From Thraustochytrium sp. TN22 (lineage: Eukaryota > Sar > Bigyra > Thraustochytrida > Thraustochytriidae), in assembly GCA_013306675.1 (NCBI GenBank), contig JABLUY010000054.1, positions 96,797-160,796 on the forward strand: a stretch of 64,000 nt of DNA, given 5' to 3'. Positions 1 through 64,000 of the stretch are shown piece after piece. Position 1 is the stretch's first letter, and every line of letters starts with the position of its first letter. Below the pieces are notes generated by a model. The model did not search any database and was not told where the DNA came from. It saw only the letters and a program-made list of their open reading frames with translations. Made by a program: the position numbers and the translations under genes.

Positions 1-2
1 GC

Positions 3-1889
3 CTCGAGTCGCGCGAGGCGGCGGTTCACTACCTGCGCTTCTGGCTCATGAGCATTAAGCTGCACGCACCTAGGGCGCCGATCGTGCTTGTAGGCACACA
101 CCTGGATCAGGTAAAGGGAGAAGGGGACCTTCGCGTGGTCGACCGCGTCCTGCGATCCCCCCCGCTTCGGGTTCTCTCGATGCCGACGCTAGTCAAGCCG
201 GCGACGTCTTACTCATTCTTTGCTGTGGACAACAGTAGTCTTGACCCCGAGCGCGCGTCGGAGCTGCGGAAGGCAGTCGTGGCAACAGCTGCTGAGCAGG
301 AATACGCGAAGCAGGAGGTGCCGCTGGCCTGGCTCAAGGTGCACGAGGATCTGCTACTGACACGGAGGAACTTCGTCCTGTACGAAACCGTGCTGCATCT
401 GGCGGCAAGTTACGGGCAATCTGAGGCGGACGTGGACGAGATGCTGAGATACTTCCATGACCTGGGCGTGGTGGTGCACCTACGCGGTTCGGAGACGCTG
501 GCGCGTGTGGTGGTTCTCGAGCCCCAGTGGCTGCTTGACAAGTTGGCACGCGTTATCGCGGATGACATGCACGCGCATCACGTTTTCTACGACCCGCGTC
601 TTGAGCAGGCCCACTTGCTCGACGCATTTGTTCGCATGCGTGACGAGAACGGCGTCGCATCGCGTAAGCTGCTGGCGTGGCTTTGGAATGGCCATGAGGT
701 CGACTACCTCATTGCTTTCATGGAAGTCAACATGCTTCTGTGCGAGTGGCGCTTCGACACCGATGAAGATGACGATGAAGATGAGGGGCCGTACTACCTA
801 GTGTCCGGGCTTTTGTCGGACTCGACCCGCAAGGTGATCACGACCGGCTTCGAGCGCGGCGCGTCATGTGAGCTGGACTTCTCGTCCTCCTTCCTGCCCA
901 ACGGTGTCTTTCATCGCCTCGTCGCACAGTGCGTCACGTACGCGTGCGACGACGACGAGGCCATGGCGCCCGACGTGGACTCCTCGACAGCGCGAGTCTT
1001 CTTCGGTACGGACTCGTTCCTGCTCGAGGTGGAGGATGACGTGATCCGCATCACGGTCCAACGGAATGTGGAACGACCAGTCAAGGTCTTCAAGCTGCTC
1101 GTGTCCATGTACGAGGCGCAGAGGGAGGCCCTTTTCCGAGACCTGGACCCGCAGCTTCTGCTGCGTAGCCCTCCTCCTGTCGTTCGAGTCCCGTACGAGG
1201 AGGCTGCCGCTGCGCTGCGCAGTGGCGCCCCTCGCATCCAGGGCAAGGACGATCACGGCGCCAGAACTGTTGCGGCGACTGCCTCCTTCGCACAGTTCTT
1301 TGACGATGGCGTCGGTCCGCTCAACTCGGACGAGCGCGGTGCAGACGTGCCCCGCTACAGGGTGCCTAGACTCACGTCAGGGTTCACGAGCCACGTCTTC
1401 CTCAGCCACAAGGAGGACTTCGGTGGCGACCTCGCGCAGATGCTGTCGGACAGGCTTCGTGCCCGCGGGCTCGATGTCTGGATCTCGCAGGACTTCGCGG
1501 GCAACCTCAACCTGCAGGCCATGATGGACGGGGTGCGGGACACGCGCACTTTTGTGCTCATCTTGACGCGTGACATCTTCCAGAGCGCCGCCGTGCGCCG
1601 TGAGCTCCGCCAGGCGGTGGACTGCGACAAGAAGATTATCTGCGTGCACGAGTCCGTGCCAGACCGCCCGGGCTACGCGCCCTTTGGCGACTACATCAAG
1701 ACCACGCCCGACTTTTGCGCCGGGCTCTTCCATGAGGAGGAGTCTCTGCCTGTGCGCCGCCGCTACTACGAAGAGGAGTCCTTCCTGGCTGAGCTAATTC
1801 GCCGAGCTCTCGCCATTTCTTGTTTTGTTTTTGCTGCTCTCTTTTCCGCCAAGAGTCGGTCAGTGTCGTCATCTTTCAAGATCTCTTGA
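3..1889 (+). CDS. Roc-COR-TIR protein, 3' part (5' end outside window)
   Basis: The frame is open from the left edge, so the gene is 5'-truncated; the ATG at 48 lies inside the Roc GTPase domain and is not the true start. Numbering from that Met, residues 1-25 hold the end of Roc (IVLVGTHLDQV, the G4-like THLD). About 80-265 looks like COR: a winged-helix stretch followed by VLEPQWLLDKL. About 445-585 is a TIR-like domain beginning HVFLSHKED. Glu519, in the AVRRELRQAV helix, sits where the NADase glutamate of active TIRs lies. In most known Roco proteins a kinase follows COR; here TIR takes that place. The likely role is GTP-regulated signalling or NAD cleavage in the cytosol (inference). The last ~25 residues are hydrophobic then Ser-rich and may be read-through beyond an unseen splice site. 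It converges on the next gene with a 79-nt gap. Confidence 0.75.
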   Translation, partial: LESREAAVHYLRFWLMSIKLHAPRAPIVLVGTHLDQVKGEGDLRVVDRVLRSPPLRVLSMPTLVKPATSYSFFAVDNSSLDPERASELRKAVVATAAEQEYAKQEVPLAWLKVHEDLLLTRRNFVLYETVLHLAASYGQSEADVDEMLRYFHDLGVVVHLRGSETLARVVVLEPQWLLDKLARVIADDMHAHHVFYDPRLEQAHLLDAFVRMRDENGVASRKLLAWLWNGHEVDYLIAFMEVNMLLCEWRFDTDEDDDEDEGPYYLVSGLLSDSTRKVITTGFERGASCELDFSSSFLPNGVFHRLVAQCVTYACDDDEAMAPDVDSSTARVFFGTDSFLLEVEDDVIRITVQRNVERPVKVFKLLVSMYEAQREALFRDLDPQLLLRSPPPVVRVPYEEAAAALRSGAPRIQGKDDHGARTVAATASFAQFFDDGVGPLNSDERGADVPRYRVPRLTSGFTSHVFLSHKEDFGGDLAQMLSDRLRARGLDVWISQDFAGNLNLQAMMDGVRDTRTFVLILTRDIFQSAAVRRELRQAVDCDKKIICVHESVPDRPGYAPFGDYIKTTPDFCAGLFHEEESLPVRRRYYEEESFLAELIRRALAISCFVFAALFSAKSRSVSSSFKIS

Positions 1890-1968
1890 TGGCTCAAGCG
1901 CGAGTCAAGAAAAGACTTGGCGAGCGATCGGTGACGCAAGATACATTATTTTTTTTCCTTTCTTGTTA

Positions 1969-3792
1969 TCATGTGAGCGGCGTTCGGTTGGTCCAAAAGA
2001 CACTCCCGGTCGCCACGCTCGCAGCGTCGCCACGGTCCCCGAGGGAGGCGTGGCTTGGGCTCATCTCGACATCAACGATTCCGGTCTTGCTGTCGATGCG
2101 CAGTTTGGCGACCGACCCCGGGGCAGCGGCGAGAGAGCTGGCGGTGCCGAGGCCACGGTCCGCAGAGCCAGGCCGCGCTGCAATGTCCTCGAGCGGGAAG
2201 TCGTCGCGCGGAGCGGTGCGCGTCGCCACGGAAGGCGTGGTGAAGTCTAGCTTGCGCATGGTGAGCGGTGCCGGCGTGAAGTGCGGCTCCCAGGGCGCCC
2301 GATTCCGGCCGCGCGCGGGAGGCGGCGTGGACGCCGCCGGCTGCGGCGGGACGGACTCCAGGGATCCGGTCCGCTTGCGCTGCAGCTTGCTGCTGGCGCG
2401 GGCGCGTCGCTCCGTCATGTCGCGGCGCAGGCGCTCCACGTAGCGCTGCGTCTCGTCGACGTCGCGGCGCCGCGCGGGACTACTTGAGGCCGGCGCGTCC
2501 GGCGCGCGCCGCGACGGTGGTGGTCCCAGCAGGTCGCGTCTCGCGCTCCAGAACCGCTTGCTGCCCATGCTGCCGGTACTGCTGCTCCGCCCGCGCCCGA
2601 CCAGGAGCGGGTTCTCCGAGGCGTCGTGGTCGTCCTCGTCGAAGCGGTCCGCACCGGGTTGCTCGAGTGGGTCTCCCCCGCCCTCTTCGTCCTCCTCGTC
2701 CTCGTCCTCCTCTTCCTCTTCACCCTCCTCTACGGTGACGGTTTCGTGAATACGCGTGGCCCCGTCGGACGCGGACAGCCGCACAAGGCGGTCCGAGCTG
2801 CTGGCGACGTGCGCAGTATGAACATCGTCCGTGAGGCTGCTGTCCGTGCCGCGGTCAAGTGCCTCCATCCCTCCCTCAAACGCGCGCCCCCCGGCGCGCA
2901 GGCGACGGAGCTCGGCGCGCATGGCGGCGATCTCCCGCTCCTCCTCCTCTCGCGAGTCCATGACCTTGGAGAGCAGGCCCTCGAGCGTCTCCTTCTCCGA
3001 AGCAGTCTGCGCGAGCTGGCGGCGAAGGTCCTGGATCTCTCCGTCCTGGCTGCGGCGTTGCCGGCCGCCCTCGGCTTCGCGGGCCGCCTCTGCCTGGAGC
3101 GTGTTGCGCGCGGCCATGAGCTTCTCCCGCAGGTCAGCGATCTCCTCCTCGTGCGCACGCTTGGCCTCAAGCAGCTGGTGCACGGACTCCTGGAGCTCCG
3201 CGTTGACCTTTTTGACGCCCTCGAAGAAGGCCTTCATGCGCACAGCGTCCTCCTGGGCCTCGTGGATCTGGCGTCGCAGGTCGGCGCGCTCATCATCGTC
3301 CAGCCCCCGCTGCTGTGCGCCTGGCGGCGACGCGACGTTGGGCGGCGGGAGCGGCGGCGGCGGTGGCGGGCTCTCCGGCCGCTCCTCCTCGCCGCCCTCC
3401 TCCTCCTCCCCCTCGCTGGTGGCGCTCAGCAGCGGCGACGCGGCGCCGCCGTCCCCTGCCGCCGTGGCCGCCTTCCCCGGCGTGAACGGCGCAAAGGGCA
3501 CGGGCGTCGGCGGCACCCACGCCTGCCTGGCGCCTCCTGCCCCTGCACGCAGCGCCGACCTGAGCCCCCTCTGCGCGGAGCCCGCCTGCCGCCGCGCCGC
3601 GCCGCCGGTGTCCAGCACGTGGTCGTCCTCGTCGCCGCCGGGCGCGCCGGCGGCGGCCCTGCGCGCCTCGGCCTTGGCGGACCGCAGCAGCGCGAGCCGC
3701 GCCGGCGACGCGCCCTCGGCGGCCTCCAGCGCGGCCACGGCCTCCTCGATGGCCGCGAGCGCCTCGGCGACGCCCTCCTCGCGCGCCGTCAT
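1969..3792 (-). CDS. Coiled-coil protein, function unknown
   Basis: 607 residues from the ATG at 3792. A short Ala/Glu-rich helix (1-50) is followed by a disordered Pro- and acidic-rich part (about 95-165). A long coiled coil follows (about 165-305), rich in Glu, Leu and Arg heptads with LRRQL and ELRRL patterns. The rest is low-complexity, with a long acidic run near 365-385 and Arg/Ser-rich stretches. No enzyme motif, signal peptide or membrane span is visible. It is divergent from the NEK-like kinase and shares a 365-nt GC-rich gap with it. NEK kinases often work with coiled-coil centrosomal or ciliary partners, but nothing here shows such a link. I do not recognise the family; a scaffold or cytoskeletal role is the only reasonable guess. 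Confidence 0.65.
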   Translation of the reverse strand: MTAREEGVAEALAAIEEAVAALEAAEGASPARLALLRSAKAEARRAAAGAPGGDEDDHVLDTGGAARRQAGSAQRGLRSALRAGAGGARQAWVPPTPVPFAPFTPGKAATAAGDGGAASPLLSATSEGEEEEGGEEERPESPPPPPPLPPPNVASPPGAQQRGLDDDERADLRRQIHEAQEDAVRMKAFFEGVKKVNAELQESVHQLLEAKRAHEEEIADLREKLMAARNTLQAEAAREAEGGRQRRSQDGEIQDLRRQLAQTASEKETLEGLLSKVMDSREEEEREIAAMRAELRRLRAGGRAFEGGMEALDRGTDSSLTDDVHTAHVASSSDRLVRLSASDGATRIHETVTVEEGEEEEEDEDEEDEEGGGDPLEQPGADRFDEDDHDASENPLLVGRGRSSSTGSMGSKRFWSARRDLLGPPPSRRAPDAPASSSPARRRDVDETQRYVERLRRDMTERRARASSKLQRKRTGSLESVPPQPAASTPPPARGRNRAPWEPHFTPAPLTMRKLDFTTPSVATRTAPRDDFPLEDIAARPGSADRGLGTASSLAAAPGSVAKLRIDSKTGIVDVEMSPSHASLGDRGDAASVATGSVFWTNRTPLT

Positions 3793-4157
3793 GCCGCGCA
3801 GCGCCTCCTCCTCCTCCTCGCGGTCTGCCTGCCTGCCTGCCTGCCTGCCTGCCGCCGGTTTTTCCCTCGCCGTCGCCGCGCGGCGCCGCCGCCGCGCGCG
3901 CGCGCGCGCCGCGCGCCGCCGCCGCGCGCGAGGCGCGCGCGCGCGCCGCGCGGCCGGCGCCGCGGCGCCGCGCGCCCGCCCGCGCCGCCGGCGGTCTGCG
4001 CGCGCGGCGCGCGCGGCGGCGGCGGCGCGGCGGCGGCGGTTGCGCGCTGGGGCTGGTTAGTTATTAGGGGGAATGCGCGGCGCCGCGCAGGGAGGGAGGC
4101 GCCAAGGCCGAGCGAGGCGCGCGCGCGGCAGGCCCGGAAGCGGCGGCGCGCGGCGGG
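3793..4157. promoter_or_regulatory. Divergent intergenic region with (TGCC)7 and alternating CG runs
   Basis: The only space between the coiled-coil gene (-) and the kinase gene (+), so it must hold both promoters. It contains seven perfect TGCC copies at 3826-3853, which read (GGCA)7 on the sense strand 34 nt upstream of the coiled-coil ATG. Alternating CG near 3894-3909 is Z-DNA prone. No TATA box was seen. Confidence 0.5.
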
Positions 4158-4175
4158 ATGGGGCGCGCGGGCGCG

Positions 4176-4208
<33 letters not shown>

Positions 4209-5891
4209 GGGTTCGCGGAGCTGTACGCGGAGCTGTGCGTGATCGGGCGCGGGTCGTTCGGCGAGGTGCTCAAGGTGCGGCGGCGCGCGGACAGCAAGAC
4301 GCTGGTATGCAAGGTGCTCTCGTACGGGCAGATGTCGGAGAAGGAGAAGCAGCTGGTGGTGTCGGAGGTGAACATTCTGCGCGAGCTGCGCCACCCGCAC
4401 ATTGTGCAGTACTTTGACCGCGTCATCGACAAGCGCGCGGCGAAAATATACATCGTCATGGAGTACTGCGAGAACGGAGACATGGGCCGCCTCATCAAGC
4501 GCATGCGGCGCGACCGCTCACACTTCGAGGAGGGCCGCATCTGGAAGTCGCTGGCGCAGCTGCTGCTCGCCTTCGAGGAGTGCCACGAGCGCAAGGACAC
4601 CATCCTGCACCGCGACATCAAGCCGTGCAACATCTTCCTGGACCGCGACTTCAACGTCAAGGTGGGCGACTTCGGGCTCGCCAAGGAGCTCGCAGCCGAG
4701 AGCAAGTTCGCCTACACCAACGTGGGCACGCCATACTACATGAGCCCGGAGCTCATCAACGAGAAGCGCTACAACGAGAAGTCCGACATTTGGGCGCTGG
4801 GCTGCCTGCTGTACGAGATGTGCGCGCTGCGGCCACCCTTCGAGGCGGCCAACGTGGTCTCGCTCGGCAAGCGCATCAGCGCGGGCCGCTTCCTGCGCAT
4901 CCCGGCGCGCTACTCGGACGAGCTGCAGAGCGTCATCGAGGCCATGCTCACCGTCTCGCCCTCGCAGCGGCCCTCCGTGACGCAGCTCATGCGCCACGCG
5001 CGCGTCGCCAGCTACGTGGCGCGCGCGCGCGAGCGCCTGCGCTCGCCGTCCGGGTCCGCCTCGGCCAAGAGCGCCGCCTCCGGCTCGGCCGCCTCGGCGC
5101 AACAGGACGCCGCCTCGCACAGCGGTCGCGCGCGAGAGCTGCGCGCCAAGGAGCAGGCGCTGCGCGTCCGGGAGCACGCGCTGGCGGAGCGCGAGGAGGA
5201 GGTGCGCCGCCGCGAGGACGCGCTGCGCGAGCACGAGGACGCGCTGCGCGACCGCGAGGACGCGCTGCGCGCGCGCGAGAAACGCACGGCCGACTTCGAG
5301 GCCGAGCTTGCCGCCCTGCAGCGCCGGCTCTCGGCCACGGCCACGACGCCCACCTCCGCATCCGAGACGCTGTCCTCGCTAAGCCAGGGCTCGCTCGGGG
5401 CCACGCTGGACGCCGTGACGCCGCGCCAGACGGCCAGCGAGTCCGCCGCGCGCAGCCGAGAGCGCCCGGCCACGGGGGTGGCCACCGGCTCGACGCCGCG
5501 CGTGTTGCGCGAGCGCCCGGCCTCTACGCGCGCAGCGGTCCCTGCGCGCCGCCCCTCGCACCACCTGCTCTCGCCCCCGACCCTACAGTACCAGCAGGAG
5601 AACATCGTGCCCCGGCCGGCCAGCACGCACCACAAGTCCAGCGCTGGCAAGGCCAGCCGCCACCGCAGCCCGCTGCAACAGCACATTTCGCCCACGCTGC
5701 GCACCTCGCCAACAGCCACGACCGCCTCTGTGTCCGTCGCCGGGAGCAGCGGCAGCGCGGGCCGGCGACGACCGGCCAGCTCTTCGGCGGCCGTGGCTCT
5801 ACGTACCCCGGTGCCGCGCGAGCTCGTCTCGCGCCACGAGCCAGCTGCCCTCCGCCAGCACAGGGCGGCGGCGAGCGCGGTGCCTCGTTGA
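4158..5891 (+). CDS. NIMA-related (NEK-like) serine/threonine kinase
   Basis: 577 residues. The ATG at 4158 is the first in frame and precedes a Gly-rich run. The kinase domain spans about 22-285, with GRGSFG at 30-35, the ATP-binding Lys52, HRD at 151-153 (HRDIKPCN), DFG at 171-173 (DFGLAKEL) and a GTPYYMSPE activation-segment end. GTPYYMSPE and the short N-lobe are typical of NEK2/NIMA kinases, and all catalytic residues are present. A coiled coil of repeated REDALR-type heptads follows (about 325-400), as in NEK2, where it drives dimerisation. The tail is Ser/Pro/Arg-rich and disordered, with many possible phosphosites. NEK kinases regulate mitotic entry, centrosomes and cilia; the exact role here is inferred only from the family. 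Confidence 0.9.
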
Positions 5892-6281
5892 CAAGTCAAG
5901 TCGTGTAAGCCTCAGCGCATGGAAACCTGAGCAAGAGCGAAGAAGATACGGGCGAGACAATACCAGCATCCGCATTGTGCACATAGTTACTACCTACACG
6001 CGCACGAAACCGCGCGCACACTGTCGCATCGTGCATTGGCGCACATTGCCGTGCATGCGGCACGCACAACCTTTGTTAGTGACCAAGGCCAACCGGCCGG
6101 CCTGGCCGGGCTTTTGCGACGTCGAATACAGAGCGAAGGAGCAGCAGCAGTTATCATTGGCGTGCCAGTGCAGAGCAGAGAGAAGGGGTCTTGCAGTTGA
6201 CGAGCCAGTTCGTTGACGAGTGGCTCACGCCTCCAATGACAGTGAGGCCGCTGCGTCTGCGCCCTGCCGTGCGGAGGCATC
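5892..6281. other. Convergent intergenic region, no gene seen
   Basis: The 390 nt between the ends of the kinase gene (+) and the THOC6-like gene (-) are less GC-rich than the flanking coding DNA. They presumably hold both 3' UTRs. No RNA gene or repeat was recognised. Confidence 0.5.
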
Positions 6282-7454
6282 TTACGCCTCCAGCGACATG
6301 AGGAGGTCGCGTGCCTCAGAGAACAGGTCGATGCAGTTCGAGCTGCCGGCCACAGCAATCATCCCTGAGGCCTCACTATGGCAGAGGCCGAAGAGTGAGG
6401 GCGCTGAGCACGGCACGGTGACGCTGGCGCCAGCCATGTTACGCGCCGAGAATTCGAGCGAAAAAGTGTCGCCCGCCACGAGCAGGCTGTCGTTGGCGAA
6501 GCGCAGCGCCTGGACCTGGCGGCAGCTCTGGGTCGTCGTCGTCTTGGTGACAAGACGTGAGGCGACGTGCACCATGCTGACGGCGCCTTGGGCTTTGGAC
6601 CCGCGGCTCGAGCCACCAAAGGCAAGCCAGTTTTGGTCCGGCGAGGCGGCCAGCGCGCTCACCACGCCGTATCCGTCGGCGAGCGTGGCAACGCAGGTGG
6701 ACGTGGGCTGGCGCACGTCCCAGAGCCGGCACATGCCGTCCTCGGAGGCCGTGGCAACAAGGCCGGTGCGCTCCATGGCCGCCACGCCGTGCAGCATGTC
6801 CTGGCCTGGCAGCGTTTGTGCAAGCTTCTGCGTCGCGACGTCAAAGAGGTAGGCGTTGCCATCGCCGGCGGCGGCCACCAGCGTGGCGCCGCGGTCCAGC
6901 GTGGCCAGGCCGTTGGTCTCGGCCACGGGCGAGAGCGCGCCGCGCGCGCCCCTGATTTGCGGAATGCGCAGCTCGCCCACGGGCGAGGAGGACGCGCCGG
7001 CCTCCCAGGGGGCGCGCCATATCCTGATCTCCTCGTCTGCGCCGGTGAACACCACTTGCGCGTCTGCGTGCTGCGCCAGCGAGTAGATCGGGCTCGCGTG
7101 TGCCTTGATGGACCGCGTCTCCACGCGCGGTGCGCCTTCCTCGTCCGCGTCCAGCGCCTGCGCCTGCGCCTGCGCCTGCGCCTGCGCCGGCACAGGCGGG
7201 CCGCCCGCCGCGCCGCCATCGGCCGCCGCGCTCGCCAGCGTCGCCTGCGCCGAGTCCACGTTCCAGCACACTAGCTCGCCCGTGGACGTGCCGCTCAGCA
7301 GCCACCCGGCTGCCGGCGCGAACTCCACCGCGAACACCCACATGGCCGCTGCGCGCCGCGCGCAGGCCAGCCGAGGCGGCGTCGGCGGCGTGGCAACGGG
7401 CTCTGCCGTGCGGCTTGCCTTCACGCAGAATGAGACCTTCAAAACGACACACAT
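6282..7454 (-). CDS. THOC6: THOC6-like WD40 protein of the THO/TREX mRNA export complex
   Basis: About 390 residues from the ATG at 7454; a second in-frame ATG at 7343 (MWVFAVEFAP) is also possible because homology begins there. WD40 blades are seen as SIKAHASPIYSLA, a TGADEEIRIW repeat, TASEDGMCRLWDVR and the closing VAGSSNCIDLF. The order HASPIYSLA, an internal blade with LFDVATQKL, GVAAMER...SEDG, then the C-terminal AGSSN...DLF closely follows THOC6. An Ala/Gln low-complexity insert (about 80-110) interrupts the first blades. THOC6 forms a beta-propeller that helps assemble THO, which couples transcription to mRNA packaging and export. The assignment to THOC6 rather than another seven-blade protein rests on remembered motif order, so it is moderate. 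Confidence 0.65.
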   Translation of the reverse strand: MCVVLKVSFCVKASRTAEPVATPPTPPRLACARRAAAMWVFAVEFAPAAGWLLSGTSTGELVCWNVDSAQATLASAAADGGAAGGPPVPAQAQAQAQAQALDADEEGAPRVETRSIKAHASPIYSLAQHADAQVVFTGADEEIRIWRAPWEAGASSSPVGELRIPQIRGARGALSPVAETNGLATLDRGATLVAAAGDGNAYLFDVATQKLAQTLPGQDMLHGVAAMERTGLVATASEDGMCRLWDVRQPTSTCVATLADGYGVVSALAASPDQNWLAFGGSSRGSKAQGAVSMVHVASRLVTKTTTTQSCRQVQALRFANDSLLVAGDTFSLEFSARNMAGASVTVPCSAPSLFGLCHSEASGMIAVAGSSNCIDLFSEARDLLMSLEA

Positions 7455-7938
7455 GTGGATTGACTGACGTACAAGACGAAGACTGTTTGGCTTCACGTTG
7501 GCGAGGACACCGTGACATGGACGCTGCCCGTGAAGAGCAGCATCTCCTCGCACCCTGCCAGGACGCTGCTTTTGGCTTTGACGCGCAAGACCTCCGAGTT
7601 GGTCCTCAGCTGCAGAAGGCACAGGTAGCGGCAGGTACACATGCGAAATGTTCTAGCGTTCGCAAGGCGCTCGCGTACCCCGCCTCGACGACAGGCCCGG
7701 AGCGCTTGGCGCTTGAGGCGGCGCAGAACTCCGTCGCGCGTGCGAGGGCGGGCGGCGCGGGGCGGGCGCGGGGCGGCGAGAAGGGGCGAGGGTCGCGCGC
7801 ATTGCCCGTGCGGAAGCTTCTGGGCGCAGAGAGCGGTTGCTCGGGCCGCTAGGGCCGGGGCTGCGCGCAGAACTCCTCGGCTACGGGCCGCCGGTGGACG
7901 CGGCGACAGGCGGGCAGGCAGGCGGGCAGGCAGGGACG
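7455..7938. promoter_or_regulatory. Divergent promoter region between THOC6-like and SSF1-like genes
   Basis: 484 nt separate two divergent ATGs of genes acting in nuclear RNA metabolism. Sense-strand GGCA/GGCG tetramers run at about 7907-7934 and end 4 nt before the SSF1-like ATG. On the minus strand an ATG-started frame of 49 codons (7642 to 7493) ends upstream of the THOC6-like start; it could be an upstream ORF or a missed first exon. Confidence 0.45.
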
Positions 7939-9327
7939 ATGCCGAAGCGCAGTGGCAAGCGCGTGAAGCGGCGCACGCACGTGCCCGAGGCGGGCACGGC
8001 GAAGCAGCTGACGACGCAAGACAAGTCGCGTGCGCTGCTGGCGCCGGTGAAAAAGGGCGAGCGCAGCAAGGAGACCGCCGAGGCCAAGGCGCAGGCCGCG
8101 AGCAAGGTGCCGCGCAGCATCGTGGTGCGGCACGGCAAGACCGGGCGGCACCTGTCGGACCTGGTGGAAGATTTGCGCAACGTGATGAGCCCGCACACGG
8201 CGACCAAGTTGCGCGAGCGGCGCAACGCGGCGCTCAAGGACTACGTGTACGCGGCCGGCCCGCTGAACGTGAGCCACCTGCTGGTGGTGTCGCAGGCGTC
8301 GACGACGCCGACGCTGCGCATGACGCGTCTGCCGCACGGCCCGACGCTCTCGTTCAAGGTGGAGCGCTACACGCTGGGCCACGCTGTGCGGCAGGCGCAG
8401 CGTCGCAAGTACGATTTCACGGCGTCGCTGCTGGAGCCGCCCCTGGTGGTGCTCAACAACTTTGAGACGCCTGAGGCAGCCGGCCGGCGGCACCTCAAGG
8501 TGGCCTCCCTTACCTTCCAAAGCATGTTCCCGGCCATCAATGTAAAGACCGTGCGCCTGGAGGACTGCAAGCGCGTGCTACTGCTGCACCTGAACGAAGA
8601 GGACGAAACGATCGAGGTGCGGCACTTTATGATCCGCACCAAGCCGCGCGGCGTGACGCGCCAGGTCAAGAGCATTCTGCGCTCGCGTCTGCCCAACATG
8701 GCGCAGGCCAAGGACATTAGCGAGGTGCTCGAGATGCAGGCGGCCTATCCGACGTCGGAGAGCGAGTTCGAGGACGAGGACGCCATGGTTGAGGTCACGC
8801 CGACCCGCATGCTGCCCAACAAGACTCTGCGCGAGAGGCGCGCGCTCAAGGAGGCGGCCAACGGCACGGCTACGGCGGCCTCGGTGGCCGCCTTGGGCGG
8901 CAGCCAGTCCGTGGTCCGTCTCACGGAGATCGGCCCGCGCATGACGCTCGAGCTGACCAAGATCGAGGACGGCGTCTTCCAGGGCGAGGTTCAGTACCAT
9001 CGCTACCAGGAGCGCACCAAGGACGAGGTCATTGAGCTCCGGCGCATGCACGAGGAGCGCAAGCGCGTCAAGGCCGAGCGCAAGGCTCTGCAGGAGGCCA
9101 ACGTGGAGCGCAAGCGCAAGGCGGAGGAGGACAAGCAGGCGCGCCGCATGGAGAAGCGTCGCCGAAGAGAGGAGGGCGAGGAGGGCGCTGGCGATGCTAC
9201 GGCCAAGGCCAAGCCGGACGCCAGCGATGCCAAGGCCAAGGCGAGCGGCAAGCCGGCGGGGGCCAAGCCTGTAAAGGGCAGACAGGTGGATGGCAAGCCT
9301 GCGGGCGGCAAGCCAAAGCGCAAGTGA
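7939..9327 (+). CDS. SSF1: SSF1/Peter Pan-like Brix-domain ribosome biogenesis factor
   Basis: 462 residues from the ATG at 7939. An open frame extends further upstream, but only from non-ATG codons, and MPKRSGKRVKRRTH is a typical family start. The Brix domain covers roughly 55-305. It includes SIVVRHGK near its start, the segment LRNVMSPHTATKLRERR, LLVVSQAS, LPHGPTLSFKV and a late EIGPRMTLEL. SSF1/PPAN proteins bind pre-rRNA in the nucleolus and are needed for 27S processing in 60S subunit assembly. The C-terminal third is a Lys/Arg/Glu-rich helix followed by a repetitive Lys/Ala/Gly tail (KPAGGKPK), suited to nucleolar retention and RNA binding. The start codon directly follows a GGCA-repeat leader. 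Confidence 0.9.
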   Translation: MPKRSGKRVKRRTHVPEAGTAKQLTTQDKSRALLAPVKKGERSKETAEAKAQAASKVPRSIVVRHGKTGRHLSDLVEDLRNVMSPHTATKLRERRNAALKDYVYAAGPLNVSHLLVVSQASTTPTLRMTRLPHGPTLSFKVERYTLGHAVRQAQRRKYDFTASLLEPPLVVLNNFETPEAAGRRHLKVASLTFQSMFPAINVKTVRLEDCKRVLLLHLNEEDETIEVRHFMIRTKPRGVTRQVKSILRSRLPNMAQAKDISEVLEMQAAYPTSESEFEDEDAMVEVTPTRMLPNKTLRERRALKEAANGTATAASVAALGGSQSVVRLTEIGPRMTLELTKIEDGVFQGEVQYHRYQERTKDEVIELRRMHEERKRVKAERKALQEANVERKRKAEEDKQARRMEKRRRREEGEEGAGDATAKAKPDASDAKAKASGKPAGAKPVKGRQVDGKPAGGKPKRK

Positions 9328-9371
9328 ACGATGTTTCAGTGAGGAAAAAGGGGATGTTTTCGGCAGCAAAT

Positions 9372-9377
9372 AATAAA
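9372..9377 (+). terminator. Possible AATAAA polyadenylation signal
   Basis: AATAAA lies 45 nt after the stop of the SSF1-like gene, in the 96-nt AT-richer gap before the convergent GST gene ends. The position suits 3'-end formation; no transcript evidence is available. Confidence 0.4.
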
Positions 9378-9423
9378 AGTTTGAGTGATGGATGAATGGG
9401 GAGCGAAAGGAGTCAGAGCAAAG

Positions 9424-10218
9424 TCAGATGCTGGGCGCATCGGGCTGGAAGTCGGGGTGCGACTTGCAGACCGCAGGATGCTCGGAGAGTGCCTGGTCAA
9501 TCTTGTCGATGAGCGGGAAGTTGGCCATGTCGACCTTGAAGCGGCGCGCGTTGTAGACCTGCGGTACAAGGGCGCAATCGGCGAGCGTGAGGCTCTTGCC
9601 GATGCAATAGTCGCCGTCGGCCCGGTCCGGGACACGGGAGAGCTCGGCCTCGAGCGCACGGAAGCCGTTCTCGATGGCGGCCTTGGCCCAGGCGATCTTA
9701 TCGCCGCCGAGCTTCTCGATAAGGTTGAGCACACGCAGGTTCTGCGTGGGCTGCGTGCCGGCATTGACAATCTCCACGATGCGGCGCACGCGCGCGCGCT
9801 GCCGCACGTCCTCCGGCAGCAGGCGCGGCGTGTCTGGGAAGCGCTCCTCGAGGTACTCGAGGATAGCCACGGACTGCGTCACAACGAACTCGTCGGCGTC
9901 CACGAGCGTCGGGACCTCGCGCATCGGGTTGAGCTTCTCCGCGTACTCGGTCTTCTCCTGCTCCGAGTGCCCGTTCGCGATGTTGACCGACTTGTACTGA
10001 TACGCGAGTCCCTTGGCCGCGAGTGCCATGCGCACGCGCCATGAGCAGCTGCTCCTCCAGTACGAGTACAGCGTCAGCTCGCGCTGTTCCTCCGTCGGCA
10101 CATCTTCCTCCGCCGCCGCGGCCTCGCCCTCCTGCTTCTGCTTCTCCTCTTCGCCCTTTTGCTCCTCCTCCTCCTCCGTCTTGGCGCGCTTGGCCGCGGG
10201 CGCCTCTTGCTCCGCCAT
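9424..10218 (-). CDS. Zeta-class glutathione transferase / maleylacetoacetate isomerase with acidic N-terminal extension
   Basis: 264 residues from the ATG at 10218. The thioredoxin-like domain starts near residue 48 (LTLYSYWRSSCSWRVRMAL); SSCSWRVR is the zeta-class active-site signature, with the catalytic Ser and Cys present. NPMREVPTLVD and the QSVAILEYLEE helix form the glutathione site, and the all-helical C-terminal domain ends near DFQPDAPSI. Zeta GSTs isomerise maleylacetoacetate to fumarylacetoacetate in tyrosine breakdown, and some dehalogenate dichloroacetate. Oddity: about 45 residues precede the usual start. They contain PAAKRAKTE (7-15), which resembles the c-Myc nuclear localisation signal, then a Glu/Lys-rich run. 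This suggests a nuclear pool (inference). Confidence 0.9.
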   Translation of the reverse strand: MAEQEAPAAKRAKTEEEEEQKGEEEKQKQEGEAAAAEEDVPTEEQRELTLYSYWRSSCSWRVRMALAAKGLAYQYKSVNIANGHSEQEKTEYAEKLNPMREVPTLVDADEFVVTQSVAILEYLEERFPDTPRLLPEDVRQRARVRRIVEIVNAGTQPTQNLRVLNLIEKLGGDKIAWAKAAIENGFRALEAELSRVPDRADGDYCIGKSLTLADCALVPQVYNARRFKVDMANFPLIDKIDQALSEHPAVCKSHPDFQPDAPSI

Positions 10219-11494
10219 CTCGCCCGTGGGACTTTAGTCGCTCGAGACGAGACGCGACGCCTGGCCTCGCCTCGCCCCGCCCCGCCCCGCCGCCGCTGCT
10301 GCTGCCGCCGCCGCCCGGATGCGCGCCGCCGGTTGCTTGGTTGGTTGGATCTCTGCAACTCGAGGCGGCTTTGTGGCGCACACGGCGTAGTTAGGATGTA
10401 ACGCGAGTGAGAACTTGCGCGCAGGGGTCGGCCTGGTCGGCCTGTCGGCCTCGCCGGCTGCAAGGGGCGCTGCGCGGCAGACTCCACTGCTGCGCTTAAA
10501 ATCTTACGCCGCACACTGCACAGGACCTCGGCAGCGCGGCACACCGTGCAGGCTGGATCTGCTGGGGCGAGCCTGGGCCAAGAGGGATGGACACCAGGAC
10601 CTCGCGAAAGGGCCTGGCCCACGCTGATGGTCCTGCACCCGCAGGAGCTGATCTGACGTGCTGCTTGCTTGCACTGGTGAGTGATCGACATCGAGCCCGC
10701 TCATGTCAATGCAGATGCGCGAGCGCGCACACGCGCGCTAACGAGCGCGAAGTTTTCCATGACTTTAGCAGCGGATTGGGCCGGGCGATAGAAAGGTTGC
10801 AACGTTGCCAACAAGACCTGCGCTTGAGGCGCGAAGCGGACTACGACGTTCTAAAAGGCACGAAGCAAATGTGAACGGGCGCAGCTGCTACATCTAAGTG
10901 GACACCAGCTCACGAAGGTACACGGAGGACGAATGATCATTCAGGACGAAGATCATGGCCTCTCCCGGGCAGCTCAGGAATGTGTTGAAGCTATTTCGGA
11001 CGCAACAGCGCACCTTTGCGCATATGCGGACAACGCATAGGCAGCGCTGCTACGAGTTGGGTCTGAAGCCTGGATCACAGGCCATGCGCCTCAAACGAAG
11101 GCTCATCCGCGGTGTCAGATTCGGAAACGTCATTCATTTGCTAGGCGACGCGCAATGCAGAACCGGAAGCGCGCTCTGCCCTGCTCACGCCTCGGTCAAA
11201 AGCGAACAGCAATTACTGAAATCGACCTGCATGCCTCGGTCTCACCGTGGACAAGTTGCTGTCCTCGGCCAGAACCTCCAGCTTCAATCAGGAGCGAAAA
11301 ACTCCAAACAGAGGCCATCTTTCGGTCCGAAGCCTTGCCCACTGTCAACAAGCAGAGTCACCTTCATCTCGCACTTCATGGACTACCTGGCACAGCGCTT
11401 CATGACCGGCATGCCGACCTGTTTGGTCATCCGGGATGATCAAGAGCAGCAGCGACCGATGCTGAAGCTGGAGGACGCCCTGTTGGATCATTAG
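10219..11494. other. Gap with scattered coding-like stretches
   Basis: No complete gene can be drawn here. Short coding-like stretches occur on the + strand in different frames: one ends at 10874, one runs about 10934-11040, and one is open from the ATG at 10955 to TAG at 11492. A possible GTGAGT...TGCAG intron lies near 10678-10714. These may be exons of the gene continuing at 11495, or decayed sequence. 10219-10400 is the 5' flank of the GST gene. Confidence 0.3.
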
Positions 11495-12094
11495 GCGCAA
11501 GAGGAGCAACAGGAGCAGCAGCGACGGCAGCGCGAGGGCCAGCGCGAGGGCCAGAGCAAGGGCCGACTGCCTCGGGGTTCGAGCATCTTCAGCTCGAGTG
11601 GGAGCGGTGGCGTCGGTGGCGGCGTCAGTCGTAACGACGACGGCGACGAAGACGATGATGATGGCGACTCGCTCGAGCCCCTTGGCGCGACGCAGGCGCT
11701 GAACATGACACAGATGTCGCAGGAGGAGCAGGAGGAGGGAGCAGCAACAGGAGCAGGAGGAGCAGTAGGAAGAGGGAGACGCACCCGCGCCGCCGGAGGC
11801 CGAGGTCGGCATGGGCGCAAGCAGCGTCACGCCGACATGGAGACGGCTCAAGAGCGCAAGCGGCGCCGCTCCAACGTGACGGGCCCACAGCGCTTCAAGA
11901 CACAGTTCACGCGGCGTCTCAACGAGTGGGAAACGATGAAGGCGCGCTACCGCAACCAGATGCTCACGCCCACCTTCAAGGCCATGGCATGCAAGGCAGT
12001 GCAGGAGATCGTGGACAAAGCCTCCGCGCGGCGCGCCGCCTTCGGGACCTCTAGGGCAGATTCGAGTCCGGGCCCAGCTCCGCAATCCATGTGA
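11495..12094 (+). CDS. Hypothetical protein, 3' portion, preceded by an in-frame TAG
   Basis: About 199 codons are open from 11495 to the stop at 12094, in the same frame as an upstream stretch that ends at TAG (11492-11494). The protein opens with Gln/Glu/Arg repeats, then a Ser/Gly segment and an Asp-rich stretch. A basic helical C-terminal region follows (KTQFTRRLNEWETMKARYR), ending Ser/Pro-rich. The basic helices suggest nucleic-acid or chromatin binding, but no domain is recognised. The TAG may be the AG of an intron 3' end (CATTAG), a real stop with an internal ATG start at 11705, or a disabling mutation. The gene model is provisional. Confidence 0.35.
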   Translation, partial: AQEEQQEQQRRQREGQREGQSKGRLPRGSSIFSSSGSGGVGGGVSRNDDGDEDDDDGDSLEPLGATQALNMTQMSQEEQEEGAATGAGGAVGRGRRTRAAGGRGRHGRKQRHADMETAQERKRRRSNVTGPQRFKTQFTRRLNEWETMKARYRNQMLTPTFKAMACKAVQEIVDKASARRAAFGTSRADSSPGPAPQSM

Positions 12095-12807
12095 CCCTTG
12101 CGCGCGTGCCTGTTCGCGCGCGCTCGTCTTGACCCAGCTTTAGCGACGCCTTCGGGCCGGCTTCGGCGCCGCAACGACGTCTCCTCGCCGCGGCATTGCA
12201 CGCGGTGCGCCTCGCAGCTCGGCGGGCTCGCGCCTCGGAGCTTCGCTTCGCGGCGCCCGCGCTTTGGGACCCGCTCGGGCTCCGCGCCCGAGCCGCCGCC
12301 GCTCCTCGCCTGCATAAATGCATTTCGCTGGCGGGGGCACCCTGCGCGCTCGCGGGTTGTCGGCGCAGGCCGGCCCGGCGCCCAAGCAGGGTATCCTTCG
12401 GCGGCGCGGGGCGGACTCCGCGGGTGCCCCCGGGGCAGCGCGCGAGTCGCGCGGCCGCCGGGCCAACCTCGCCCGCCGCGTGCCGTACGGCGGGGCGCAC
12501 GAGGAGGTTCGCCCGGCGCCGGAACGCGGCGCGCGCCCCCGGCCTGGCGCCGTCCAAAATGCTCGATGGTCGGCGCCATTGCTTCCGTCGTGCCCGAGCG
12601 CGCGGCGCGCGGCGGCGGGCATTGCGGCATCGCGGCGGGGCGCAGAGGCAGCGGCGGCGGCAGGCAGCGCAGGCGCCGAGCGGGCGAGCGAGAGCGTCCG
12701 GCGAGCGTCGCTCGTGCGCGTGGCGTCGCAGGCAGGCAGGCAGGCAGGCAGGCGGGCAGGCTTTGGTCGCTCCGGTCTCGCTCGTGGAGGACCTCGCGCA
12801 GGAGAAG
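12095..12807. promoter_or_regulatory. 5' region of the transketolase gene with (GGCA)n
   Basis: GC-rich 713 nt without a convincing gene. A TATA-like GCATAAAT lies at about 12312. Six to seven GGCA copies plus a variant lie at 12728-12760, 47 nt before the transketolase ATG on the sense strand. Confidence 0.45.
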
Positions 12808-14883
12808 ATGGGCGAGCCCGCGACGAAGCGCGCCAAGACGGCGGACCCCGAGCTGGATGCGGCGTGCATCGAGTCGATCGGGTTCCTGAGCGTGGACCAG
12901 GTGCAGGCGGCGAACTCGGGCCACCCGGGCGCGCCCCTGGGCATGGCCACCATGGCGTACGCGCTGTGGAGCAAGTGCCTCAAGTACAACCCGGCGAACC
13001 CGAAGTGGTGGAACCGTGACCGCTTCGTGCTGTCGAACGGGCACTCGTGCGCGCTGCAGTACAGCATGCTGTACCTGACGGGCTACGCGCGGCCGACGCT
13101 GGACGACCTCAAGGCGTTCCGGCAGCTGGACTCGGTGACGGCCGGCCACCCGGAGAACGAGCTGCTGGAGGGCGTGGAGGTGTCGACGGGCCCGCTGGGC
13201 TCGGGCATCAGCAACGCCGTGGGCCTGGCCATGGCCTCGGAGCACATGGCGGCGGAGTTCAACGAGGAGGGCTTTGACCTCTTCGACAACTACACGTTCG
13301 TGTTCACGGGCGACGGCTGCATGCAGGAGGGCGTGGCGTCCGAGGCGTGCTCGCTGGCCGGCCACCAGAAGCTGGGCCGGCTGATCGTGCTGTACGACGA
13401 CAACAAGATCTCGATCGACGGCGACACGGCCGTGGCCTTCACGGAGGACGTGGCGAAGCGCTTCGAGGCGTACGGCTGGCAGGTGCTCGAGGTGGCGAAC
13501 GGCAACTCGCGCGACCCGAGCGAGCTCATCAAGGCCATCGAGGAGGCCAAGGCGTGCAAGGACAAGCCGTCCTTCATCAAGGTGAGCACCATCATCGGCT
13601 ACGGCGCCTCCAAGCAGGGCACGGGCGACGTGCACGGCGCGCCGCTCGGCACGGACGAGATCAAGCGCATGAAGAAGGAGCTTGGCCTCGACCCGGAGAA
13701 GACCTTTGACGTGCCGGAGAACGTGCTGGAGCACATGCGCCAGGCCCAGGAGCGCGGCGCCGAGGCCGAGGCCGAGTGGCAGAAGCTGCTCGACGAGTAC
13801 ACGGCCAAGTTCCCGGAGAAGGCGGCGGACCTGAAGCGCCGCTTCGCCCGCGAGCTGCCCGAGGGCTGGGAGGCGAAGCTTCCCAAGTGGACCCCGGAGG
13901 ACAAGGCCACCGCCTCGCGCGCCAGCTCGGGCGTCGTGCTCAACGCCATGGCGGACGCCATTCCGGAGATCGTCGGCGGCAGCGCCGACCTGACCGGCAG
14001 CAACAAGACTGCGCTCAAGAACGCCACGGACTTCCAGCCGGGCGCGCGCGGCGGCCGCTACCTGCGCTTCGGCGTCCGCGAGCACGCCATGTCGGCCGTG
14101 TGCAACGGCATCGCCGCCTACGGCTCGCTCATCCCCTTCGGCGCCACCTTCCTCGTCTTCGCTGGCTACATGCTCGGCTCCATGCGCCTCTCGGCCATCA
14201 GCGGCTTCCAGGTGCTCTACATTCTCACGCACGACTCGGCCGCCGTCGGCGAGGATGGCCCCACGCACATCCCCATCGAGATGCTCGCGTCGCTCCGCGC
14301 CATGCCCAACATGCTGGTGTTCCGCCCGGCTGACGCCAACGAGGTCTCGGGCTCCTACCGCTCCTCGCTGCTGTGCAAGCACGGCCCGTCGTCCATCGCG
14401 CTCACGCGCCAGGACCTGCCCAACCTTGCCGGCTCCGACGCCAACAAGGTTGCCCTCGGCGCCTACACCATCGAGCCTGTCGCGGACGGCTCCAAGCCGG
14501 CCATCATCATCGCGGCCACCGGCTCTGAGGTCGAGCTGGCCATCGAGGCTGCCAAGAAGCTCACCGCCGAGGGCACCCCGGCCGCCGCCGTCTCCATGCC
14601 CTGCTGGGAGCTCTTCGAGGAGCAGTCCCGCGCCTACCAGGAGGAGGTCTTCGTCCCGGGTGTGCCCGTGCTCGGCGTCGAGGCCGGCTGCACTCAGGGC
14701 TGGGGCAAGTACGCCCACTACACGCACGGCATCAACACCTTCGGCAAGTCTGGCCCTGGCGGCAAGGTCATGGAGCACTTTGGCTTCACCACGGAGAACG
14801 TCCTTGGTCTCGCCAAGAAGCTCATGGACCGCTACAAGGACACGCCGGCCCCTTCGCTGGTCGAGGCCCATGCCCTCATGTAA
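12808..14883 (+). CDS. Transketolase
   Basis: 691 residues from the ATG at 12808, a normal family length; upstream in-frame sequence is leader-like (GGCA repeats). The thiamine diphosphate site is present as GDG at 168-170 and Asn199 (YDDNKI). SGHPGAPLGMA, WNRDRFVLSNGH and TGPLGSG are typical of the N-terminal PP domain. The Pyr domain has the second signature GEDGPTHIPIEM, where the usual Gln after His is Ile. The C-terminal domain ends normally. The enzyme moves two-carbon units between sugar phosphates in the pentose phosphate pathway. Residues 4-11 read PATKRAKT, a c-Myc-like basic signal almost identical to the one on the neighbouring GST. No transit peptide is visible, so cytosolic and possibly nuclear. 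Confidence 0.96.
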   Translation: MGEPATKRAKTADPELDAACIESIGFLSVDQVQAANSGHPGAPLGMATMAYALWSKCLKYNPANPKWWNRDRFVLSNGHSCALQYSMLYLTGYARPTLDDLKAFRQLDSVTAGHPENELLEGVEVSTGPLGSGISNAVGLAMASEHMAAEFNEEGFDLFDNYTFVFTGDGCMQEGVASEACSLAGHQKLGRLIVLYDDNKISIDGDTAVAFTEDVAKRFEAYGWQVLEVANGNSRDPSELIKAIEEAKACKDKPSFIKVSTIIGYGASKQGTGDVHGAPLGTDEIKRMKKELGLDPEKTFDVPENVLEHMRQAQERGAEAEAEWQKLLDEYTAKFPEKAADLKRRFARELPEGWEAKLPKWTPEDKATASRASSGVVLNAMADAIPEIVGGSADLTGSNKTALKNATDFQPGARGGRYLRFGVREHAMSAVCNGIAAYGSLIPFGATFLVFAGYMLGSMRLSAISGFQVLYILTHDSAAVGEDGPTHIPIEMLASLRAMPNMLVFRPADANEVSGSYRSSLLCKHGPSSIALTRQDLPNLAGSDANKVALGAYTIEPVADGSKPAIIIAATGSEVELAIEAAKKLTAEGTPAAAVSMPCWELFEEQSRAYQEEVFVPGVPVLGVEAGCTQGWGKYAHYTHGINTFGKSGPGGKVMEHFGFTTENVLGLAKKLMDRYKDTPAPSLVEAHALM

Positions 14884-15521
14884 GTGAGGCTGGGCCCAAA
14901 GACGAGCACACCTTTGATGACCGGCACCATTCTCACGGGCGCAGGCAAGAAGTGTGACGCAGGCAAAGATTCGCAAAGAAGAGTGAAACAGGCAAAGATC
15001 CGTAAGAAGAGTGAAGCAGGCAAAGATCCGCAAGAAGATTGAAGGTTTTTTTTTTTTTTCTACCAGGGCTAGTTACCCTCAGGCTGGCTGGCCGTCTTGC
15101 CAGTGGCCTTGGCTTGGCTAACTCACAGTCAGAGGCCTCTACCATGTCGTCATCGATGTCGTCGCGCTCACGGTGGACGCGCGAGAACACAGACTTGTGG
15201 CGGTAGCCCGCAACGCGCTCGTCCGCGACAGGGACCAGCAGCGCGGACCAGCGCCGAAGCCATGGCTGTGTTTCCAGGGCTCGCAATCAAGGTCACACCT
15301 TGATGACTTTCTTTGCGCCTGCCTACTACCGGTATCTGGGAAAGTCGAAATCCCTCAAGACGGATGATTGTTTGTCTCACTGTCAGAAGAAGCTACGCTG
15401 TACCTGACGCAGGTGACGCACGTGACGAAGGGCTAGCCATGGTCTTGAACACAAACAAAATACACACATGGATAACCTTATTCGACAATGCCCTCCCTCA
15501 TCTTGTTGAACAGATATATCC
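14884..15521. repeat. Convergent intergenic region with ~27-bp tandem repeats and a poly(T) run
   Basis: Between the ends of transketolase (+) and the next gene (-). From about 14941 to 15040 the sequence repeats roughly every 27 nt around GCAGGCAAAGATCCG flanked by AAGAAGAGTGAA, in about four imperfect copies. A run of T follows at about 15046-15059. The remainder shows no gene. Confidence 0.6.
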
Positions 15522-18035
15522 TCAAAAGACACTGTAAAAGTGCTTAAGGATCGACTTGCGCCACATGGCGCGCGCCGAGCTGTCCGCACGGGGCTCAGAG
15601 AGCAAGCTGCGGCGCACGATGACGATATTGCGGATCAGAGCGCAGAGAAAGAGGATGTGAAAGGTGGCAGCCGCCGCATCGATCATGAGCGTATGCAGCT
15701 CGGCGATGGACACGGCGCGGTCGCCGTAAGCCTCGAGCGCGAGTACGCGCCAATAAGCGCTGGCGAGCGTGTTGAGTAGATCGGCCGAGTTGGCGGCGAG
15801 GGCGACCCAAAAGTCAAAGACAGCAAATTGCGGGTGCACGGGAAAGTGCATAAAGCCCCAGACGAGGTAGGCGATCTGCACGGCCATGATCAAATGACCC
15901 AGGCGTGGGGCCTCGAGCGGGTGGTGCAGGGCGCGCGCACCCATGACGACGAGGCGCAGGCCGAGGTAGACCAGAAAGGCGAGGCTGTATTGCCAGGTGG
16001 TGGCGACAATGCGCGGGAGGCGCGAGGAGTCGAGGCAGCGGCGCTGCCACTTTTGGTTGTGCGGCCAGCGCACAAAGGTGTTGATGATGTGGACGCCCTC
16101 GCCGCAGGACTCCATGGCCGTGCCGATCGGCTCCGAGTTGATGTGGCGCACGTCGCCGGCGATGCAGAGACCATCGTTGCGGCCGCTGGGAAAGAGGTGC
16201 GCGCCGACCGGAACCGGGCCCTGCACGAGCGCTGGGAGCTGGCCAAGAAAGCCGCAGAGCGCGCCGGGCGTGTCGCGCGCGTCCGGGTCTGGGACGCCGG
16301 CGGCGACCGAGGGCGTGGTGCTGACGATCATGAGCGGGCCGTCGCCCGAGGTATCGAGCGTGATCTTTTGCGAGGGCGAGCGCAGCTGGACCACCTGGCC
16401 GCTGATGATGGGCTGCTTGGGGTCCATGTAAGGGAACCACTCGGCGTAGTCGGCGGCATGCGGCGGCGTCATGAGCTGGCCCTCGAGGCGCAGGTTGCCG
16501 AGCACGTGGACGGAGCGCGCGCTGAGGTCGCCCTCGATGAGGACGTCGCCCTTGACGACGAGGTTCTTGTCAAGCACGACAGTGTCACGCGCCGCCGCGG
16601 CCCGGGCGGCGTGCGCGGCCGCCATTGCGGCGTCCTCGTCCGCAGCGCCCCACGGGTCGGGGCCGCCAAAGTGTTGTGGCGGCTGGTGCTGGTGGGGCTG
16701 GTGCTGCTGGTGCTGGTGCCGCCGGCGTTGCTGCGGGCCAGGTCCGCCCGCGTTCGGGGGGCAATAGAGGCCCTGCGTCTGCGAGCCGAGGCTGCCGTCC
16801 GCGTACGGGTCCGCCGGACCGTGGCGCCCGACGTGGAAGGAGGCGGGCGGCACGGGCGGCGGCGGCGGCGGCGACGCGTAGGGTGAGGACTTGACAGTGT
16901 CGAGCAGCTTGCGCTTCTTGAGGCGCGAGGCGTGCGCGCGATCCGCGTGCGCCTGCGCCCCGCGCTCCGGCGCGTCGTCGGCGCTGCTGGCCGGCCAGAA
17001 CTGCACGAGCGAGGGCACGCCGTGGACAACAAAGGAGCGGCAGGAGGTCTTGGTGACGGGTTCGGAGGCGTCGCTGCGCTCCAGCAGGGTGTACCAGCGG
17101 CCCGCATAGCGGTGCTGGTGCGCCTCGTTGCGTTGGTTGCGCGACTTACGCGTCATGTTGCGCGCGACGAGCCCGCGGCGGAAGCCGTGCGCCTTGCTCC
17201 ACCAGATCTCGCCGTTGGAGAAGCCCTGGTACTTGACGGCCACGAGCTTGGCTGGGTCGCCCAGCAGCTCCTCCTTGGCGGCCTCGGGCAGGGTGTGCTT
17301 GAGGTCTGGCGCCACGTAAAAGAGCGGCACGTCTTGCGCGATGGGCGAGGCCTGCGGCCGCCGCGGCAGGCCGTCCGCGAACTGGCCCGCGCGCGACTTC
17401 CAGAGCAGCTCGAAGACCTCCTCCAGGTTGAGGCGCGCCACGGGCACGTTGGCCTCTGCCAGGGCGGCCGACCGCCGGCCCAGCGAGTCGGCGTCGTCCA
17501 CGTCGTCCTCGTCCGAGGACGACATGTTCGCGTACGCGCCGCGCGAGCCGGCCGGCGGCGTCGGCGAGATGGTCGCGTGCGCGCGCTGGCCGTCGTTCAC
17601 GGACGAGGGTGGGGACGCCACTGACGTGGATGAGGCCGAGCGCCCGCCCAGCGAGCTGGCCGACGTGGACGCGGCCGACGAGGTCTCTTCGCCGCCCGCG
17701 TCGCACCCTGCCGTCGCGCGGGCCGCGCTCGCTAGGTGGCCCTGGCCGCCGCCGCCGCCGCCGCCGCCGCCGCTGCCGCTGCCGTCGCCGCCGCCGCCGA
17801 GGCCGGGCCCACACCCGCAGGACGCCGCATCCAGGGGCGGGCCGGGGTCGGCCCAATCCATGAAGTCGAGCAGCAGGTCCTCGCCGTCCTCCTGCTTCAT
17901 CGCGCCGGCGCCGCTGCTGCCGCCCAGGCCTTCGCCGCCTTCCGCGTGCAAGGCGCTACTGCCGCTGCCGGCGCCGCTGCCGGCGGCCGAGAGCGGCTCC
18001 GCCACGTTCCGCCCCACGGCGCCGAGGCCTGCCAT
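15522..18035 (-). CDS. Membrane-anchored protein with phage-type autochaperone-like (Peptidase_G2/S74-like) domain; MYRF-like layout
   Basis: 837 residues from the ATG at 18035; the longer open frame starts only at TTG. Residues 1-200 are disordered, Gly/Ser/acidic-rich, with acidic KQEDGEDLLLDFMDW resembling an activation segment. Residues about 205-370 form a compact region of unknown type with basic clusters (NMTRKSRNQRNEAHQHR) and RLKKRKLL, a likely nuclear signal. Linkers rich in Pro, His and Gln follow. About 484-520 looks like beta-helical repeats (GDVLIEGDL, VHVLGNLRLEG). ADYAEWF (near 528-534) opens a domain resembling the Peptidase_G2 / intramolecular chaperone of phage tail proteins. 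From about 680 there are three to four membrane spans, then a basic tail. The order parallels the MYRF transcription factors, which cleave themselves from the ER membrane. DNA binding and self-cleavage are inference. Confidence 0.6.
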   Translation of the reverse strand: MAGLGAVGRNVAEPLSAAGSGAGSGSSALHAEGGEGLGGSSGAGAMKQEDGEDLLLDFMDWADPGPPLDAASCGCGPGLGGGGDGSGSGGGGGGGGGQGHLASAARATAGCDAGGEETSSAASTSASSLGGRSASSTSVASPPSSVNDGQRAHATISPTPPAGSRGAYANMSSSDEDDVDDADSLGRRSAALAEANVPVARLNLEEVFELLWKSRAGQFADGLPRRPQASPIAQDVPLFYVAPDLKHTLPEAAKEELLGDPAKLVAVKYQGFSNGEIWWSKAHGFRRGLVARNMTRKSRNQRNEAHQHRYAGRWYTLLERSDASEPVTKTSCRSFVVHGVPSLVQFWPASSADDAPERGAQAHADRAHASRLKKRKLLDTVKSSPYASPPPPPPVPPASFHVGRHGPADPYADGSLGSQTQGLYCPPNAGGPGPQQRRRHQHQQHQPHQHQPPQHFGGPDPWGAADEDAAMAAAHAARAAAARDTVVLDKNLVVKGDVLIEGDLSARSVHVLGNLRLEGQLMTPPHAADYAEWFPYMDPKQPIISGQVVQLRSPSQKITLDTSGDGPLMIVSTTPSVAAGVPDPDARDTPGALCGFLGQLPALVQGPVPVGAHLFPSGRNDGLCIAGDVRHINSEPIGTAMESCGEGVHIINTFVRWPHNQKWQRRCLDSSRLPRIVATTWQYSLAFLVYLGLRLVVMGARALHHPLEAPRLGHLIMAVQIAYLVWGFMHFPVHPQFAVFDFWVALAANSADLLNTLASAYWRVLALEAYGDRAVSIAELHTLMIDAAAATFHILFLCALIRNIVIVRRSLLSEPRADSSARAMWRKSILKHFYSVF

Positions 18036-18397
18036 GCAGTCGACCGCGCCGCCGCCGCTCGCGCCGCCGCGCCCAGTCGCGCCTCGCTGCCGCGCCGCGC
18101 TCGGGTCTGCCTGCCTGCCAGCCAGCCTGCCGCCGCGCGCCCCGCGCCTGCCGGCCGCGCGCCTTGCGCTTTGCCGCCGACGTCGCGCGCCGCGTGCGAG
18201 CCGCGCCGCGGACTTCTGCGCCCGCGCGGCTCGGGTCAGGGGGGCTCTGCGGCCGCGGCCGGGCCGGCCGCCGCCACGTCGCGCGCCTCGCAAGTCGGAG
18301 TTCGTAACTACGAATGGGCACGAAGAAAAGCAAACTCCTGCGCTGCGCCTGCGATCAAATCAGTCAAATCAGCTGGCAGATCAGATCGCCTGGCTGG

Positions 18398-18429
<32 letters not shown>

Positions 18430-20764
18430 CGCGAGCTTGCGAGCAAGCGAGCTGGCAATCGCCAGGCCGAGGCGGCGCCAGCGACCGGGAGCTGGCCGCG
18501 GCGAGGGATCTGTGCCGTGGGAGGCACATCGTCACGGCGCCGAGGGTGGCGGAGCTGCACGGCGAGCCCGACGTGGCCGCCCGGCAGCTGGCTGGTACCG
18601 GTAGCACCGGTGGTCCGGCGGCCGGAGTCGCCAGCCCGGCCGCACGAGGCGGGTCCAGCCGGCCGGCCGCCTGGGCTCCTGCCAGCGGCGGGCTGGCTGG
18701 CCGAACTTGAGGCGAGGCCACGGATGCGAGCAGGCGCGAACTGTTTCCGACGCTTGGTCTTACGACTCGGAGCCGGCTGGCGGCGCGCTCGCCTCGAGAG
18801 TCGAGACCACCACTGCACTGCACTGTGCAGCCACTGCGGTGGCAGGCAGCTAGCCTGAGCTAGCCGTGGGCCGCCTGGTGCAGCGGGGCCTTCAAGTTGG
18901 CAGCGCCGCGCGGCAGCGGGCTGTCCGGCGGCGGTCAGTCCGCTGTCCTGGCGTGCGGGCCGTGCGGGCAACTCCAAGCCTGCAAGCAGTGCACGGGTGA
19001 TGGCTCATCATGGCAGGCACTTGCCAATGCCAACCAACTTGAAGCAGCGAGGCTGGGATCAGTGAGCTAGCGGCCAGCTGAGGACTCGGACCCCGCGGCA
19101 GCGGCCGCTGCAAAAGCCGCACCGCGCCGTTTTGAAAACCTGCGCGGTCAGTCCGAGCGAGCGGGTGGTTCAAGACGTCGAGGAGCCCGCCGCGGAGGCC
19201 CGCGGAGCGCGGCCTGAGTGAGGATGCTGGCGAGCGTCTCCGACAGCTTGCGAGAGGCGCGGCCAGCCGACCTGAGCTCGAGGCCAAGGCACCGCAGCGA
19301 GCCGCGCGTCGCGTCAGAGCGTTCACATGGGCAAGAGGCAAGGCGGAAACGCCCCCTCACAAGCTTGGCTTGGATTCTGCGGTCACGGTCACGGTCACGG
19401 CCAGCCCGCAGCCTAGTGCCAGGATTGTCCCACCTGTTCTTTAGAACATGAAACTTGTGTGGTAGGAACGGAACACCAAGAACGGCGGCCGACCATCAAG
19501 GCGGCGGCGCGCGGCGGCGAACTTGAAGCTTTCGAGCGCCGTGCTTGTGGTGGCAACAAAGCAACACACTGTGGCTTGACAGTGATCATGATGAATGGAC
19601 GACTCACTTCGGCGCCTCGCACGTGTGCATGCAAGGCTGGTGGCTGGCCTTTGAGAGAGGGAGGGCGGGCCCAGCAAAACGCGCACGAGCTGCTGCTGGC
19701 AGTGCTGCATTCGTGTTCCGACACGACTCCAAAGAGCGAAGGTTTGCCTCTTCATTGCATTGCACGCGGCCACTGCCGGCCGCCATTGGTTACGAGCACC
19801 GGAGTTCCCGTCATGGGGCCCGCGAAAGAGCCGTGGCGGCGTTCTGCAACTTCAAGTTCTACTTTTTTTCATCTTGCTCCGAGTCCGTGTGGCCGACAAA
19901 AACGCGCAAAAAGGCCGGCCTGCACGTCGCGCGCGGTGTTGCGCTGCGCCGCCGCTGCGCGTGCAGCGGTGCGAGCGAGGCCCGTGCTCACTCGCTCGTT
20001 GCAGCGCGCTCACTCGCTCGTCCAAGTACGCACTGCAGCCCGGCAGCCTGAGCCGCTCCCTCGCCCCCTCTCACGCCGTCTGTCCCCCCGCAGTGCACTG
20101 CAAGCGGTGCTCGCTCGCGCCTTCAGGCGCGCTCAGGCCGGCAGGCCGGCAGGCAGGCAGGCCGCAGGCGGCCGCCCGTGATCACTCGCTCGCCCGGCAT
20201 GGCCGGCACGCCGTCCATTGCTGCGTCCCTCGCTGGCCTCGGCGGCGCGCACTCCACGAGCCCAAAGCGCTCGCTCGTTCAACCTCGTTGAACGGGCGCC
20301 AGTAGGCTGCGGCGCGTGCAGGCGCAAAGACGGCGCGCGCCCCCGGGTGCGGGCTCCGGCGCCGGCGGCGACGCGCGCGGCGCGCGGCCGGTGGGGGTCA
20401 GGGCGCGCCTTCTGCGCTGGGCGCGCGCAGTCGAGTCCAAGGCAAGTCCATCTCGCGGCCACGGACCTGCTCGACTCGGACTCGGACGCTAGGTAGGCGA
20501 CGCGCGCAGGCGCGGCCGGCAAACTCGCTTCCGGGTCCTGCGCGCGCGGGCGTGGGCGACGCCGCGGCGGCCGCAGGGGCGCTCGCGGGCGGCGCGCGGC
20601 GGCGGTCGCGGAGGCGCGCGCGAGGAGGCAGGCCAGCCAGCCAGCCTGCCAGCCTGCCAGCCGGCCGGGCGGGGCGGGCGGGCGGGTGTGCGGCGGCGGC
20701 GCGCGGCGTTGCGGCCCTACATACCTTTCCGCGCGCGTGAGCGACGCGTACGAGCGCAGAGAAA
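18036..20764. promoter_or_regulatory. Long divergent intergenic region with tetramer repeats
   Basis: 2.7 kb between two divergent genes. Open frames on both strands look like GC-driven noise; none is convincing. Repeats: TGCC tetramers at 18106-18133 (GGCA on the sense strand, ~71 nt before the minus-strand ATG), (GGCA)n at 18395-18430, three GGTCAC copies near 19380-19400, CTCACTCGCTCG copies near 19990-20025, mixed GGCA at 20136-20163, and GGCA/CCAG tetramers at 20626-20662, ~100 nt before the myosin ATG. Confidence 0.5.
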
Positions 20765-23700
20765 ATGGGGTCGTTTGAAAAGGGCGAGTACGTGTTCATC
20801 CCGGATGAGGAGCACTGCTACGTGCCGGCGCAGGTGACGACGGCGTTCCAGGCCGGCAAGGCCGGCGTCGTGTCGCTGGTGTCGAGCGGGCGCCAGGTGC
20901 GCATCACGGGCGCGATGAGCGCCAAGGTGGTGCGCATGGACAAGCAGAGCCTGCGGCGGTGGCCCGACATGGTGGTGCTGAAGCAGCTGGACAACGCGGC
21001 GCTCCTGCACAACATTCGCGAGCGGTACAAGCACGACGAGATCTACACGAGCATCGGGTCGATCCTCATCAGCGTGAACCCGTACAAGCTGGTGATGGAG
21101 CTCTTCAACCAGGACGTCCTGGACCGGTACATGCAGAGCGGGTCGGCGCTGAGCTCCATGGACCCGCACATTTACGGCATCGCGGAGCACGCGTACGTAA
21201 GCATGATGGAGGATGACGTGGACCAGAGCTGCATCATCACGGGCGAGTCGGGCGCCGGCAAGACCGAGGCGACCAAGCTGTTCCTGGCGTATATTGCGGA
21301 GCGCAGCCGGCGTCAGCGGCGCGAGCGCAGCATGTCCGCGGATGAGCAGGAGCAGGCGTCGGCGCTCAACGTGCCGCTGCGCGAGCAGATCCTCGAGGCC
21401 AACCCGCTCATGGAGGCCTTTGGCAACGCCAAGACGGTGCGCAACAACAACTCGTCGCGCTTCGGCAAGCTCATCGACGTCAAGTTCGCGCACCGGCTGG
21501 GCTGCGTGGCGGGCGGCGAGATCACCAACTACCTGCTCGAGAAGAGCCGCGTCGTGAGCCACCTCGAGGGCGAGCGCAGCTATCATGTGTTTTACCAGCT
21601 GTGCGCCGCCGCCACGCGGAGCTACGCCGACTACAAGGACAAGTACGGCCTCATGGACGCCACCGAGTTCTACTACCTGAACCAGTCGCAGACGCCGTCC
21701 ACCATGGTGGACGACATGGACGACGCCTCTCTGTGGGAGGAGACCTCGCGCGCCATGAAGTCGCTCCACGTGACCGACGAGCAAAAGGAGGATGTCATCC
21801 GCGTGCTGGCCGGCATTCTCCACCTGGGCAACATCGAGTTCGAGCCCATCAGCGCCAAGTCGGACTTTGCCAAGGTCAAGAACCGCGCCTCGCTCGAGCA
21901 GGCGGCCTACCTCTTCGGCGTCGACGTGGAGGCGCTGGAGCGCGGCCTGCTCACGCGCGACATCTCGAACCGCGTCGAGCGCGTCATCCAGAAGCACAAC
22001 GTCCGCGAGGCCAACGACTCGCGCGACGCCCTCGCCAAGCACACGTACTCGCGCCTCTTCAACTGGCTCACGGGCTGCATCAACGCGGCGCTGCGCAGCC
22101 GCATGGACCGCGTCAGCTACGACGACGTCCGCACCATCTCGGTGCTGGATATCTTCGGCTTTGAGTCCTTCACGGTGAACTCCTTCGAGCAGCTGTGCAT
22201 CAACTACTGCAACGAGAAGCTCCAGGGCTTTTTCAACGACCACATCTTCAAGCTTGAACAGGAGGAGTACCGCCGCGAGGAGATCGACGTCACCCAGATC
22301 GGCTTCTCCGACAACCAGGGCGTCATCGCGGCCATTGACCACCGCTCCGAGGGCATCTTTGCCATCTGCGACGACGAGGTCAACCTGCTGCGCGGCACGG
22401 ACGACGGCTTCCTCAACAAGGTGCGCTCGGCCGCCAAGCAGGCTGCCAAGAAGGCGGAGCAGTTCGAGGCCGAGCAGGCGGCGCGCATCGCCGCCGGCCT
22501 GGCGCGGCCCGCGCTGACCGACGGCGACGCCGCAGAAGAGGACGAGCCCTCGGACGCCGGCGCCGCCAAGGGCCCGCGCAAGGGCAGCCTGCACAGCCTG
22601 CGCAAGATGAGCCGCGCCGCCGGCGCCATGCTGCGCGGCGCGGCCGGCGGCTCGGCGGCCGTGGCGGACTCCGGCAAGGTCGTGCTCAAGGAGCCCAACG
22701 TCAAGGAGATGCGCTCCAACCCGAACGCGCGGTCCTCCTTCATCGTCGTCCACTTTGCCGGCGAGGTCATGTACAACACTGTGGGCTTCCTCGAGAAGAA
22801 CCGCGACACGCTGCGCAACGACCTGGTCGAGGTCATCAACTCGACGGAGGTGGACCTGGTCAGGGAGCTCTTCGAGGTGGACGACATCCCCACCAACGGC
22901 GGCGGCAGCGCGCGCAAGGCCAAGGTGAACCGCAAGACGCTCGGCCGCAAGTTCCAGGAGCAGCTCGACGCCCTCATGCTGCGCCTCAACGTGACGGAGC
23001 CCCACTTTGTGCGCACCATCAAGCCCAACTCGCAAAAGGTGCCGGACTTCTTCGAGGCGCCCCTCGTGCTCGATCAGCTGCGCTACGCCGGCCTGCTCGA
23101 GGTGTGCCGCATCCGCCAAATGGGCTACCCGATCCGCAAGGACCACGACGACTTTTTCCACCTCTTCCGCTGCATCCGCCCGGACGCCGCCGACGTCTTC
23201 GAGCTCATCCAGCTGCTCCACGCCGACGGCGCGCTCTACGGCACCGAGTGGCAGCGCGGCAAGACCAAGATGTTCATGCGCGCCGCCCAGTACGACCGCC
23301 TCACCAACCTGCGCGAGGACGCGCTGCGCGGCGTCGTCACGCTCATGCAGCGCACCGTGCGCGGCTACGTGGCCCGCACCCGCTACCGGCGCGTGCGCGA
23401 CGCCTTCAAGGACCTCGAGCGCGGCATCGCCAAGCGCGACCGCTCCATCCTCGAGGTGGCCATCCCCTTCGCCGCCTCCCTTCCCAACGCCGGTCGCAAT
23501 GTGGCGCTCATCGAGCGCTCGCGCCGTGTGCTGGCGGAGATCAAGCAGGAGGATGAGCTCCTGGCCGCGCTCGAGCTGGCCGTCGAGGCGCGCGACGTCG
23601 ACGCGCTCCCGGGCCTGGTCGAGTCGGCCGAGCGCATGAACGTGGCGGACCGCCCCATCGTGGACCGTGCCTGCCGCCTGCTGGACGAGTACCACGAGCA

Positions 23701-26596
23701 GCAGGCCGCCACGACGGCGCTGCAGCGCGCCATCGAGTCCCGCGACCTCGCGGCGCTGGCCGCCGCTTTGGCTGTCGCCGACAAGCTGGGCCTCGGCGCT
23801 TCCAACGAGGCGCGCACGGCGCGCGCACTCCTGGACCGCCTCGAGGAGCAGACGCGCCTCGTCGAGGAGCTCGAGGACGCCATCGCGCGCAAGGACGTGC
23901 GCGCCATGGAGGATCTCGTGCAGGCGCTCGTGGACCTGGGCGCCGGCGACCACGAGGCCGTCAAGGAGGCGCAGCGCCTCACCAAGAAGATCGCGCAGGA
24001 GTCCAAGGCGCGCAAGGAGGCGCTCGCGCGCCTCGAGCGCGACGCGCGCGATGCCATCCAGAGCCGCGACCTGGAGCAGCTCGACGCCGTGCGCATCCGC
24101 ATCGCTGAGCTCGGCGCCAAGGGCGAGCCCTTTGATGAGGTGCTGCGCCTGCGCGAGGAGCTCCAGGAGCGCCACGGCATCCTGCACCGCCTCACCATCG
24201 AGATGGGCCTCCTCGGCAGCCGCTCGCGCAACCTCGACGGCATCGAGGAGGAGGACCTCGACCCGCTCCTGGACGCCCTGCAGACCGCGCGCTCCCACGG
24301 CTTCAACGAGGACAACGAGCCCGAGGTCAAGGCGGCCTCCGACTTTTTTGCGCGCATGCAGCGCCAGCTCCAGGTGCAGCAGCAGTTGCGTGACGCGCTC
24401 GAGGAGAACACCTTCCCGGCGCTCCTCGCCGCCCTTCTCGCCGCGCAGAGCCTCGGCATGGAGACGGCCGACGCGCGCAAGGTCGCCGCCGAGGTGCGCC
24501 AGCTCGACCGCATCCGCATGGCGCTCGACCGCCTCGACACGCGCCGCGCGCGCGAGCAGCGCGCCGCCCTTCTGCGCTACGCCACGCCCGAGGAGCGCGA
24601 CGAGCTCGATCGCGACCGCATCCAGAACATGGACTCGGACGAGTACGAGGAGCTCAAGGCGGACGCGGAGGCCAACCACGGCGACCGCTTCCAGCTCAAG
24701 AACTTTTGGCGCCTGCGCGCCGACGAGGACTACGTCGAGAACCTGGCGCCCAGCGAGCGCAACCGCGAGGCTGACATGAAGCTCTGGTCCTCGCGCAACG
24801 TCATTCCCAAGTCGCTCACCGAGCTCGACGAGGACCAGGAGGTCATCGCGCTGCGCGTCAACCACGCGCTCCTCCAATTCTGCGGCGACATGGGCGGCAC
24901 GCACTCGGCCAGCCTCATGCAGTACATAGTCGTGCGCGGCCTCGAGGACCCGCGCATCGGCGACGAGGTCATCGTGCAGATTGTCAAGCACCTGCGCGGC
25001 AACGTCATCCCGCAGAGCGAGCACAACGCCTGGCTCCTGCTGTGCGCCGTCACCAAGTACTTTGGCCCGTCCGAGCACCTCGCGCCCTTCTTCGTGAACT
25101 TCCTCCTGGAGAACCGCTCGCGCCCCAGCCTCATTGGCAACTTCGCGCGCCTCTGCCTGGCCCAGACCGGCCCGTCCATGGCGCTCGGCCCCTCGCTCTT
25201 CAAGCCGTCCACCGACGAACTCGCGCAGTACAGGCAGCGTCCGCCCGTGCTCATGTCCATCAACATCGTGGACGGCACCACTGTGACGCTCCCGTGCAGC
25301 CCGGACCAGCGCATCGAGAGCATCCACAAGCTCGTGCGTGCCAAGACCGGCATCCTCGACGCCGTGCACCGCCCGGCCTACGCCATCTTCATCAAGGACA
25401 CCTCGCAGACGTCCAACGATGACCTGCGCGACCGCCTCATCAAGTTCTTCAAGTACTACAACACCTCCAAGCTCGCGCACATCGAGACCTTTGTGTCGTT
25501 TTGGCGCGGTCGCGAGGACGAGCTCTTCCGCCTCCTGCGCGACAAGTACGGCGAGGAGCCCAGCAAGTTGCACAGCGAGACTGCCAGCGTCGGCAGCTCC
25601 ACGCGCGCCTCCACGCGGTCCGTCGGCATGCGCATGCCTATCACGGCGGCGCGCGCCGCCACCAGGCTCATGCGCGTCAACCACGTGCCGCCCAAGGCCG
25701 GCCCGCCGCCGCAGGCTGCCTGGCCGCTGCCCTACTGGGTGTACCCGGGCGCCGTGTACCAGAACTTGGCCAAGCAGGAGCGCGAGCCGCAGTTCTTTTT
25801 CAAGCGCCGCTTCATCCCGGACAAGGGCCGTGCCGACATGCAGCTCTTCCAGCAGGTCAAGATGGACGTCGAGTCCGGCCTCCTCACCATCACCAGCCTG
25901 CAGGACGTCGCCGAGCTCGCGGCCATTGCCGTTGCGCTCGAGAGCGAGACCAGCCTCGACATGAGCGATCCGGACGAGCTCCTCGACGCGGACCTTGGCC
26001 GCTTCATCCCGAGCACCTGGCTGCGCGACCACTCCGCCGAGTCCATCGCCGTCACCATCGCCAACGAGGTCGACCTCGGCTCGGCGGGGCCCCAGCAGCT
26101 GCGCCAGCGCTACGTCGACATTGCCTCCACCGCGCCGGCGTTCGGCATGGCGCTCTTTTACGCGACGCGCGGCGACACGGACAGCAACGCGCAGTACGTC
26201 ATTGGCGTGGACCAGCGCGGCGTGCACATCCTCGACTCGCAGCGCTCCACCATCGTGCGCTCCTTCCCCCTCAAGGCCATCAAGAAGTTCGGCGCCACCT
26301 CGTCGGTCTTCTGGATGAAGGTCAAGAAGAGCGCGCTCAAGCAGACGGAGCGCGACTCGCGCCGCTTCGGTGGCGTCAAGCCCAAGGACATCAAGGGCGA
26401 GACCGCTGGCGCGGCCGGCGGCGGCTTCTCCTTTTTGCGCAAGGATGGCTTCGACGTCGTCCTCAACACGCTCCAGGCGTGGGAGATTTACGACATCATC
26501 TTCGATCTGCGCAAGGTTCAGACCGCCAAGGACCAGGCCGCGCTCGCGCAGGCCCCGGCTGCGACCCCTCTCCGTGCCCGCAGTGTGCGTGTCTAA
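20765..26596 (+). CDS. Unconventional myosin with MyTH4-FERM tail
   Basis: 1943 residues in one uninterrupted exon from the ATG at 20765. The motor domain has the P-loop GESGAGKT (160-167), switch I NNNSSRFG (227-234) and switch II DIFGFE (462-467). The family-typical LRYAGLLEV is present. An insert of about 80 residues, basic and Ser-rich (KKGPRKGS-like composition, about 557-639), occupies the actin-binding loop 2 region. One IQ-type motif follows (about 860-885). Then come six or so degenerate helical repeats of roughly 45 residues built around an AI..RD...L pattern (about 885-1280), a MyTH4 domain (about 1300-1475) and a FERM domain (about 1480-1935). MyTH4-FERM myosins carry membrane or microtubule-linked cargo and build actin protrusions; ATPase residues look intact. 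The class is not assigned. Confidence 0.93.
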   Translation: MGSFEKGEYVFIPDEEHCYVPAQVTTAFQAGKAGVVSLVSSGRQVRITGAMSAKVVRMDKQSLRRWPDMVVLKQLDNAALLHNIRERYKHDEIYTSIGSILISVNPYKLVMELFNQDVLDRYMQSGSALSSMDPHIYGIAEHAYVSMMEDDVDQSCIITGESGAGKTEATKLFLAYIAERSRRQRRERSMSADEQEQASALNVPLREQILEANPLMEAFGNAKTVRNNNSSRFGKLIDVKFAHRLGCVAGGEITNYLLEKSRVVSHLEGERSYHVFYQLCAAATRSYADYKDKYGLMDATEFYYLNQSQTPSTMVDDMDDASLWEETSRAMKSLHVTDEQKEDVIRVLAGILHLGNIEFEPISAKSDFAKVKNRASLEQAAYLFGVDVEALERGLLTRDISNRVERVIQKHNVREANDSRDALAKHTYSRLFNWLTGCINAALRSRMDRVSYDDVRTISVLDIFGFESFTVNSFEQLCINYCNEKLQGFFNDHIFKLEQEEYRREEIDVTQIGFSDNQGVIAAIDHRSEGIFAICDDEVNLLRGTDDGFLNKVRSAAKQAAKKAEQFEAEQAARIAAGLARPALTDGDAAEEDEPSDAGAAKGPRKGSLHSLRKMSRAAGAMLRGAAGGSAAVADSGKVVLKEPNVKEMRSNPNARSSFIVVHFAGEVMYNTVGFLEKNRDTLRNDLVEVINSTEVDLVRELFEVDDIPTNGGGSARKAKVNRKTLGRKFQEQLDALMLRLNVTEPHFVRTIKPNSQKVPDFFEAPLVLDQLRYAGLLEVCRIRQMGYPIRKDHDDFFHLFRCIRPDAADVFELIQLLHADGALYGTEWQRGKTKMFMRAAQYDRLTNLREDALRGVVTLMQRTVRGYVARTRYRRVRDAFKDLERGIAKRDRSILEVAIPFAASLPNAGRNVALIERSRRVLAEIKQEDELLAALELAVEARDVDALPGLVESAERMNVADRPIVDRACRLLDEYHEQQAATTALQRAIESRDLAALAAALAVADKLGLGASNEARTARALLDRLEEQTRLVEELEDAIARKDVRAMEDLVQALVDLGAGDHEAVKEAQRLTKKIAQESKARKEALARLERDARDAIQSRDLEQLDAVRIRIAELGAKGEPFDEVLRLREELQERHGILHRLTIEMGLLGSRSRNLDGIEEEDLDPLLDALQTARSHGFNEDNEPEVKAASDFFARMQRQLQVQQQLRDALEENTFPALLAALLAAQSLGMETADARKVAAEVRQLDRIRMALDRLDTRRAREQRAALLRYATPEERDELDRDRIQNMDSDEYEELKADAEANHGDRFQLKNFWRLRADEDYVENLAPSERNREADMKLWSSRNVIPKSLTELDEDQEVIALRVNHALLQFCGDMGGTHSASLMQYIVVRGLEDPRIGDEVIVQIVKHLRGNVIPQSEHNAWLLLCAVTKYFGPSEHLAPFFVNFLLENRSRPSLIGNFARLCLAQTGPSMALGPSLFKPSTDELAQYRQRPPVLMSINIVDGTTVTLPCSPDQRIESIHKLVRAKTGILDAVHRPAYAIFIKDTSQTSNDDLRDRLIKFFKYYNTSKLAHIETFVSFWRGREDELFRLLRDKYGEEPSKLHSETASVGSSTRASTRSVGMRMPITAARAATRLMRVNHVPPKAGPPPQAAWPLPYWVYPGAVYQNLAKQEREPQFFFKRRFIPDKGRADMQLFQQVKMDVESGLLTITSLQDVAELAAIAVALESETSLDMSDPDELLDADLGRFIPSTWLRDHSAESIAVTIANEVDLGSAGPQQLRQRYVDIASTAPAFGMALFYATRGDTDSNAQYVIGVDQRGVHILDSQRSTIVRSFPLKAIKKFGATSSVFWMKVKKSALKQTERDSRRFGGVKPKDIKGETAGAAGGGFSFLRKDGFDVVLNTLQAWEIYDIIFDLRKVQTAKDQAALAQAPAATPLRARSVRV

Positions 26597-26860
26597 ACAT
26601 ACGCAAACGCACGTACGCAAACGTCCACAAAAGTGTAGTAAAAGCAGCATACCCATCAGCACAGCACAGCACGCTGCTGCTGTTGCAGCTGCAGCTGCAA
26701 CGGTGATGAGATGAGATGAGATGAGATGAGACGAGAGAGACCACACACAAACAAGAGCAACTGCATGCACAAGATCATAAAACCCAGCATAGCAGCAGAA
26801 ATCACCGTTCATTCTGTTTCATCGCAATCGTTTGCACGCAAACCATCATCTTGTGTGTTG
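26597..26860. repeat. Convergent gap with (ATGAG)n
   Basis: A 264-nt AT-richer gap between the myosin (+) and JmjC (-) stop codons. It contains CAG/CTGCAG-rich sequence near 26660-26700 and five to six ATGAG copies at about 26704-26730. Confidence 0.6.
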
Positions 26861-29479
26861 TTACATGCCTCCACCATTGGTCCTGGCGTTGTCATCCTGA
26901 TACTTGAGGAGGGGATCAGTAATCACTGTTCCCGGGCGCTTACCCATACGAGCCATCTCGGCTTGCAGAGCGCTTGGCGCCTTGACCCAAAAGTTGAGCA
27001 TGAGCGAGGCGTCCTGGTTCAGCACCGCGTGCCACCAGCGCGGTGGGTTGTACAGCATCTGATTCTCGGCGACATCGACCTGCACACCATTGGCCAGTGC
27101 GAAGCGAAAGTCGGGGAACTTCTGCGAGGTGCGCTCGGCGAAGAGCCGCGGGTCGCGTACGTCGGACCATACCACGATGCCGCGGTGCCGACCGTACATG
27201 AAGGTGGAAGCCACGGGCGGGAACAGATACCAGCGTTTCGTGCCCAGGACCTGGTACGCCATGTTGCCCAGATTGGAGTGGTCCACGTGCAGGCCGCTGA
27301 AGCTTCCGTACGGGCCGGCCCAGAGCGAGGGTCGCTGCAGCAGCGAGCGCTGGATCCAGCGCGGGTACCGGAAACCGAAAGTCTTCATGAGCTGCGGCGA
27401 GAGCTTGTTGTTGCCCGCGTACAGCGGGGGCGCCTTGAGGTCCAGGTCCGCCTGAGCAGCGCCGATACCGTTGCCTTGCGCGTCCACGATGCCGGACCGG
27501 CGCAAGAACTCGCCCATGGGCATGCGCGTGATCTTGCGCGTCTTGACGTTGGCGTAGTCGTCGCGCACTGACAGCGAGACGCCACTGCTGCGCTGCGTGA
27601 AGCTTCGCCAACTTCCCTCCCAGATGCGATCGCCCGCGTCGAGGTCGATTACCGACGGCGCGCTCCGCGCGTGCAGGTACTCGGTGATCACTTCAAACGT
27701 GAGGCGGCTCGCCGGCAACCGGCCAGCCAGCGTGGTGCACGAGGTGCACGACTCGGGCCCGCTGCACACGTGTATGCCGTGCTGCGCGTTGCGGTCAGCT
27801 GTGCCCATGATCTCGTTGCGGTACATGACGTTGAGGATGAAGTTGGCCGCGAAGCCGGCGGCCACCGCGGACGAGCTCGGGTCCTCCACGTCCCGCGGCA
27901 TGGCCAGCGTGGGCGAGAAGAGGTCGAGCGCGCGCAGCGTCGCGGTGTGGTCGTAAAGCTGCAGCAGACGACCGTGCGGCTGCAGCGCATCCGCGAGCGC
28001 CTCGAGCTCCGGCAAGGTGGCGTCCTCCAGTACGACGACCTTGCGAAAGCCGTGGCGCTGCAGCAGCTTGCCAACGTTCGCGGCGTCGCGGCCGCTGGTG
28101 TCAAAGACGAGCAGCGTGACCTCCGCATCGAGGTTGAGGCTCGCACCTTGACTGCACGGCGAGAGCGCGAGCGGGCGAACAAGGCCCTGCAGGCGCGCGC
28201 TGCCGGACTGCGCGTCCTCGCCCAGGGCGCCGTCGGCGCGCGCGTTTACGAGGACGAAGAGCGCGTCCGGGTCACTCTGCGCCGCGGCCCGCGTGGCCGC
28301 GAGCGTGGCAAAGGGCGGAGCGGGCAGTTCGACCAGCGCGGCTGAGGAGGTGGCCGGGCGGCGCACGGCCACGGCGGACTCGCCCTCGACGCGCACGAGG
28401 GCGTCGGACGCGAGGTTGTTGTCGCGCAGGATCTGCACGAGGGCGCCGCCCGGCGCGTAGGGCTGCAGCACCCAGAGAACGTCGACGGAGCGCAGTGGCA
28501 AAAGGTTCACGACGCGCAGCGCGCGGCGGGTGGCGCCCAGCACGGCTTCGCCCGCGCCGGGCCAATCGACGACGACGGTAAGCGCGACGCTGTCGAGCGC
28601 GTGCTGAGGCGCGCGCGCCTCGATGGCCGCGCGGATGCGTGCCTGGAGCGCGCGCTCGTCGGCGGCCGAGGCGGGCGGTGGCGCCTCAAGCAGGGCGAAG
28701 CGGTCCCAGAGTTTGGCAGCGGCGCGCAGCAGGCGCGCGGCGGGCCGAGGCCCGGCGGATGTCGCGTCGTCGATGCTGACGAGCACGGCGACGCGCTCGA
28801 GCTGGCGCGTGGCGGCCTGCATCCAGGGCTCGCCGCCCTTGGGCCGGTACAGCCAGCAGAGGTGCGGGTGGAAGCCGTCGGGGCGGTCGGCCTGCAGCCA
28901 CTGGCCGCCGCCCAGGTGCATGCCTGCGGCGCCGGCGGTCTGCATGCCGCAGTGGCGAAGCGCCGGGCAGCGGTGTCCGATGAGCGCCCTGAACTGCTCG
29001 ATGCTGGTGAAGTTCTCCTCGCCCGTGAGCCCGAACTCGAGCAAGACCTGGTGCCGCTTGGACGCGGCCTCCGCGGGCGGCACAAAGTCGAGCGGGAACA
29101 GGCTCATATCGTCCGGCGCGCCCTCCTCCACGTCGAGCGTGACGTCGCCGCCCTCCCCCGCGGCCTCCTCCCTCGCCCACCGGTACACCTCCTCCTCCTC
29201 GCAGTTGGGCGAGCACGCCAAGCTCTCCGCCACGTCCGCCTGCATGCGCGCGATGCCGGCGCGCCTCTTGTACAGCATCACCAGCGCCACCAGCGCCACC
29301 AGCACGATCACCAGCCTGGAGCTCGCGCTCGCCTCCGCCTGCTCCAGCTGCTGCTCCTCCTCCTCCTCCTCCTCCTCGTCGCCCCCCTGCTCCTCGTCCC
29401 GGCGCCCATGGGCGGCCTCCTCGTCGGCTTGCGCGGCCTTGGCCCCGGCCGCCGCCCCGCCGCCGCGCGCGCGCCGCAT
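26861..29479 (-). CDS. Membrane-anchored JmjC (cupin-type) Fe(II)/2-oxoglutarate oxygenase
   Basis: 872 residues from the ATG at 29479. A short, charged cytosolic N-terminus (poly-Glu) precedes one membrane span at about 55-70 (LVIVLVALVALVMLY) and a KRR stop, so a type II ER/Golgi protein is likely. Residues about 130-560 are of unknown fold, with alternating beta/alpha patterns and RVVNLLPLRSVDVLW; a glycosyltransferase-like or inactive catalytic fold is possible but unproven. The JmjC/cupin_8 domain lies near the C-terminus: HVDHSN gives iron ligands His731 and Asp733, KRWYLFPP is typical, and His817 in RWWHAV is the third ligand. Lumenal JmjC enzymes hydroxylate protein side chains, but the substrate here is unknown. 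It is head-to-head with a PhyH-type oxygenase gene. Confidence 0.85.
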   Translation of the reverse strand: MRRARGGGAAAGAKAAQADEEAAHGRRDEEQGGDEEEEEEEEQQLEQAEASASSRLVIVLVALVALVMLYKRRAGIARMQADVAESLACSPNCEEEEVYRWAREEAAGEGGDVTLDVEEGAPDDMSLFPLDFVPPAEAASKRHQVLLEFGLTGEENFTSIEQFRALIGHRCPALRHCGMQTAGAAGMHLGGGQWLQADRPDGFHPHLCWLYRPKGGEPWMQAATRQLERVAVLVSIDDATSAGPRPAARLLRAAAKLWDRFALLEAPPPASAADERALQARIRAAIEARAPQHALDSVALTVVVDWPGAGEAVLGATRRALRVVNLLPLRSVDVLWVLQPYAPGGALVQILRDNNLASDALVRVEGESAVAVRRPATSSAALVELPAPPFATLAATRAAAQSDPDALFVLVNARADGALGEDAQSGSARLQGLVRPLALSPCSQGASLNLDAEVTLLVFDTSGRDAANVGKLLQRHGFRKVVVLEDATLPELEALADALQPHGRLLQLYDHTATLRALDLFSPTLAMPRDVEDPSSSAVAAGFAANFILNVMYRNEIMGTADRNAQHGIHVCSGPESCTSCTTLAGRLPASRLTFEVITEYLHARSAPSVIDLDAGDRIWEGSWRSFTQRSSGVSLSVRDDYANVKTRKITRMPMGEFLRRSGIVDAQGNGIGAAQADLDLKAPPLYAGNNKLSPQLMKTFGFRYPRWIQRSLLQRPSLWAGPYGSFSGLHVDHSNLGNMAYQVLGTKRWYLFPPVASTFMYGRHRGIVVWSDVRDPRLFAERTSQKFPDFRFALANGVQVDVAENQMLYNPPRWWHAVLNQDASLMLNFWVKAPSALQAEMARMGKRPGTVITDPLLKYQDDNARTNGGGM

Positions 29480-29881
29480 GGCGCCGCCGCCCGCGGCCGC
29501 CGCGCGCCCGGTCTGCTGCGGGTGCACGGCGCCCGCGCGCCGCGCCGCGCGCGCCGCGCGCCGCGCCGCCCGCCATGCCGCGCCGCGCCGCGCCGCGCCG
29601 CCGCGTCCGCCAGACCCGCTTCGTCGCCCTGGCCGGCCGCCGGCCGCGGTCACGGCGCGCGCGCGCGGCGGGCGCGCGGGCGGGCGAGCGCGCGACTGCG
29701 CCGCCGCGCCGCCGCCGCCGCGCCGCCGCGCCGCCGCGCGCCGCCGCCGGACGGCGGTTGGCGCCGGCCGGCCGGCGGGCGGGGCGACGGGGAGCTCGAG
29801 CTGGAGCCGCCGCCGTTGGGCGCCGAGGAGGAGGAGGAGGAGGAGGAGGAGGAGGAGGAGGAGGGCGAGGCAGGAAGAGGC
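29480..29881. promoter_or_regulatory. Bidirectional promoter region of two oxygenase genes
   Basis: 402 nt separate the divergent ATGs of the JmjC and PhyH genes. It is almost pure G+C, with GCGCC repeats around 29540-29600 and a GGA/GAG run at about 29824-29866 just before the PhyH ATG. No TATA box was seen. A shared promoter is inferred from the geometry. Confidence 0.5.
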
Positions 29882-31330
29882 ATGCGCGGCGGCGGCGCGG
29901 GCGCGTGGCTCGGCGCGGCGCTGGCCGCGTCCGTGGCCGCGAACGTGGGGCTGTGGCGCGCGCTGGAGCGCGCCGAGCGAGGCGAGGCAGGCGACGCCTG
30001 GGAGGACGCGGAGGAGGTGATGCGCGTCGGGCAGCTGTTTGCGAGCAGCAAGATCAGCGAGATCACGATGGATGCAGAGGTGCAGGCGCTGCTGGGCGTG
30101 GACGTGGCGGAGATTGACCGCGAGCGGTACGTGGCGAGCGAGCGAGCGCTGGGGCTCTTCAGCGTGCGGCCGCGCCCGGGGCAGAGTGAGGTGGACGGCG
30201 CGCAGGTGGATGGGCTCAAGCAGCGCATGGATAAGCACGGGCTGGTGGCGCTGCCGCGGCTGGTGGGCGAGGGCCAGGCGCGCGCGCTGGCGGCGGCGGT
30301 CCTGGACGCACTCTGGCGGCCGGATGGCGAGTTCTCCAACATCGCCGCGCGCAAATTTCGCAAGGACCTGCCGCTGCGTGTCGAGGGCGCGCCGGGCGAG
30401 GCGCTGCGCGGCGTGCTGCGGTTCCTGTGGCCCTTCGTGCGCGAACAGCTCGGCGAGAACTGCACCTTGGTGGAGTTCTCCACCCTGACGAGCTTCCCCG
30501 GCGCGGGCGAGCAACACTTCCACCCGGACGCCGGCATGGAGGACCCGGAGGACCTGCACAAGCACGCGCGGCTCTATAGCGTGTTTGTGTACTTGGACGA
30601 CGTCCGCGAAGACGCGGCGCCGTTGGACGCGCGGCCCGGCTCGCACACGCACTTCCACTTCATCGCGCCCGAGGAGCTTGCGCTCATGCATGGCATACCG
30701 TATCTGCGCATGGCGGTGCCGCAGGGCAGCGTTGTCATGTACGATTCGCGCATCTTTCACCGCGGCTCGGGCAACACGTCTCCGCTCACGCGGCCCACAT
30801 TGTACTTTTCGCTGCAGGAGGCCCGCAAGCCGCCGCCCGACGGCCCCACCTTCACCTTGCTAGAAGCATACCGACCAGGCTTGCTCGTGCGCGACCTTGT
30901 GGACGGCTCGGTGGCCGTGCCGCCACTGCCGCCGGCTCACGACGATGCCGGCTGCCTCGAGGACCTGGCGCGCAGCCCCTGTGCGCCGCTCGACGATCCG
31001 GAGGAACGCTTCCGATGCGCAGCCTATGCCTTTTACATGGCGCGCAAGAAGCCGCTCGCCTATGTGCAATTCCTTGAAGCCGAGCTGGAGCTCGAGATTC
31101 GAGACGGGCACAAAGACACCGACGACGACGATGAGGAGGAGGAGGAAATGGCCGAGGAGGCCGCACCCAAGCTCAATCCTCACGTCGAAGCCTTGCTTGC
31201 GGCCGCGGCGAGCCGCGGCTACAAGCCTCTGCCCCGTTGCACCTTGTTGAGCCGACTCGAGCGGCTCTGCGGCGCCGGCGTCTACGCAAGCCCGGTGCAG
31301 CTCTCATGGACTACGATCCAGCCACTCTGA
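29882..31330 (+). CDS. PhyH-family Fe(II)/2-oxoglutarate dioxygenase with N-terminal membrane anchor
   Basis: 482 residues from the ATG at 29882, chosen because the paralogue at 54188 starts at the same point with the same hydrophobic segment. Residues 8-25 form a signal anchor (AWLGAALAASVAANVGLW). The double-stranded beta-helix core spans about 110-320: HFHPDA supplies His214 and Asp216, FHRGSGN supplies His293, and LTRPTLYFS carries the Arg expected to hold 2-oxoglutarate. A C-terminal region (about 340-482) has several Cys and an acidic stretch. PhyH enzymes hydroxylate lipids or small molecules; a membrane-anchored form may act on lipids or secretory proteins, but the substrate cannot be read. 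Downstream the LRR gene converges on it. Confidence 0.88.
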   Translation: MRGGGAGAWLGAALAASVAANVGLWRALERAERGEAGDAWEDAEEVMRVGQLFASSKISEITMDAEVQALLGVDVAEIDRERYVASERALGLFSVRPRPGQSEVDGAQVDGLKQRMDKHGLVALPRLVGEGQARALAAAVLDALWRPDGEFSNIAARKFRKDLPLRVEGAPGEALRGVLRFLWPFVREQLGENCTLVEFSTLTSFPGAGEQHFHPDAGMEDPEDLHKHARLYSVFVYLDDVREDAAPLDARPGSHTHFHFIAPEELALMHGIPYLRMAVPQGSVVMYDSRIFHRGSGNTSPLTRPTLYFSLQEARKPPPDGPTFTLLEAYRPGLLVRDLVDGSVAVPPLPPAHDDAGCLEDLARSPCAPLDDPEERFRCAAYAFYMARKKPLAYVQFLEAELELEIRDGHKDTDDDDEEEEEMAEEAAPKLNPHVEALLAAAASRGYKPLPRCTLLSRLERLCGAGVYASPVQLSWTTIQPL

Positions 31331-31497
31331 TATCTATTATGACGGCGACTGTTTTGCTTTTCTCCGCGCGAGACGCGCGCCGCTCTTCCTACCAAGATGC
31401 GCCACACGATGAAAAGCAACACGCTGCGTGGTGATCAAGGCCATAATAGACTCTCTCAAGTGAAAGGGTGTACCTGGTATGAAAAGCATTTTGAAGG

Positions 31498-34400
31498 CTA
31501 CACAGCATGATGAGCCTGGACCTGGGCGTCGCTTTCGGGCTCGGCGGACTTGGCGTTTGGCGCGGCGCCATGGTGAAGACGGCGGCGGCGACGTACGAGA
31601 GCAAGGGCGGCGGCCATGAGCGCCAGGGCTGCGAGCCCGCCGACGATCGCGCCTGCAAGAGCACCGGCAGAAAGCGAGGCCGGTTGCGTGAGGAGGGCGT
31701 CCGCCGGCGGCGACGTGGTGTCGCCCTCGCGCTGGAGAAGGAGCGAGGCCTGCGCGACGACGAGCTGAGGAGCAGATCCATCGCCTCCCGCCTGCAGGCG
31801 GCGCGCGAGCGTGGGCGTGGCGCAGGTGTCGACCTGAGCCGTGACGACCAGGGTCATGTTGCTCGTGACGCCCGTCCAGCCCGCAAAGACCCAGTCGTTG
31901 GGTGTGAAGAAGAAGCTGTCCTCAGCGCGCGCCCCGTTCTCTTGGCAGTCCACATAACCCTTGTCCTGCACCAGGTAGGTGCCGGCCTGGGCGCTGACAA
32001 AGGTGTTGACGCGCGAGCCGTAGTAGAAGGGGCGGCAGAGCGTGTCGGACTCGGCGAAGCGGCAAAAGTGACCGTCGCGAAAGTACGGCGAGCGTGAGTT
32101 GCCCATTTGCTCCAGCTTGGTGGCCACATCGAAGGTGCGCGCATACAGCCCGTCCTTCTCCATGGCCACGTGCACGGTGAGAATGCGCAGCGTGACGGCG
32201 GCGTCGTTGGCGAGGGTGGAGAAGAGCAGGCGCGCCTGGATCGGGTTGTTGAGGTTGGCGCCCTCCAGCTGCAGCGTGACCGGGTACACGCCAGTGACGT
32301 CTTCCTGCTCCGCCAGCACAGGGCAGGTCGAGAAGATGCGGGCGTTGGCCAGCGTCGGGTCCTTGAGCGAGGACGTCTCCGAGAAGCTGTCGTAGGTGAA
32401 GCTACCGCTGACGTAAAAGGGCTGCACCGACACAAAGGCGCACCGGTCCGCACCAAGGTCCTCCATGAGCAGGCACTCGGTCGTGCGCATGCGCACCGTG
32501 CAGACGTAGTTCCCGCCATAGGCGATGCTGTCGACACAGACCGGGTCGCCCGCCAGCTCCAGCGGGACATCGCCCATGAGCGCGCCATCCAGCACCTGGA
32601 CGCCACCGACCTCCGGCGCGAGCGCCGAGGCCATGGTGAACTCAAGCACGAGCTTGCCCATGGGCACGATGCGGCCGTCGCAGGGCTCCACATCGTAGTC
32701 GCGCGCCGTCATGACGAGCTGCGTGACGTCCTCCGCCTCGGCGGCGGTGAGGTCCTTGGCCAGGCGCACGAAGAAGGCCAGCCCGGCCTGGGAATCGGCT
32801 ACCGTGGGCTCCGGCTTGTCGTCGAGCACGCAGCCGTCCGGCAGTGAAAAGTTGAAGGCCGCATCCACCTCATACGTGATGGCGGCGCCCGTCTCCGTGA
32901 CGAGCGAGGCGTCCGAGATGCAGGACTCCACCTTGGCCGCCAAGTCGTTCGCCGAAATTTGGTAGAGGTATTCGCCCGGGACACCGGGCGACTGCGGTAC
33001 GGACTCGAAGCAGTCCTGACCCAGCTGCAGCAGCACCGCGCCGGGGAACGCGCAGGCGGGCGCAGTGAAGGTGTTCTTGACCAGCGTGATGTTGGCGGCG
33101 TAGTCGCCGTTGTCGCCGTCCTTGACCACGCGAAAGTCGGTCACGATGAAGTTGGGCTGCGTGATCTCGTCGCGAGTGATGATGCGACTGTCGTCCGGGT
33201 AAATGTAGACGGTTCCGTTGGTCGCGATGAGGCCGTTCAGCATGTAGAAGAGCGTAAACTCATCGAACTGGTAGTCGAAGACCGTCTCGAAGGTGCCATT
33301 CCAGTTGAGCACGCAGCCGAGGCCCGGATCTATCTCGAGCTGCACCTCGTAGCTTGCGCCAGAGGACGCCGAGTACAGGACGGCCTTGCTGGCAGAGCAG
33401 TCGAGGTTCGCCGGCACCACGCCCGCCTCGTACGGCAGCACGCTCATGTGCGTCAGATCCGTGGCCGCCTGCAGCTCGCGTCGCCGACTTCCGTAGCCGC
33501 CAATGGTCTGCGCGAGGATGACGTCGAAGTACTGGCCGCTGTTGTCCGGACCGTGTTCCAGCGCGAGCGGGAGATTCTCGTAGGCGAAGGCAGCGTCGGT
33601 TGCGTCCACGAAGCCGTCCGGCTCGCAGCAGTCGTCACCGGCGCACAAAGTGCAGATGATGGAGGAAAAGTAGCTCGTGGGCTTTTGTGTGGGCGACACT
33701 GTCGGGCTCGCCGTCGGGCTCGGCGTGTAGCTGGACCAGTCGCGATCTGGGTACTCAACATAAAGGTTGCTGATCTGGTCCATGTTCGGCTGAAGTCCTA
33801 TGAGCGGGAGTCCTTCCGTGTAGAGGTATCGAAGCGAGGTGAGGTCCGTCAGAGATGCGGGCAAGGAGGAGAGCATGGTGTTTTGCTCGAGTCGTAGGTC
33901 GTAGAGCCTGCCTAATTCTCCCATCGATTCAGGCAGAGACGTGAGCTGATTCGCACCGAGGTACAAGTAACTGAGACTGCTTAGGTCGCCGATGCTCGAC
34001 GGAAGCGTTGTGAGCTGATTCGTACGGAGGTTGACCAACGTGAGCCCGCTGAGATCGCCGATGCTCGACGGAAGCGTAGTGAGCTGATTGTTCTGGAGTT
34101 CGACCCTCTTGAGCCCGCTGAGATCGCCGATGCTCGACGGAAGCGTAGTGAGCTGATTCGTAGCGAGGTACAAGTACCAGAGACTGCTTAGGTCGCCGAT
34201 GCTCGACGGAAGCGTAATGAGCTGATTGTTCTGAAGGATGAGCCGCGTGAGCCCGCTGAGATCGCCGATGCTCGACGGAAGCGTAGTGAGCTGATTCGTA
34301 CCGAGGTCCAAGTACTCGAGACTGCTTAGGTCGCCGATGCTCGACGGAAGCGTAGTGAGCTGATTCGTGCGAAGGTCGAGAAACGTGAGCCCGCTGAGAT

Positions 34401-35212
34401 CGCCGATGCTCGACGGAAGCGTAGTGAGCTGATTGTTCTGAAGGTCGAGCCGCGTGAGCCCGCTGAGATCGCCGATGCTCGACGGAAGCGTAGTGAGCTG
34501 ATTCGTACTGAGGTACAAGTACGTGAGGCTGCTTAGGTCGCCGATGCTCGACGGAAGCGTAGTGAGCTGATTGTTCTGAAGCTCGAGCCGCGTGAGCCCG
34601 CTGAGATCGCCGATGCTCGACGGAAGCGTAGTGAGCTGATTCGTGCGAAGGTCGAGCCACGTGAGCCCGCTGAGATCGCCGATGCTCGACGGAAGCGTCG
34701 TGAGCTGATTGTTCTGAAGCTCGAGCATCGAGAGTTGCGGGGCGGAGGGGACACTGGGCAGGGCGGTCAGGGCGTTGTAGCCAAGGTAGAGATTGTTCAG
34801 GCTCGTCAAGCCTGCTAGCGCCGAGCTTGGCAGGCTGCTGAGGAGGCTGTGGTATCTAATATATAGGTGTCTGAGCTTCGTGAACGCGCTCATGTCGCCC
34901 ACTGTCTGGAGAGAAGTGGAAGTACCAGAGACGCCATACACATTCCTGCACATGGGTGTGTGATGAAGTCAGTCGTCTGTCCGTCCATGTCTGGCCGATG
35001 GCTTCAAAATCGCGACACGGCTCGACTTACAGGCTAGTGAGCGTATTTGTTGAAGAGGTTGGCAGCGTCGGGAAGGTGTCACAAGGGTAGCAGCTCATGG
35101 ACGTATATGTAGTAAGGCTCCCACTTATAACACTGCCCCCGTATGAGCACGAGCAGGCCGCATTCGCCTGATAGACAAAGAGCGCCAGACACAGAAGCTT
35201 GAACACGAGCAT
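31498..35212 (-). CDS. Spliced LRR type I membrane protein
   Basis: Two exons, 35212-35031 and 34945-31498, give 1209 residues. Exon 1 encodes a signal peptide (MLVFKLLCLALFVYQANA) and a Cys-rich stretch. Joining CT to G at the intron keeps the frame (TSL|NVYGV). LRRs run from about 85 to 415, including eleven near-identical 23-residue units with the core LPSSIGDLS. A Ser/Pro/Thr stalk follows (about 450-470), then a roughly 650-residue Cys-rich ectodomain of unknown fold with N-glycosylation sequons. Near the end there is one membrane span (AGAIVGGLAALALMAAALAL), an RRRRR stop and a tail of about 30 residues. It is a cell-surface adhesion or recognition receptor by architecture; the ligand and signalling output are unknown. 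Confidence 0.88.
33950..34720 (-). repeat. 69-bp tandem repeats encoding LRR units
   Basis: Eleven consecutive 69-nt units, nearly identical over the part encoding LPSSIGDLS, with differences concentrated where the LRR beta-strand (L-x-L-x-L) is encoded. Units ending QNNQ alternate with units ending RTNQ, STNQ, GTNQ or ATNQ. The near-identity of synonymous sites points to recent duplication or gene conversion. Confidence 0.9.
34946..35030 (-). other. Spliceosomal intron of the LRR gene, 85 nt
   Basis: On the minus strand the intron begins GTAAGT (35030 downward) and ends TGTGCAG. Removing it joins the signal-peptide exon to the LRR frame, and a stop would otherwise block each. This is the only intron I can place with confidence in the window. 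Confidence 0.9.
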
Positions 35213-37039
35213 GTTGAGGATTGTACGCAAAGGCGCGCTCCTTCGAGGCCTGGGATCGGCGTTGCGGGTTTGCTCTTTGCGGTTCCTGTCGGGCAGCCGC
35301 CGCGGACGGACGAGACGGCGCTTTGCGGTACCACTTGCTCTCTGGTCGAATCTGTATCGAGTGGCACGCGCAGGTTGAAAGCGTTGTGCTCCCCTTCGCA
35401 AGGCCGGCTACGACGGTAGCACTGGGCCGCTCCAAATTTGCGGTCATGCATTGCGGATCCCGCGACTTGGTCGACGATTCCAGGCTCCGTGCACACAAGG
35501 CCGCCCTACCAACCAATGGCTAGCCGGCCGCCTGGGAGCAGAACTTTTAAGTTACCGGAAGGGTCCTCGGGAGCGGTCTGGCAAGCTCCGCATGGGCCTC
35601 ATAGCGGCGCCACTGGGCGCATGCGATGCATGCACACCGTGACGCACGGCTCGTCCCAGTCCAAAAGCCTCGGCCCTCGAATCAAGGACTTGCGCGACTC
35701 GCCACGACTCGATCTGGCGGCCACGCGGTTTGATCTCGGATCGAGTGGCCCGCGCAGGTTGAGAGCGCCGCGATTCATCCTGCAGGATCCGCTGTTCCGG
35801 CGGCTTCACAAGCTCGACTGATTGTGTCGCGATGTCGGGCCCGGCTGCTTCGCAAGCCGCATCCGCCGCGTCCACTTTGACGCGAGTTCCTACGTCGGCG
35901 CCCCCCTTGCAGAACGCTTTGCGGAGCCAGTGGCATGCGCGCGGCGCGCCGCGTCCACTTTGACTCACATGCAGGCTGCATGGCATGATCGGCCCGCCGG
36001 AGTCCCCCTGGCAGAAGCTCGCTGTATGCATGGTATGCATGGCGCCAAGGGTACGCGGCGCACGCACAGCGTCGCACGGCCCTAGTACAGAGTCGTGGCA
36101 CGGCGTGGGCCGGCGTGGCACGCCGCGACTCACGGAAGTTCGATCGTCCTGCACCAACCTTGCGCGTCACTACCACAAACCTATCTCCCACCCAGCCAGC
36201 AGCCTAGCACAAGGCGACGGACCGGCCCAGGAGGAGCAGCCTGCCTTGCTAGCGACGACGCTTGGTGTTGCCACGAATGCGTGCAGGCGGCAGACGTGCT
36301 GCTCCTCGTCGTCGATCGCCAGGCGCGCGGGGGGGGGGAGCAGGTCCAGCAAAGCGCTGGCGCCCCGCGACGTGGCCCGACCGCTCCATCGCCTGACGCA
36401 GAGGGAGGACTACTGTAAAGGAGTCCATCGTCTTGCACCAGTTCAGGAGAGCGTCGGCCGACGCCTCCTCGCCTCCTCGACGACTCGGAGACAGTCGCTG
36501 CACTGGCACTGGCAAGCCACTGCCAGTGGCAGACCCCGGCCCGCGCGGCTCAGACCTGACAGACCTTCAGTTGGCACCCCTGGTGCGGGGTGCCTGCGCC
36601 GCACCAGGGGTGCCTGCGCCTGTCCGCGACCACGATCGACTGCAGTAGTAGGCTGCAGTAGGCTACAGGCAGCTCAGCTCCGGCTCACTGTCAGCTCCTC
36701 TTGTCGGGCACGTGCCGCGCGCGCGTGCACGCGAGAGCGCCCTCAACTTCCTCAAGAGCGGCCCGGCCACTGGCAGGCTGAGGCCGGCTGGGCGCGGCCG
36801 AGGACCGGCGTGGGCGCGCGCGATTGGCGTGGCCGCTGCGTGGTGATGGCCGGCTCATTCTTCTGCCTCGGGAGTTGCTGCGTCACAGCCCTGGCGTGCC
36901 GCCGTCACGCCAGCTGTCGTCGTTCTCGCGCGCTGGCTTGCGCCGCAGCATCAGCGGCCGCCGAAAGAGCCCGGGAGGCTACCTCGCGGCGGGTGAGATG
37001 ATCATCGACCAGCGGATTGCTGTATCAGCGTCGCCTTTT
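35213..37039. other. Gene-poor region with dispersed duplications and a hairpin
   Basis: No intact gene. Diverged copies of one segment lie near 35345-35380 and 35730-35766 (both contain ATCGAGTGGC and CGCGCAGGTTGA). GCCGCGTCCACTTTGAC occurs at about 35867 and again at 35948. A perfect inverted repeat lies at 36573-36614. Open frames here look random in composition. Decayed mobile DNA is a reasonable but unproven explanation. Confidence 0.4.
36573..36614. repeat. Perfect 16-bp inverted repeat with 10-nt loop
   Basis: The arm GGCACCCCTGGTGCGG at 36573-36588 is exactly the reverse complement of 36599-36614. It could form a hairpin in DNA or RNA. It is not next to a recognised gene end. Confidence 0.85.
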
Positions 37040-37850
37040 TCGAGCGCACGGCGCGGCGCGCGCGGGACGCGGTCAGGCTCCCGGCGTGCGGCGCTTCGTC
37101 GCGACGCGTGACGTCAACGACAACCTCAAAGCCGGCACCATCAAGCTCGCTGACATCGACGGCGGTGGCGGCGTGCTCTGACGATGCCTTTGATCTCATC
37201 AAGCTGAAGGAGGGTGCCGGTGCCTTCAAGCCGCGCCACGAATGGTCGACGGAAGACGTCGCGGAACAGTTCGTGCTTGACAAGACGCGCGAAGTGCTCG
37301 CCGAGCAGTCCTATATGAACGCCGCCAGGAGTGGCATTGCGCGCCGCGAGGGCGTCGAAGGCATTGGTGTCGGTGCTAACATCCAGAGCCGTCAATCTTC
37401 ACGAGCCGCGTGCTCCATGAGAGCGCAGCGTGCAGCGCGCCGCCCTTGGGCGCGAATTCTTTCGCATCAATCAAAGCCTCCCGCTCGTCGGCGAAAATTT
37501 CCGGGATCTGCGAGTCAAGTTCACGATGGCAGCGCAAGGCAGCGCAAAGTCGCCGCTCAGGGAGAACATGTGCGCGCCCAGAAAGGTCCTCTTGTTCCCG
37601 CGCACGGCCTCTGCCGAGCTCTCCTCGTCATCGCCGTCGAAGCTTGCCTGCCACCTGCCCCATCCCGTTTCGCAGCGCTGTGCAGGTAGGAGAGCATGTT
37701 CTTGAGGCCCTTGCGCAGAACGCTGCTCATTTTGGAGATTGTGGCCCTGCCTGGCCATGGCTGGCGGAGGAAGAGCGTGCGCTCTGCGGACATGACGATG
37801 CAGTCGAGGATCTTGGCGCTTGGCGCTTGGCGCCGTGTTGTGCACTCCGC
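37040..37850 (-). pseudogene. Frameshifted coding relic
   Basis: On the minus strand, protein-like sequence passes through at least three frames. One piece starts at an ATG (37793) and includes SSVLRKGLKNMLSYLHS. The next includes DGDDEESSAEAVRGNKRTF. A third, around 37520-37400, includes EREALIDAKEFAPKGG. A fourth includes VKHELFRDVFRRPFVARLE. A 10-bp direct repeat (TTGCGCTGCC-like) sits at one frame change near 37535. The family is not recognised. Unseen introns are an alternative, but no GTAAGT-type sites were found at the junctions. Confidence 0.35.
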
Positions 37851-37919
37851 CCGTCCGATTTCAGGCTTTGCGGTTCTCTCTTCATGAGCTTGCAGCTCTT
37901 GAGTTTGCGTTTGCCAAAG

Positions 37920-38315
37920 CTAGCACGATCGGTACGTGCGGATGGAAAGTCCGGCGACCAGCTTGATGATGCGGCTACAGTCGTGTGTTTGGGCACGAGC
38001 TACTAAGGACGTCAAGGACTCTCGGAACAGCACTGCACTTGCATTCGGGCCGAGCTCGAGGAGACCGTGAGCAGCAGCAGGTAGAGTCTCGTCCGTTTTT
38101 GCGAGAAGACCGTGAACAGCTGCAGGCAGGATTTCATTCATTCTTGCCATTTTCTTGCAATGGAGAGCGCTTGTGTTGCTCGTCCTCTGGGGCGTATCCA
38201 CGCTTGTGTTGCTCGTCCTCTGGGGCGTGTCCATGTGTTTCTGCTGCGGCACGGGTCTCTGGTGTGGTGCTCGGCACCTTTGTGAACGTGCTTGATGGGA
38301 TGCGTTCAAATACAC
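37920..38315 (-). other. Coding-like stretch with two tandem 33-bp repeats
   Basis: The minus-strand frame contains two copies of an 11-residue unit (DTPQRTSNTS) from exact-length 33-bp repeats at 38168-38200 and 38201-38233. These differ at one base. Below them a duplicated segment of about 45 nt (38057-38140) encodes LPAAVHGLL and LPAAAHGLL. It ends RSC-stop at about 37920. It may belong to the same decayed gene as its neighbours. Confidence 0.35.
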
Positions 38316-38404
38316 AGACGAACGGTGTCGCCTGCGCCGCTCAGCCTCGCTCGCTCCCCGCGAGCGGAGCTGTTTGCGCGCGCCGGCGCCGCCCTCTCGT
38401 GCAG

Positions 38405-39390
38405 TTATAGCTCGACCTCGGCGGCGTCTTCCTCCAACTCATTCAAGAAGTCGTCGACTAGTTCGCGCGGAGCACGGTCTGCTTCGGCCTTGCGCAAGTC
38501 GGCCGGGCGTGCCAATTGACTGTCCTTGACCAGCGCGGAATCTCGCTCGGCCGCGTGGCCCACGAGCTCCTCAACGTACGAGTTCACCTCGAGGCGCAAG
38601 TCAAGGAGCGTCAGCGTCATCTCGACGAGCAGAGAGGCGGCGATGCTGACCGCGAGCTCGCTGGCGCGCGGGTCCTCCTCCTCGGCGCTGTCCGAGGGAG
38701 GCAGGAGTCTTGCGCGCGCGCGCGCCCAGGCGGACGACACCAGGCCACTCGCCAGCGGAGCCGAGGCTTCGCTTCTTGCTGAGCTCGCGGAGCCCGGTGT
38801 CGTGCCTGCTCGCGGCGCAGCAGCTCGCGCGAGGCTGCTCTGGAGAAGGTGCCGGCGCTAAAGGGGAAGAGCGAGAAGTGCGAGGACTCCGCCTCGTCAG
38901 CGGCCTCGTGCAGGCGCTCACAGCGGTCCAGCGCGGCGCGTAGGTCCTCGACGAGCGCCGAGCTCTTGCGCACGAGCTGCACGGGCTCCAGGTCGAGGTT
39001 CTCTGCGCGCGGGCGCAGCCGCTCCAGACGCGCCTCCTTGGCACGCTCCCAGATGGGCTCCACCAGCAGCAGCGTGTCTACATGTGCGGCTGTATCTCAT
39101 GCGGCGTGCGGCTGCGCCAACCCACTCGCACGTATGGCTTTGCCGCGTCGAGGCGCTCGGTAGGCTGCACGACTTGCGCGGCCAAGTCCAAGACCAGGCT
39201 CACGAGCCATGGCTGTGAATACAGCTCGGAAACCGGGTGCAGCGTGCTCTGTGACGCATGAATTCGTTCATTTCCACGCCCGGAGACCCCTTTCGCCCCC
39301 ATCTTTTTCTCGCGTGCTCGTTCTCCAATTTCTCGCTCCCTCGTGGCCGCTTGCATCCTCGCTCTCATGCTTGCACTGTGCCTCATTTAT
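38405..39390 (-). pseudogene. Second frameshifted coding relic
   Basis: Minus-strand protein-like pieces in successive frames: LHPVSELYSQPWLVSLVLDL with RVGWRSRTPHEIQPH (to about 39080); LLLVEPIWERAKEARLERL with SALVEDLRAALDRCERLHEA (39070-38830); and DLRLEVNSYVEELVGHA ending DDFLNELEEDAAEVEL-stop at 38405. A stop interrupts the first junction, and no good splice sites explain the switches. The composition matches real genes of this genome better than the surrounding noise. No family was recognised. Confidence 0.4.
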
Positions 39391-41125
39391 TGAACCGCTT
39401 GACCTCGCCAGCTATAGCCACAGCCGCCACTGACACTGCTAACTTGAACGCGGTGACGCCAGGACACTGGCAGGCAGGCCAGCCTGGGGCAGCCGCGGCT
39501 CTCGCTTGCTTGCTTGGTGGCCGGCCATCCCGGCTCCGCGGCCGCGGCCTCTTCGTATGCAATGACAAGTTGCGAGGCGTCAGGGCGGTGGGCGAGCAGT
39601 GGCCGCGTGGGGCGCGGCCGCGGTTCTAGCTAGCCTCTCCTGGCCGCCCCAGAGCGAGCACGGCATCACGGCGCACCGCAGTGGTCATGGCGGCGGTGAG
39701 GCAGGCGCGGGCGCGGAGGCAGGCGTGGCGGGCTGTAGTGGACAGGCGCCCCGCCGAGCAGGAGCCGCTCAGGATTCCGCGGCGCCAGGCATCCAATGTA
39801 CCCACTCCACGACGCGCGCCGGGGCGGGCGCGCCGCTTCCTGGCCACGGCTTCCCGGGGCTGGACGGGCCGCGCCTGGCCGCGCCGACGTCACGGCGCGG
39901 GCGCCGCGCCGGCGGCTCGCAGCTCGCAGCTCCCGTCCAGCGCCGCGCCGCGCCGCGCCGCGCCGCGCCGCGCTGCGCGGAGCCCCGGCCCGCGGACAAG
40001 CTGGCGGCTTGCGCGCAGCTCGGGCGCAGCTCCTGCGAGCACGAGCGCGGCTTGTGCGCAGCCCGCCGAGAAGCTGCTTGCAGCTGTTCGTGGCGGCTAC
40101 GTGGAGCTAGGGGCCCCCTTGCAGAAAGCTGCTCGTTGCGTGCAGCTTGGGCCGCAGCTCGCGCTACAGCTCGGCAGCTGCGTCAGGGCTCGCCGCTGGC
40201 GACAGCGCGGCCTCTTTCGGCGGGCGGCCGGCGTCTCCGCCCGCGGCGGCGGCGGCGGCGGCGGCGGCGGCCGCGGCGGCGGCCGCGGCAGGACGAGGAG
40301 GTGCCGAGTCGGCCGACGCAGCCAGTCGCAAGGCGCGGTTGGCTCACGCCCGGGTGCCGATGTTCGCCGGGCGAGTCGCGCGTCCTCGAGCTGGCGGCCC
40401 GCAGCCCGCGCGCGCTACCCGCACGCAAAAGCCCACATGCGCGCTTGCGAGAAGCTGGCCCCAGCGACTGCGGGAGGCCTGACTGTGAGGGCGCGGGGGC
40501 GCCGCCCTCGGGGCGGGGAAACCAGGCCCGACCCGCAGCCGCCCGCAGGGGCGTGGCGGGGCCTGGTGGCACGCGGCGGCGCCGTGCTGCAGGGCGGCGC
40601 CGCCTCCCAGGCGCGCCCGCGCCTGAGCCCGCGCTTTCGCCGTTGAGTCGCGCGGGGCTCGCTCGCCCCGCCGGCCACGCAGCCAGGCCGCCAGGCGCCG
40701 AGGCGCGGCGCGGGGCGGCGCTCTGCCTGCCTGCCTGCCTCCCTGCGGCCGCCGCCTGGCTGATCGCGCGGGCCGTGGGAGCGGGTGGGGGAGGGGGCGC
40801 CGACGCGACGCGACGCTTGAGACGCTTGGCAGCCGGTGGCGTTGGCCGGGCGCGCAGGCTGTCTGGCGCGCCGCAGGCTGCTTCCCGGAGCCCGGGCTGC
40901 GGGCGCGAGTCCCACAGCCCGCGCCGCGTCTGGCCAGCGGCGCCCGCCGCACAGTGGAGCGAGCGGCGGCGGCCAGCCGGGCCAGGGTCCAAAGTCGCCA
41001 CCGCACAGCGCAGGCACGGCCAGGCAGGCAGGTCGGCAGGCCAGGCCAGCCAGCCAGCCAGGTAGTAGTAGAAGAGCTGTGCCGTGCCCGGCGCGGCCAG
41101 GCAGCCCGAAGCCCTCGAAGAAGCC

Positions 41126-41172
<47 letters not shown>

Positions 41173-41554
41173 CCGCCTGCACCGTTGGCGTGCAGCGGCG
41201 AAGCGCGCGCGGGCCGGCGGCGCTCGGGCCGGCGGCGCTTCGCGATGCGGGGCTTCTCGCTGCGGCGACTGCGGAGCGTAGGCCGGCGGCGGCGCGGCGA
41301 GCGCAGCAAGCAGCAGCTCGGGGCCGCGAGCAGCGAGGAGCAGCTGCCCCGCTGTCGGCAAGCTGGCTGGGGGGGCCGGGTGGGGGTGCGGGGCAGGGGG
41401 TGGGCGGAGAGAGTCGCAGAGAGAGAGAGGCAGGAAGGCCGCTGGCCGGCGGGCGAGCCTTGTCGGGGCGAGCGCCGGCGCAGCGGGCAGCGAGCGGGCA
41501 AGCGGGCAAGCGCGCAAAGGCGCAGCGCCCGGCGCGCGGCGGCGGCGGCGGAGC

Positions 41555-41601
<47 letters not shown>

Positions 41602-41608
41602 AGCCGCG
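39391..41608. other. GC-rich 5' region of the histidine kinase gene; repeats only
   Basis: 2.2 kb without a credible gene. Repeats: (GCGCC)n at 39940-39972, GCG trinucleotides near 40240-40290, (TGCC)4 at about 40724-40740, GGCA/CCAG tetramers at 41018-41062, a pure (AG)n run at 41129-41170, and (GGC)n from about 41565 up to the histidine kinase ATG. Confidence 0.55.
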
Positions 41609-44233
41609 ATGGCGGCGTGCGTGCACGGCGCGCGCGGCGTCGGCCTGGCGGCCGTGGACGCGGAGGGGGGCCTGGTGGCGTGGAACAAGACCTTCGCCGC
41701 GCTCGTGGAGCACGGCGAGGGGAAGGAGGGGGCTGGGGAGACGAAGGAGGCGGACGCGGAGAAGGCCGAGGCGCTGCGCGCGGGAGGCAGCGTGTGGGCA
41801 GCGCTCGGCGTGAGCGACGCGGAGCGGCGGCGGCTCGAGTCGGAGGCCGAAGCCGAGGTGGTCTTGCGGCGCGCGCGGCCCGGCGTCGGCGTCAGGCTGC
41901 TGCAGGTGACGGCCGGCGAGCCGCCGGCCGAGGCCGAGGCGGACAGGGACGCCGTGGCGCTCATCGTGGAGGTGCAGGACGTGAGTCGACGCGCGCTGGC
42001 CGAGGAGCGCGTGGAGAACATCCTGGAGACCTCCTTTGACGGCTTTTGGGACTGGCACATCAAGTCCGACTACGAGTACATGAGCCCCGGATTCTGGAAG
42101 CACTTCGGCTATAAGCCGGAGGAGAAGGAGCACAGGCCGGCCGCGTGGATGGACATGATCTTCAAGGAGGATCTCGACGTGGCCATGTATAATCTTGGCA
42201 AGCACGTGGAGACCAAGGGCGCGCACCCTTACTTTCAGGAGGTGCGCTACCGCCACAAGGACGGCCACACCGTCTACGTGCGCTGCAAGGGCCGCGTGGT
42301 GGAGTGGGACGCCGACGGCAGCGCCGTGCGCATGGTCGGCACGCACACGGACGTGACGGAGCTCAAGGGCCAAATTGCCGAGACCACGCGCAAGAGCGAG
42401 GCTATCGAGCTGCAGCGCCTCAAGCTGGAGCGCCTGCTCGAGGAGCAACGCCTGCTGCTGGACTCGGCCAACGCGCCCATCTTTGGCGTCGATAAGACCG
42501 GCAAGATCAACGAGTGGAACCGCACCATGGCCAGCACCTTTGACCTGCCGCGCGAGCGCGCGCTCGGCCTCGAGCTCTCGCGCTTCGCGCTCGACGATGA
42601 CGCGCGCGAGGAGCTCGCGGCCGCCGTAGAGCAGGCGCTCGCCGGTCACACGCGCAACAACCTCTGGGTCCGCCTGCGCTCGCCCCTGACCAAGGGCGAC
42701 GCCTCCCTTCTCGTCAACATGACGCGCCGCGTCTCCCTCGAGGACGGCTCCGTCATGGGCGTCTTTTTCCTCGCACAAGACGTCACCGAGCTCATGCGCG
42801 CGCGCGAGAACGCCATTCGCGAGCGCGAGCGTGCCAGCGCCGAGACCGCACTCAACGAGTTCATGGCCCACGAGGTGCGCAACCCGCTCGCCGCCGCACT
42901 TTCGGCCTGCAGCTTCGCGCGCGAGGACATCATGGCCGGCAAGGCCGTCCACCCGGCCGACAGCGTCATCGCCGACCTTGACGTCGTGCGTGCTAGCCTC
43001 TCCTACATCCAGGAGCTCCTCACCAATGTACTCGACCTCAACCGCCACAGCACCGAGAAGCTCGCGCTCTGCCCGCGCCGCACACTTGTGCGCGACGACG
43101 TGCTCGAGCCCATAGTCGCTATGCTCTCGTACCGGAGCAAGGACCTCGACGTGGAGCTCAAGTGCGACGACGAGCTCGATGTCTTCGTCGATAGCTTGCG
43201 TCTCAAGCAGGTCGTCATGAACATCGCCACCAATGCCACCAAGTTCACGCTGCGCGGCTTTGTGCGCATTCACGCCTGGTCCGAACCCGTCGACGGAGAC
43301 CCGTCGCGGACGCTGCTCACCGTCTCCATTGAGGACAGCGGCCGCGGCATCCCGGAGGCCATGCGCGCAAAGCTCTTCCGCCGCTACTGCAATCTCGCCT
43401 CGCAAGACATGCGCGGCAGCGGCCTCGGTCTTTGTCTGAGCAAGCAGCTCATCGAGCAGATGGGCGGCTCCATCGTGCATGACCCGACCTACTCTTCCGG
43501 CGTCGAGGGGTCCCCTGGCTGCCGCTTCGTCATTCGCGTCGTGCTCCCGGTCGGCACCTCAGACCGCGACTCGGACGCCGCTTCGGATTCCGCCGTCGCA
43601 AATGCCGCTTCTGACGAGAAAGCTGACGCCGGCCCAGAAAGCCCACGAGCTGATGCCGCCTCGGCCGCGTCTGCCACGGCCGCGGCCCGCCCACCCTCAG
43701 CAGCGGCCAAGAGGCCGCGGCCTGGCACCGTGGCGGCTGTCGGCGGCGCGGCATCAGCCGATGCCAAGAACGGAACCGACGCTGCAAACTCATCCCTCCC
43801 TCCTCGCGCGCGGGCCATGGTGGTGGACGATGACATGGTGGTCCGCATGACCGTGCGCCGACAGCTCGAGCGCCTACACCTTGGCTGGACCTTCACCGAA
43901 GCCATCAACGGCGAAGACGCACTCTCCAAGCTCAAAACGAGTCACGCGGCACACGAGCCCTACGATATCGTCATTGTGGACCACTTCATGCCCTTGACCG
44001 GCGGCATCATGGACGGCGCGCAGACGATTGCCCGCCTACGCGAGTTCGATCCCAGCGTCGTCATCATCGGCATGTCAGGTAACGACCAGAAGGCCGCCCA
44101 CATTCGCAGCGGAGCGCAGAGCTTCTGGCCCAAGCCGCTGCCCCCTTCCAACCGTCTTCGCCGCGACCTCGTCGAAGCCTTTCACGCAACGACTTTGACC
44201 AAGCGTCGGAAGCTCGAAGCCGCTAATGCATGA
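41609..44233 (+). CDS. Hybrid histidine kinase with PAS domains and receiver
   Basis: 874 residues from the ATG at 41609, no membrane span, so probably soluble. A divergent PAS-like N-terminus (about 1-125) is followed by a clear PAS/PAC (about 130-250; SFDGFWDWHI, then VRMVGTHTDVTE) and another PAS (about 285-390; ANAPIFGVDKTGKINEWN). The HisKA dimerisation helix carries the phosphoacceptor His421 in AHEVRNPLA. The ATPase domain shows the N box (MNIATNATKF, about 536-545), the G1 box DSGRGIP and the G2 box GSGLGLCLSK. A Ser/Ala/Pro linker leads to a receiver with acidic VDDD, phosphoacceptor Asp791 (VDHFMP) and Lys in WPKP. All phosphorelay residues are present. Such kinases pass phosphate to an HPt protein; the sensed signal (redox, light or ligand) is unknown. 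Confidence 0.93.
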   Translation: MAACVHGARGVGLAAVDAEGGLVAWNKTFAALVEHGEGKEGAGETKEADAEKAEALRAGGSVWAALGVSDAERRRLESEAEAEVVLRRARPGVGVRLLQVTAGEPPAEAEADRDAVALIVEVQDVSRRALAEERVENILETSFDGFWDWHIKSDYEYMSPGFWKHFGYKPEEKEHRPAAWMDMIFKEDLDVAMYNLGKHVETKGAHPYFQEVRYRHKDGHTVYVRCKGRVVEWDADGSAVRMVGTHTDVTELKGQIAETTRKSEAIELQRLKLERLLEEQRLLLDSANAPIFGVDKTGKINEWNRTMASTFDLPRERALGLELSRFALDDDAREELAAAVEQALAGHTRNNLWVRLRSPLTKGDASLLVNMTRRVSLEDGSVMGVFFLAQDVTELMRARENAIRERERASAETALNEFMAHEVRNPLAAALSACSFAREDIMAGKAVHPADSVIADLDVVRASLSYIQELLTNVLDLNRHSTEKLALCPRRTLVRDDVLEPIVAMLSYRSKDLDVELKCDDELDVFVDSLRLKQVVMNIATNATKFTLRGFVRIHAWSEPVDGDPSRTLLTVSIEDSGRGIPEAMRAKLFRRYCNLASQDMRGSGLGLCLSKQLIEQMGGSIVHDPTYSSGVEGSPGCRFVIRVVLPVGTSDRDSDAASDSAVANAASDEKADAGPESPRADAASAASATAAARPPSAAAKRPRPGTVAAVGGAASADAKNGTDAANSSLPPRARAMVVDDDMVVRMTVRRQLERLHLGWTFTEAINGEDALSKLKTSHAAHEPYDIVIVDHFMPLTGGIMDGAQTIARLREFDPSVVIIGMSGNDQKAAHIRSGAQSFWPKPLPPSNRLRRDLVEAFHATTLTKRRKLEAANA

Positions 44234-45668
44234 CATTGGCGTGACATTGGCAAGCAAACTCGCGTCTGCGCGCACCTCACGCTTGCTCCATCTGCAGGTG
44301 TGAGTGCGACGTGACCTCATGTACTACCCGCGGCGGCTACTTTTCCTCCCTCGCCGCTCTCATAAAACCGCTGCCAACCCGCGCTCTCTTCTGACGTTGC
44401 ACCGCTTTGCGGGAGCTCGGGCAATGCAGCAAGGGGATTCACACAGCGAACGGAGGTCGACTTTTGTCAAGAGAGAGAATCTTGCTGCTGCATCTGCGGC
44501 GCTCTCTCTGTCTACTGATTTCCGCACTCGCCGTCGCAATCTCTCTCGCGGCGCCGTGACCTCAAAACCAAATCTCTTATTCTTTGACGATGCATGGGTG
44601 AGTCCAATCTGGTACCTTGTTGGTGCCAGTGGTGGTCTTATCCGTATCAACCTGATACAACGGTGACCTCTGATTCGTTAAGTTAAGTCGCTCGAGGGCG
44701 AGAGGGCGAGGGCGTCATCAGCCACGCGTCAGATCACATGCGGTCGCTCTTGTGTCGATCAAGTCACGCGTCGGATCGCATGTGGTTGCACTCGTGTCGT
44801 TCAAACCACGTTTGCACTCGTGACGTATCATGGAAGTCACGTGCCAAACCACGCACGCGTTGCTCGCTCTTGTGATCAGATCCCGCTCCAAGAACCTCTC
44901 CCGGCACGTGGAACTCTCCGCTCATCTCTTCCTGATCAGTCCCAGACGCAAGGCCCTCCGCCTCCCTCAGCTCCCGTCCTCCGGGTCCTTCACCAAATCC
45001 AAGCCCTTCACCCAATCAACCATCATCAGCATCCGCAGCATCGTGGCCGCCGCAGCCTCGCCGCGGTCTTGCCTCGGATGGTCTCTCCGCCACGCCAGGT
45101 GTCCGCGACCGACCACGGGGCCTTGACCATGGTCATGACCTTGAACTCGGCCTCGACCTTGCCCACGACCATTTCGACCTTGACCATGGCCGCGAACCTG
45201 AAATCGGCCTAGGCCTTGCCCGAGGCCGTGCCGTGACGGCGACCGCGGCGCCGCAGGCCGCGTCCTCGGCCCCGCCGGCCGCCCCTTCTCCCCCACGCTG
45301 CAGCGCTGGTACCCCACCCGGTACCAGAGGCGAGCCTTTTCTTTTCCGGCCGAAGGCAAGGCGACTCGGCCTCGGCCCAAGACAGAGCCGAGACCCCGCG
45401 CGGCGCCCGCGCGCGCGAGACGAGCGGCGGGCGGCGGCGCGGCGCGCGCGGCGCGGCGCGAGGCAGCGGCGCGCGGCGCGGCGCGGCGCGGCCGGCGCGG
45501 CGCGGGCGACGCGGGCGCGGCGGCGGCGGCGCGAGCAGCGGCGGCGGCGCGCGCGGCGGCGGCGCGGCGGACGTTGGGCGGCGACCGGCCCAGGCAGCGC
45601 AGCTACGAGTCCAGCCAGCGCGGGTACGGGGGCGAGCAGGCGGCGAGCGGCGCGCGCGCGGCGGGAGC
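44234..45668. other. Intergenic region with two short repeat families
   Basis: 1.4 kb between two plus-strand genes. Two imperfect 41-bp tandem copies lie at about 44723-44800 (CACGCGTCAGATC / CACGCGTCGGATC). CTTGACCATGG-type direct repeats lie near 45120-45225. From 45400 the DNA becomes CGG/GCG-rich up to the phosphatase ATG. No gene seen. Confidence 0.5.
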
Positions 45669-48482
45669 ATGCGCGGCGCGGGCGAGGCCGGCGGCGACGC
45701 GCGCGGCAGCGGCCGTCCGCTCGCAGGCCAGGGCGGCGGCGGCGGCAAGGCTGCGGATGCCCGCAGCAGCGCCAGGGGGGAGCAGCAGCACCAGGTGGGC
45801 TCCGGGGAGCTGCGCATGGAGGCGCGCTGCCGAGAGGACCTGCTGGCGAACTCGCTGGGAAGCGAGGCGAGCGGCCTGAGCCACGCCAGCTTGACGAGCG
45901 CGCGCACGGGCGGCTCGGGCGCGACGTCGCGCATGTCGCGCAGCGAGCCGAGCTCGCCCTTCGTGTCGCCGCGACTCGGGCCGCAGCAGCGCGGCAAGGA
46001 CGGGCTCGCCATGGCCGCGTCGTCCAGGATAGGCGGCGCCGGCGTCGGCAGGCCTGCGCAGACGGCGCAAACGGCGCCGCTGTGCTCGCCACTGGCGCTC
46101 TCGCCGCCCACGCGCGCAGGCTCGGACACGGCGCGCACGGCCGGCGGAACCCGTGCCGCCACTACGGGCCGCGCTACCATGCGCGCGCGTGGCTTCGGTT
46201 CCATCCGCGAGTCGCTCGATCCGGACGTCAAGGGACTCACGCAAGGCTTCACAATGCTTCAGTCACCGCGCGCAGCAGCAACGGCTGCGGCTGCGGCCGG
46301 AGCCGGGGCGTCCGGGGCACCCTCCTCCTCCTCCTCCTCCTCCTCCTCCTCCTCCTCGCCCGCGGCCGTGTCCGACCCCGCCTCCGGCGGCAAGAAGGCG
46401 ACCTCGATGCTTCAAAGTGGCGTCTGTGCCTCCGCCTCGCCCGTGAGTGACGCCGAGGCAGAGGACGGCGGTCTGCACGGCGGCCACGAGGTGGAAACTG
46501 CCGACACCAAGGTGCCGCGGTACCGCACGGAGGACCGAAATGTACATGCCAGGGCGCTCTACGCGCTAGAGGTGGGCGGGTCAGCTTCGGGGCGAGGGCC
46601 AGCCCCGCGTATTGGCAGCCTGCGCGCCACGCACTCCGCGCCAGTCCTGGACGACGTCCTGGACGAGTCCCTGGCCGCTGCTGCCGATGGGGGCGATGCG
46701 ACAAGGAGCGCCGGCGGTGCGGCGCCAGGAAGCCCGCTCTTGGATGAGGAGGCCACCTCGACGCGGCCGTGGTCCGCCGGCCCTCTGGCACCGCCGGCGC
46801 TGCTGGAGCTGGGCCGCGTCTCGGTGGCCACGTCCTTCAGCTTTGCGCCGCGCGCAAGAACCGACCCGGGCAGTGCAGCCGCCGGCAACAACAACTTGGC
46901 CGGCGGCGGGCTCACTCCGCAGCGCTTTCGTAAGCCCTTGGTCGGCGGCGGCTCCTCGCCGCTGCGCGCGCACGCCTCTGCTGACGGCGCGGCGCCCGCT
47001 CCGCTCTCGCCGGCCGGATCTCCCCTGTGGAGGAGTTCGCGTCCCAGCCCGCCGGCGCCCGCCGGCGCCCCTGGGAGCAACAGTAACCGCGCTTCGCCCG
47101 TGGATCCTATCAGCGACACCGCGGCCGCGGGCCTGGGTGCCGCATCTCCGAGCGCGTCCTCGCCGCCGCCGCCGTTGTCGTCGTCATCGCTTCGCAGCCC
47201 GTCCGGCTCGCTCTCGCTGGAGATGCCAGTCGCGACGAGCCCGACGGAGCGGGCCGATGCATCGTCGCCCGTGGCCAACGTCACGGAGACGGGCGGCGGC
47301 AGCAGCCACAGCCTGAAGCGGCGCCGACCGGGGCTCAAGATGAACCTCACGGTCCAGGTGACGGAGTCGCGCGTGAGCCCGCAGCGTGGCGGCAGCGGTA
47401 GCGGCAGCAACGGCATCCCGCTGTGTCTAAGTCCGCGCGGCGGGGGCGACGGCGAGGCCGAGGGCGGCGGGTCGGGCGCGGCCGTGGCCAGGGGTGCGGC
47501 CGAGGGCCTGCGGCTGAAACTGTCGCCGGCGGCGCCGGCTGCGCGCGCGCGGCACCCGGACCTGCAAATCGTGACGCCGCAGACGCCGCGGTTCGAGCCC
47601 GCTCAGACGCCGCGCAGGCCCGACGCGGTGTGCACACGCGTGTTGGACCATCTGAGCATTGGCAGCATGTACGCGCTGACCAAGAACCCGCGTGAGTGCA
47701 TGGAGAAGCACGGGCTGACGGCCTTTGTAGACTGCTCGTCGCGGCGACCGCAGCACCCTGAGCTGGAGCTGCCATGCGACGTGCCGCTGCTGACGCTGCA
47801 CCTGCGTGACAAGACGACGCAGGAGGTCTCGGGCACCTTTTTGTCGGCGATTCGCTTCATTGAAGATGCGCTGCGCACGGGCGGTCGCGTGCTCGTGTTT
47901 TGCCAGCGCGGCATCTCGCGGTCTGCCACCATCGTGCTGGCGTACCTGATTTGGAAGTTTGGGTGGTCCTATGCGGATGCTGTGCAGTACCTCAAGCAGA
48001 AGCGCGCCAAGGTGAACCCGAACATCGGCTTCTGCATGCAGCTCATGACGTGGGCCACGACGCGGCCGTCCACGGTTGCTCAGCAGACGCTGTTGTACAG
48101 CGTGGACCTCTCGGACGAGCGCACCTTCGAGGCGACCAAGGATGGCCGCCGGCACCCGATCCCGCTCGCTTCGGGCCCGGTGTCGACCATCACGCGGGCC
48201 ATGTTTTTGCCGCGGCCGGGTGCCCTGCGGTGCTGGCTTGCGGTGGCGCCCATTTGCGGCACGCAGTTCATCTGGCACGACGCTGACGTTCCGGACCACG
48301 TGGTCGAGGCCGCCGAGACGGCCGCGATGCATCTGGGTGTCCTGGAGGACGCGCCGCGCTCCACGACGCGCGTGCTGTGCGGCAGCGAGCCCCGCGCCTT
48401 TTGGCAAGCGCTCGCTGTGGGATTTGGCCATGACGTTGTGCTTTCGCCCTCGTTGCGTTCGCTCGATGAGATGGCGCTCTGA
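45669..48482 (+). CDS. MKP1-like dual-specificity phosphatase with gelsolin-like C-terminus
   Basis: 937 residues from the ATG at 45669. The first ~640 residues are disordered, rich in Ser, Pro, Gly and Ala. The phosphatase domain spans about 655-810: LDHLSIGSMYAL at its start, a general-acid Asp in LHLRDKT, and the active site FCQRGISRSAT with Cys745. The usual His before the Cys is Phe, but the CX5R loop is intact. Residues about 845-930 (TQFIWHDADVPDHVVEAAE, then EPRAFWQAL) resemble a gelsolin repeat. A phosphatase domain followed by a gelsolin-like domain is the layout of plant MAP kinase phosphatase MKP1, so this probably inactivates a MAP kinase. The His-to-Phe change may alter the cysteine pKa. 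Confidence 0.85.
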   Translation: MRGAGEAGGDARGSGRPLAGQGGGGGKAADARSSARGEQQHQVGSGELRMEARCREDLLANSLGSEASGLSHASLTSARTGGSGATSRMSRSEPSSPFVSPRLGPQQRGKDGLAMAASSRIGGAGVGRPAQTAQTAPLCSPLALSPPTRAGSDTARTAGGTRAATTGRATMRARGFGSIRESLDPDVKGLTQGFTMLQSPRAAATAAAAAGAGASGAPSSSSSSSSSSSSPAAVSDPASGGKKATSMLQSGVCASASPVSDAEAEDGGLHGGHEVETADTKVPRYRTEDRNVHARALYALEVGGSASGRGPAPRIGSLRATHSAPVLDDVLDESLAAAADGGDATRSAGGAAPGSPLLDEEATSTRPWSAGPLAPPALLELGRVSVATSFSFAPRARTDPGSAAAGNNNLAGGGLTPQRFRKPLVGGGSSPLRAHASADGAAPAPLSPAGSPLWRSSRPSPPAPAGAPGSNSNRASPVDPISDTAAAGLGAASPSASSPPPPLSSSSLRSPSGSLSLEMPVATSPTERADASSPVANVTETGGGSSHSLKRRRPGLKMNLTVQVTESRVSPQRGGSGSGSNGIPLCLSPRGGGDGEAEGGGSGAAVARGAAEGLRLKLSPAAPAARARHPDLQIVTPQTPRFEPAQTPRRPDAVCTRVLDHLSIGSMYALTKNPRECMEKHGLTAFVDCSSRRPQHPELELPCDVPLLTLHLRDKTTQEVSGTFLSAIRFIEDALRTGGRVLVFCQRGISRSATIVLAYLIWKFGWSYADAVQYLKQKRAKVNPNIGFCMQLMTWATTRPSTVAQQTLLYSVDLSDERTFEATKDGRRHPIPLASGPVSTITRAMFLPRPGALRCWLAVAPICGTQFIWHDADVPDHVVEAAETAAMHLGVLEDAPRSTTRVLCGSEPRAFWQALAVGFGHDVVLSPSLRSLDEMAL

Positions 48483-48703
48483 GCACCTGCATCAGGTCTA
48501 CCTCTTCCTCTCTCTCTCTCTCTCTTCCTCTCTCACTCACTCCCTGATTGTGCACCACGACATTTCTTCTGTTTGTAATACCACTCAACTACACATACAT
48601 GCTTCGGATTGCTTCGCCAAAGGTCGGGATCGTCTGAATCCCTTGACTCAGCAGCTCTTCTTCGCCTGCACCGAGTTGCTTGCATCCCTTTTGGAACAAT
48701 CCG

Positions 48704-49399
48704 TCAAAGATGGACGAGGTCGTTACGTTGCAAGAGCGCAAAGAGTCGCGTACTGACGACATGGACCGGGAGGCCGACGACGTTAAAGTAGCAACCATGG
48801 ACACCCTCGATGAGCGCAGCGCCCAGGCCCTGGATGCCAAAACCACCTGCCTTGTCCATAGGCTCACCCGTGGCGACGTAGGCAGCGACGAGCGCAGCGT
48901 CAAGGTCAGCAAACCGCACCGAGGTCTCGCTGGTGGCAAGCTCCTGGTCGGCCGGCGCGTCGTCCGGGCTGTCGCCGGGCCGCAGCAGCAGCAGAGCCAG
49001 ACCCGAGACCACCTGGACCTCACGGCCGCTGTAGGCGATGAGCGTGTCGCGCGCGTCCTGCTCGGAGGCAGGCTTCTCCAGGATGGCGCCGTCGCGCACC
49101 ACGACGGTATCGCAGCCCAGCACGATGGTGGGCGCTGCGAGCCCATCGGCGAGCAGGCTGCGCCGCACGTCGAGCGCCTTTTGCAGCGCGTACTCGCCGA
49201 CGTACTCGTGCGCGCGGCCCTTGTAGGCCGCCTTGTCGTAGTCCTCCTGGAAGCCGCTCGGCAGCACCTCCACCCGCACCCTGCCTCCCAGCACCGTCTC
49301 GCGCAGCAGCTCCACGCGGCGCGGGCTCTTGCTCGCCAGCACCACCCTCAGCCTGCCCTGCTCCACGTCCGCGGCCGCGCCCGCCAGCGCGCGCAGCAT
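48704..49399 (-). CDS. Maf-family nucleotide pyrophosphatase
   Basis: 231 residues from the ATG at 49399, a typical length. The N-terminal ASKSPRRVELL is the Maf signature. CDTVVV with the catalytic Asp, ILEKP and YSGREVQVVSGLAL follow, and the closing GGFGIQGLGAALIEGVHG matches the family. Maf/YhdE/ASMTL proteins hydrolyse non-canonical nucleoside triphosphates such as dTTP, UTP or modified pyrimidine nucleotides to monophosphates; the exact specificity is not readable here. No targeting signal is obvious, so cytosolic. The 3' end faces the phosphatase gene across 221 nt that includes a (CT)n run near 48511-48530. The 5' side is divergent from the thiol dioxygenase. Confidence 0.93.
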   Translation of the reverse strand: MLRALAGAAADVEQGRLRVVLASKSPRRVELLRETVLGGRVRVEVLPSGFQEDYDKAAYKGRAHEYVGEYALQKALDVRRSLLADGLAAPTIVLGCDTVVVRDGAILEKPASEQDARDTLIAYSGREVQVVSGLALLLLRPGDSPDDAPADQELATSETSVRFADLDAALVAAYVATGEPMDKAGGFGIQGLGAALIEGVHGCYFNVVGLPVHVVSTRLFALLQRNDLVHL

Positions 49400-50172
49400 C
49401 CTCCTCGCGCCGCCCCGCGAAGGATGGATGAGTCAGGATGACCTTGCTGCTCGGCGCCGGCGCGGCCACCACGCCCAGTGGCCCTCCCTCGCGCCCCCTC
49501 CCGCGGCGCGGCACCCTGCCCGCCACCCAGCCCCGGCGCGCACACCCTCGCACACCCGCCTCGGAGCCGGCGAGCGGCCGCCGCGAGTCGTCGACCGCTT
49601 GCGGCGCTGCGGGACGCTGCGGGCCCCGCGACCCGCGCGGCCGCGAGCTGCGTGGGCCCGCAGCCCCCGCAGCCCCCGCAGCCGCGAGCAGGCCGCCAAG
49701 CAGCGCGCCGCGCGCGCCAAGCAGGCGTCCAAAGCCTGCTCCGCCTCGGGGCGCCGCGCGGCCGCCTGTGAGCGAGCGCGCGGCGGCGGCGCAGAGGCGC
49801 GGCGCGGCGCGGCGCGGAGGCGCGGCGGCGCGGCGGCGCGGCAGAGCCGAACGAGCCCGGCGCGCGGCGCGGCGCGGCGCGGCGCGGCGCGCGGCGCGCG
49901 GCGCGCGGCGGCGCGGCGGCGGCGGCGGCGGCGGCGGCGGCCCGCGCGGGCCGGGGAGCGGCCGCGGCGTCCGCGCGAAGCGTCCCGGCCGCGTGCGGGC
50001 GGGCGGGCGGGCGGGTGGGGCGGCAGGGGCGGCGCGCGCGCGGCGGCAGAGTGCTTGCGCGGCGCGCGCGCGGGAGCGGCGGCGGCGGCGCGGAGGCAGG
50101 ACGGGCAAGGTGGCGGAGGCGGAGGCCGGGGCGGCGCGCGCGGCGGCGCTGCCGCCCGGCAAGAGGGCGATC
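49400..50172. promoter_or_regulatory. Divergent GC-rich region between Maf and thiol dioxygenase genes
   Basis: 773 nt, nearly all G+C. GGCGC repeats occur around 49860-49910, (GGC)n at about 49915-49942 and GGGC repeats near 49999-50020. In-frame open sequence runs up to the dioxygenase ATG, but it starts far upstream at GCG-rich noise and is not taken as coding. No TATA box was seen. Confidence 0.5.
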
Positions 50173-50973
50173 ATGTCGTCGAGGGCCGTGCAGCGGCTGG
50201 TGCGCGTGTGCGAGAGCACGGTGAGGCCGGAGCTGCTAGGCAGGCCCGAGGCGCTCACGCCGGAGCTGGTGCAGCCCATCCTGGAGGCGCTGCAGGGCGT
50301 GAGCAAGGAGGACTTCATGCTGGAGGAGCCGTGGCACTGGTGCAAGGACCCGAGCGCGGCGGCCAGGGCCGGCGCCAAGCCGCCGTCGCCGCCGCAGGGG
50401 CCCGAGCCCGGCGCGCGCGTCAACCTGCTGCGCAACAAGGCGCCTGAGACCTTTTACTACCACATCGCCGAGACGTCGCGCTACTCGATCGGCATCTTCA
50501 TCCTGCCTCCAGGCGGCTGCATCCCCATGCACGACCACCCGCACATGTGTGTGCTGTCCAAGGTGCTCTTCGGCGACATGAAGGTCTGGTCGTACGACTG
50601 GGCCTCGCCGCCCAGCGAGCTGGACCGCAACCGCAAGTGCGGCGGCGTGGCTCGTGTCGTCGACGACGGCTCGCGCTGCGCCGAGGGCAACGTCAAGGTC
50701 CTCTTCCCGCACGTGGATGGCAACATCCACGAGTTCTCTACCGCGGCCAGGCCTTCGCCTGGGGTCGACGGTTCGCTCGGCGTGGGCTGCGCGATCCTCG
50801 ATGTCATCCTGCCGCCCTACGACGAGCACGGTGGCCGCGACTGCACATATTATGCCATTTCTCACTTCATGGACGACGACAGCGACAAGGACTCCGGCAC
50901 GGGCTCCGTCTTCTCGCATGTGGTCCTCGAGCCCAGCGAGCCCGACCAGTTCTACGTCGAGAACCTTTCATGA
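50173..50973 (+). CDS. PCO/ADO-type N-terminal cysteine (thiol) dioxygenase
   Basis: 266 residues from the ATG at 50173, the usual length for the family. The cupin core shows IFILPPGGCIPMHDHPHM, giving iron ligands His120 and His122; the third is His186 in DGNIHEF. VLFGDMKVWSYDW and ILDVILPPYDEHGGRDCTYY are close to plant cysteine oxidases (PCO) and animal ADO. These Fe(II) enzymes use O2 to oxidise N-terminal Cys of regulatory proteins, which sends them to the Arg/N-degron pathway, so they act as direct oxygen sensors in cytosol and nucleus. ADO also oxidises cysteamine. No organelle signal is visible. Confidence 0.93.
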   Translation: MSSRAVQRLVRVCESTVRPELLGRPEALTPELVQPILEALQGVSKEDFMLEEPWHWCKDPSAAARAGAKPPSPPQGPEPGARVNLLRNKAPETFYYHIAETSRYSIGIFILPPGGCIPMHDHPHMCVLSKVLFGDMKVWSYDWASPPSELDRNRKCGGVARVVDDGSRCAEGNVKVLFPHVDGNIHEFSTAARPSPGVDGSLGVGCAILDVILPPYDEHGGRDCTYYAISHFMDDDSDKDSGTGSVFSHVVLEPSEPDQFYVENLS

Positions 50974-51574
50974 CCGGAGGCTAGTTGTCGCGAAGATCTC
51001 CGCCCATGCACTCCATCAAACACCCCTGCGTCACGCCGAGCGGCGTTTCTTTCTGTCCAAACACAATACTCATACACACACACACACATCACACACATGC
51101 ACATCACACCCCATTTTGGAGAGCTTACTGGAGCAAGCGTAATGCTACGAGTCTCAACTTTGCGCCATGTGCTGACTGAATCTCAACTTTGGCGCCACGT
51201 GCTGAACGATCGCATTCGCCGCCAGCCAATTGAAGCCGCCAGAGAGGCGCCAAGTCAGCCACTTGACAGTGAAGCCAGCGCTAAGTTAGCTCTAGCTCTA
51301 GCTAGCTAGCTACTAGCTAGAGTCTTAGAGAATGTAAAGTCAGCCACCTGAAGCAAGAGGCATACAATTTTAGCTTGCCACCAACAACAGGGCAGTCAGC
51401 CACTCAAAGCAGGAGGCTTACCACAAACAACAGGCCAGTCAGCCACTCCAAGCAGGAGACTTACCACAAACAACAGGCCAGTCAGCCACCATAGGCACTT
51501 GAAGCAAGAGGCATCCAATTTTAGCTTACTACGAACAACAGGAGTCAATGGGATACCGCCGCCGCCGCCGTCGC

Positions 51575-51606
<32 letters not shown>

Positions 51607-51650
51607 ACCAGCCCGTCCTTCCTCTGAACCCGTCCCGGGCATAGGCGAGC
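50974..51650. repeat. Convergent region with ~45-60 bp tandem repeats and an AGCT palindrome
   Basis: 3' flanks of the thiol dioxygenase (+) and tetraspanin (-) genes. CA repeats lie near 51070-51100. A palindrome with arms CTCTAGCTAG / CTAGCTAGAG lies at 51296-51322. From about 51335 to 51545 four related units begin CAGTCAGCCAC and end AACAACAGG. Two are short (about 43 nt, with TTACCACAAACAACAGG) and two longer (about 57-64 nt, with CAATTTTAGCTT). A CCG run lies at 51556-51604. No gene. Confidence 0.75.
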
Positions 51651-52673
51651 TCAGCTGTACGCTGAACGGCCTCCCGTACCGGTCGAGTCAAAGTCAGCCT
51701 GCGAACGCTGCACAGACCAGCGGTTGCCGGACTGGGAGCGCTGCACCGAGAAGCGATTGGAGTTTGTATCGGATCGGTCTACCGAGAAGCGCTGCGAGGT
51801 GAACACAGGCTGCGCGTAGGCAGCGGAAATGGCGCCACTGCTGGTCTCGTCCACCTCCTGCGCCTCAGGAATGATGTTTGGCCGCACCAAGATAAGCGCC
51901 ATGCCACACAGCACGATGAGGACCTCGATGATGCCGACCACGATGGCGCCATAGCCGAAAAAGTTGATGTTCTCGCGCATCCAGCCCACGACCGCCTCGA
52001 AAAAGTCCTCCGGGTCGCCGCCGCCGCACGTGATGGTGTTGCCGGCCTCGATTGCGCCCGCGAGTGGCTCGCCCTCGTACGTGACCTCCTCCAGGGCGGT
52101 GCATACACCCAGATCCACACCCGAAATCTCACTGGCCTGGATACACACGGCCCCCTCGGCAGCCGTCACGTTGGCGGAATCATCACAGAGTTCCACCTCC
52201 GTGCACACGTTCACGTAGTCCACCACGCAGTACGGAGTCTCCACGCAGCACGTCTGGTACGCGCGGTAGATGAAGTTATTGATGGAGATCTCCGTCGCGT
52301 CCTTGAGGTCGCTGGAGCTCGTCTCCTGGGCAGACTCTAGCACCTCTAGGTACTCGAGAAAGATCACGGACGCCGCCACCTCCACGGTGATGACGACCAC
52401 CACCACAATCAGGTACGTGATGAGCACCCACTTCTTCCCGGTCCACGCGCCGTACACGCCGAACATGGTCAGGAAGAACAGCACGAAGCCCGCGATCATC
52501 ACGCCGATGATGGGCGCCGGCGAAATGAGCTCGGCGAACTGGTCATCGTACTCGATGTAGAGGTACGCGCCTCCCGCGCACAGCAGCAGGCCCAGCACCG
52601 CCGAAAGCAGGTTGATGCCGATCAGAAAGTTGCGCCCCAGGAACATGCACGTGTTCTCATCGTGGTACCCCAT
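51651..52673 (-). CDS. Tetraspanin-like four-span membrane protein
   Basis: About 340 residues from the ATG at 52673; the longer open frame upstream has no better start. Four membrane spans lie at about 16-40, 53-76, 82-106 and 238-262. A large extracellular loop (about 107-237) has TCCVETPYC and several further Cys. The CC pair is the tetraspanin hallmark, although the Gly of CCG is replaced. One NVT sequon is present. The cytosolic tail has three copies of an RFSVxRS-type motif (about 294-324; RFSVDRS, RFSVQRS, RWSVQRS), which look like basophilic kinase sites. Tetraspanins organise membrane microdomains and partner receptors. The partner here is unknown. Confidence 0.8.
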   Translation of the reverse strand: MGYHDENTCMFLGRNFLIGINLLSAVLGLLLCAGGAYLYIEYDDQFAELISPAPIIGVMIAGFVLFFLTMFGVYGAWTGKKWVLITYLIVVVVVITVEVAASVIFLEYLEVLESAQETSSSDLKDATEISINNFIYRAYQTCCVETPYCVVDYVNVCTEVELCDDSANVTAAEGAVCIQASEISGVDLGVCTALEEVTYEGEPLAGAIEAGNTITCGGGDPEDFFEAVVGWMRENINFFGYGAIVVGIIEVLIVLCGMALILVRPNIIPEAQEVDETSSGAISAAYAQPVFTSQRFSVDRSDTNSNRFSVQRSQSGNRWSVQRSQADFDSTGTGGRSAYS

Positions 52674-54187
52674 CCTGTCGCGCGCGCCCGAGCGCCAGCC
52701 AGCCGAGCGCCAGCAAGCTCCGCTCCGCTCGCGCGAGCGAGCGAGCGAGCGAGCGTGTGCGCGTGTGAGTGAGCGGGTGAGGGAGAAGGCAACCAAGCAG
52801 TCAATCCGCGATGAGCGAATCAACCTCGCCCAGCCACCTCGCGCGCGCCTCGCCGCGCCTCGCCGCGCCTCGCCGCGCCGCCCGGCCCGCGCCAGCCCCG
52901 GCCCGCGAGCGCGCCGCCGTCGCCGCCCTTGAGCGCCGCGCGCGCGCCGACTTGCAGGTCTGTCTCTCCGCTGCCTGGCTGTACCGCTCAGCCTGTCTGA
53001 CTGTCTGTGACTGTCTGTGACTGTCTGTGACTGTCTGTGACTGTCTGACTGTCTGTCTGTCTTCAAGAACTGCGCCTGTGTCGTGCCGCAGTGGTCGCCG
53101 CCGCCGCGCGCGCGCCGCCTCGCCGCGCCTTTGCTCAGTTGGCGGCCGCTTAGCGCCACTTGGGGCGGGCGCCCCGAAGTGGGGCCGCGCCTGCGGCCCC
53201 ACTTGTGCAAGCTGCGCAAGGACAAGTTGAAGCGCCCCCCCGCCGGGTGCACGCGCGCGTCGTGCACGCGCTGCTGTGCCGCGATCATGGCGGAGGCGGA
53301 GGCCGAGGCAGCGGGAGGGAGCGGAAAGGGAGGAGGCACGAGGATCGCGCAGGCTCATCTGGCTGACAAGACGAGACGAGACGCCAGGACGCCAGGGAAG
53401 GAAGGCAGAACGACAGGTTGGCTGGCCCAGCCAACGCGGCCAACGGCGAGGTCCCGCGACGGACCGGGGCCCGGCGACGGCGGCGACGGGCTCCGATGAA
53501 CAATCCACAGCATTAGGCCTACGAGTAGGCCTAGCCTACAGCAGACCGTGGTGGGGCGCACTGCCCTCCTCTCACATGCACTCTCACGCCCCAGGACGAG
53601 GCTGGCGGCACGGGCAGACCGCGCAGACCGGCCTCCTCCTGCCTGCCGGCGGCACCGCTCGCCAAATTGATGGCAAAAGTTTACCTGCCGCCAGCAGGCC
53701 CTGCACAACCCACATTGGCCCGAGCGAAGCCAGCCGCTGCAGCTAAAAGGCGGCTGTGTAGCGCGTCATCGCCCCTACCACTGCACCGAGCCTGACCGAG
53801 GAGCTCCGCCACCCGGGACCGTGACGTGCAGCGCGGCGGACGCCCCGGCCTCTCTCGACGGCCCCGGGCCGACGCTGCGCCACGGCGTGAACGTCGCAAA
53901 ACACTGTACCCCGGGGTACCGCGGCGCTCGTGAAGCGCAGGAACACTGCCAGCCTTCGGCGTCGGCCACGGCTGCCTTCAAAGTTCGCTCTGGCCATGAT
54001 GCTAGCTTAGTACGACCACAAGTCCCCGCGCCCTGGGTGTGTGAATGGGCCTCCCACCGCATGAAGAAGATGCGAAGCGAGCGCGCGCTTTGCCATGACC
54101 ATCACCAGCAGCAACGCGAGGCAACGCGAGGCAAAGTCAAAGTCGCGCAGCCTGCCTCGACCGATAGAGAGGCCCGGAGCGAGGAGC
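52674..54187. promoter_or_regulatory. Divergent region between tetraspanin and PhyH genes, with repeats and hairpins
   Basis: 1.5 kb without a convincing gene. (CGAG)n lies at about 52733-52760 in the tetraspanin leader. Four CTGTCTGTGA units with extensions lie at 52993-53062. Two overlapping inverted repeats lie at 53156-53204; the second has perfect 12-bp arms AAGTGGGGCCGC / GCGGCCCCACTT around a 4-nt loop. An upstream in-frame ATG at 54095 would add 31 basic residues to the PhyH protein. Confidence 0.5.
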
Positions 54188-55561
54188 ATGGGCGGCGCGC
54201 AGGCGCTGGCGGCGGCGCTGTGCGCGTCGGTGGCCGTGAACGCGATGCTGCTGGCGCGCGAGATGCAGCAGCACGCTGGCGGCATGGGCGGCGGCGTGGA
54301 CGCACTGCGCGCGGCGCGGCCGCTGGGCGCGGCGGAGAGCGAGCCGGCGGCGGCACCCACGTACGAAGAGAGGCACCTGAGCGCGGCGCAAGTAGAAGAC
54401 GCCGGCTCGGTCTTCATGTACGAGCGGCTGGCAGAGCTGGCGAGCCCGGAACGCGTGGCAAAGGCGCTCGGGGAGCCCGAGGCCCGCGAGCGGCCCGTGG
54501 GCCGGCCGGCGCTGGACCTCGTCGGCGTGCAGGTGACGCAGGCGGAGCTGGACGCGGGCGCGCTGGACAGCGACACGGTGGATGCCATCGCGGAGCGCCT
54601 GGACAGGCACGGCGTCGTGGTGCTGCCGCGCGTGGTGGACCCGGAGACGTGCCGGCGCATTGCGGAGGCCAACATCAAGCTGCTGTACGACCCGCAGGAA
54701 AATTTCGGGCTCATCAGCCGCGCAGAGTGGCGCAAGGACTACCCGCTGGAGCTGCGCGGCGACGTGCGCAGCGTGATGCAGCGCGTGCTGAGCCTGCTGC
54801 GGCCACCCCTGGAGCGAATCCTGGGCAAGAACCCGCGGCTGCGCGAGTTGTCCACACTCACGACCTTCCCGGGGTCTGCGTCGCAACGCTTCCACCCGGA
54901 CACGTACATGAGGAGCCCGACGGAGGCGTCTGTGCGCCTGGTGTCGGCCTTCATCTACCTGGATGACATCGGCATGGACCAGGGCGCGCTGGATGTCTTC
55001 CCGGGCTCGCACCGGCACGCGCACTTTGTCTCGACCGAGAGCCAGCTGTGGCTGGACCAGCACGCCCCCTTTTTGCGCGTCGCCGTGCCGCAGGGGTCCA
55101 TGGTGCTGTACGACTCGCGCGTGCGGCACCGCGGGTCGGCGAACCGCTCGCCGCTCGTGCGGCCGACCATCTACTTTTCCGTGCAGGAGGACAGCGAAGA
55201 GGAGGCGGAGGGCTCGACGTACTCGATCTGGGACGAGTACGAGGACCTCCGCGTGGAGGACGTGCTCAAGGGCAAAATCCCCAAGGTGGACCCGGGGCCG
55301 TACCTGGACGAGCAGTGCCTGGCGAATATGCGTGCCAAATGCCCTGGGCTGGAGCACGAGGACCTGTTCAAGTGCGCTGTCCTGCGCAAGGGCGTCAAGC
55401 CGAAGGCAGGGGACGACTTTTGGCCCACGAGCATCGAAGGCTTTGACCTCCCAAAGCGATGCTTCCTCATCAGCCGCATGGAGATGCTTGCACAGGCATT
55501 CATGTATCACCCAGCGTTCGTCCCGCAGGCCTCCTGGGGCCCGCTCGAGAGGCCGTTGTAG
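54188..55561 (+). CDS. PhyH-family Fe(II)/2-oxoglutarate dioxygenase, paralogue of the gene at 29882
   Basis: 457 residues from the ATG at 54188; an ATG at 54095 is also in frame. Residues 4-22 are a hydrophobic anchor (QALAAALCASVAVNAMLL). The core has His236 and Asp238 in RFHPDTY, His314 in VRHRGSANRSP, and Arg in VRPTIYFSVQE. LSTLTTFPGS, FIYLDD and the VPQGSMVLYDSRV stretch match the 29882 paralogue almost residue for residue, so they arose by duplication and kept the same membrane-anchored form. The C-terminal third carries an acidic stretch and several Cys, as in the paralogue. Activity on a lipid or secretory-pathway substrate is inferred. Its 3' end lies 57 nt from the convergent armadillo-like gene. 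Confidence 0.88.
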   Translation: MGGAQALAAALCASVAVNAMLLAREMQQHAGGMGGGVDALRAARPLGAAESEPAAAPTYEERHLSAAQVEDAGSVFMYERLAELASPERVAKALGEPEARERPVGRPALDLVGVQVTQAELDAGALDSDTVDAIAERLDRHGVVVLPRVVDPETCRRIAEANIKLLYDPQENFGLISRAEWRKDYPLELRGDVRSVMQRVLSLLRPPLERILGKNPRLRELSTLTTFPGSASQRFHPDTYMRSPTEASVRLVSAFIYLDDIGMDQGALDVFPGSHRHAHFVSTESQLWLDQHAPFLRVAVPQGSMVLYDSRVRHRGSANRSPLVRPTIYFSVQEDSEEEAEGSTYSIWDEYEDLRVEDVLKGKIPKVDPGPYLDEQCLANMRAKCPGLEHEDLFKCAVLRKGVKPKAGDDFWPTSIEGFDLPKRCFLISRMEMLAQAFMYHPAFVPQASWGPLERPL

Positions 55562-55618
55562 TAGACACAGGTTGGTGCTCCTTTCTTATCAAAACAAAAC
55601 AAAGTTTCCTGGTGATCA

Positions 55619-58165
55619 TCAGAGGTAGACGGGCTCGTCGTCCTCATCAGACGACTCGGACTCAGCGATGCGGTAGAGCAGGCCGCAGTGCACGAGGACA
55701 CTGGGCGCACGAGCGAGCTCGTCCTGCACCGCAGAGCGCACGAGCGAGGGAACCTGGACGTGGAGCGGGTCGTCTGAGTCCTGCTGGTCGAGAATGTGCA
55801 GCGCCGCGGCGAGCGCGGCGGTAGACGGGCGAACGAGGCGCAGGGGCTGCGGCTTACAGTAGGCCGCGTTGAGGAACCGCACGAGCGCCGGTGCAATGCA
55901 CGGAAGGAGGCGCACGCGCGTGGCCTCGTCGTCGAGGGCGGCGTCGACGGCCGCGAGCATGTCATCGACGGGCCAGTCGAGGTGGAAGGAGGCGGCGCCG
56001 CAGCGCTGCATGAGCGAGGCCTGCACGAGAGCCGCCGTCGCCTTGATGGCGGCGTCCGAGAGCGCGAGCGGGTGCGCCAGGCAGGCGAGCGTGAGCGAGG
56101 CGACGACCTTGGCAAAGGCCGGCTGCGCGGCGTTCGGGTCGTCCGCAACCGTGGCGAGGCGGCCGAGGCGCAGCAGCAGGCGCGAGTCCTCGAGCATGGT
56201 CTCGGCGAGGTCTTCGACGTGGGCGAGCTCATAGAGCACGAGCAGCGCGTAGCCCTCGGCCGAGTAGCCGCGCGCCGAAGCACTGTACCAGGTGTTGGGA
56301 GGGCGGCGCGCGCGGCCCAGGACCGTGCGGCAGACGGCAACGGCGCAGTAGTCGCGCAGCAGCGCGAGGCAGGCCGGGCGCGAGCGCATGCGCGCCAGGC
56401 GGTGCAGGAGCGCCATGGCCATGACCTGGCCGTCCGGCACGCTGGGATCCGGATGCAGGGCACTGGCGCGGCAGAGCGCCAGGCAGGCGCGCAGCTGGCA
56501 GGGCGAGAGCAGGAGCAGGCCGGACTCCTCGGGCCCGCTCATGAAGCCGCCCGCGCCGGGCCGCGGCGCCAGCAGGTTGCTGAGCGTGGCGAGCGCGTGG
56601 AAGCGGCCGCGGCCGGCCTCGGATTGCGCCAGAGCAATGCAGCGCGAGTGGCAGTCGCGCACGATGAGTGCCTCGCGGCCCTTGGGCGAGGCAGACAGGT
56701 TCTGCAGCACGCGGAGCGCGGCCTGGCGGCCGCCCGAGGGCGCGCCGGAGCCGCGCCGCGCCGCGCCGTCGAGCGCCGCCACGGCGGCGTCCACCGCGCC
56801 GCAGTCCAGCAGCGGCGCGGCGCACGCGGCGCTGCGCGAGAGGTTGGCCAGCACGCCCAGCGCGTGCTCCGCGACCGCCACCGTCGTGCCGGTGCCCTGG
56901 ATAATGTCGACGCAGAGCGCGCAGATGCCGGCGCGGGCCATGGGCTCCTGGTTCACGTCGTAGGCCGCCAGATTCTGCAGGGCGATGAGCGCCCACCACT
57001 CGGCGGTGGAGGCCGAGGGCGCGGCGCGCGTGTGAGCGTGGGCGAGCCGGCTGCGCCAGAGGCGCTGCGCGGCGGCGAGCAGGGGCCGCGGGTCGACCTG
57101 CGCGAGCACCTCGCCCGCGCCGGCGCACGAGGTGAGCTCCACGAGCAGCTTCCAGGTGGCCGGCGCGTCGGGCTGTGCGGCGGCATGCGCCTCGCAGAGC
57201 GCAAAGGCATCGCGCTTGAGCAGGCGGTCCACGGCATGCGCATCCTGTGCGATGAGGTGTAGGATGCTCATGGCCTCGCGGCCCGTGGCATTGCTCGCCT
57301 CAAAGCGGCTCACCACGACGCAGAGATCCATGAGGCCGGTCGCCACAAAGGCGGCCGGCGTGGCCGCGCTCTGTACGAGCTCGTGCAGCGCCTCAAGCGC
57401 AGCGAGGCGCGCCTCCTGCGACTTGTCCTCGCGCACGACGCGCACGCAGGCGGCCTCAAAGGGCTCGCGCAGGTCTTCGGGCAGGCTGGCGCCCGCACGC
57501 TGCAGCGCGCGCGCCTGCGCCAGCGCCTGCGCGTGCAGGCTCTCGCTCGCGGCCGTGTCCACGACGGCCATGAGCACTTCGAAGCCGCCCTGGTCGGCGA
57601 CGAGCTCCGCCTTGTTGGCGGTGCAGAGCTTCGACACGACCGCGAGCATGGTGGCGTGGTTCTTGGAGGCCACGGGCGAGCAGCGCGCGAGCAGCTGCGC
57701 GTCGAGGAGCGCCTCGGCGCCGCGGGCGTCCGGCCCGTCCACGAGCGCCTGCGCAACGAGCCATGAGATGTAGTGGGCGGCGGACTGGGGCCTAGCCGCC
57801 GCCATGGCGGCGGCCAGCACCTCGGCGACGCCGGCGTCTACCAGCGCCTGAACCTCGGCCAGCTCGTTGCGGCGGCAGGCCGCGAGGACGGACCGCAGCG
57901 TGGCAAGGGCCGCCGGCGTCTTGGAGCACGCGGCCTCGGCTACCTGCGACGCCACGCTCGCCGGCTGCTGCGAAGACGAGAGCGCAGGCGGGGCCTCGCG
58001 CTCGAGGCGCACCGGCGCCGCATCCTTGGCCGCTTTCCCGGGCGCCACCACGAAGAGCGACTCAATGTCGAGCAGCGAGCTGGCCGAGCCCTCGCTCCCT
58101 ACGGGCCCGCAAGCGCCGCAGCTGCCGCACTCCTGCAGGTCCGGGATACCGCCGGCGCGGCACAT
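55619..58165 (-). CDS. Armadillo-like helical repeat protein, function unknown
   Basis: 848 residues from the ATG at 58165. A short Cys-rich start (CGSCGACG, about 13-20) may bind metal. From about 75 to the end, the sequence is Ala/Leu-rich alpha-helical pairs typical of ARM/HEAT repeats. Examples are AALATLRSVLAACRRNELAEV, EHALGVLANLSRSAACAAPL and AALRVLQNLSASPKGREALI; the last two match the ARM pattern best. The tail ends SESSDEDDEPVYL. ARM proteins are scaffolds for protein binding; no catalytic motif, signal peptide or membrane span is visible. In another frame just upstream, LQLEVDLEEATKVHLYGEDD looks coding, so a further 5' exon is possible. Confidence 0.75.
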   Translation of the reverse strand: MCRAGGIPDLQECGSCGACGPVGSEGSASSLLDIESLFVVAPGKAAKDAAPVRLEREAPPALSSSQQPASVASQVAEAACSKTPAALATLRSVLAACRRNELAEVQALVDAGVAEVLAAAMAAARPQSAAHYISWLVAQALVDGPDARGAEALLDAQLLARCSPVASKNHATMLAVVSKLCTANKAELVADQGGFEVLMAVVDTAASESLHAQALAQARALQRAGASLPEDLREPFEAACVRVVREDKSQEARLAALEALHELVQSAATPAAFVATGLMDLCVVVSRFEASNATGREAMSILHLIAQDAHAVDRLLKRDAFALCEAHAAAQPDAPATWKLLVELTSCAGAGEVLAQVDPRPLLAAAQRLWRSRLAHAHTRAAPSASTAEWWALIALQNLAAYDVNQEPMARAGICALCVDIIQGTGTTVAVAEHALGVLANLSRSAACAAPLLDCGAVDAAVAALDGAARRGSGAPSGGRQAALRVLQNLSASPKGREALIVRDCHSRCIALAQSEAGRGRFHALATLSNLLAPRPGAGGFMSGPEESGLLLLSPCQLRACLALCRASALHPDPSVPDGQVMAMALLHRLARMRSRPACLALLRDYCAVAVCRTVLGRARRPPNTWYSASARGYSAEGYALLVLYELAHVEDLAETMLEDSRLLLRLGRLATVADDPNAAQPAFAKVVASLTLACLAHPLALSDAAIKATAALVQASLMQRCGAASFHLDWPVDDMLAAVDAALDDEATRVRLLPCIAPALVRFLNAAYCKPQPLRLVRPSTAALAAALHILDQQDSDDPLHVQVPSLVRSAVQDELARAPSVLVHCGLLYRIAESESSDEDDEPVYL

Positions 58166-59484
58166 CTTCTTCTTGTGTCGTCCTCCCCGTACAGGTGCAC
58201 CTTCGTCGCCTCCTCGAGGTCGACCTCGAGCTGGAGGTGGTCACCCCCGGCTGCGACGGCGGCGGCCTGCAACCAACCTGCGAGCGCGAGCGGGGGACGG
58301 CGAAGAAGCTATGCCAAGCTGATCTGCGGGCGGCCGCGAGCTAGCTTCGCGCGCGATCTGCGCGAGGTCCGGCCGTCGCCACGGGTCCGTCTGTCCTGGG
58401 ACTGGCGCCGAGGCGGCGAGCGCGCGAGGCGAGCGTCCCTGAGCAAAAAAGGCAACAACCCCCAGCGCCTCCAGCGCGTCCCTGCGCCCTCGCTCGCGGC
58501 CGCCCCGAGCTCGAGCACAGCGCAGCGCAGCGCAGCGCAGCGCAGCGCAGCGCAGCGCAGCGCGGGCCCGGCCAGCGCGCGAGCGCGATCGGTCTCTGCG
58601 CCGCCCGCCCTGCCCTGCCGGTGCCGGGCCTCGCGCGCGCCGCCTTGTACTAGGCTGAGCGGCAGGAACCTGGTCGTCCGTTCGCAGGCCGCTTGGGGCC
58701 GCATCGGGGGTCCTTCCCAAGCCGGCCTGGGCAAGCGTCCCTGTGGGCGCGGGTGACGGCTGTGGTGGGGGTGCGGGCGGCTGCGGGAGCGGCACGCGCG
58801 GGTGTGGTGTGGGGTCGTCCTCGTGGGGGCCGCAGCGGGGAGGTGCGCCCTGACCTGGTGGGACCACTCAGGTGACCTGCGCGTGACGGGGGCGCGGCGA
58901 GGGCGCGCGGTGCGCCGTGACCATGCGCCGTGGGAGGCCACTACAAGTTGGGACGGCTTGCACTGCAAGGGATGGGGAGCGCGCGCACGTTCACGGTCAG
59001 CGACGGGACGAGACGCAAGGCAATCACAACGGCAGTGCAGAGGGCTGGGTGTTCGTTCGGAAGAGTTCTGCGCTGCGTTCGTGGGCGTGGGCGTGGAAAC
59101 TTCGATGTACGGCGTCAGCGCGTCACAAAGACAAGGCAACTAAAAATCTTCACAGTAAGTAGTTGACGATGCGCTCAGCAGAGCACGAAGGCTGCTTCTT
59201 GGACAACTTCACTCGCCGCCCTTGCGGACGAGGTCTGCGAGGCAACAGAGGCGATGCCGTGGGGAAAGGGGGCATTCCAGGCGAGGCTCTCCAGCTCGAG
59301 CCACAAATGTCATGATAACGTGCGCTTACTTATTCGTTAGCTTCTTGACATCGTCGCTCCCCATGGACGACGTGCGGAAGGTTCTCTGGAGCGCACAGTG
59401 TAAAGCAGGTCTCTCCCTCGAATTCTCTCTCGATTAGCCTGAGTCGCCGCCTCTTCGCAGCCAGGTAGCCAGTGGACGGACGCA
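58166..59484. other. Intergenic region with (GCGCA)n
   Basis: 1.3 kb upstream of the ARM-like gene and downstream of the zinc-knuckle gene. About nine GCGCA copies occur at 58517-58562. GGGGGTGCGGG-rich stretches lie at 58750-58880. A possible missed exon of the ARM-like gene lies near 58190-58270 on the minus strand. Otherwise nothing recognised. Confidence 0.45.
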
Positions 59485-61368
59485 TCACTTGTCATCCATG
59501 TCGGTGAGAATGTCGGAGACAAGACTCTGGAAGCGCTCATCGTCGACATCATCGTGGTGGTTGTCATGGTCGTCGTCCTCCTCGGGCTCGGTGGTGTAGG
59601 TTGTCATGGTGGAGGTGTCGGTGGCCGTGGCGGCGGAAAAGGTGGAAAAGGCGCCACCACCAAGGAAGAGGGGAGGCGAGCAGGACTCGGCGCGCATGGT
59701 CAAGGGCTGGTGCGGGTGCTGGTGCTGTACAGGGAGGGAGACGGAGTTGGGCGTGGCCGCGCCAAAGGGCGTGTAGCTGAAAGGCGACGGCGTGCCGCGG
59801 TCGCTGTAAGGCGCCGGGTGCATGGGCGGGAGTTGCGGGCTGGGGTGCGGCGCGTGGGAGAGCGAGGCGGTGGCGGAGGCAGAGGAGGAGTGTGCGTGCG
59901 GCACGGGCGTGAGGGAAACGCGGCCAAAGTGCGAGGGCGAGGCGGAAACCGCAGGCGCCGCGGAGCCGTGCATGGTGGCAGCAGCCGTGGCGGCTGCGGC
60001 GGAGGAGAAGGAGTTGGTGGAGGCCGAGGTGGTGAGCGGGCCCGGCGGCGCCGAGGCGGTCTCCTGCTGGCGCTTCTGCAGACGCTTGAGCTGCTCGGAG
60101 ACGTTGGGGCACTCGCGTGCAACGTGGCCGGCCTCGCCGCATTGGAAGCACTTGCGCGCATAGGGGCAGTTCTTGAGGCGGTGGCCGGACTCGTTGCAGT
60201 TGAGGCAGACCTGCTGGGAGGAACCCGGGTCGGGCGTGGCGTCCTTGCCGAGGGCGGAATCGCTGCGCGTGGCCGCCGAGGCGGGCGTGGCCGCGGCCGA
60301 GGTGGACGGGTAGGTCGAGACGTCGGGAGAGGCGCCGCCCAGACCGCCCGCTTCGTCCTTCTCCTCGTCGCGGAGCGCGGAGAACTGGCAGTTCTTGGCG
60401 ACGTGCGAGAACTCGCCGCAGAGAAAGCAGGCGCGCGGCTTGGTACAGTCCCTGGAGAGGTGGCCCTCCTCGTCGCAGTTGAAGCAGCGCACGGGGCCAT
60501 CGACCTCGCTCCCGGCGACGCCGCCGTCCTGGCTCTGCGCCTTCTTCTTCTTCTTCTTCTTCTTTTTCTTCTTCTTTTGGTCCGAGCCCGGGTCCCCCCC
60601 GGCGCCATTGCCATCCCCGCCGTCCATGGGCGTCCCCGTCCCATTCGGAGTCGCGGCCTTGTTGCTGGCGCTGCTGCTGCGGCTGCTCGAGTTCCCGGTG
60701 CTCGGCGTGGCCGCACGCGCCGCCGCGACTGCGGCGTCCGCGCTCGGAGGCTGCGCGACCATGGCGGACCCGGCGCCGGCGGCAGAGGACGGCGCCGCGG
60801 CGTGGGCTGCCGCGTTCGCCTTGAGGCGCGCTTTCTTCTGTTGCTGCTGCTGCTGCTGCTGCTGCGCTTGCGCTTGCGCTTGCGCCTGCAGCATGGCATG
60901 GTGCTGCTGCAGGTAGGCGGCGGTGGTGATGGCACCGCCGGGGCCGCCCGTGCGCGGGTCGAGCTTGACTTCGTGCTCGGTGATGGGCTGGAACGGGCTT
61001 GGCTGCTCGGAGCGCTGCGCCTGCGTGTAGCTGGCCGAGTCCATGCTCGAGCCCGAGGCGAGGCTCCAGCTGCGCACCTTGTTGACGAGCGAGCAATTCT
61101 TGGCGATGTGGCCATTGCCGCCACACGAGAAGCAGCAGCGCACGTCATTGCCCATGTCGGGCAAGGGGCAGCCGTCCACGAGGTGATCCGGGCTCTTGCA
61201 GTTCAGGCACAGGCGGCCCTGCGGGCAGTCCGCGGAGAGATGATCCGGGCTCGCGCACGAGAAGCAGCGCGCGTGCGCGGCATTGGGCGTCGAGGCGTTA
61301 GGCGTGCCGCGTGGGCCGTTGCCGTGCAGCGCGGCGGCCCCCATGGCGGCGCGCGCGTACGACTCCAT
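59485..61368 (-). CDS. Seven-CCHC zinc-knuckle protein (CNBP/Gis2-like)
   Basis: 627 residues from the ATG at 61368; the longer frame starts at GTG. Seven CX2CX4HX4C knuckles are present in three clusters. CFSCASPDHLSADC, CLNCKSPDHLVDGC and CFSCGGNGHIAKNC form the N-terminal cluster. CFNCDEEGHLSRDC and CFLCGEFSHVAKNC are in the middle. CLNCNESGHRLKNC and CFQCGEAGHVAREC form the last pair. Between the clusters lie Gln and Ala runs, a Lys run of about 12 residues and a Ser/Pro-rich C-terminal region, all disordered. CNBP and yeast Gis2 have seven such knuckles, bind G-rich single-stranded RNA and affect translation, so an RNA-binding role in cytosol or granules is likely. The long linkers are unlike CNBP, so orthology is unsure. 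No retroviral Gag features were seen. Confidence 0.82.
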   Translation of the reverse strand: MESYARAAMGAAALHGNGPRGTPNASTPNAAHARCFSCASPDHLSADCPQGRLCLNCKSPDHLVDGCPLPDMGNDVRCCFSCGGNGHIAKNCSLVNKVRSWSLASGSSMDSASYTQAQRSEQPSPFQPITEHEVKLDPRTGGPGGAITTAAYLQQHHAMLQAQAQAQAQQQQQQQQQKKARLKANAAAHAAAPSSAAGAGSAMVAQPPSADAAVAAARAATPSTGNSSSRSSSASNKAATPNGTGTPMDGGDGNGAGGDPGSDQKKKKKKKKKKKKAQSQDGGVAGSEVDGPVRCFNCDEEGHLSRDCTKPRACFLCGEFSHVAKNCQFSALRDEEKDEAGGLGGASPDVSTYPSTSAAATPASAATRSDSALGKDATPDPGSSQQVCLNCNESGHRLKNCPYARKCFQCGEAGHVARECPNVSEQLKRLQKRQQETASAPPGPLTTSASTNSFSSAAAATAAATMHGSAAPAVSASPSHFGRVSLTPVPHAHSSSASATASLSHAPHPSPQLPPMHPAPYSDRGTPSPFSYTPFGAATPNSVSLPVQHQHPHQPLTMRAESCSPPLFLGGGAFSTFSAATATDTSTMTTYTTEPEEDDDHDNHHDDVDDERFQSLVSDILTDMDDK

Positions 61369-64000
61369 GTTGTAACGAGGGATCCGACGGTGCACAAGCT
61401 TCACCAGAGGTGCGCGACGCGCGGGCGAGCACCAGGGAGATCAAGCTCGCTCTGTCACAGGCGAGCAGAGCGTGGCGCGCCCTGCGCCACGAGCTTGCCG
61501 TCTACCTGGCTGGCCCGTTGGCTGGCCGCCCGACGCGCGGCGCGCTGCTCCTCCTCCTCCCTTCTCTGGAGCTCGTTCCTTCGCTCGCTCGCTCGCTCGC
61601 TCGCTCGCTTGCGCGAGCGCGAGCCGTCCACCGCAGGAGACCCCGGGCGTGAGCGCGCTCGGCACGCACGGGCCGGCGGGCGGGCGGACGCGCGCGCGGC
61701 CGACCGTGCCGCGCCGCCGCGCCGCGCCGCGCCGCGCCGCGCCGCCCCGCGCCGAGGGGCTCCTTGCCGGTCTGCCTGCCTTGACTGACAGACAGACAGA
61801 CAGGCAATGAGCTCTCTTGCGCAAACTTGACTTGACTTGACTGTCTGGCCGTCTGGCTGACAGCAACTCGGTCGACGTGAGTGCCTGACTGAAGCCTGCC
61901 TGCCCGACTGACTGACTGACTGACTGACTTGTCTCGGCCGCTAGCTAGCTTCTAGCCTACTTGCCGCTCTCTGGCCAGCTAGTTGCAAGCTGGCGTAGCA
62001 GGCCTGCGTCTCGTTGGCACGCGGCTCCTGCCTGCCTGTCTGCCTGCCTGCCTCCTTGCCTGCTTGCCCGCGTGCGCTGGGCTGCACCGCGCTGCGCCGC
62101 GCCGCGCTGCGCGCCGCCGCCGCCGCCACGCGCGCGGCGAAGCGGGCGGGCGGGCGGACGGGCGGGCGCGGGCGAGGGAGCGGGCGCCGACGAAGCGATG
62201 GACGCTCGCCTGGATGCAGCCACGGGATGAAAGCTAGCTTGGAAAGGATGGATGCACGGATGGGATGAGGATGCGCACGAGCCCGCCAGCGGCTCGCTAC
62301 CGGACCTGCCGCGCGAGAGCGCGCCGCGGGCGCCGGGGTCGGCGCCGCGCCGCGGGGGCGCCCTGCCGCCGCGCCGCCCCTGCCGCCGCCGACCGCGCGG
62401 CCGCGCCCCGCGCGCGCGCGCCGCGCCGCGCTGCGCAGCGCCGCCTGCGCCGGCGGGGTCGTGGTCTGGCCAGCCTGCGCCAAGGCGCCTGGCAAGCAGG
62501 GGATCCGAGGCCGAGTCCGCGCCCACGTGGCGCGTTTGAACGAACGACCGGCGCCGCCCGCGCGGCCCACCCGCGCGGCCCGCCCGCGCCGCGCCGCCGC
62601 CGCCGCCGCTGCCGCCGCCGCGCCGCCCGCTGCGCCGCCGCGCCCCGCGCCGCCGCCGCGCGCGCTCTGCCGGAGGCCGCGCGCGCCGCGCCGCGCCCGA
62701 GCCAACCCGAGTTGAGAAGCGCGGCAAACAGGAGCGCCAGAGGGACTTTTCACGACCTTTTCACTGCGCGGGCGCCGGGCGGAGACAGAGCTAAATTGGA
62801 GCTAAAGTAGAGCACTCTCGCCGCCTGCGGACCGCGCTGCGGGCCGGCGCCGCCGCAGCCCCCCGGCGCGCGCGCGAGTTCCTGGCGGCTGCGGGCCCCC
62901 GCGCACTGGCGTGGGCGTTCCCCCTGCGCCACTGGCGCCAGCCGAGGCGGATTCTCCCGCAGCGGCCGGGAGGGATATGCAGATTCCGCAGCACGAGCGC
63001 AGTAGAGCGCAGGGGACGGGCACGGAGGGCTGAGGGAGCTCAGGAAGCTGCCGGCCTCCTGACGGGCTTCCCGCAGCAGGGAAGTGCTGGAGCGCCCTGG
63101 CGTGAGAGTTGGCGATGGGTTTGCGGTGTCCACCGCGTTTTTATTCGAAGCGCAACCCCGATGCAATGGAGGCGAACAGGCAGGGCTCGTGGTTTACAGG
63201 AACTGGTCGAGGGCCTGACGGGCCACGGGTGCGAGGGGGCGACGCGGGCGGGCGCGATTGGAGGTCACTGAGGTTCCGTCAATGCGCGCCGCGGTGGAAA
63301 GGCTCGAGGCTCGGGCTGAGCTTCGCGCGCGCGACGTGCCGTGGCCGCTGGCGCTCCCAAGCCGCAGCGGGTGAGCCGGGCGCCTCGCGGGCGACGCGCC
63401 GCTCCGTCCGCGCTGGCGGCTCAGCGGCTGCGAGCTAGGCGAAGCCGAGACGACGCGCAGCCAGCAGACTCGTCGCTCGACACTGCAAGCTGAGCCCCGA
63501 GGGTCTGTCTCTTCGGGCAACCCACTGAGCCTTGGTTCTCGGCCTGAGCTTGCCCGAAAAGCTGCAGCACCCAGCTGGTAACTCGTGTACTCGAAGAATG
63601 GAAACAAGCAGTTGTCAAGCATGACACGAGAGGCTCGAGAGCACCGAAAGAGGGCATGGTTGTCCTTCCGAAAGGTGGCTTTTGGAGAAAACGTCGTCAA
63701 TGCCAAAGTCTTCTACGGCTCGCTCCGCTTCGCCGCACCCCGACGCAACACTCGCATCGGCCACTGCGCTGGCACGGGCACCGCGGCACGGGCGCGATCA
63801 CAGCCGCAGCTGGCGGGCAGTCAAATCGGCGAGGCGCGGCGGCGAGCGGCGGGCGGCGGCGCGGCGCGGCGCGGCGCGGCGGCGGACGCGGCGCGGCGCA
63901 GCGTGTCGCGGGGCCAGGCGGCGCGACGCGACGCGACGTGAAGGCGGCGAGGCGAGGCGAGGCGAGGCGAGGCGAGGCGAGGCGAGGCGAGGCGAGGTGA
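61369..64000. other. Gene-free, repeat-rich end of window
   Basis: 2.6 kb with no gene I can support. Repeats: (TCGC)n at 61580-61609; GCGCC near 61713-61745; TGCC then (GACA)n at 61768-61803; (GACT)n at 61906-61929; (TGCC)n with variants at 62030-62068; GCC/CGC runs at 62575-62670; and (GGCGA)n from about 63946 to the window end. GCTTG/CTTGACTTGACTTGACT lies near 61820-61842. Short AT-richer frames around 63420-63700 on the minus strand look slightly coding but match nothing known to me. Confidence 0.5.

Follow-up and report, generated by a model that had tools for sequence, protein, structure and literature searches.

A Thraustochytrid Gene Proposed to Encode a MYRF-Like, Self-Releasing Membrane Transcription Factor with a Peptidase_G2-Type Domain

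A gene of Thraustochytrium sp. TN22 encodes an 837-residue protein that is likely a MYRF-like, self-releasing, membrane-tethered transcription factor assembled from parts other than those of MYRF. A Peptidase_G2-type domain sits between a putative DNA-binding domain and the predicted membrane spans, an arrangement that bears out the MYRF-like design proposed in the first-pass annotation. According to the proposed mechanism, the protein would be synthesized as an integral membrane protein whose N-terminus faces the cytosol, and the repeat stalk together with the G2 domain would bring three chains into a trimer. After folding, each G2 domain would sever the chain it belongs to between A528 and D529, by means of E532. 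The released N-terminal trimer, comprising the activation region, the NAC/CG-1-like domain, the basic signal, and the stalk, would then enter the nucleus and leave the G2 domain behind on the membrane. If this is true, trimeric self-cleaving chaperones represent a repeatable solution for transcription factor release, and a multicopy NAC/CG-1-type domain family is added for the thraustochytrid lineage. The features of the protein are collected in Table 1.

Table 1: Features of the 837-residue protein and their positions in the window, the whole 64-kb stretch of DNA that was analysed.
Feature	Residues	Position	Strand	Basis
Whole open reading frame, first ATG at 18035	837 aa	15522..18035	-	Open frame; family alignment
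Acidic Gly/Ser-rich N-terminus, probable activation region	1-195	17451..18035	-	Composition; function proposed
Middle domain, putative NAC/CG-1/WOPR-type DNA-binding domain	~200-350	16986..17438	-	18-member alignment; AlphaFold pLDDT 89.9; VIA; CG-1 profile signal
Low-complexity linker	353-480	16596..16979	-	Sequence
RLKKRKLL, NLS-like basic cluster	371-378	16902..16925	-	Sequence; function proposed
Short repeat stalk, presumed trimeric	484-526	16458..16586	-	Sequence repeat; weak phage tail fibre match; model confidence low
Putative self-cleavage site, counterpart of phi29 gp12 S691/D692	A528/D529	16449..16454	-	Motif alignment
Peptidase_G2-type domain, D529 and E532 invariant	529-658	16062..16451	-	Pfam; profile comparison; alignment
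Membrane helices, 3-4 predicted	680-812	15600..15998	-	Hydropathy window; AlphaFold model

The Gene and Its Family

The open reading frame is real. It begins with an ATG at 18035, ends at a stop codon at 15522, and is uninterrupted in between; it stays open upstream as far as 18293, so that this ATG is a putative start. Its neighbours, both on the plus strand, are a transketolase (Pfam matches within 12799-14883) on one side and, on the other, a MyTH4- and FERM-domain myosin (20765-26596). Eight tandem copies of GGCA occupy positions 18396-18427 (plus strand) in the presumed promoter region upstream of the gene. No tRNA genes were detected by ARAGORN within the window.

Homologues were searched with residues 190-837 as the query in a set of 7993 candidates, those sharing the most words with it. 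Twelve outside proteins were retrieved at E <= 0.01; the alignments of 11 take in the middle domain as well as G2, and that of one (P0013) covers G2 only. In the genome itself (37.9 Mb, 453 contigs), the two domains occur together at three loci, namely, the gene described here and its paralogs on contigs C76 and C287, and four further paralogs (two on C124, one on C52, and one on C105) carry the middle domain without G2. The order from middle domain to G2 is constant in the 11 outside proteins and the other two own-genome loci, at identities of 29-47%; this recurrence makes the architecture more than a product of chance. An organism is stated for four of the 11 relatives: Hondaea fermentalgiana, Mucochytrium quahogii (two proteins), and an "Aplano" record read as Aplanochytrium. 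All three genera belong to the Thraustochytrida, Labyrinthulomycetes (NCBI). The 14-row alignment contains 65 invariant columns, distributed over the middle domain (21), the end of the stalk (2), and the G2 domain (42).

The Hondaea protein P0002 is filed as an F-box/WD protein and has weak WD-type matches at its N-terminus, and most of it aligns to the family; it is perhaps a fused gene model. The C-terminal regions of three G2-less paralogs, L009 and L014 (C124) and L013 (C52), look similar by eye, and none of the three matches a Pfam family above its cut-off.

The Peptidase_G2-Type Domain

Pfam Peptidase_G2 (PF11962) matches the protein below its threshold (E 6.6e-4, 19.6 bits versus a cut-off of 25), and Peptidase_S74 gives no match at E <= 1; of the profile check suggested earlier, the G2 part was thus answered by a subthreshold match and the S74 part by none. 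The G2 match is confined to the initial portion of the model, and the phage insert that follows there is absent from the family. Subthreshold matches were also found in eight of nine outside members scanned, the ninth (P0011) having none, and P0013 gave no match. The paralogs on C76 and C287 reached E 0.065 and 0.084, and P0005, for which PF11962 is a precomputed domain, scored 24.3 bits in a rescan. A hand-written family consensus scored 28.5 bits (E 1.2e-6), which is supporting only, as undecided positions were chosen by hand.

Profile homology of the domain to phage G2 is clear. By hhalign, 13 family domains aligned with eight phage G2 domains at a score of 47.4 (probability 91.7) over 112 columns (profile columns 17-138 of 177). 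This score exceeded all 90 shuffled controls, the maximum being 21.0 for 30 column shuffles and 30.0 for 60 block shuffles. With the invariance of the Asp and Glu of the phi29 cleavage motif in all 14 members, it upholds the assignment of the domain to the G2 rather than the S74 type.

Against 21 prokaryotic domains, a set gathered with the family as query, the score was 113.9 over 144 columns. These open reading frames (242-1552 aa, several truncated where the locus ends) are unannotated; 17 come from Peribacteria/Peregrinibacteria, and one is archaeal. The nearest G2 relatives found are prokaryotic, in searches biased by the patterns of those relatives. No tblastn match of the G2 region was obtained in 50,697 phage records at E <= 0.1, and in a scan of viral contigs none of 51 pattern matches was confirmed. 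On these grounds the data support profile kinship with phage G2, but not the original label "phage-derived".

Two observations concern related domains elsewhere. Residues 1132-1277 of the PDB chain 8h2i_cU (P22, 1343 aa), from what we take to be a chlorovirus capsid entry, match the phi29 G2 domain at E 7.4e-6; hence, G2 domains may occur in giant viruses too. In addition, S74 has five matches in the genome, on contigs C193 (L045, L048), C256 (L046), C444 (L047), and C310 (L049) of G000, and no middle-domain match shares a contig with any of them. Two share one open frame of 12,830 codons, in which short Ser/Gly/Ala repeats are abundant where read, and the match on C256 lies within a secreted-looking protein.

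Stalk, Predicted Cleavage Site, and Membrane Segments

The stretch announced as beta-helical is, as far as sequence goes, a repeat at residues ~484-526 that resembles a phage tail fibre weakly (E 0.094); a beta-helix may be proposed there, in a part of the monomer model with low confidence. An ADYAEWF-type motif follows as described, with its D at residue 529. The D, Y, A, and E of A528-D529-Y-A-E532, together with F534, are invariant in all 14 members, and the residue before D is Ala in 12 of 13 aligned members and Cys in one, never Ser. The counterpart in phi29 gp12 reads TWS-DFAEYF, its D being residue 692 and its first E residue 695, and both acidic residues are present in eight of eight phage G2 domains. 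Four PDB entries of phi29 gp12 end at S691 and two begin at D692. Entry 3suc spans the junction with Q at 695, where the full-length 6qz9 sequence has E. From these chain ends and background on the system, the roles of the Asp after the cut and of the Glu are presumably those assigned to D529 and E532 here. Self-cleavage at S691/D692 is said to have been described by Xiang and colleagues (2009).

The G2 domain could also be a trimerization device only, in a membrane transcription factor that is released by another protease or not at all. The family lacks the long phage insert between the two halves of G2, and the monomer model of the domain is poor, both of which would suit such a role. Against it stands the invariance of the motif Asp and Glu in 14 of 14 members, though 40 other G2 columns are invariant too. 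Moreover, according to PMC3742443, MYRF cleaves itself although it too has lost a loop, an extended one present in the K1F ICA domain. A device of this sort is considered unlikely, and self-cleavage at the predicted site is preferred.

The several membrane spans noted earlier are supported by two predictions. A hydropathy window (cut-off 1.5) gives three spans, at residues 685-703, 715-733, and 783-801. AlphaFold places helices at ~661-704, 712-730, 735-769, 777-812, and 819-836, with four long helices between ~661 and 812, mostly at pLDDT 68-91. By a simple window, at least one hydrophobic segment follows G2 in 12 of the 14 members; P0010 and P0012 end before such segments.

The Middle Domain and the N-Terminus

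The AlphaFold model of the middle domain (pLDDT 89.9) aligned best with NAC, followed by SSR4 and WOPR. These three and CG-1 form a published group within the WRKY-GCM1 clan (PMC9252788); the fold expected of the NAC/CG-1/WOPR group is a helix plus five strands. The middle domain probably belongs with this known group, as judged from the model; the assignment is only likely because Z was below 8 in all structural alignments and Foldseek returned no match. The fold search proposed at the outset thus yielded nothing by Foldseek and NAC, SSR4, and WOPR by structural alignment, and the idea of a new DNA-binding fold is not supported, the model being nearest a known group, though not beyond doubt.

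At the sequence level, NAM (PF02365) had no Pfam match in the 18 middle-domain members, and hhalign found nothing against three NAC sequences. The sole echo is the CG-1 domain of CAMTA, with a weak profile similarity across the N-terminal half (hhalign probability 23-26, above all controls). However, CG-1 (PF03859) has no Pfam match in the 18 members, and a canonical CAMTA-type CG-1 protein is encoded separately in the same genome (L016, G000:C411:94228-94572, 93.9 bits). The LGFP repeat (PF08310, 53 residues) was considered and rejected; it matched below its cut-off in five of the 18 members and over only 17 residues in the 837-residue protein.

The N-terminus is acidic, as first read, with 24 D/E versus 8 K/R across residues 1-195. 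It holds DLLLDFMDWADPGPPLD at residues 53-69, with an echo in the Hondaea protein P0002, DMLMDLIDWTGGPPFHG. The RLKKRKLL-type signal was likewise found. A basic cluster lies between the middle domain and G2 in nine of 14 members and within the middle domain in four more, and in C287 it occurs only after G2.

These regions bear on another explanation, by which the protein is a trimeric cell-surface or secretory protein, like many phage and perhaps prokaryotic G2 proteins, with a middle domain that does not bind DNA. Of the 114 phage records with a phi29-type G2 match, the 30 listed go by the names appendage, tail, neck, head, depolymerase, peptidase G2, or hypothetical; the 21 prokaryotic relatives lack annotation; and the S74 domains of the same genome sit in secreted-looking or very long open reading frames. 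This explanation has a slim chance, as it fits poorly with the acidic N-terminus, the NLS-like clusters in most members, and a middle-domain model closest to DNA-binding domains. A membrane-tethered transcription factor remains the favoured interpretation.

Comparison with Known Systems

PMC3742443 presents MYRF as a founding member of a family of transcription factors freed from their membrane by a phage-type chaperone domain. As described in PMC3742443 and PMC8326128, trimerization by this domain leads MYRF to cleave itself, after which the trimer of N-terminal fragments moves into the nucleus; the order in MYRF and MrfA is activation region, DNA-binding domain, beta-stalk, a trimeric chaperone domain that cuts itself, and membrane anchor. 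This order of functional parts in the animal and amoeban proteins is also that of the 837-residue protein, including a predicted membrane anchor after the cleavage domain. The components differ: MYRF has an NDT80 DNA-binding domain, an S74 chaperone domain (Ser/Lys), and one membrane helix, whereas the thraustochytrid protein has a NAC/CG-1-like domain, a G2 domain (Asp/Glu), and 3-4 predicted helices. NDT80/PhoG had no match at E <= 1 in the protein and none in the 18 middle domains. Searches for the two domains that define MYRF thus came up empty, and the resemblance lies in the design. That the protein is a genuine MYRF ortholog changed past recognition, for which the shared order of parts would speak, is highly improbable given the missing S74 and NDT80 matches at E <= 1, the A-D-Y-A-E motif in place of the S74 Ser-Lys motif, and best middle-domain alignments to NAC instead of NDT80.

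With the phi29 gp12 preneck appendage (PF11962), the family shares the DxAExF cleavage motif, a later GQ motif, and a position after a repeat stalk. Unlike gp12, it lacks the phage insert, its G2 domain precedes membrane helices, and the closest relatives found for it come from prokaryotes. In plants, membrane-bound NAC factors (NTLs) carry a NAC-type DNA-binding domain tethered to the membrane and are released by separate proteases. A NAC-type domain, putative here, and a membrane tether are common to both, whereas the cutter proposed here is built in and no sequence-level match to NAC was obtained.

To our knowledge, no G2 domain has previously been placed in gene regulation, and this family would be the first. 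No description of such a protein was found among the matches listed in the open-access literature. The balance tips modestly towards the MYRF principle having been invented a second time, independently, in that a stramenopile lineage joined a NAC/CG-1-type factor, a prokaryotic/phage-type G2 maturation protease, and membrane helices. Self-cleaving membrane transcription factors are an already known kind; what would be new is the different cutter and the different DNA-binding domain.
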